The notes under the pieces were generated by a model. That model saw only the letters and a program-made list of their open reading frames with translations. It did no database searches and was not told the origin of the DNA. This document shows positions 1 through 24,254 of a stretch of DNA of 24,254 bases, one piece after another. The position numbers were made by a program, and so were the translations under genes. The stretch covers positions 1 through 24,254 of the IMG/VR virus record IMGVR_UViG_3300036791_000162. The stretch is one strand, 5' to 3'. This DNA comes from a virus. Positions within the stretch are counted from its first letter, which is position 1; every line of letters starts with the position of its first letter.

Positions 1-12
1 CCAACGGAAGGG

Positions 13-53
13 CCGGCGGCACGGGTCAGCACAATCCCCGTTGCCGCCGGTTT
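13..53 (+). terminator. GC-rich hairpin, possible terminator upstream of the early operon
   Basis: A 9-bp perfect arm (CCGGCGGCA at 13-21 with TGCCGCCGG at 42-50) continues inward as a 4-bp stem (22-25 with 37-40) after one bulged T. It is followed on the plus strand by TTTCATTT. This fits a weak intrinsic terminator for a transcript arriving from the left, or an attenuator or RNase processing site in the leader of the operon that starts at 83. The U tract is short and interrupted, so termination strength is uncertain. Confidence 0.5.
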
Positions 54-82
54 CATTTGCGGAGGGCGAAAGGAGAACAACT

Positions 83-469
83 ATGTTTCGCATCGAATGC
101 TTTTGCGATGACAAGCGTCTCGCGGAAATTCTGAATGCGCTGAACGGCAAGGCCTATCAGGTAAGCGCCGTCCCGGTCGCCAACGTCAAGAAAGCTGGCG
201 GCACGCTGCGCCAAGCAAACGGGTCAGCCGTTGAGGCACTCATGGCCGGGATCCAAAAGCGCAAGCTAAAAGACGTTGGGGCTACTGACATGAAGGCAAT
301 CATGGTCGAGGCAGGTTTTGCGGAAGGTGGTTACAGCAATGCTTTAGCGCAAGCGCGGAGTTTTGGATTGTTGAAAGCCATACCAGCAGAAAACAACAAA
401 TATGTTCGCTACAAGATCATGCCGCCGAAGGCTAAGGCCAAGAGCAAATCGAAAGGAGCCTCAGCATGA
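83..469 (+). CDS. Hypothetical phage protein with lysine-rich tail
   Basis: This is a 128-residue protein of unrecognised family. I chose the ATG at 83, not the in-frame one at 41, because AGGAG (71-75) lies 7 bases upstream and because the stretch 42-50 belongs to a hairpin. The first ~45 residues are mixed. Residues ~50-110 look like a compact helical domain with a possible winged-helix pattern (helix, an AGFAEGGYSNALAQAR-type helix, then a short strand pair). The last ~15 residues are a Lys/Ala/Ser tail of the kind that contacts nucleic acid. As first gene of a coupled operon that also contains a helix-turn-helix protein, a regulatory or DNA-binding role is possible but not shown. Confidence 0.8.
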   Translation: MFRIECFCDDKRLAEILNALNGKAYQVSAVPVANVKKAGGTLRQANGSAVEALMAGIQKRKLKDVGATDMKAIMVEAGFAEGGYSNALAQARSFGLLKAIPAENNKYVRYKIMPPKAKAKSKSKGASA

Positions 470-747
470 GCAGCTTGCGCCTCTATAAAAGCTATATGTT
501 CCGCGACAAGGATCCGGCGATTGATGAATTGCGCACGGTCATTCAGCGCGCCAACAATCAGAACCGCCTCGATCACAAAGCGCTTGCGCAGATCACCGAG
601 GAGGGCGGGCCGACTGTCTCATGTATGCGCGCGTGGTTTTTCGGTGTGACCAAGCGGCCGACTAACGCCACGCTCGAGGCCGCCGGCCGTGCAATCGGCT
701 ATCAACGAGTGTGGGTCAAACGAAAATCAAACGGTCACGCAAAGTGA
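466..747 (+). CDS. Small helix-turn-helix (XRE/Cro-like) protein
   Basis: A 93-residue protein. The ATG overlaps the previous stop (ATGA), with a strong Shine-Dalgarno (AAAGGAG) 8 bases before it. Residues ~36-80 follow the layout of a Cro/C1-type helix-turn-helix: a first helix (HKALAQITEEGG), a recognition helix around TVSCMRAWFFG, and a third element with TNATLEAAGRAIGY. The motif of an Arg-x-Trp, a Gly two to three residues on, then Thr-x-x-x-Pro and a Leu-x-x-x-G-x-A-x-G helix is typical of phage DNA-binding proteins. The C-terminus is basic. It may act on the operator-like palindromes at 2621-2638 and 2673-2682; that link is inference. It could equally be a minor accessory binder rather than a repressor. 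Confidence 0.8.
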   Translation: MSSLRLYKSYMFRDKDPAIDELRTVIQRANNQNRLDHKALAQITEEGGPTVSCMRAWFFGVTKRPTNATLEAAGRAIGYQRVWVKRKSNGHAK

Positions 748-757
748 AAGACACAAA

Positions 758-1027
758 ATGCAGATCCAAATCGAAGTCAAAGATGAGAACGAAGCGGCAG
801 CATTGAGGGCCGCGTTAGCCGATCCGATTTTTGGATATGTGGTTCGGATCATGGGAGCGTTTCTGCGCGACGACCTTACACCTCCTCGCATAGCGAGCGT
901 TCTCGATTATATGGCGGAACTCACCGATGAGATTGAAGAACTGCAACAATCAAATCCTTCGCTCTCGTATTCCGAGGCTAAGAAAATGGTGCTCGACAGA
1001 CATAAAGAACCACCCAAGCTAAACTGA
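758..1027 (+). CDS. Hypothetical acidic helical phage protein
   Basis: An 89-residue protein that I do not recognise. The start at 758 (MQIQIEVKDENEAA) gives a natural beginning just after the upstream stop. The longer in-frame start at 689 would overlap the helix-turn-helix gene by 59 bases and has no Shine-Dalgarno. The ribosome site for 758 is itself weak (GTGAAAG). A short beta strand at the N-terminus is followed by several amphipathic helices, with a Glu-rich segment around residues 55-65. It sits in the same-strand early operon, 10 bases from the gene before it and 8 from the gene after. No catalytic motif is visible. Confidence 0.7.
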   Translation: MQIQIEVKDENEAAALRAALADPIFGYVVRIMGAFLRDDLTPPRIASVLDYMAELTDEIEELQQSNPSLSYSEAKKMVLDRHKEPPKLN

Positions 1028-1035
1028 GGTTGAAC

Positions 1036-1254
1036 ATGAGTAGCCTCGACGCGCAGATTGCCGAGGTAGAGCGCGAGATCAAATATCGCGAGGAGCTCTA
1101 TCCGCGTTGGGTGCGCGCCGGCAAGATACGAGGATCACTTGCGGACATGCACCTCGACCGTATGCGTGACGTGCTCAAGACCCTGCAGGAGCTCCGCAAG
1201 ATGCAAGACCTGGCCGAGAAACTCGAGAAAGAACAATACGAACAGGAGGAGTAA
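1036..1254 (+). CDS. Small coiled-coil phage protein
   Basis: A 72-residue, highly charged, almost fully helical protein. The chosen ATG at 1036 has TGAGGT (1025-1030) about 5 bases upstream; the TTG at 1030 is inside that ribosome site and is unlikely. The pattern E-x-E-I-x-x-R-x-x-x-Y-P-x-W-V-x-x-G at residues ~12-30, followed by a long helix, recurs in small unnamed proteins of many tailed phages. This recollection is of the family type, not a search result. The C-terminal ~20 residues are Lys/Glu-rich coiled coil, suggesting a dimer. Its TAA shares bases with the next start (TAATG), so translation is coupled. Confidence 0.8.
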   Translation: MSSLDAQIAEVEREIKYREELYPRWVRAGKIRGSLADMHLDRMRDVLKTLQELRKMQDLAEKLEKEQYEQEE

Positions 1255-1523
1255 TGACCGAACGATTAGGCGACGAACCGATCGAACCGCAGTACATCGA
1301 CGATATGAATGCGGTTGCGAGCGGACTCGATAAGCTTTTCAACGGCACTGTGAAAGGCAGCAAGCGCAAAGTCGGATTTGTGTTGCTGGTTTTTGAGTTT
1401 GGCGAGCAGCACGGCCGCTGCAATTACATCAGCAACGGCGCCGACCGCAAAGACATCGTGACGCTGTTCAAAGAGCAGATCAAACGCTTCGAGGGACAGC
1501 CCGAAATAGAAGGCCGCGCATGA
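1254..1523 (+). CDS. Conserved phage protein of unknown function
   Basis: An 89-residue protein with an excellent ribosome site (AGGAGGAGTA then ATG). It overlaps the previous stop by one base. Residues ~40-65 hold two hydrophobic strands and the motif GRCNYISNGADRKDI, which I associate with a family of small unnamed phage proteins. The remainder is a helix ending in LFKEQIKRFEG. No catalytic residues can be named. It is translationally coupled on both sides, so it belongs to the same early operon. A role in replication support or host takeover is only a guess from position. Confidence 0.8.
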   Translation: MTERLGDEPIEPQYIDDMNAVASGLDKLFNGTVKGSKRKVGFVLLVFEFGEQHGRCNYISNGADRKDIVTLFKEQIKRFEGQPEIEGRA

Positions 1524-1783
1524 CAGCCAATTTTCAAATCCATTGGATAGACCGCGAGCGCGAGCCACAATGCCCGCCTAATCCGGACCATCCGAAAGGC
1601 GTTGATGTCGATTGCAGCGATGGCCGATTGAGTTGCTTCTCCCCGCTGCCGTATCCTGCACCGCGTTGCGGCATGTACCTAGTCGAATGCCGGACATGCG
1701 GCGCAAACGCGATGATAACTACCGCAGGCAGAGTTGATGACCCCCGCTCCGTCAAGCTGCCGTGTCACAAGCCGCCACAATGA
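1520..1783 (+). CDS. Cysteine-rich small phage protein, possible zinc site
   Basis: An 87-residue protein whose ATG overlaps the upstream stop (ATGA). The N-terminal half is Pro/Asp-rich. The C-terminal half (residues ~52-82) reads as a short strand followed by VECRTCGANAMITTAGRV, a C-x-x-C knuckle with a later Cys and His near the end (LPCHK). Other cysteines lie near residues 18, 32, 39 and 50. C-x-x-C plus C/H near the terminus fits a small zinc-binding module, although no standard zinc-finger class is matched. Many tailed phages of soil bacteria carry similar short proteins. The function is unknown. Confidence 0.75.
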   Translation: MTANFQIHWIDREREPQCPPNPDHPKGVDVDCSDGRLSCFSPLPYPAPRCGMYLVECRTCGANAMITTAGRVDDPRSVKLPCHKPPQ

Positions 1784-2112
1784 AATTCAATCTCGAGGGC
1801 GAGTTTTTCATTCTCGACGCCGACCATCAGCCGGTGCCGGTTGACCTATACACTTGGGCCGAATGGTTTGAGCGGATCGACAACCGCCTCGTTGCGTGGA
1901 GCGAAGCCAATTCGGAAACTCACGTCAGCACGGTTTTCCTGGGGATCGACCACAATTTCGGCTGGCGAGGCCCGCGCGTCATGTTTGAGACAATGGTCTT
2001 TGGCGGGCCCGAGGATCAGTACCAGCGGCGCTATACGACCTGGGATGACGCCAAGGCCGGCCACGATGCTATCGTGCGCAAGCTGCGCGCCAAGGAGAGG
2101 CTATCCGCATGA
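1780..2112 (+). CDS. Conserved phage protein with FETM-FGG motif, unknown function
   Basis: A 110-residue protein. The ATG at 1780 overlaps the preceding stop (ATGA) and is preferred to the GTG at 1762, which lies inside the previous gene. The chain contains the pattern STVFLGIDHNF (residues ~51-61), FETMVFGGP (~70-78), then Y-Q-R-R-Y-T-T-W-D-D-A-K-A-G-H (~82-96). I know this arrangement from a widespread family of unnamed small proteins in phages and prophages of Proteobacteria. No enzymatic role is established to my knowledge. It is translationally coupled to both neighbours. Confidence 0.82.
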   Translation: MKFNLEGEFFILDADHQPVPVDLYTWAEWFERIDNRLVAWSEANSETHVSTVFLGIDHNFGWRGPRVMFETMVFGGPEDQYQRRYTTWDDAKAGHDAIVRKLRAKERLSA

Positions 2113-2327
2113 GAACGCGGGAGGAGCATATTGCGGAGTGCAAGCGGCGGGCGCGGGATCATTTGAACACGGGCGATATTGCCGAGGCGATCACGTCAAT
2201 GCTGTCGGATTTGGGCAAGCACCCGGAGACGCGCGGGATTGGCGAGAAGATGGCGATGCTTGGAATATTTTACATAATTCAGCACGACGAGCGAGGAGCG
2301 CGCGATTTTATTGAAGGGTTCCGCTAA
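2109..2327 (+). CDS. Conserved small helical phage protein, last gene of early operon
   Basis: A 72-residue, all-helical protein beginning MRTREEHIAECKRRA. Its ATG overlaps the upstream stop, with AGGAGAGG about 9 bases before it. The layout (charged N-terminal helix, ARDHLNTGDIAEAITSMLSDLGKHPET, then a helix) matches a small protein recurring in phage genomes, often described only as hypothetical. It ends with TAA at 2325-2327. The first helix of the predicted structured RNA begins at 2328, directly after this stop, so translation of this gene could influence folding downstream. Confidence 0.8.
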   Translation: MRTREEHIAECKRRARDHLNTGDIAEAITSMLSDLGKHPETRGIGEKMAMLGIFYIIQHDERGARDFIEGFR

Positions 2328-2545
2328 AACGGGCCGGGGTAGCTCCCCGTTCGGCTGGATACTTTCACCGCGTCCAGCTTGCCCGTTAGGCGCGGGGCGG
2401 TCTCTGGCCAGGGATCGTTCCGCGCCGCACTTCACGCGGCAGCCGGCGGGACGCCGGGGCCTTACTAGGGCGTGGCCGCCGACACCGAAATCCTAGTTAG
2501 TCCGGTGAGGCAGACGGGTCGCGCCCGTCCCGCGTGGCCTTCATC
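2328..2545 (+). ncRNA. Candidate structured RNA with three-way junction and 17-bp hairpin
   Basis: No convincing reading frame is present, but the plus strand can form a chain of helices. P1 pairs AACGGGC (2328-2334) with GCCCGTT (2381-2387) and encloses two hairpins (2335-2339/2345-2349 and 2354-2359/2373-2378), making a three-way junction. Next is an uninterrupted 17-bp hairpin (2389-2405 with 2410-2426, loop GGCC). Then come a stem with GGA loop (2443-2448/2452-2457) flanked by 2438-2440/2459-2461, a 6-bp pairing 2464-2469/2492-2497, and a stem 2513-2518/2524-2529. Four pairs of the long hairpin are G-U on the plus strand and would be C-A mismatches in the opposite transcript, which supports plus-strand RNA. 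A rival hairpin (2424-2428 with 2436-2440) could replace part of the main fold. The function is unknown, and GC-rich sequence forms stems easily. Confidence 0.5.
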
Positions 2546-2620
2546 ATAGGCTGGATTATGAGCGTTTCGGTGCCGGATTCCGGCATCGGGAACCCGTGAA
2601 CAGCCGCAGAACAAACACCC

Positions 2621-2638
2621 TGTTACTGATCGGTAACA
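2621..2638. promoter_or_regulatory. Operator-like palindrome TGTTAC-N6-GTAACA
   Basis: The 18-bp element has perfect 6-bp outer arms and a GATC centre, so 16 of 18 positions are symmetric. It lies just upstream of the promoter-like boxes at 2655-2682. The nine bases ATCGGTAAC at 2629-2637 recur at 2880-2888, just inside the first lysis gene. This suggests a protein-binding half-site used twice; the binding protein is not known. Confidence 0.45.
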
Positions 2639-2654
2639 TTTAGGGTCTAAGTAT

Positions 2655-2682
2655 TTGATAATAATAGAACCTCTGATATCAG
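2655..2682 (+). promoter_or_regulatory. Promoter-like boxes overlapping a perfect palindrome
   Basis: TTGATA (2655-2660) is followed after 16 bases by TATCAG (2677-2682), a fair match to sigma-70 type -35 and -10 boxes. The -10 region overlaps the perfect 10-bp palindrome CTGATATCAG (2673-2682), as an operator that blocks polymerase would. This is a consensus match only. Confidence 0.35.
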
Positions 2683-2692
2683 TTCCGTAGCA

Positions 2693-2720
2693 TTGACTTG
2701 TTGTAGATCAAACACATAGC
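2693..2720 (+). promoter_or_regulatory. Second promoter-like pair of boxes
   Basis: TTGACT (2693-2698), five of six bases of the -35 consensus, is followed after 16 bases by CATAGC (2715-2720), a poor -10 with three matches. It would transcribe rightward into the lysis cassette. The weak -10 makes this tentative. Confidence 0.3.
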
Positions 2721-2750
2721 GCAGTGCGGTTTCCCGTTTGGGGACGCAAG

Positions 2751-2790
2751 AGGCCTTCGCGGATCTTCGCAGGCCTTCGCGGGTCTAAGG
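2751..2790. repeat. 20-bp tandem direct repeat
   Basis: Two adjacent 20-base units (2751-2770 and 2771-2790) share AGGCCTTCGCGG-x-TCT, with one mismatch in the first 16 bases. They sit in the leader of the lysis cassette, just before AAGGAGG. They may be a protein-binding repeat or a recent slippage duplication. Confidence 0.7.
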
Positions 2791-2806
2791 AGGGACAATA
2801 GGGACT
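2784..2806 (+). promoter_or_regulatory. Weak match to a T7-type phage RNA polymerase promoter
   Basis: The core ACAATAGGGA (2795-2804) matches 9 of 10 bases of the T7 promoter core ACTATAGGGA. Over 23 bases the match is 13. The virion gene set is T7-like in organisation, so a single-subunit phage polymerase is conceivable, but none is encoded here. I noticed no second copy of the motif by eye. Confidence 0.2.
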
Positions 2807-2831
2807 TTTATAACCCTCGTTGTCAATTCTT

Positions 2832-2854
2832 GCGGTGCGTTGCGCGTGCGCCGC
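2832..2854 (+). promoter_or_regulatory. Leader hairpin upstream of the lysis genes
   Basis: GCGGTGCG at 2832-2839 pairs with 2847-2854 to give about 8 bp, including G-U pairs that exist only in the plus-strand transcript. It lies 16 bases before the ATG at 2871. No U tract follows, so a terminator is unlikely; a role in controlling translation of the membrane protein is possible. Confidence 0.35.
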
Positions 2855-2862
2855 TGCCGATT

Positions 2863-2878
2863 AGTTTCACATGAAACT
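2863..2878. promoter_or_regulatory. Inverted repeat centred on the lysis-gene start codon
   Basis: AGTTTCA (2863-2869) and TGAAACT (2872-2878) form perfect 7-bp arms around two bases, and the ATG at 2871-2873 lies inside. As DNA it looks like a repressor site. As RNA a five-pair stem would place the start codon in a six-base loop. Either would control the start of the lysis cassette. Confidence 0.45.
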
Positions 2879-3296
2879 TATCGGTAACGGTATCGCGATG
2901 AGCGACTCCTTTCGCAAGGATTGGCGGATTGGCACTGCCTTGCTTGTCGCATTGTTGGCGCTTGGGATCATTGGCGGCGTGCTGGTTTATTGGTTCACTC
3001 CCGCTCTCGGCGCGCCACTCGCTTATGACAAGGGCAAAATAGAATTTGCGACGACTATCGGGCCGCTATGTTCGGACGATTCGGGCGTGCGCGAACAAGT
3101 ACGCGGTACGGTGTTGGCAGGGCTGGAAAACGCCTTGCGTCAGCATGTAGAAAAAATAATGGGAGTATGGATCAGCGACGGCGGCGTGAACCCGTCGCGG
3201 GCCGCTAATGGCGTTTGGATTGGCTCGCGCGCTTACTTGCACGCGCGCCAGCAAATTGAGAGTTGGGACATTCCAGCTTGCGAGGGCAAGAAATGA
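2871..3296 (+). CDS. Single-pass membrane protein of the lysis cassette (holin- or spanin-like position)
   Basis: A 141-residue protein with one clear membrane segment at residues ~20-42 (hydrophobic, Gly-rich), preceded by basic residues R15, K16 and R19. This predicts N-in, C-out topology with about 100 residues in the periplasm. That domain has two cysteines (67 and 137) and no obvious coiled coil. An ATG at 2898 is an alternative start; neither start has a good ribosome site. The gene overlaps the amidase gene by four bases (ATGA). The amidase has no export signal, so it needs a partner, and this is the only membrane protein nearby. It is longer than most holins, with a large outer domain, so a holin, an inner-membrane spanin or a regulator are all possible. 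Confidence 0.75.
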   Translation: MKLIGNGIAMSDSFRKDWRIGTALLVALLALGIIGGVLVYWFTPALGAPLAYDKGKIEFATTIGPLCSDDSGVREQVRGTVLAGLENALRQHVEKIMGVWISDGGVNPSRAANGVWIGSRAYLHARQQIESWDIPACEGKK

Positions 3297-4552
3297 AAGT
3301 TTGCATCAGCGCCGGCCATGCCGAGGATGTGCAAGGCGCAGTCGGACCTAGCCCTTGGGGATTGAACGAGGTTGATGAGGCCAGGCGCGTCGTCACCAAA
3401 ACCGCCGAATATCTGCGCCAGGCCGGCATTGAAGCAGAAACTTGGTGGGACGACGTTTCGGAAAGTCAGGCAGAAAACCTCGACCGCATAGTGGCATGGC
3501 ACAACAATGCGGCCAGGGGCGAGCATCAGCTAGACTGCTCCATACATTTCAACGCTTACCAAGTCACCACCACAAAACCGATGGGGTGTGAGTGCCTGCA
3601 CTACCCGACGAATGACGACACCGCCGCATTGTCGGCCAAGATCGCGGCGACCATGGCTAACGCCATGAGCCTACCGAACCGAGGGGCAAAGCCGCGGAGT
3701 GACCTAGCCTTCATCAACGGGTGCCGAGCCGATGCGATCTTGGTGGAGACGGTATTCGTAGACGCCAAAATAGACTGCGACAACTATTCGGTGGAGTTCG
3801 ATGGCGCGTGTCTAGCCCTCGCGGAAAGCATTGCCGGCAAGGAAATCGGAGAGCCTGTGGAACCGCCCGAGCCGATAGAGCCGCCGGTCGAGCCCCCGCT
3901 ACCAAGCGGCGAGAACCGGGTTGACATCGCGGCTGCGATCAGGGGCGACGTAACCATCATCATCAACGGCACGCGCGTGCGCGGACATAGGCTCTGTGAG
4001 CATGTTGTCGATCTGACCATTGGCATGACCGGCGACGTAACCCTGGTTATCCAGGGCGAGGAATTTCACAGCAAGCCACCTACCCCGCCGGCCGCTGAGA
4101 TCCAAGCTAACCACCGCGACGTCATGGCGAGCGTATTCGGCGGCGAAAGCGATCCAAACCATAGCGCCTATCCGCCTTACGATAGCGCTGGCAACGGAGA
4201 GTTTTTGGACGACACCGAATTTTATGTCGCCATCCCGGTCAACGTGTCCGACGAGGACGCGCGGCTGCGCGGCGTGCGCGTCTACAATCGAGCGACCGGC
4301 GAGAGCGAGATAGGCCGGATTCGGGACAAGGGCCCTTGGATGGTAGACGATACCGCGTACTGTTACGGTGACGCCGAAGCAATCTCGGTCACTTGCTATC
4401 GCGAACATCAGCCTTTGCCGAGCGGTCCCCGCCAGGGTCAGATTCCGAACAACGAGGCGGCAATCGACTTGTCGCCGGCATTGGCGGAAGCAATCGGGAT
4501 TGATGGCTTAGGCCGCGTCGATTGGGAATTTGTCGAAGGAGAAGAAGTATGA
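3293..4552 (+). CDS. Endolysin: N-acetylmuramoyl-L-alanine amidase with RlpA-like C-terminal domain
   Basis: A 419-residue protein. The ATG at 3293 overlaps the previous stop, with GAGGG about 8 bases upstream. Residues 1-182 form an Amidase_3 domain that cuts the amide bond between muramic acid and the stem peptide. The zinc ligands are H9 (ISAGH), E26 and H85 (SIHFNA), and the catalytic glutamate is E152 (ILVETVFVD). A Pro/Glu linker spans ~186-206. Two short beta units follow, sharing GDVT-(I/L)-(I/V)-I-x-G (~216-262). Residues ~280-415 resemble an RlpA double-psi barrel: ASVFGG, V-x-V-Y-N-x-x-T-G, I-R-D-K-G-P-W, and IDLSPALAEAIGI with G-R-V-D-W. RlpA domains bind peptidoglycan and some cleave glycan strands, so this may be a binding or a second catalytic domain. 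No signal peptide or SAR segment is present. Confidence 0.88.
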   Translation: MKVCISAGHAEDVQGAVGPSPWGLNEVDEARRVVTKTAEYLRQAGIEAETWWDDVSESQAENLDRIVAWHNNAARGEHQLDCSIHFNAYQVTTTKPMGCECLHYPTNDDTAALSAKIAATMANAMSLPNRGAKPRSDLAFINGCRADAILVETVFVDAKIDCDNYSVEFDGACLALAESIAGKEIGEPVEPPEPIEPPVEPPLPSGENRVDIAAAIRGDVTIIINGTRVRGHRLCEHVVDLTIGMTGDVTLVIQGEEFHSKPPTPPAAEIQANHRDVMASVFGGESDPNHSAYPPYDSAGNGEFLDDTEFYVAIPVNVSDEDARLRGVRVYNRATGESEIGRIRDKGPWMVDDTAYCYGDAEAISVTCYREHQPLPSGPRQGQIPNNEAAIDLSPALAEAIGIDGLGRVDWEFVEGEEV

Positions 4553-4872
4553 GCAATGCCAAACCCAAACACTCGGCGCAGGATTGCGTCGTTGCGATTG
4601 ACCTAACTACCGACAATCCGGAAATGACGAACTACGGTGAGACCTCTCATTCGGAACGACAGCACGTTGCGGGGATGCTCATGCAAGCCGCGCAGAAGAT
4701 CGGCAGCGGCAGCACTGACCTCGAGTTGACGGATCCAACCGGCGAGCCCACCGGCACTATCACTTGGAGTCCCGAGAGCCATACCGGCGAGAGTTTGAAG
4801 CCTCCCGAGGAGCCGCCGCCGGAAAAGGCCGCCCCCGCCCCGGCCGCAGCGAAGCCGGCGAGCAAACGCTAA
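4549..4872 (+). CDS. Small phage protein with Pro/Ala-rich tail, unknown function
   Basis: A 107-residue protein. The ATG overlaps the amidase stop (ATGA) and follows AAGGAG. Residues ~38-72 (a helix, then an Ile-Gly-Ser-Gly turn, then DPTGEPTGTITW) read as a small folded core. I have seen similar short cores in unnamed phage proteins, but no function is attached. The last ~25 residues are Pro/Glu then Ala/Pro/Lys, probably disordered. There is no membrane segment or lipobox, so it is not an obvious spanin. It ends at 4872, and the stop codon of the oppositely transcribed giant gene starts at 4873. Confidence 0.75.
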   Translation: MSNAKPKHSAQDCVVAIDLTTDNPEMTNYGETSHSERQHVAGMLMQAAQKIGSGSTDLELTDPTGEPTGTITWSPESHTGESLKPPEEPPPEKAAPAPAAAKPASKR

Positions 4873-7800
4873 TCACTGCGGGCGACTCGTCACCGGAATG
4901 CCGAAGGCGTTGTTGGCGCCGTCCGCGACTTCATTAAACAAGCCGCGCAGATAGACGAGATTGCCTAAGATCTGCAGGCGTTGGACGGCTTTTGTGTCGC
5001 CCTCATTCCAATCCCCCGAGAATGCTGCGCCTGTAATCCGCTGCAGGTTCTCCACCTTGCCGGCTGTTGGGCCGAGCAACTGATCCATGACGTTGCGGCC
5101 GGCGTAGCGCGATAGCGGCTTTTGGGTTCCGAGCGCCCGATAGACATCGACCTGGCCGCGGCTCATTTTGGCAGCCAGCGCATTGCCGTCCTCAAACCAG
5201 CCGAGCAGGTTGCCGCGGCTCATCGCTTCCTTGATCCAATCCCCCGGGTTATCCGACGTAGGCTGCCCGCCGGTTAGCGCATTCAGTTTGTACGACAACA
5301 TCCCCAGGCCGAGCGATGAAACGACGCCCTGCAGCACTTGCGCGTCATGCCGCTGCAAATTGGCGAGCAGGATCCGTTGATGCGATCCGGCGACGAAACT
5401 CTTGAACTGCACTAGGGGACTGAGCACCGGGTTCGACATAATCAGCGGGCGCTCTTGACCAGGCGTCACCACGGCTATGTCGGCCTCGCGGTTGACCGCA
5501 CCCTCGAAAGCCTCTCGCGCCGCTTGGTCCGTCCAATCCCGGGTATTCGGCAGCGCAACCCCGTCGATCACCTGTTGACTATCCCGATACTGCTTTGCGA
5601 TCCGGCCGGCCATCTGTTGGGTGATATTGTTCTCGCCGAGGATTGCGAGCTCACGCGCGGAGGCGGTGCCGGCGGCATGAGCTTCCGACATAATGGCGAG
5701 CTCCTGCATCGCGACGGTGCCGGCGATCGTTTTCATCATGTCGGTCCAGGGCGAGAGACCGTTGGCAAATTGGAACTTGTCGGCACCCCATTGCAGCGTT
5801 CGCTCAAACCGCGACTTAGGCCGCATCTGATCCATGACATCGGCCATCGAATGCGCCCGCGCCGAGGTGACCATTTCGACCGCGACACCCATCGCCTTTA
5901 ATTGGCGAAAGGCTTCCCCCGGGAGCTCGCCGCTGCCTCGCATCAGCGAGGAGATGAATGGCGTATAGGCGTCGCCGAGCGCCGCTTGCAGCCCGAAGCG
6001 AAAGACGACGCCGGCCATGTCCGGCAACGAGGACATTGTTGCCACGCCCATCGAGGCGAGCACGTTGTAGTTTTTCAGAGCCGAGGCGATCCGCGCCGCG
6101 TTGGGCATATTCTTATAGGCTTCCGCCCCGTACAGCCCACGGATGCGATCGCGAACTGCGGCCAAGTCGCGCAATACAGTCTCACGTTGATTGCCTAACT
6201 TGAGACGTTCATCGGCATCGTCCGAGGCGGCAATCTTGCCGGCAAACTCGTCCTCGACCTTGCGAAACTCATTCTGCATTCCAACGTCGCCGAACCGTTC
6301 CGTAAGCAGGACATCCGGCACGACCGTGTGCATGTGTGCGTTAACGAGGTGCTCAACGTCGTTGACGAGCCACGGTTGGATTAACTCATCCGGGATATTG
6401 AACACTCGCTTGGCGAGCGACCCTCGAGCCGGTTCCGAGAGGTCGATCTCACGATTGCCATAGCCGACTTTGGCAGCGGGCCCGCCGGTTGCCATCTCAT
6501 ACGGCAATCGACCGTCCGGCGATCCGAGCACCCGCTGCACAATCTCATCGGCCCGACTTCGCAATTCCATGTCCGGGAGATCGCGATTGCTCTTGATGAT
6601 TTTCTTAACGGTCGAATCAACCGCGTCATCGGCACTTGTGAGCCGTTCGGTTGTGACCTCGCCGCGATCGCGCTCCTCCTCGTACTTCGCTCGAGCCTTG
6701 AGGGCGCTCTTTGCGTCACTCGCCGATCGCCCTTGCCATCGGCCGAGCTCCTCCTCAATCCCTTGGCGGATTTCATCGTGTTGATCTTGCCAGGCTTGGC
6801 GAACGTCCTCCATGAGAGTGCGCCGCGCCTCATGCCGGTCTAGCCGGTCCTCGAGGATCCCGAGCCGGCCGCGGTTCGCCCGCTCCGCAAGCGCCGCCTC
6901 GCCGGCTTTGATGTCCGTCGTGGCGAGACGATTCGCCCGGGCGGCATTGCCGGCTTGCGCCTGCGCAATCAACTGCCGCATCCGCGCCACGTCCTCGCGG
7001 GCGACCCGGAGCTCATCGGCCGCGGCGCGGTGTCGTATCGCAACCGGAACCGATTGCCCTGCGGCTTCCATGTCCTCCGCGATTTTGTCGAGATCGCGCA
7101 GATTTACCGGCAGCTTCGACTCATCACGGAATATGTCGGCCACGTCGCGGATCTTGTTAACCTTGACGCCGGCTCGAGTGAGAGCCTCGTCCATTGTCGC
7201 GGCCAGCTTGCCGGCTTCATGCAGATCCCGCTCACGGGGCGATAGTCCTTCCAGCCACCAAGACGGTTCTTTGCCGCGCGTGGCGTCGCTGATCCAATTC
7301 AAAATATCGTCGCGATTCGGCGCACCGTGGCCCGTCACTTCCGTTGTCGGGAATTGCTTCGGATATTCGTTTTGGATTTTCTCGCCCATCTGATCGAAGG
7401 CGCGACCTTGCGGGTTAATGAGCCCAGGCTTCACATTCGGGCCGCCTAACACGCCGCTCACCTCGCCGCCCTCATCTTTGAGGCCGCCGTTGAGCGTCAG
7501 CCAGGTTAGGAAGCCGGACGATGGCGCCTCGGGATACTTGCGCCGGCCGACCAGCATCTCGGCAGCCTTGCGGTTCACCCCGGTTAGAACGCTCTTGCGC
7601 TCCTCATCTTCGAGGGCCCGCAACTGCGCTTCCGTCATCGGGCGATCTTGCCCACGCAGTTCGCTTTCGTCCTTTTGCATTTGGTCGATACGGGCGAGCA
7701 TTGCCGGATCGCGAGCCTGCCGACGCAGCGCGTCTATATCGTCCCGGGTCTCCTGCATCTCCTGCCGAATATCTTCGGAGCGTTCATCCAGCAGGTTTGT

Positions 7801-9648
7801 GCGCTGTTCGGTGCGTCGTGCCTCTTTGCCGCGCTCCTCGAGCGCAGCCTCTAATTTGGCTTGGCTTGCTTTGCTAGTGTCGATCCGCGCATTGATCTTG
7901 TTGAGTTGTTCATTCGCGGTCTCGAGTCGATCGTTGCTCGCGACGAGTCTTTGCTGCGCCGCGTACTTGACCGTTTGATCACCCTTCAACCAATTAAAGG
8001 TCGTGTCCGTGAATTTGTTGCGATCGCGCTTGATGAGCTCTTTGTCATAGATCCGATTGATGTAACTTTTGGCCGTCTTAACATCCATGTCCTTCGGCAA
8101 CATGTTGTTGTCTTGGGCGCGCTTTAACCACGGATCATAAACTCGCTGGCGAATGTAGCGTGCGGCTTCCTGCACTTGCGGAATTTCGTGACTGTCATCA
8201 TTGCGCATGGCAATGCCGACGAGATCCTTGAACCCTTCAAACGGCAGCTTGTCATCAGGTCGATTGAGCAAATTCAGCGTGTCTCTCGTTTTTGCAAAGT
8301 AAGGTTTCTCGCCGGGAGCAAACCGATATTGATCCCACAACTCCGTCAGCTTATCGCCGACATCGACCCGCGTTTGCATGGTTATCATTTTGGCGAGTCG
8401 CTCGAGCGGAGGGCCGCCGCCGAGGACCGTCGTTTCGCCGGCCAGGTTTGCAACGAAGCGCAGCGGTGTCTCAGCGAGGTCAACCACCGCACGCTTTGCG
8501 GTATCAATACCTGAGGCAAAAATTCGGCTCATCGGATTAGTCTTATCCGGCAGCGCGGCCATGCCTTCCAAGATCTTTGCGGTGCGCGGCCCGACGAAAG
8601 GCACTTGCCGAATTAGATCGACTGCGCCCTGCGCGGCAGTTCTGACGATCTGCGGTGTCGCCGGAACGAGCTCAAGCTTGCGGACATCGGTTGCCGCGGC
8701 ACCAACCGCTGCGGCGATCGCGGCTTTACCGGGCGCCGGTTCCGCTCCCGGCGGCACTGCTTCCGGTGCCAAAGGAGGAGCAGCGACTTCGCCGGTAGGA
8801 GGCGGCGCATTACCGGCATGAGCGTCCATTTCCCTGCGCAGTTTGCTTATGTCGTCTGCTAAGATTTGCCGCCGTCCTGCGCTTAATAACGACGCCGCGC
8901 CGCCCCCGAGGATGGCCGATAGCAATGTCGCGGAACCTACATTGAGGGCGCTCTCCTCAGGCGTGCGCGTATCTTGATTAAGCTGCAACACGCCCTCTTG
9001 CGCACCGACGCCGAGGCCACCGATCGCGGCACTTTCTAATGCACTGCGAACGAACACTCGCGATCCGACCTTGCCGGCGATCGCCGCTTCCGCCGCGCCT
9101 CTGACCAACTTCACTCCCATGCCACCAGGCAACGCAATCAACGGATCCGCAAGGCCAAGACCGAACTGCAAGACTTTGCCGGCAACGCCGGCCTGATCTA
9201 ACATCTCGCGATCATGGTCCTCGCCTTCGAGCTTGGCGATTTCCGCGTAGGTGTCGCGATCATTGTTCATGCCGGCAAAGCGCGAATCCCCCTCGTACTT
9301 TGTGCCCTTGAGAATAGGCGCCGCTGAATAGTTTGGAATGCGATCGCCGACTGTTTGCTGATTGAGCAGCATCGCAAGGTTGACGACGGAATTGGAATTG
9401 CGAAATGCGGCCTCGAGCATTTCGTCCGTAACCTGGCGCCGCGGCTGTGGTGGCGTAAACGGCAATCCCTGTTCAAAGCGAATACCCGTCCCTGCCGGCT
9501 GTTCGGTTCCCGAGGCCGGCTGCCCCGGCGTTATCGGGGGCGTCGGCAATGCCGCGGGAGGCGCGTCGGCAACCTGTATCGGGCCCGGGTGTGATTCATC
9601 AGGGACTTGGACTTGCCCCGGCTGCGGCTCGAGAGGTTCGTCAGCCAT
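4873..9648 (-). CDS. Giant internal virion (ejection) protein, T7 gp16-like position
   Basis: A 1591-residue protein, last gene of the leftward virion operon. The N-terminal ~70 residues are Pro-rich. Gly/Ala-rich hydrophobic stretches at ~153-222 and ~236-257 could insert in membrane. Long charged coiled coils lie at ~570-670 and ~870-970. The C-terminal part (~1350-1520) contains READIAVVTPGQERPLIMSN followed by LVQFKSFVAGSHQRILLANLQ and a Gly/Leu-rich helix. I recognise this pattern from the large internal virion proteins of podoviruses. Such proteins leave the capsid with the DNA and form a channel across the envelope. No lysozyme motif is visible; that activity sits in the gene before it. 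The gene starts 3 bases after the previous stop. Confidence 0.82.
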   Translation of the reverse strand: MADEPLEPQPGQVQVPDESHPGPIQVADAPPAALPTPPITPGQPASGTEQPAGTGIRFEQGLPFTPPQPRRQVTDEMLEAAFRNSNSVVNLAMLLNQQTVGDRIPNYSAAPILKGTKYEGDSRFAGMNNDRDTYAEIAKLEGEDHDREMLDQAGVAGKVLQFGLGLADPLIALPGGMGVKLVRGAAEAAIAGKVGSRVFVRSALESAAIGGLGVGAQEGVLQLNQDTRTPEESALNVGSATLLSAILGGGAASLLSAGRRQILADDISKLRREMDAHAGNAPPPTGEVAAPPLAPEAVPPGAEPAPGKAAIAAAVGAAATDVRKLELVPATPQIVRTAAQGAVDLIRQVPFVGPRTAKILEGMAALPDKTNPMSRIFASGIDTAKRAVVDLAETPLRFVANLAGETTVLGGGPPLERLAKMITMQTRVDVGDKLTELWDQYRFAPGEKPYFAKTRDTLNLLNRPDDKLPFEGFKDLVGIAMRNDDSHEIPQVQEAARYIRQRVYDPWLKRAQDNNMLPKDMDVKTAKSYINRIYDKELIKRDRNKFTDTTFNWLKGDQTVKYAAQQRLVASNDRLETANEQLNKINARIDTSKASQAKLEAALEERGKEARRTEQRTNLLDERSEDIRQEMQETRDDIDALRRQARDPAMLARIDQMQKDESELRGQDRPMTEAQLRALEDEERKSVLTGVNRKAAEMLVGRRKYPEAPSSGFLTWLTLNGGLKDEGGEVSGVLGGPNVKPGLINPQGRAFDQMGEKIQNEYPKQFPTTEVTGHGAPNRDDILNWISDATRGKEPSWWLEGLSPRERDLHEAGKLAATMDEALTRAGVKVNKIRDVADIFRDESKLPVNLRDLDKIAEDMEAAGQSVPVAIRHRAAADELRVAREDVARMRQLIAQAQAGNAARANRLATTDIKAGEAALAERANRGRLGILEDRLDRHEARRTLMEDVRQAWQDQHDEIRQGIEEELGRWQGRSASDAKSALKARAKYEEERDRGEVTTERLTSADDAVDSTVKKIIKSNRDLPDMELRSRADEIVQRVLGSPDGRLPYEMATGGPAAKVGYGNREIDLSEPARGSLAKRVFNIPDELIQPWLVNDVEHLVNAHMHTVVPDVLLTERFGDVGMQNEFRKVEDEFAGKIAASDDADERLKLGNQRETVLRDLAAVRDRIRGLYGAEAYKNMPNAARIASALKNYNVLASMGVATMSSLPDMAGVVFRFGLQAALGDAYTPFISSLMRGSGELPGEAFRQLKAMGVAVEMVTSARAHSMADVMDQMRPKSRFERTLQWGADKFQFANGLSPWTDMMKTIAGTVAMQELAIMSEAHAAGTASARELAILGENNITQQMAGRIAKQYRDSQQVIDGVALPNTRDWTDQAAREAFEGAVNREADIAVVTPGQERPLIMSNPVLSPLVQFKSFVAGSHQRILLANLQRHDAQVLQGVVSSLGLGMLSYKLNALTGGQPTSDNPGDWIKEAMSRGNLLGWFEDGNALAAKMSRGQVDVYRALGTQKPLSRYAGRNVMDQLLGPTAGKVENLQRITGAAFSGDWNEGDTKAVQRLQILGNLVYLRGLFNEVADGANNAFGIPVTSRPQ

Positions 9649-9651
9649 AGC

Positions 9652-12600
9652 TTACCCGCGCGTTCCGAGGCCCGTAACAATGTCGCCTTCCTGATAGCGC
9701 GTCGGCGGCGGTAGCGTGGCCGCGCCCAATGCACCTAATCCGCGCTTAATGGCACCGCCAACATCGACACCTGGCCCCGGCGGCTCCTCGAGGATCTGCG
9801 GCGCATCCGGCGAATTATAGGTCGTTCCGAGTTTTCGGAAATTCTCATGGACAGCGTGCCAATAGTCGTTGCGCGCATTGAATTGCCGCTCTGCTTCCGG
9901 CTTGTAGGGTTCCGGATTTGCCGACCAGCGTCCCGGCACATGTTCAAGCAATCCATTCTTGTCGATCACGACGTTATAGGAGGGCGGCTTGCCGTCTCTT
10001 ATGTCCCGCTCAGTCTGATCGTCCGGCACGATTGCGTGCAATCTCCAATTAACTTGCGGCAATCGTTCCGTGGGAGGGCCCCCCACTTGCATCAATGGCC
10101 CGCGTTCAGGCGTCGGCACATGAGCCGTCATTTCCGGCGCCGGCTGCCCTATCTGTGTGACGGGTGAGCCTTGCGATAGCGAGACCCAATCATTGACCGA
10201 CCGTTGCATCCAATTAGGATCATTTTGGATTTGTAGATCCGGCATTTGCTCCGGATTGTTTTTCATCAACTTCCCGGTAAACGAGTTGATGCTATAAATC
10301 TTTTGCATCTGTTGCAGCGCGACCTCTTTCGCCTTGTCCTCTGAGGCGCCCATACCCCGCAGCCCTTTGACGAGCTCGACGTATTCGTTCCTAATCATCC
10401 CGGGGATGAGCGCATTTGATTCACCGAAGGCGTTCGGATCCGTTGCCGGTTCCACCTTGCCAACCCCCGGCACCCACGACGGCAAGTGACGTTGTGCAAA
10501 CCCACCGAATTGACTTAGGACCGCGGCGCTCGAGATTTTCTCTTTGCCGGTTTCTGAGACCTCATATTCTTTGTCGATCGCCTTGCGTTGTCTATCGCGC
10601 TCCTGCGCCATTGCCGGATTGTCAGCATCGTTGAGGATTTTCGTATATTGGTCGATCGGCATTTTGCCGGCGGTTGCTTCCCACCCGAGCAAAGCCATCA
10701 GCGTTGCGTCGCCATATTTTGCTTTGAACTCGGGACCGGCTTCCGTTTTCCAAAGCTTGTCGAGGACGCCCATTGCCAATTGCACACGCTGCGGACTTGT
10801 GGAACGCGCCGCATCTTGCAAGGCAGCTTTGGTTTCCGGGGTTTCCATAGCCGCCGCGAATGCTTTCGGCGACAGACTTTGTGACATCGCGGTAATTGTC
10901 GCCTGCGCTTGCGCGGGATCGCCGGCTTTAATCAAATTAGCGAAACCAGCCCGCTCCTCTTTCAAAATAGGCGAAGCGTCCGGCGGGACATCGGGATACT
11001 GTTGCCGCATTGTTTGCAGCGTTTTCTCTCGATTTTGCAATTCCGCACGCATCCCGGCAGGATCGGCCGGATTAAGATCACCCGGGGTTTGATTGTTCAG
11101 ACTTTGCGCCGCCCGAATAGGATCGTCTTTCCTTTGCGTTGCGCTCGCGGCCGAGGCTTCCGCGGCCATGCCCAAGACGCGACGCGCGGCCGGATCGCCG
11201 CCTTGCCTCGCCTGATTTAGCATCGTCTCAATCTGTGCCGGCGTGAAATTGCTCGACGCTTTATTAGCTTCGATTGCCTCTGATACCTTCGGAACGAGAT
11301 CCTCTTTGCCGCCTTCAACAGCCGCGCTTACGAAATCGTTTAGTTGCTGATCGCTAATCTTGCCGCCTTTCTTGATTGTATCTTGAATATCCGCTTCCTG
11401 CTTTGTGGCGTAGCCGGCGACGTTCGTTCGCATGTCCGCAATGGTCGATTGAAACAATCGCTGCACGGCTTGCGAATACTCGCTAACGCGATGGCCCGGT
11501 ATCATAACGTCACGACCCGACGCTCGAGCCGTCCCCTGGTAATCGCCGGCATAGGCTTGCTGCGCATATTGCAGACGATTGTTGTATCCATTGCCGGCTT
11601 CGGGGTGATCCGGCGTATAGCCGCCAGGTCGCTCAAAGTGCATCATCGCCCTTGCAGCTTGTTCGGGCGTCTTAGCAGCTTCCAATTCCGCACGGGCCCG
11701 CTTCACCCCCGGATCGTCGCTAGTTCTCAATTCGTGGTCGAAGTAATCGAGTTGCGTCTTAAGATCATACGGATCTACGCTGTTCTTGTTCGCATAATCA
11801 AATAAACCTTGCCGTCGATCATCCTTCCATTGCGCGATACCGAGCGAATGCCCGCTATCTCCCGGCAGCTTTGGATTCATGTCGCTTTCGGCCATGAGGT
11901 TGCCGACCATTCCGGCCGAAGCTTCTTTCGACCATCCCTTCTCTTGCAAGTATTCATGCGCTCCTTTGGCCGCCGCGTATGCCGGCATTGCCCCACGAAA
12001 CCCTTGCGCGAGTTGATGGTGCGCCGGATCCCACGAAATCGCAGGATCAAACTTGACGCCGAGCTCTTGCGCGGCTTGTCCCATTGCGCGCCGAATTTCA
12101 ACCATCTTCGATTCCGACGCCTTGCTGTAATCCGGCTTGCCGTCCGGCCCTACGGGAGTGAGGTCGATTGCATCGCCCGTTAGGTGTTGCGAGTGATAAG
12201 TCTTTGAATGCCCTTCCGCGACGGCGCGATTCTGATCCTCTTGACTGCGAACACCGCCTTTGTCACCGATTGTAAATTGCTCGCCGGAAATCTCCGACGC
12301 GCGTTTAACCACTGCCATCAACGTAGGACTGACGCCTTCCGCGCGTCCGACCGCTGCCGCATCCCAATAACTCGGCATCGAAGGATGAGGGACAAGACCT
12401 TTCGTGGCATCATCGAGTTGAATGATGGCGTCGCGGCCCGTCGCGACACGCGACTGAGTTATGATTGGATGCATCAGGCGAATCGCATCGAGATCCGCCA
12501 TTGATTTGAAATCGCCGCGTCGCCGCGCTTCATCCATGAAGGCGTCGTTTTGCTGTTGATCGTAGGGAACGCCTTTTGATTGATTGTCGTAATATGCCTT

Positions 12601-13536
12601 TACGGTTCCGCGAAATTCGCTTTTCTCGGCAGCGTCCTCCGCGCCCACCATCTCGAGGGCGTGCAATCCTTCGGTGACTGCGGCATCACGCTCGCGCGAA
12701 CTTAGCTTTTTGTCGGCAGCCGCCGGATCGGTCCAAAATGCCTCATATAGATCATGCTGCGCTTCCGCTTTATTTTGCCTAGTGACATACTTGCGAACGA
12801 CTTCGCCAATTCTCTGTTGCACCCAATCCTGATTGCGCGCCGCCTCTTTTGCGATGTCCGCGCTTTCTTGAGTAAAATGGTTGCGCGGATCCTTCGCAAT
12901 CATGTCCAAGAGCGCGTCGCGATCCTTCGCCTTGCTCTCATAGGCCGCTTGTTGTTCCGGCGTATCGAGACCCTGCCGAGCTAACGTCCGCGTTGTATCT
13001 GTTACCTTCGATAATTCATCCTGCATCCCCTTGAGGGCGCCCGCGCGCACGTCCGCATCATTCGTCGCCATTGTTGAGACGACAGCGTGCGTTGCCTGTT
13101 CGGCCATTTGTCTGCCGATGGCAGGGCGTAGCTGCGGCGGCGTATTATCGAGCAGGCTCTTTTGGTAGCTCTTGAGCGATTCGCTCAACACATGCGGATC
13201 GCCCTTGGCATCAATCCGCGCCTGTTCGATTTTCTCGGCAATCTGCGGCGACATCCGCGTCATGTATTCGATATTGGCCGCCCGAGCGTAGGCGTCAGAC
13301 GCGGGCCCGATTAGCGGCGCCTTGGCAATTACCGGCTGTCCGTTGGGCCCTTGCGTAACCGCTTGTTGTCCGGCCTCCTCACCGTAGCGCGTGGCAATCG
13401 CTTCGCCGGCCCCGGCCATTTTGTCGAGCGATTGCGAGAGCAACTCGTAGGGCGATGCAACTTCCCCCGGCGTAATAGCCGTGCGCGGCGTGCGCGAGGT
13501 TGTTCCGGTGATCGGGGTTTCAGGAAGATCGACCAT
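9652..13536 (-). CDS. Ejection protein with M15 peptidase and phage tail lysozyme domains
   Basis: A 1294-residue virion protein. Residues 1-390 are mainly helical and charged. Residues ~395-510 form a peptidase M15 domain like phage L-alanyl-D-glutamate endopeptidases. It has GVRSQEDQN (~428-436), the zinc motif H451-x6-D458 (SQHLTGDAIDL), and D503 with H506 in WDPAHHQL. Residues ~522-665 form a tail lysozyme domain: a Gly-Trp-Ser-x-x-A-S-A-G-M-V-G-N-L helix, E550 as the likely catalytic acid (LMAESDMNP), then GDSGHSLGIAQW and an R-R-x-x-L helix. The C-terminal ~600 residues are helical and unrecognised. The two domains would cut stem peptides and glycan strands to open the wall for DNA entry. 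The start shares one base with the preceding stop (TGATG). Confidence 0.88.
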   Translation of the reverse strand: MVDLPETPITGTTSRTPRTAITPGEVASPYELLSQSLDKMAGAGEAIATRYGEEAGQQAVTQGPNGQPVIAKAPLIGPASDAYARAANIEYMTRMSPQIAEKIEQARIDAKGDPHVLSESLKSYQKSLLDNTPPQLRPAIGRQMAEQATHAVVSTMATNDADVRAGALKGMQDELSKVTDTTRTLARQGLDTPEQQAAYESKAKDRDALLDMIAKDPRNHFTQESADIAKEAARNQDWVQQRIGEVVRKYVTRQNKAEAQHDLYEAFWTDPAAADKKLSSRERDAAVTEGLHALEMVGAEDAAEKSEFRGTVKAYYDNQSKGVPYDQQQNDAFMDEARRRGDFKSMADLDAIRLMHPIITQSRVATGRDAIIQLDDATKGLVPHPSMPSYWDAAAVGRAEGVSPTLMAVVKRASEISGEQFTIGDKGGVRSQEDQNRAVAEGHSKTYHSQHLTGDAIDLTPVGPDGKPDYSKASESKMVEIRRAMGQAAQELGVKFDPAISWDPAHHQLAQGFRGAMPAYAAAKGAHEYLQEKGWSKEASAGMVGNLMAESDMNPKLPGDSGHSLGIAQWKDDRRQGLFDYANKNSVDPYDLKTQLDYFDHELRTSDDPGVKRARAELEAAKTPEQAARAMMHFERPGGYTPDHPEAGNGYNNRLQYAQQAYAGDYQGTARASGRDVMIPGHRVSEYSQAVQRLFQSTIADMRTNVAGYATKQEADIQDTIKKGGKISDQQLNDFVSAAVEGGKEDLVPKVSEAIEANKASSNFTPAQIETMLNQARQGGDPAARRVLGMAAEASAASATQRKDDPIRAAQSLNNQTPGDLNPADPAGMRAELQNREKTLQTMRQQYPDVPPDASPILKEERAGFANLIKAGDPAQAQATITAMSQSLSPKAFAAAMETPETKAALQDAARSTSPQRVQLAMGVLDKLWKTEAGPEFKAKYGDATLMALLGWEATAGKMPIDQYTKILNDADNPAMAQERDRQRKAIDKEYEVSETGKEKISSAAVLSQFGGFAQRHLPSWVPGVGKVEPATDPNAFGESNALIPGMIRNEYVELVKGLRGMGASEDKAKEVALQQMQKIYSINSFTGKLMKNNPEQMPDLQIQNDPNWMQRSVNDWVSLSQGSPVTQIGQPAPEMTAHVPTPERGPLMQVGGPPTERLPQVNWRLHAIVPDDQTERDIRDGKPPSYNVVIDKNGLLEHVPGRWSANPEPYKPEAERQFNARNDYWHAVHENFRKLGTTYNSPDAPQILEEPPGPGVDVGGAIKRGLGALGAATLPPPTRYQEGDIVTGLGTRG

Positions 13537-14015
13537 CAGGTACTTCCAATCCCAAAGTTGGATAAATTCGTGCCGCCCACGCCCTTGAGGAGCGTCGCGG
13601 CGACATCAAGGTTGCTTAACCCGAGCGCATACTTGCCTTGTGCTCGAGAGAATGCGGCGTCGGATCGCTCCTGTTCGGCTTGTTGCAGGAAGCTTTCTTG
13701 ATCGGTTAGGCGTTGCCGTTCGCCGAGGTTCTCAGACCAATCACGCACCGTGGCGCCCGTTGGCGACGTTGGATCCGTATGCGCAGCCGCGCGTACCGAG
13801 TCGATCATGCCGAGCGTGCGCGCCAATTTTTCGCGATCTGCAGCCCCGGTTTGCGCGGCTTGGAGCTCGCCGTATTGCGCGGCCCGCTCGAGCGTGTCTG
13901 CCTTGTAATCAGCCGCAGCCTTGGCGCCGACACCCTTTTCGTGCGCCGAATAAGCGGAAATGCCCAACGAGGCTATCGAGGCCACGCCCGCGATCGGCAA
14001 TGCTGCAGCGCCCAT
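13536..14015 (-). CDS. Small internal virion protein, T7 gp14-like position
   Basis: A 159-residue protein. The first ~25 residues are a hydrophobic Ala/Gly/Ile segment (MGAAALPIAGVASIASLGIS) that may be membrane-active. They are followed by a long Ala/Gln/Glu-rich helix (~30-125) and a Gly/Ser-rich end. Podovirus ejection proteins of this size and layout lie directly after the tail nozzle gene and before the two large internal proteins, as here. The start lies one base after the nozzle stop, and the end overlaps the next start by one base, so the three ejection genes are coupled. The assignment rests on position and architecture more than on a sequence motif. Confidence 0.75.
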   Translation of the reverse strand: MGAAALPIAGVASIASLGISAYSAHEKGVGAKAAADYKADTLERAAQYGELQAAQTGAADREKLARTLGMIDSVRAAAHTDPTSPTGATVRDWSENLGERQRLTDQESFLQQAEQERSDAAFSRAQGKYALGLSNLDVAATLLKGVGGTNLSNFGIGST

Positions 14016-14016
14016 G

Positions 14017-16335
14017 TTACACCGTCGCCTCTATCCCCAACTCCACTAGTGTGAACGGACCTGGCGTGTCTTTTATGATCGCCACTCGAGCATCCCACGA
14101 TAGACCCAACGGGAAATAATCATAGGTTTGCTCGCGCATCGGCGCCGGCTGTGTTGCGTCGTCGCCCATGTTGTAGGCCGTGATCCGGCGGATATTCATG
14201 ATCGTGCCGAGAGCCGGCGACGTTGGCGTAAGCGGACCACCGAACAGCCGCGCAAACACAAAGCCGGTGTTGTGAACTGTCCAGGCTGTTACCCGAACAG
14301 CGCGTCGCTTCACCATGCGTTGCTTCCTGGCTTCGCCGGCCGGCGCCATCGGAACGAACGGCTCGAGCACAGATGTCCAAGCTTGACCGGCCATGAGATT
14401 CGGACTGTTCAGATTCTCGCCGCCAGTAAATTGCGGGACAATGAATCCATTGGCGTCAATCTGATAGGTGCCCATGAATACAGTGCCGTTATCAATCAGC
14501 GTCACCGTAACTCCCGGCATAAACCACAGCGGACCCTTGCCACCAGGCGGCGCAAGTACGGCCGGCGGATTGTTGACCGGAAGGTTACAATCGAGGATCG
14601 CAAACGAATCGAGCGTCTCGACCACGGACACGGGTCCGGATCCACCCGCCACGTTGTAGACATTCGTAAAGAGGACTTCCGATAGACGCGCGGAGACCCA
14701 ACTAGGTTTTCCTGCCCCCGTCCAAGGAATCCACCCGGCATTCCCGACAAGCAACCCGTTCTGCAATCTGTAGAAGCCGACAACAATAGAGCCATCGGCA
14801 TTGAGAATGTAGGCGTAGCGTTCCGGAAAGAAACTATCGGCAGTAGGCGCGGCGATGCAAACGGGCCCGGTGAATAAGTGCGTTGCCAGGTCGCCCACTT
14901 CCCGCGTCTCGTATGGCCGGCTATAGGATCCCGTCGCCGCAACCACCATCGGCCGCAGATTGCCGGCGTTGATAAAAATGAGCTCCTCTTGCAGCAATCT
15001 CGGTTGCACGTTTGCACAACCGTCGCGGCTTATTAGATTGAAGGCAACGCTCCCAGGCTTGAGCGGATTGTTGATTGAGATAGGAACGTAATAGATCCCG
15101 ATTGTCGTAAATATATATTCGTTGCCTTCTGCCCCAGGCTCAACGTAGAGCACTTGCGCCTTACCGGGGGCGAGCTCAAACATTCCACCGTCTGCCGTGG
15201 GAATTTGTTGATCGACATAAAGATCAAAAGGCGAGCCGATAGCACTCCAAGAAATCCCGTTCGGGACTGAGGGAAAATTGTAGAAGATGACCCGGTTCTG
15301 ATCGACGCGAACGCCCGAGGGCCAGCCCCGGAAATCGTTCATTACTTCATCGTCCCACAGCGAGATAGCTTGTGGAGGGAGTCCATTCGGGAGACTTGTG
15401 ATCTGCACCGCGCCATAGGGGCCGACGAGTAGTTCAGGCGCACCAAACACACCCGGGATACCCGTTCCGAAAAATTTCCCAGGAACAATATATTGAACCT
15501 CTATCTCAACAGGCGCGGCCCCCTGTGTCGGCGGGCTAGTGCCCCCGCCCGAGTAAATTAAATTGGTAACGATTCCTTTCGCGCCCGACGTGGCACCGAT
15601 AACAAGGTCGCCAACTTGAATTGAACCGCTGACAGCGCCAATCCCCATCAACCACGCATCGAGTATTTTTTGCTGTATGTTTCCGACTAGATGTGTTGGA
15701 TCCGTGTAGCCGGTAATCAGAATTTGAGCGTCAACATAACGCATCAGGGTTCCGACCATGCCGGGAACAGCAATTGGCGAGGAAAACGTAAGTGTAGCGC
15801 CGGCACCGATTGCGGCTGTCGAAGGCTGCATTGTTACGCTTTTAGGCGAGATCCGATAGAACGGCACTCGCGATTGTCCTAAACCGGCGATTGTCGCGAC
15901 GTAGTTTGCAAGTGACCATGCGGAAACGCCATCCCAAGTTAAGACTTGTGGCCGCGATCCCGGGAAACAGATATAGACGTTCAACAAATAAACGTCCCAA
16001 ACGACTTGTTGACAGGTCGCCACCGTCCAAGGCATCCCGCTCGCTGTGAATACATTGGCGCCGGCAGAATTAAATACGTTGAGCGTCCCACCATCAAAAT
16101 TGAGATAGAAAACGCTTCCCGGCTTCATCAACACGGCTTCGGTTCGGCCCGTCGCCAAAAACTTCGCGGTTTTGCCCGGTCGATTGTTGAGCACTCGAGT
16201 CGCGAGGATCCGATAATTGCTCATCTGCCGCGCGCCACCAAGGAACGGCTTTGCATCGTCCGCGCGCTTGGCGCCGACATCGAGCTCACCGCTCGTAAAA
16301 TCCCGTTGTGCTCCGGTGATTTTCGGTCGCGCCAT
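14017..16335 (-). CDS. Tail nozzle protein (T7 gp12 / P22 gp10-like)
   Basis: A 772-residue, beta-rich protein. The N-terminus has the signature of this family: RDFTSGELDV near residues 11-20, then a G-A-R-x-M-x-N-Y-R-I-x-x-x-R-V-L-N-N-R-P-G element (~34-54). The middle contains WDDEVMNDFRGWPSGVRVDQNR, GISWSAIGSPFDLY and FTTIGIYYVPI, typical of beta-propeller repeats in nozzle proteins. The protein forms the hexameric tip of the short tail below the adaptor. It follows the adaptor gene by six bases and precedes the ejection proteins, the usual podovirus order. A Gly-rich insert at ~255-280 (VGDLVIGATSGAKGIVTN) may be a small added domain. Confidence 0.87.
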   Translation of the reverse strand: MARPKITGAQRDFTSGELDVGAKRADDAKPFLGGARQMSNYRILATRVLNNRPGKTAKFLATGRTEAVLMKPGSVFYLNFDGGTLNVFNSAGANVFTASGMPWTVATCQQVVWDVYLLNVYICFPGSRPQVLTWDGVSAWSLANYVATIAGLGQSRVPFYRISPKSVTMQPSTAAIGAGATLTFSSPIAVPGMVGTLMRYVDAQILITGYTDPTHLVGNIQQKILDAWLMGIGAVSGSIQVGDLVIGATSGAKGIVTNLIYSGGGTSPPTQGAAPVEIEVQYIVPGKFFGTGIPGVFGAPELLVGPYGAVQITSLPNGLPPQAISLWDDEVMNDFRGWPSGVRVDQNRVIFYNFPSVPNGISWSAIGSPFDLYVDQQIPTADGGMFELAPGKAQVLYVEPGAEGNEYIFTTIGIYYVPISINNPLKPGSVAFNLISRDGCANVQPRLLQEELIFINAGNLRPMVVAATGSYSRPYETREVGDLATHLFTGPVCIAAPTADSFFPERYAYILNADGSIVVGFYRLQNGLLVGNAGWIPWTGAGKPSWVSARLSEVLFTNVYNVAGGSGPVSVVETLDSFAILDCNLPVNNPPAVLAPPGGKGPLWFMPGVTVTLIDNGTVFMGTYQIDANGFIVPQFTGGENLNSPNLMAGQAWTSVLEPFVPMAPAGEARKQRMVKRRAVRVTAWTVHNTGFVFARLFGGPLTPTSPALGTIMNIRRITAYNMGDDATQPAPMREQTYDYFPLGLSWDARVAIIKDTPGPFTLVELGIEATV

Positions 16336-16341
16336 ATCTCA

Positions 16342-17040
16342 TCACCCCGGCGATCCGGTTCCGCCCCATCCACTCGGAAGCTGCGGCCACGGCCGGCGCA
16401 CGCGCCGCGCTGCAAAGAGCCGACTATTCCACATCGAGCGTTTCGGGGTTTCTTGATCGGCGCGTGTCTTTGCCTCCTGCAGAACGCCAACCCCGATTTT
16501 CCACATAGCCGCGGCTTCGGTGACATCGTACATCAGCGAGCGATAGATCCCGCTCAATGTGAAAAACATCAGCGCAGTTATGAAGGTTCTCGCCATGCGA
16601 TCGGTTGTCGGACTTTGATCCCCGCCAGGATCCGAGGAAACATATTGAATTTGAACAACCCCGGGTGTGGCGCCGGACGGTGCCGGAAAGAATAGGCTCG
16701 AGCCAGAGATCGCGCGTACCTCGAGGTGATTGCCGACAATCTTGTAGATGACCGGCGCATCATCGAGCCGCATCCAAATGAGGTGAACGCAATCCGGCGG
16801 CTTCGGATAAGCCGTATCGAATTGCCTATCTTCGGGAGGCGTCGTCAGCGGTTGAAGGGTTTGGATCTTGGTCACCGCCGCCCAATTATGATTGTCGAGC
16901 ATGAACTCGAGGGCAATCTCGTATGCGCGACTCGCGGCGTTCCAATTATCTGATCCGTCGTCCGCGGTGAACACCTCATCAATGCCCGCGCTAACGAGCG
17001 CATCGTTGATAACGTCGAGTTTTTGAACCGGCCATGTCAT
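16342..17040 (-). CDS. Tail adaptor protein (T7 gp11-like, tail tubular protein A)
   Basis: A 232-residue protein. The ATG at 17040 (MTWPVQKLDVINDALVSAG) is preferred to the TTG at 17055, which overlaps the adhesin gene; GAGG lies about ten bases before the ATG. The N-terminal helices (INDALVSAGI near 11-20, ASRAYEIALEFMLDNHNW near 36-53) and the central beta part (YPKPPDCVHLIWMRLDD, then YKIVGNHLEV) follow the podovirus adaptor pattern. A C-terminal helix bundle (~150-205) is followed by a basic Arg/Pro tail. It joins the portal to the nozzle in the short tail. The neighbouring nozzle gene supports the call. Confidence 0.85.
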   Translation of the reverse strand: MTWPVQKLDVINDALVSAGIDEVFTADDGSDNWNAASRAYEIALEFMLDNHNWAAVTKIQTLQPLTTPPEDRQFDTAYPKPPDCVHLIWMRLDDAPVIYKIVGNHLEVRAISGSSLFFPAPSGATPGVVQIQYVSSDPGGDQSPTTDRMARTFITALMFFTLSGIYRSLMYDVTEAAAMWKIGVGVLQEAKTRADQETPKRSMWNSRLFAARRVRRPWPQLPSGWGGTGSPG

Positions 17041-17041
17041 G

Positions 17042-17758
17042 TCACAGTTCCTCAATTATCCCGATGCCGGTGCCGCCCGGTCCCGCAGGAGCAAAGCCAG
17101 AGCCGTCAGTGCTTCCACCGCCACCGCCCGTATTGACGACCCCGGCGCCACCACCCTGATTCTGGCTATATGGAGCGCCGTAACCTCCGCCGCCTTTGCC
17201 GCCCGTCGTGTTTGATGTAGTTTGCCCGTCGCCACCACCGCCTGCATAATAGTTGTTGTCGATCGGACAGAGCGAACCGTCCCCACCGTTGTGGGTAGTA
17301 CCGGGATTTATCCCCTGCGGACCACCGCCGCCACCACCGGCAACGCCACCATTAGCACCTTGGGAACCAACGCCGCCGGTCGCCCCGCCGCCGCCTGCAC
17401 CGCCATTTCCACCAGCGCCAGTATAGACACCAAAACCGCCGCCATTAGCCGTCAGACCCAATGCCGTCGTGTTGCCTCCAGCCGTGCCGTTTCCGCTGTA
17501 TCCGGGGCTAGTGCCGCCCGCTCCGATCGCCACCGCGTTCACGCCATTAGCCAGCGTGCCGCTCGATGCGATCAGCATTCCGCCGCCGCCGCCTGCGCCT
17601 GCTTGGCCGCCTGCGCCTGCCGCGCCACCACCGGCGACCAGACAGTAGCGAACTGGCCGTGCGCTTGGGCAGGTGATGTTGCCTGAGGCGAGCATCGTGT
17701 AGCGATACTTGAGGCTCGGTTGAAGAACGGCGGTGTTGCCAGTCCCGGTGACGGTGCA
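17042..17758 (-). repeat. Second copy of the Gly-rich adhesin unit
   Basis: This region encodes residues 298-535 of the adhesin. It aligns with residues 41-297 through CTVTGTGNT, ITCP, Y-C and a late Cys-Pro-(V/I)-D element. The copies differ in the length of the Gly-rich array, so the duplication is not very recent. Confidence 0.7.
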
Positions 17759-18649
17759 AGGCGTCTCTGGCGTTCCGCCAGTCTGCAACATCACCCTGCC
17801 GCTGCCGCCGGAGTTAGCCGTGACGGTTTGACCGTTGTTGCCGCCTGCGCCACCACCCGTATTTGCTGTTCCTGGGGTTGCTACTGTACTAGTTGATCCG
17901 ACGCCACCATTCCCACCGCCCTGTGTTCCAAGTGCAGGCGTTGGACCTGAGTAAGACCCCCCTCCTCCACCACCGGCATAGGCCACGCCATCGACCGGAC
18001 ATGTCTGACCAATACCACCGGGCGCACCCATCCCCCCGGAAGGAACAACCCCACCTAGACCACCAGCCCCACCGCCACCGCCACCCGCATAACCCACTAT
18101 CGGGTTATCACCGCCTTTGTTGCCTTGGCCCGCAGTGCCCGCACCGCCGACATAAGTGTTGGTGGCATCCGCGCCCGCGCCGCCGCCTGACCCGCCAGCC
18201 GCGCCATTAGTGGCGGGGCCGCCGTAGCCGCCGCCGGTTGCCGTTTTGCCAATCGCAACGGAATTTCCGCCGTTCACCGATCCGGTGCCGCCGGCCCCGA
18301 CCGTGATAGTGTTCGCGCCCAGGGCGAGCGTGCCGTAGCCAAACAACATGCCACCCGCGCCGCCACCCCCGGCATAGGCGCTCCCAGCGGCGCCGCCGCC
18401 GCCCGCGATGATGCAGTAGACCGTGTTAGGGATCGCGACCGGACATGTGATCGTCCCGCTTACGATGAACTTGTAGTTGACGAGTGAGCCAACAATCGTG
18501 ACGGTGTTGCCGGTGCCGGTAACGGTGCATGCGACGACCCCCCCGCCGCCAGGACCAACGCCAATCGCTACGAATGTGCCAGGGAGTTGCGCATAGATGC
18601 TCCATGCGCTTGAAAGCAAGAATGCTGCGGAAAGTAGCCAGCGCTTCAT
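17042..18649 (-). CDS. Exported-looking polyglycine-rich adhesin with internal duplication
   Basis: A 535-residue protein. The ATG at 18649 overlaps the fibre-gene stop (ATGA). Residues 1-20 look like a Sec signal peptide (K2, R3, a hydrophobic core, Ala20 before Gln21). The rest is two related copies (~41-297 and ~298-535). Each begins C-T-V-T-G-T-G-N-T, runs through a short beta region with two more cysteines, then a long Gly-rich array. Four cysteines occupy matching places in each copy: 41, 69, 79, 217 and 298, 327, 336, 461. The Gly arrays resemble polyglycine-II bundles of phage receptor-binding adhesins such as T4-like gp38. Receptor binding is therefore the likely job. A signal peptide on a virion protein is unexpected. 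Confidence 0.8.
   Translation of the reverse strand: MKRWLLSAAFLLSSAWSIYAQLPGTFVAIGVGPGGGGVVACTVTGTGNTVTIVGSLVNYKFIVSGTITCPVAIPNTVYCIIAGGGGAAGSAYAGGGGAGGMLFGYGTLALGANTITVGAGGTGSVNGGNSVAIGKTATGGGYGGPATNGAAGGSGGGAGADATNTYVGGAGTAGQGNKGGDNPIVGYAGGGGGGAGGLGGVVPSGGMGAPGGIGQTCPVDGVAYAGGGGGGSYSGPTPALGTQGGGNGGVGSTSTVATPGTANTGGGAGGNNGQTVTANSGGSGRVMLQTGGTPETPCTVTGTGNTAVLQPSLKYRYTMLASGNITCPSARPVRYCLVAGGGAAGAGGQAGAGGGGGMLIASSGTLANGVNAVAIGAGGTSPGYSGNGTAGGNTTALGLTANGGGFGVYTGAGGNGGAGGGGATGGVGSQGANGGVAGGGGGGPQGINPGTTHNGGDGSLCPIDNNYYAGGGGDGQTTSNTTGGKGGGGYGAPYSQNQGGGAGVVNTGGGGGSTDGSGFAPAGPGGTGIGIIEEL
17759..18529 (-). repeat. First copy of the Gly-rich adhesin unit
   Basis: This region encodes residues 41-297. 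It is the partner of the unit at 17042-17758 and shares the same order of motifs and four equivalent cysteines. Confidence 0.7.
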
Positions 18650-21165
18650 TTCACATCCTTGAGCAATGTGCCGCCAACGCAGTAATTGGTCGCGGTGCAT
18701 TGATAGGAAACAATGTCAACGGCATTCGCCGCCGTGCTTAAGATGTAGTTGCACCCGCCCGCACATTTCAAAAATGTGCTGAACGTCGCGGGGATCGTGA
18801 ACGGGCCGCCGGTCGCCGGTTGAATAAATTTGATGAGCCCTGCTTGTCCCGCCTTGAAGTTGTACATGTTGATCGTGGTGATGTTGGCGGAGAGCGTGAC
18901 GGCCCCGTTGAGGATCGTTGACATGTCGAGGTTCAGGTTCGCGCCCGCCTGAGTCGGTGCGGACTCGCCAGTGAACACCTGATCCGCAATTAGAACCTTA
19001 TTAGTTGTGCCGGCCCGAAAATTGGCAGCGGTTGCAGTATCAACGGCAATGGTCCCGCCGCCGGCCACAGCCGGACCTCCCGTAAGTGCAACTCCGGTAT
19101 TGATAAAGCCGGACGCCAGCCGCGCGTTTGGCAGCGTCCCGCTGGTGATGTTGCTGGCGTTGGTCGTATCGGTCGTTGCAGAAGGAGCCAGCACAGGCGT
19201 GCCGGTCAGATCGTTATAGGCACCACTGGTCGCAACCGTCGCAAAACCTACGCCGCTCGTTTTTGTGCAAGTAATGGCCCCCGCCGTTGTGATTGTGCAA
19301 TCGCCGCCCATAGTAAAGCCGCCGAATGCACCAGAGCTATTGAATTGAATTTGGCCGTTCGTTCCGCCCGGTGCGCCGCATCCTTTTCCCGCATCAACAA
19401 TGTTGCCGGCGGCATCAAACTGCGCGCAATTCCCGTTGGTGAGAGCGCCGGACGTTGATGCAATGTTTGCTGTTCGGTTCGGCCAAGTCAGAGTGCCACT
19501 AAGCGTTACGCCGGCAGGGGGTTGAATCGTGATCGTGCCGCCGGTAACGCTGGCATAGCTGGCTATGCCCGTAGTCTGACCGGGAACGCCTATGGTTGCA
19601 TGGCCGGCGTTGACGGTTAGATTCGGATCGCCTTGTACTGCCGTCCCGGCATTTGGATAGAAGGCAATCGCGCCAGCCGTCCCGGCGCCGACTGTTCCGC
19701 TGCCGCCGCTGCCGCCGCCGCAAGGTGCTCCCGCATCGGAAAGATTGTGGTTTGCATCTATAGTGACGCAATTTCCAATCGCCATTGCCGTGTTGGTGTA
19801 CGGAATAATGCCCGTCGTGCCCAACGTGCCGGCGATGGTGACGCCATTGAGCAAAAATGTATTGTTCGCCGTATCGAAGGTTTTGTTGGTCAGAGTTTGC
19901 GCTTCGATCGTTCCGACTACAATTCCGCTCGCCGGAAAGGCAATAGTCGTCCCGCTCTTTTGGAATGTGCCGGTGACATTAAGCGTCCCGCTTGCGGTGT
20001 CCGTGGTTGCGTTCGTATGCACAAGCGTTGGAGAGCCAGCGAATGCGCCGGCACTATTAAACTGATAGGAATTTGGTGAGCCGGCCGGAGCCGTTACAGG
20101 GATCGTGTTGCAGCCGAAACCCGAGCCGGTTGTCCATATCAGCGCATTAAGAGCGCCCGCGCATCCCGTTAAAGGCAACGCTTGCGCGCCGGACCCAAGA
20201 TTGCCGTAGACTGCATTTGTCGCAATCGCCGGCATCTGCGCAAAGCCGACTTGTCCGGAAATCTGCCCGAATGAATAGTCATTAGCTGCAGGCGTAACGG
20301 GCCCGGTTCGCGTGTTAAAACTTGTGACGCTGGTGCTGCACCCAAAGCCGACGCCGGCCGCCCAAGTCAGAGCGTTGCCGGTCGCGCAAGGTGGCACCGC
20401 AATCGCAGCCGCACCGGATCCGAGATTGCCATAGAGGTTGTTTGTGGCAATCGGCGGCATCTGCCCGAGAGCCACATTGCCGCCAATTTGCGAAAAGCTG
20501 TAATCGTTAGCTGCGGCTACTACCCCGCCGATACGGCCAAAAACGCTAGTGACAAGCGTGCCGCCGCCGCCGCCGACGACAGGGCTATACATGATGACGT
20601 TGGTGCCGGTTGAATCGAACCCGACAACACTGCCCATCCGATTCGCGGCCGGCGGCATCAACCCAATCGATTCACCTGGCAAGCCGAGAAGCGCACGCCC
20701 GCTAATATCGTTCAGCTTGTCCCAGGTCTCGCGGTTCTGTGAGACGAGATCCGTAATCGCGACGTTGAGATCGCGCGCCGGGACGCCCTTGTTCTCCGCG
20801 AACTGAGAGACACGGCGCGGGCGCCGCGCGCCTACGACAATGACCGTCCCGGTTCGCGGATTGGTGAACGTAACTTGCGCATTCGTAATCGGCCGCGCGA
20901 TGCTATTGAGCGAACCCGAGGGCGAGGTGAGCGTCCAATTCCCGCTTTGCGGCGTCAAAACATTGTTGACGAATACCTCGATCCAATTTTGATAGTCGGT
21001 GCCATCACCGTAAATCGCGAACGGTATCGAGACGGGCCCGGTCGAATTGTTGAGGGTGACGGTCGCTATGCGAGGCGCGTCCGGCAGACCGGGAACCGGC
21101 GCCGGCTGTGCCATCGCAAGACCAGCCGAGAACAGGAAAGCGAGGAGAGCCGCGAAGATCCTCAT
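18646..21165 (-). CDS. Tail fibre protein with T7-type N-terminal adaptor and signal-peptide-like start
   Basis: An 839-residue protein. I chose the ATG at 21165 because GAGG lies 8 bases upstream and a terminator lies just before it; a longer frame from 21300 would cross that terminator. Residues 1-19 (MRIFAALLAFLFSAGLAMA before Gln20) look like a Sec signal peptide. Residues ~33-150 follow the N-terminal attachment domain of T7 gp17-like fibres: I-P-F-A-I-Y-G-D-x-x-D-Y-Q, VFVNNVL, W-T-L-T-S-P-S-G, VTFTNP, GTVIVVGARRPRR, then a helix. The shaft has two ~73-residue repeats (209-355) and later segments such as QTLTNKTFD. The fourteen cysteines come in pairs (260/276, 335/352, 466/482, 580/596, 623/633, 801/805, 823/829). 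It should bind the tail and recognise the host. Confidence 0.85.
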   Translation of the reverse strand: MRIFAALLAFLFSAGLAMAQPAPVPGLPDAPRIATVTLNNSTGPVSIPFAIYGDGTDYQNWIEVFVNNVLTPQSGNWTLTSPSGSLNSIARPITNAQVTFTNPRTGTVIVVGARRPRRVSQFAENKGVPARDLNVAITDLVSQNRETWDKLNDISGRALLGLPGESIGLMPPAANRMGSVVGFDSTGTNVIMYSPVVGGGGGTLVTSVFGRIGGVVAAANDYSFSQIGGNVALGQMPPIATNNLYGNLGSGAAAIAVPPCATGNALTWAAGVGFGCSTSVTSFNTRTGPVTPAANDYSFGQISGQVGFAQMPAIATNAVYGNLGSGAQALPLTGCAGALNALIWTTGSGFGCNTIPVTAPAGSPNSYQFNSAGAFAGSPTLVHTNATTDTASGTLNVTGTFQKSGTTIAFPASGIVVGTIEAQTLTNKTFDTANNTFLLNGVTIAGTLGTTGIIPYTNTAMAIGNCVTIDANHNLSDAGAPCGGGSGGSGTVGAGTAGAIAFYPNAGTAVQGDPNLTVNAGHATIGVPGQTTGIASYASVTGGTITIQPPAGVTLSGTLTWPNRTANIASTSGALTNGNCAQFDAAGNIVDAGKGCGAPGGTNGQIQFNSSGAFGGFTMGGDCTITTAGAITCTKTSGVGFATVATSGAYNDLTGTPVLAPSATTDTTNASNITSGTLPNARLASGFINTGVALTGGPAVAGGGTIAVDTATAANFRAGTTNKVLIADQVFTGESAPTQAGANLNLDMSTILNGAVTLSANITTINMYNFKAGQAGLIKFIQPATGGPFTIPATFSTFLKCAGGCNYILSTAANAVDIVSYQCTATNYCVGGTLLKDVK
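20101..20541 (-). repeat. Two tandem ~73-residue repeats in the fibre shaft
   Basis: Residues 209-282 and 283-355 of the fibre share AANDYSF-x-Q-I, Q-M-P-x-I-A-T-N, YGNLGSGA and a Cys-x16-Cys element ending in GFGC. They form an internal duplication of a shaft module. Confidence 0.75.
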
Positions 21166-21177
21166 TGGCGCGTCCTC

Positions 21178-21210
21178 AAAAAGATGGCCGCAAGGGCGAA
21201 CCCTGCGGCC
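21178..21210 (-). terminator. Intrinsic terminator between the head genes and the fibre genes
   Basis: On the minus strand GGCCGCA-GGG, a TTCG tetraloop, CCC, one bulged T and TGCGGCC form a 10-bp GC-rich stem, followed by ATCTTTTT. This is a textbook Rho-independent terminator. It lies 23 bases after the stop of the 168-residue gene and just before the fibre gene. Read-through would set a lower level of fibre and tail genes relative to capsid. Confidence 0.85.
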
Positions 21211-21232
21211 GTCAGGTTCAGGGGGCGAACAG

Positions 21233-21739
21233 TTAACCGGCGCGCAAATTCGGGTCGCCAAATATCGGATCTTGGCGCCTAACCTCCTTGAGCATTTCAT
21301 CGCCTTCGCGCCGCCGTCTCTCGAGCTCGGCTTGGCCGTGACCCGGTTTCATCCCAGGCGGTAGACCTGAATTTGCATCGTTCTCATGCCCGCGCGTGCG
21401 CGAGCTCACATAGTAGCGGTTCGGTTCGCGATCCAACGTATCGTCGGCATCGCAAGAGTATTGCGAGAACTCGACCGGGCCGCCGTTTTTCTTGTGCCAC
21501 TCCTGAAACTCGAGCCGTGCCTTGCCGAACGCTTTGAGCTCGGTCTCGTAGTCCTCGAGGATCACGCGGAACTCGATCATCGCGAGATCATATTCGCCTT
21601 CCGAGATACCATCCTGCTTTGGCGGGACAGGCTTCTCGGGCATCCTTGGCTTGCGCGGCCCCGTGTCCCACAACCACACTTGTTGATCGTGCTGGTCATC
21701 GACCATGTGTAGATTCGGAGCGACAAGAGGCCGTGGCAC
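21233..21739 (-). CDS. Hypothetical protein of the virion module
   Basis: A 168-residue, highly charged protein that I do not recognise. It starts with GTG at 21739, preceded by GGAGGAG at 6 bases, and that ribosome site overlaps the end of the previous gene. The N-terminal ~40 residues are Pro-rich and contain QQVWLWDTGPRKP. Residues ~47-85 are a long helix, followed by FSQYSCDADDTLDREPNRYYVSS in two pieces and a Gly/Pro/His stretch. The final helix is Arg/Glu-rich. It is the last gene before the terminator and lies between capsid-type genes and tail fibres. A minor structural or assembly role is likely from position alone. Confidence 0.75.
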   Translation of the reverse strand: MPRPLVAPNLHMVDDQHDQQVWLWDTGPRKPRMPEKPVPPKQDGISEGEYDLAMIEFRVILEDYETELKAFGKARLEFQEWHKKNGGPVEFSQYSCDADDTLDREPNRYYVSSRTRGHENDANSGLPPGMKPGHGQAELERRRREGDEMLKEVRRQDPIFGDPNLRAG

Positions 21740-21742
21740 GGA

Positions 21743-22351
21743 TTACTCCTCCGGAAGCACGGCCAGGAAGGCGCGATAGTTGATGCTCGTCGGCGCGAGA
21801 TTGTAGAGCTTGAGATACTGATACTTTTGATTGGCCTGTTCGTTTGTAAACAGGATCTCATAGACAATACCGCTGCCGCCCGGGATTGCCGGCGCGGGAA
21901 TCGGGTTCGGTTGAGACGCGCCGGCACCGACTTGCATCTGCCCAAGCTGCGCCACGTTACCGGCACCAAAGACCGGATCATTCGACCCGACCACAAGAAA
22001 CGACACGCCGCCGGTTATTGCGAGCACGCTGATCCAAATCACCGCATCAATGCGCGCGAGTTGTGGCTTGATCGTCGCAACGTCCGCAATCGGCGGCAGG
22101 GTTACGACTGCGGCCTGATTGCCGCCGAGATCCACCACCGCATCGGCACCATCGACTTGCGAATAACCCGCCGCCGTGTAGGCCGCCGCGTTGTCCGAAA
22201 GCTGATTGTTGCGGTCGAAGGCATAGGTGCGATCACCAGCGCCGGCCCACAGTCTCGGAACCGCGTTCGGATCGCGCGCGTATTTGCGCAAGACCTCGAG
22301 CGCATCCCTGCGGCGAAGGTTCAGCGGGAGAGGACGAAGGATCTTGACCAT
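21743..22351 (-). CDS. Predicted virion protein downstream of the capsid gene, possibly a capsid cement protein
   Basis: A 202-residue protein with GGAG 7 bases before its ATG. After a basic N-terminal ~45 residues the chain is beta-rich. It reads VVDLGGNQAAVVTLPPI (~72-88), then DAVIWISVLAITGGVSFLVVGS (in two strands), a Gly/Ala loop, and YEILFTNEQANQKYQYLKLYNLA (in two pieces) near the end. This pattern of DLGG, LVVGSNDP and a closing YLKLYN strand resembles small jelly-roll or cement proteins encoded next to capsid genes in phages such as Bordetella BPP-1 (Bbp16-like). The family match is my impression only. The position directly after the major capsid gene supports a head role. Confidence 0.75.
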   Translation of the reverse strand: MVKILRPLPLNLRRRDALEVLRKYARDPNAVPRLWAGAGDRTYAFDRNNQLSDNAAAYTAAGYSQVDGADAVVDLGGNQAAVVTLPPIADVATIKPQLARIDAVIWISVLAITGGVSFLVVGSNDPVFGAGNVAQLGQMQVGAGASQPNPIPAPAIPGGSGIVYEILFTNEQANQKYQYLKLYNLAPTSINYRAFLAVLPEE

Positions 22352-22379
22352 TGCGGTACTCCGTCAGCAGGGTTTTCGG

Positions 22380-23339
22380 TTAGGCAACGATGGGCGCTTG
22401 CGTCCAAGAATCGAGCCGGCCGAGGCAGTATTTGTGCTCATCGACAATGCCCACGTCCCACGCGATGTGCGTGCGATAGGTGCGGCGGTCCTGCAACAGA
22501 CCGACATCTTCGGGAGTGAGCGGGCGAACTTGAATGCCGCGCAACATGCCCTCGCCAAGCGTCAGGCCATAGAGCGAGGCGGTGACGGGCGATCCACCAC
22601 CCGAGGCGACTTCATTGAATTGCAGAACGGGATTGTGATCGTCCTTCGGGTAGCCCCACAGGAAGCGATGGCCGGCATAGCTGATCTTGGGCATTCCGGT
22701 TTCATCCCAAGTCTGCATCACAAAGCCGGTGAGCGTGGTGGTGCGCGCGGCTTGAATGAACAGCGGCAAGCCAATGAACGGGACGAAAACGTAGGTCGTG
22801 CCCGATTTCTTGGAAATGTTGTTCAGGAATTGATCGAGGTTCGCGAGACTGAGCGGCGCGCCGCCCGAGGCGACCGAATTGTGATAGAGCCGACCGTACT
22901 TGCGAGCTCGCACATTCAGACCGTTGAACACGCGCGGATTGGTCGCCTGGTCGCCCTTGATAAGGTTGTCGATCCACAGCCGGCAGAACGCCGTAATGCC
23001 CATGCGCTCCTCGTAATTTCTGCGCTCGGGCCCGTGGCGATCCTGAATCGCGCGGTCAACGTCAATATCGTGGTCGATGATATAGGTCGCCTCATCGAAG
23101 GGGCTGATCGTGCCGTGTCCGGCCGAAGAATTTTCGTTGATAGCGCGGAACGCCGGCTGCGGCAGCACTGCCTCGCGATAGCCGGTGTACTTGGCGCCGG
23201 TCAGGCTCTCAAACGGCATCACCTCGAAAACGTCGCTGTACTGCGTGAACATTTCGATCACGGTTCGGCGCACGTCCTCTTTCTCGAAACCCTTCGCGTA
23301 TTCGGTCAGGGTGATTAGTGCGGGGTACGGTCCAGCCAT
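22380..23339 (-). CDS. Major capsid protein
   Basis: A 319-residue protein with AGAGGA 7 bases before the ATG, the strong ribosome site expected for an abundant protein. It opens with ALITLTEYAKGFEKEDV and continues with VIEMFTQYSDVFEVMPFESL. It then shows Y-T-G-Y-R-E-A-V-L-P (~52-61) and DEATYIIDHDIDVDRAI near 81-97. This is the layout of podovirus and siphovirus major capsid proteins of the HK97 fold that start directly with the LTEYAK-type N-arm. It follows the scaffold gene by 16 bases, as usual for such phages. No internal protease is visible. Confidence 0.87.
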   Translation of the reverse strand: MAGPYPALITLTEYAKGFEKEDVRRTVIEMFTQYSDVFEVMPFESLTGAKYTGYREAVLPQPAFRAINENSSAGHGTISPFDEATYIIDHDIDVDRAIQDRHGPERRNYEERMGITAFCRLWIDNLIKGDQATNPRVFNGLNVRARKYGRLYHNSVASGGAPLSLANLDQFLNNISKKSGTTYVFVPFIGLPLFIQAARTTTLTGFVMQTWDETGMPKISYAGHRFLWGYPKDDHNPVLQFNEVASGGGSPVTASLYGLTLGEGMLRGIQVRPLTPEDVGLLQDRRTYRTHIAWDVGIVDEHKYCLGRLDSWTQAPIVA

Positions 23340-23355
23340 CGAAGTGTCCTCTCAA

Positions 23356-24144
23356 TCACCGTTGAAACTGCTTCTGATCGAAGCCGCGCGAGTAATTCCA
23401 CTTCTGAGCCGGCGACATGCGGGCATATTCCTCGTCGGAAACCTTGCCGTTACCCGGAGCAGGCTCGCGATGTTGTTGGGAGAACGGCGCGGCACCGCCG
23501 CTTACGTCTTTCGCCGCGAGACGTTCAAACGCTTCGACGTGTTTGGCGGTTATCAGGGCTTGCGAAAGCAGCTTGCCGTCGTCAGCGCCAACCTTGGCGT
23601 TGAACCAAGTTTGCAGCGCGTTGATCCGGTTCGGCCCGTTCGCGCCCAACTTGGCAATCTCGGCGTTGATGGCGTTGCGGATCGTTGACGCCTCGCCGTG
23701 CTGATAGGCGGCCAGGAGATCGACCACCTGTTCGGTCGCCTCTTGCGAGAGGTGATTCTGGTGCGCCCAGGTTTTGAATTGCGCCCACAGCGGATTGGCG
23801 CCATCGACCTGGAATTGACCGCCGTCCGGCAGCTTGAAATCTTTGCTGGTCTTTACCTGATAACCGTCCGGATTCGCCGGCAGCGAATTGCGACGAACAT
23901 CCTCCGCTGAAACACGGACGGCCATTTCGTTGTAGTGCCGACCGAAGTCCTCTGCTTTGCCTTTGAAATTCTGCGGCACCCAACCGAAATCAAACTGCCC
24001 CGCCGTTGGGCTTGGGGACGCCGAGGTTGGCGTAGAAGGCGGCGTCGTCGTCGGGGGACTCGTCCCTGAGGCGGGAGCGGATCCCGGCGCGGGCGACGGG
24101 GGCGGGCTTGGGGCGGCCGAGGATGGAGTTATCGGGTCCGGCAT
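23356..24144 (-). CDS. Head scaffolding protein
   Basis: A 262-residue protein. Residues 1-48 are a Pro/Ser/Thr/Ala low-complexity arm. A core follows with NPDGYQVKTSKDFKLPDG (~91-108), FKTWAHQNHLSQEATEQVVD (~123-142) and long helices. The C-terminus reads DEEYARMSPAQKWNYSRGFD, a short helix-loop-helix like the capsid-binding end of phage scaffolds. The place just before the capsid gene fits. The ribosome site before the ATG is weak, and the first 155 bases overlap another open frame with stronger coding signs. The true start could therefore be later, for example an in-frame GTG near residue 56. Confidence 0.83.
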   Translation of the reverse strand: MPDPITPSSAAPSPPPSPAPGSAPASGTSPPTTTPPSTPTSASPSPTAGQFDFGWVPQNFKGKAEDFGRHYNEMAVRVSAEDVRRNSLPANPDGYQVKTSKDFKLPDGGQFQVDGANPLWAQFKTWAHQNHLSQEATEQVVDLLAAYQHGEASTIRNAINAEIAKLGANGPNRINALQTWFNAKVGADDGKLLSQALITAKHVEAFERLAAKDVSGGAAPFSQQHREPAPGNGKVSDEEYARMSPAQKWNYSRGFDQKQFQR

Positions 24145-24223
24145 TTGTCTGCGCTTCGATCCCTTGCGCCATGTGGCGCATCAAATCTCGCGCGAGACTG
24201 CGGCGGCCATTTAGGGTTCGCAA
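23990..24223 (-). CDS. Small hypothetical protein overlapping the scaffold gene; frame open to the window edge
   Basis: The frame gives 77 residues from a TTG at 24223, but it stays open to 24254, so the gene may start outside the window; ATG codons at 24181 and 24172 are other choices. It contains GPDNSILGRPKPAPVARAG and ends RDESPDDDAAFYANLGVP followed by KPNGGAV. In the last ~48 codons nearly every third base is C or G, mostly C, far more biased than the overlapping scaffold frame. I take this as sign that the frame is translated. It would lie between the portal and scaffold genes, where podoviruses often carry a small gene. The function is unknown. Confidence 0.55.
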   Translation of the reverse strand: MRTLNGRRSLARDLMRHMAQGIEAQTNAGPDNSILGRPKPAPVARAGIRSRLRDESPDDDAAFYANLGVPKPNGGAV

Positions 24224-24254
24224 CGCACCGGACTTTCCCGAGTCGAGGCAGAGC

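Follow-up and report, generated by a model that had tools for sequence, protein, structure and literature searches.

A candidate structured RNA with a conserved core at the end of an early operon in three soil phages

In phage lambda, which is temperate, the structured RNA sib lies 3' of int on the int transcript and can alter mRNA stability; it forms a simple RNase III hairpin near int. To our knowledge, descriptions of small structured phage RNAs with complex folds are few, and those of RNAs lying between integration and late functions are fewer still. The put element of phage HK022 is about 70 nt long, forms two stem-loops downstream of early promoters and binds RNA polymerase (PMC9378689). 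GOLLD and ROOL are large phage-associated structured RNAs whose function is unclear (PMC12286853), and cluster A mycobacteriophages carry RNA-based prophage origins and no integration cassette (PMC7157519).

Here we describe a candidate plus-strand RNA in the window, by which we mean the whole stretch of DNA analyzed (IMG/VR record IMGVR_UViG_3300036791_000162, 24,254 nt), and compare it with two related records, G001 (IMGVR_UViG_3300036846_000622) and G002 (IMGVR_UViG_3300031820_000003, 86.9 kb). It would resemble sib as a structured RNA that, in G001, lies downstream of int on the strand of int; it differs in that small ORFs separate int from the RNA there, and in having a multi-helix core with predicted crossing helices. 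Like put it is a compact phage RNA element, probably of an early transcript, but the definition of put does not cover a core of about 104 nt that is closed by a helix (P1) and comes after the last early gene. GOLLD and ROOL are likewise phage-linked structured RNAs, but are far larger, and the window is without any Rfam match. The cluster A origins are similar in having a non-coding RNA close to the region of prophage maintenance; in the window an AT-rich block lies just downstream of the RNA. They differ in that G001 has an integrase, and in G002 the block and the RNA are not neighbors.

Genomic setting and relatives

Small rightward ORFs fill positions 1–2327 of the window, the last of them ending with TAA at 2325–2327. 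A 543-nt gap without convincing genes follows, then an ORF of unassigned function (2871–3296) and an endolysin gene (3296–4552; PHROG 435 match, E = 1.6e-43), whilst the virion genes are on the minus strand. Relatives of the capsid protein were found in 109 IMG/VR stretches, the closest being that of G001 (97% identical). On its plus strand G001 encodes an exonuclease VIII-like protein and a tyrosine integrase, and the window start aligns just past this integrase gene, suggesting that the window phage is most likely temperate. The early operon of the window would most likely be the integrase-proximal operon. The int gene of G001 ends at 12034, and small ORFs separate it from the RNA region, which starts near 13880 on the same strand; the integrase of G002 is near the far end of the contig.

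A DNA search of 40 related records gave two homologues of the region, in G001 and G002. Nearly the whole region is kept at the same place in G001 (E = 1e-139), where the neighboring genes have diverged (the endolysins after the RNA share ~56–61% protein identity). Indels between the window and G001 in this region include ones of 37, 25 and 11 nt which, not being multiples of three, indicate that it is non-coding. G002 keeps only the equivalent of window positions 2435–2539 (81% identity), between an upstream ORF unrelated to that of the window and downstream genes on the opposite strand. In all three phages a rightward operon precedes the RNA, which lies on the strand of that operon after the stop codon of its last gene, whatever is downstream. 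The first-pass annotation had located its structured RNA candidate after the early operon and ahead of the lysis cassette. That placement is supported, but the lysis link is not essential: since the genes that follow the RNA in G002 are on the other strand, the RNA cannot depend on that cassette.

Rfam 15 (4227 families, gathering cut-off) gave no match in the whole window, in line with the first-pass annotation, which could not assign the region to a known RNA class; at E ≤ 10 the sole match was a 15-bit one on the minus strand (2744–2786). No tRNA or tmRNA was found by ARAGORN in the window or in the searched regions of G001 and G002. DNA searches against known phages gave no match for the region, the G002 core returning only 25-nt Mycobacterium phage matches (E ~1), and those against plasmids gave only 31-nt Streptomyces plasmid matches (E 0.5). 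Five degenerate patterns run over IMG/VR recovered G001, G002 and chance matches only, and a single GTDB genome scan gave two chance matches. With a scoring model of the core (R1), only G001 and G002 stood above noise among 40 whole (longer) related records, many of them fragments, and 40 short relatives. A topology-only scan of 1.46 Mb of loci lacked specificity and yielded no credible further member, and no similar core was seen in the G014 and G037 intergenic regions that follow int. The titles and abstracts of open-licence papers that we searched contained no description of this RNA.

Fold of the region and covariation in its core

Directly after the stop codon, the plus strand can form a three-way junction (domain A, 2328–2387) closed by the 7-bp helix AACGGGC/GCCCGTT (2328–2334 with 2381–2387). 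This junction had been reported in the first-pass annotation, and we found the closing helix and two inner arms at that position in both the MFE and centroid folds, with most helix pairs at ~94% probability. The long hairpin reported beside it (hairpin B, plus strand, 2389–2426) is also present, with 17 unbroken pairs, the four-base loop GGCC and four G-U pairs, and is the longest unbroken hairpin on either strand of the window. Of 2561 Markov-randomised windows of 24 kb, 26 (~1%) contained a hairpin of at least 17 pairs, and the 543-nt intergenic region, randomised 400 times, never gave one of more than 13 pairs. A separate 12-bp unbroken hairpin lies in the diverged spacer downstream (2565–2591) and is not conserved in G001.

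The G001 counterpart of domain A is a plain hairpin, AACGGGC-CGGGGTT-GCCCGTT, with the closing helix around a 7-nt loop and the arms absent; at the same relative place G002 has unrelated sequence that forms a hairpin closed by a 9-bp helix. Hairpin B is absent from G002 and identical in G001, so that it carries no covariation information on its pairing. The junction and the 17-bp hairpin, which led the earlier description, are real, but from the alignments they are less conserved than the core at 2433–2536. A competing hairpin (2424–2428/2436–2440) had been put forward as half of a two-state switch. It is possible, and forcing it costs only 1.2 kcal/mol, but it has a pair probability of ~5% and depends on sequence missing from G002; the switch is not supported.

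The 218-nt region (2328–2545, 70% GC) folds at −116.6 kcal/mol (z = −2.87), a value equalled or bettered by 2 of 200 shuffles, and ranks third of 963 tiles by folding after GC correction. For the first 103 nt, which hold the junction and the long hairpin, z was −6.0 on the plus strand and −2.7 on the minus strand, and for their G001 counterpart −4.3 and −1.9, respectively. On the plus strand the junction and the long hairpin thus fold far better than shuffled sequence.

The conserved core (plus strand, 2433–2536) has homologues at G001:C1:13951-14086 and G002:C1:499-607, which score 123 and 130 bits with model R1, a model built using these same two core sequences. It is closed by P1 (2433–2439 with 2530–2536), in which two pairs are compensated. 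The P2 hairpin (CCGGCG-GGA-CGCCGG, 2443–2457) is invariant in all three sequences and gives no covariation information. PKb (GCC and CACC with GGTG and GGC; 2478–2480 and 2483–2486 with 2504–2507 and 2509–2511) occurs in the MFE fold of all three and has one compensated pair (C-G to G-C in G002). The P4 hairpin (GACGGG-TCGCG-CCCGTC, 2513–2529), which abuts the 3' strand of P1, also has one (C-G to U-A in G002). The remaining helix, PKa (ACTAGG/CCTAGT, 2464–2469 with 2492–2497), is invariant in all three sequences. It would cross PKb, the two forming an H-type pseudoknot; PKa, the helix that makes the pseudoknot, is proposed solely from complementarity and is absent from nested MFE folds. A nested alternative for the window core was calculated at −54 kcal/mol; each nested half of the pseudoknot is less stable by this calculation (−42 kcal/mol with PKb, and −38), which counts against the pseudoknot reading. 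Further stems, as claimed in the first-pass annotation, do exist, but the MFE fold of 2431–2541 does not wholly match the conserved fold. The nested-fold z of the core alone is modest (−1.3 in the window, −2.0 in G002).

The G001 core has 25 extra nucleotides in one loop, where a GCC-GCAA-GGC hairpin was seen by eye as a possibility, as a variable stem would show. A tRNA-like reading of the core (7-bp P1, abutting P4, GCC tail) was rejected, as the P4 loop is unlike a T-loop and ARAGORN was negative. HDV-type and group I readings were considered by eye and dropped; there was no Rfam match.

Related phages were then compared for compensating changes. The window and G002 differ at 22 of 109 aligned bases. 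Eight of these differences fall within helices, where they make up exactly four compensatory pairs (two in P1, one in PKb and one in P4) with no one-sided changes; all 32 pairs are standard in the three sequences, and none is broken. Random placement of the substitutions equalled the observed compensation in 1 of 100,000 trials, an optimistic figure, since it was from these three sequences that the helices had been derived. The signal was lost when helix partners were slid by one to three columns. Taken with the G-U pairs and the strand asymmetry of folding, the compensatory pairs argue for an RNA reading of 2389–2536, and the original preference for a plus-strand RNA over a DNA palindrome or chance is supported.

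Proposed role and rival explanations

We tentatively favor, at below-even confidence, the reading that 2328–2541 is a plus-strand structured RNA of temperate phages and a 3'-end module of the early transcript. The RNA would form the 3' end of the transcript of the integrase-proximal early operon, and its core (2433–2536) would fold as one closed domain in which two helices make the H-type pseudoknot. Folded module and leading hairpins together may resist decay and so leave a discrete stable RNA, which could protect the upstream mRNA end, act in trans, or both. This is supported by the lack of a U-tract terminator after the hairpins: no intrinsic terminator (a GC-rich hairpin followed by a T run) was found on the plus strand within 2328–2870. 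The nearest plus-strand terminator-like site is at 2923–2939, and such sites are as numerous in 1–5000 as in shuffles. It is also supported by the upstream genes, which differ between the window and G002, yet have the RNA on their strand in both. Against it stand the small number of sequences (three), the invariance of P2 and PKa, and the recovery of the RNA by model search in no more than two of the 40 longer relatives, although many of these are fragments.

Two close rivals of the 3'-module reading are an element directed at polymerase and an independent small RNA. The former would be a cis-acting nascent-RNA element (an attenuator, insulator or put-like antiterminator) that works on RNA polymerase or Rho and sets read-through to the lysis cassette. 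We consider this rather unlikely. The RNA of the window and G001 does sit between the early operon and lysis genes of the same strand, and HK022 put is a compact phage RNA able to bind polymerase; however, the next genes in G002 are on the opposite strand, put has ~70 nt and two stem-loops downstream of early promoters (PMC9378689), and no plus-strand U-tract terminator was found in the region.

That the core is kept while the genes on both sides change would also suit a trans-acting phage small RNA with its own promoter, binding a host protein or acting antisense to host mRNA, whose position at a 3' end is incidental. This we judge unlikely: no promoter-like site was found upstream of the RNA, and the sole one in 1–5000 lies downstream of it (2633–2662), although host promoters may differ.

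An AT-rich non-coding block (2600–2719, strand not assigned), separated from the RNA by a diverged spacer, is identical to G001 at 117 of 120 positions and contains short direct repeats. It follows the RNA in the window and G001 and is absent beside the RNA in G002, so the two are not obligatorily coupled and the block appears to be a separate feature. It could be a DNA site, with attP, an operator or a promoter (a late promoter) as candidates. The block includes a near-palindrome, TGTTACTGATCGGTAACA, at about 2622–2639, with a related sequence, ACTTATCGGTAAC, at 2876–2888; a CTTCGC-containing unit occurs three times at 10-bp spacing in 2751–2790 and is kept in G001. Just 3' of the RNA in G001 (L082 ~1690–1775), a possible ORF for a 26-residue hydrophobic peptide, MDATNILWVIPILILICAVIYVVRWP, was noted by eye; it has no clear ribosome site and no evident window counterpart.

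That the region as a whole is mainly a DNA site (attP, origin or operator), its RNA-like folding being a side effect, is improbable. The integrase upstream in G001, the conserved AT-rich block with its repeats and the existence of phages with RNA-based prophage origins (PMC7157519) speak for it, but the compensatory pairs, G-U pairs and strand asymmetry favor RNA for 2389–2536 and the block is not beside the G002 core; a DNA site may still suit 2600–2719.

Direct repeats of 17 nt that differ at two positions (480–496 and 621–637) flank the core in G002, and a 13-nt repeat of the end of the upstream gene comes before it, as might be expected if a small mobile structured element had inserted behind stop codons and were carried as a cassette. 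This is very improbable, given the lack of bracketing repeats at the window or G001 and the single copy found per genome. This arrangement in G002 (L118 380–637), in which the 13-nt repeat brackets a 92-nt hairpin stretch ahead of the core, resembles an insertion or a tandem duplication. Ordinary GC-rich hairpins without function would fit the 70% GC and the modest z of the core, but with the core kept across replaced flanks, four compensatory changes and no disruptive ones, this explanation can practically be set aside.

Significance for phage RNA families

The RNA is a good candidate for a new phage structured-RNA family with three members in soil phages, as judged from sequence comparison, and is not a proven class. 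It is possible, if doubtful, that it represents a new class of compact phage RNAs with crossing helices, independent of neighboring genes, that would act catalytically or through a bound host factor (such as RNA polymerase, the ribosome or a nuclease) and travel as a cassette beside the integration module of temperate phages. If confirmed, the family would offer a short core whose fold can be tested, together with a covariance model for use on larger collections, and would show that reading raw sequence can lead to a genuine RNA gene overlooked by both protein annotation and Rfam.

Follow-up and report, generated by a model that had tools for sequence, protein, structure and literature searches.

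Predicted signal peptides and paired cysteines in a family of podovirus tail fibres, and a possible periplasmic route to the virion

Virions of tailed phages are taught as cytoplasmic assemblies. The coat proteins of filamentous phages are virion proteins with Sec signal peptides, and gp38 of T-even-type phages is a glycine-rich tip adhesin. Exported late phage proteins are already known for lysis (PMC6116005), and the long tail fibres of T4 can attach to fibreless particles (PMC3004832). The MAT fibres of Bdellovibrio carry a conserved beta-rich domain of ~130 aa after a signal peptide (PMC10769870), and even numbers of cysteines are favoured by exported proteins (PMC7678975). In the open-access literature that we searched, no paper described a tailed-phage tail fibre with a signal peptide, and none gave a precedent for the docking of a fibre after export.

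The locus and its relatives

The window, by which we mean the whole stretch of 24,254 bases of an IMG/VR virus record that was analysed, carries a podovirus block on its minus strand, with genes for a scaffold/protease-like protein, the major capsid protein (phrog_212), two proteins without assignment, a tail fibre, an adhesin, tubular A, tubular B and an internal virion protein (phrog_418) (Table 1). The fibre ATG at 21165 is preceded by GAGGA at 21177-21173, and the adhesin ATG at 18649, preceded by AAGGA, overlaps the fibre stop codon (ATGA). A hairpin followed by a T-run, similar to an intrinsic terminator, lies just before the fibre start (21178-21210, minus strand) and is also present in the relative L002. 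The 10-mer GGTGCGTTGC, found in the window at 24229 (minus strand) and 2834 (plus strand), occurs at 93 distinct places in the fetched loci, often a few tens of bases 5' of gene starts and in 93/93 contexts on the coding strand of late genes; it is likely to be a promoter or leader element specific to this group.

Table 1 Features of the fibre-adhesin locus in the window.
Feature	Coordinates	Strand	Remarks
Tail-fibre gene	18646..21165	-	839 aa precursor, ATG 21165; relatives L002-L012, L093-L151
Fibre signal peptide, MRIFAALLAFLFSAGLAMA↓Q	21109..21165	-	19 aa; predicted SPase I site
Fibre T7 gp17-type N-terminal tail-anchor domain	20695..21096	-	mature residues ~5-138; AlphaFold2, PDB folds, hhalign
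Fibre Cys pair 241/257 (mature numbering)	20338..20388	-	spacing 16
Fibre Cys pair 316/333 (mature numbering)	20110..20163	-	spacing 17
Fibre Cys pair 447/463 (mature numbering)	19720..19770	-	spacing 16
Fibre Cys pair 561/577 (mature numbering)	19378..19428	-	spacing 16
Fibre Cys pair 604/614 (mature numbering)	19267..19299	-	spacing 10
Fibre Cys pair 782/786 (mature numbering)	18751..18765	-	kept in L002
Fibre Cys pair 804/810 (mature numbering)	18679..18699	-	kept in L002
Adhesin gene	17042..18649	-	535 aa precursor; two glycine-rich repeats (Gly_rich_2)
Adhesin signal peptide, MKRWLLSAAFLLSSAWSIYA↓Q	18590..18649	-	20 aa; kept in L002
Tubular A homologue	16342..17040	-	phrog_394; without signal peptide (0/38 homologues); presumed part of docking site
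Tubular B (nozzle) homologue	14017..16335	-	phrog_376; without signal peptide

Relatives of the fibre, collected from IMG/VR contigs and from Bradyrhizobium genomes and prophages, provided 58 distinct N-domains. One source was the 46.6 kb plasmid record of Bradyrhizobium sp. ISRA432 (NZ_CP094518.1, L150), which also encodes the nozzle protein, an integrase, an S24 peptidase and a GH19 endolysin and is either a phage-plasmid or an excised prophage. A later search of 266 Bradyrhizobium genomes added four more full fibres, all four signal-bearing; widening the search to the order yielded one distant fibre, L173, which lacks both a signal peptide and cysteines. In the Bradyrhizobium genome of L171, a protein keeps the signal peptide and the mature start, has lost most of the anchor domain and is joined to a pectate-lyase-like part. 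Among known phages, a tblastn search of INPHARED gave no match to the fibre or the adhesin; Microcystis phage Mwe-JY08 is the sole known phage with a distant N-domain, and it has no signal peptide.

The adhesin matches Gly_rich_2 (PF21722) with 60.7 bits against a cut-off of 24.3 (E 2.8e-16), and its only full homologue, in L002, keeps the signal peptide. One to three further proteins with signal peptides are encoded directly after the fibre in L011, L147, L103, L116, L125, L133, L005, L004 and L097; they are mostly unrelated to each other and their mature cysteine counts are all even. Three others, about 1 kb after the fibre (L128:8612-9283, L135:9204-10025 and L144:9562-10359), start with AADxPxKA... 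and resemble rhizobial outer-membrane proteins. In many relatives a lysis-type gene directly follows the fibre.

Signal peptides and cysteine content

The first-pass annotation had proposed Sec signal peptides on both the fibre and the adhesin, and its coordinates, starts and N-termini for the two proteins hold: both begin with Sec/SPase I-type sequences, ending AMA↓Q in the fibre and IYA↓Q in the adhesin. We scored such starts with a rule-based test requiring a basic n-region, an uncharged hydrophobic core and small residues at -3/-1. Because arbitrary long frames also pass at a rate of ~10% and shuffled sequences at 12%, the window alone is weak evidence for a signal peptide. Across the family the test was positive in 52/52 fibre homologues, a set that leaves aside five relatives without a signal peptide whose alignments do not let a start be placed, and in 2/2 adhesins. 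The remaining virion-block families in these phages, namely tubular A, tubular B, the internal proteins, the capsid, the scaffold and the two genes without assignment, together had one positive homologue (1/319). Chance resemblance is ruled out by this difference, and a lipoprotein is ruled out by the lack of a cysteine at +1 of the predicted site.

Of the 58 distinct N-domains, 53 follow a signal peptide that begins with basic residues, continues with a hydrophobic segment and ends in an AxA↓Q or similar site. The n-, h- and c-regions and the AxA site, by which Sec substrates of signal peptidase I are recognised in the rule-based test, are kept in homologues, and the peptides' own sequences differ widely. 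The five exceptions (L003, L012, L134, L140 and L151) have their first residue close to the mature start of the others, at most a few positions away. On a tree of the fibres the signal-peptide state needs three changes and L003 branches within a group that carries the peptide, which means that loss or gain of the trait can occur. The signal peptide of L128 contains SRRRFLP, which resembles a twin-arginine motif, whereas the others are of Sec type.

The same annotation had pointed to fourteen paired cysteines in the fibre, four of the pairs spaced by 16 or 17 residues, and to four cysteines per adhesin repeat; both descriptions are borne out, the mature fibre having seven adjacent pairs, with spacings of 16, 17, 16 and 16 among them, and the mature adhesin eight cysteines. 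Adjacent fibre cysteines lie closer together than under random placement. Counted from the predicted cleavage site, the cysteine number is even, ranging from 6 to 20, in 43/45 complete signal-bearing fibres (p=6e-11), the odd ones being L100 (15 Cys) and L144 (17 Cys); L165, a complete fibre found later, is also odd, with 9 Cys. Relatedness is ruled out as the cause of this parity, as 39/41 fibres are still even after similar C-termini are collapsed (p=8e-10). The controls have no such bias, with even counts in 10/33 tubular A, 13/26 tubular B and 18/70 major capsid proteins. Fibre N-domains contain two cysteines or none, and never an odd number.

Exported proteins encoded just downstream of the fibre have an even mature count in 14/14 cases. 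A lone cysteine sits inside the signal peptide in six of these 14 and in four fibres, so that in them parity holds only after cleavage. Fibres without a signal peptide contain few cysteines (0.47 per 100 aa, against 1.75 in signal-bearing fibres) and lack CxC, a comparison that rests on few independent events, since the sample comprises five such fibres and three changes on the tree. A preference for even numbers of mature cysteines is the mark of disulphide-bonded exported proteins, and we take the counts as strong indirect evidence that the mature fibres and their neighbours would be oxidised outside the cytoplasm. Comparison of the relatives confirms the predicted signal peptide and paired cysteines of the fibre as a family trait in short-tailed phages, some of them in Bradyrhizobium.

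The tail-anchor domain

A T7-type tail-attachment domain had also been assigned to the fibre in the first pass. No tail-fibre profile of Pfam or PHROGs matched the N-domain at E<0.01, and searching the PDB by sequence returned nothing useful; because the N-domain has diverged in sequence, a relationship in fold is not contradicted by the lack of a profile match. The assignment was recovered by fold comparison. Using an AlphaFold2 model of moderate confidence (pLDDT 76), the best 14 PDB entries were all N-terminal anchor domains of podovirus tail fibres (Z 8.3-11.5; next 6.7), and the matches come from portal-tail complexes, including 9efk (Z 11.5), 8ck1 (Z 11.3) and the N-terminus of T7 gp17 in 7boz (Z 10.1). 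Aligned by hhalign with nine gp17 N-domains, the fibre N-domain falls into the same register (E 4.6e-4), at a probability of only 33%.

Exactly one such N-domain is present per record (32/32). We considered whether a genome might encode a second fibre without a signal peptide; the 32 records contain none that bears this N-domain, a search that a fibre of another type would escape. The same nozzle protein was found in 15 of the 16 records tested, with signal-bearing or signal-less fibres alike. Columns of the anchor domain have a mean identity of 57% in A4, a strong conservation, and the C-terminal parts vary, some looking, by eye, like pectate-lyase-type spikes. One fibre per record, a shared nozzle protein and variable C-termini is, as far as sequences tell, the pattern of a receptor-binding fibre, and the anchor fold, the company of tubular A and B and the single copy per genome are those of the T7 gp17 type.

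Possible fates of the fibre and comparison with known systems

We propose that the newly made fibre bears a cleavable Sec signal peptide and is exported to the periplasm, where the precursor would be cut at AxA↓Q, oxidised through its paired cysteines (Dsb pathway) and trimerised, while head and tail assemble in the cytoplasm. Lysis would then merge the compartments and allow the gp17-type N-domain, freed of its signal peptide, to dock on the tubular A/B tail; the adhesin and the other exported neighbours would belong to the same periplasmic host-recognition module. We infer export and disulphides from comparative evidence that supports both well, if indirectly. We also infer docking at or after lysis, which fits best because there is one such fibre per genome with a conserved anchor fold, because orthologues without a signal peptide occur with the same tail proteins and because the C-termini vary as in receptor-binding proteins. 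The complete account, in which a receptor-binding podovirus fibre leaves the cytoplasm, gains its disulphides in the periplasm and joins the tail at or after lysis, has in our estimate a probability of roughly two in three.

The exported and oxidised fibre could instead stay with the host, as a periplasmic or surface adhesin or a receptor blocker in lysogens or infected cells, its anchor domain being a relic. The support for export and disulphides applies equally to such a role, further exported proteins are encoded nearby in some relatives, Bdellovibrio displays signal-peptide-bearing proteins that resemble phage fibres (PMC10769870) and the L171 protein retains its signal peptide and C-terminus with most of the anchor domain gone. 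Against such a role stand the strong conservation of the anchor domain, the presence of only one such fibre per record and the signal-less orthologues that take its place beside the same nozzle protein, and we consider it unlikely. The first-pass annotation had left the choice between export before assembly, attachment at or after lysis and a role such as receptor blocking: comparison supports export, disulphides and the anchor domain, and the best fit among these fates is docking at or after lysis, whereas we found no positive evidence for receptor blocking or another host-surface role.

Rather less probable still is partial export, in which slow export or internal starts would keep some of the protein in the cytoplasm for virions, the rest being exported for a different role. 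Trimers that fold quickly can resist export, and the window fibre has an in-frame ATG at residue 18 (MAQPAPV...) that would give a product without a signal peptide; yet this ATG is confined to the window and L129, which rules out an internal start as the source of signal-less fibre, and has no good ribosome-binding site 5' of it, and the even cysteine numbers argue for an oxidised functional form. That the hydrophobic N-terminus is an element of the virion rather than a signal peptide, with the cysteines reduced in the cytoplasm or oxidised only after release, seems very improbable to us: the support for export is indirect and the rule-based test has the background given above, but its outcome separates fibres from the other virion-block proteins, the AxA↓Q site is conserved and signal-less forms start near it, and cysteine parity depends on removal of the peptide.

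If export before docking is true, a receptor-binding protein that has to cross the inner membrane follows a separate maturation route, which would explain cysteine-rich fibres, render the phages dependent on the Sec and Dsb genes of the host and turn the fibres into a shared pool at lysis, exchangeable between co-infecting phages. The Bradyrhizobium lysogens make this route testable. The odds seem to us evenly balanced for the wider idea of a virion built in two compartments, with head and tail cytoplasmic and the fibre, together with one to three adhesins in some phages, disulphide-bonded in the periplasm and joined only at lysis.

Among known systems, the T7 gp17-type fibres (PDB 7boz, 7ey9, 8ck1, 9efk) are alike in the fold of the N-domain, the podovirus tail proteins, the variable C-terminus and the single copy per genome; the window fibre differs in the signal peptide that precedes its anchor domain, in its many cysteine pairs and in escaping Pfam and PHROGs profiles. 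The Bdellovibrio MAT proteins (PMC10769870), likened here by description, are also phage-fibre-like, bear a signal peptide and vary in their adhesin tips, but they are encoded by the bacterium, serve prey recognition and act outside any virion. Signal-peptide endolysins such as Lys44 of fOg44 (PMC6116005) are likewise late phage proteins exported by Sec before lysis, although Lys44 is a lysis enzyme and not a structural protein. Gly_rich_2 proteins (PF21722) and gp38-like adhesins share with the window adhesin glycine-rich repeats encoded directly after the fibre, whereas the signal peptide and the four cysteines per repeat set the latter apart. Filamentous phages assemble in the membrane without lysis, whereas the phage of the window is a tailed dsDNA podovirus.
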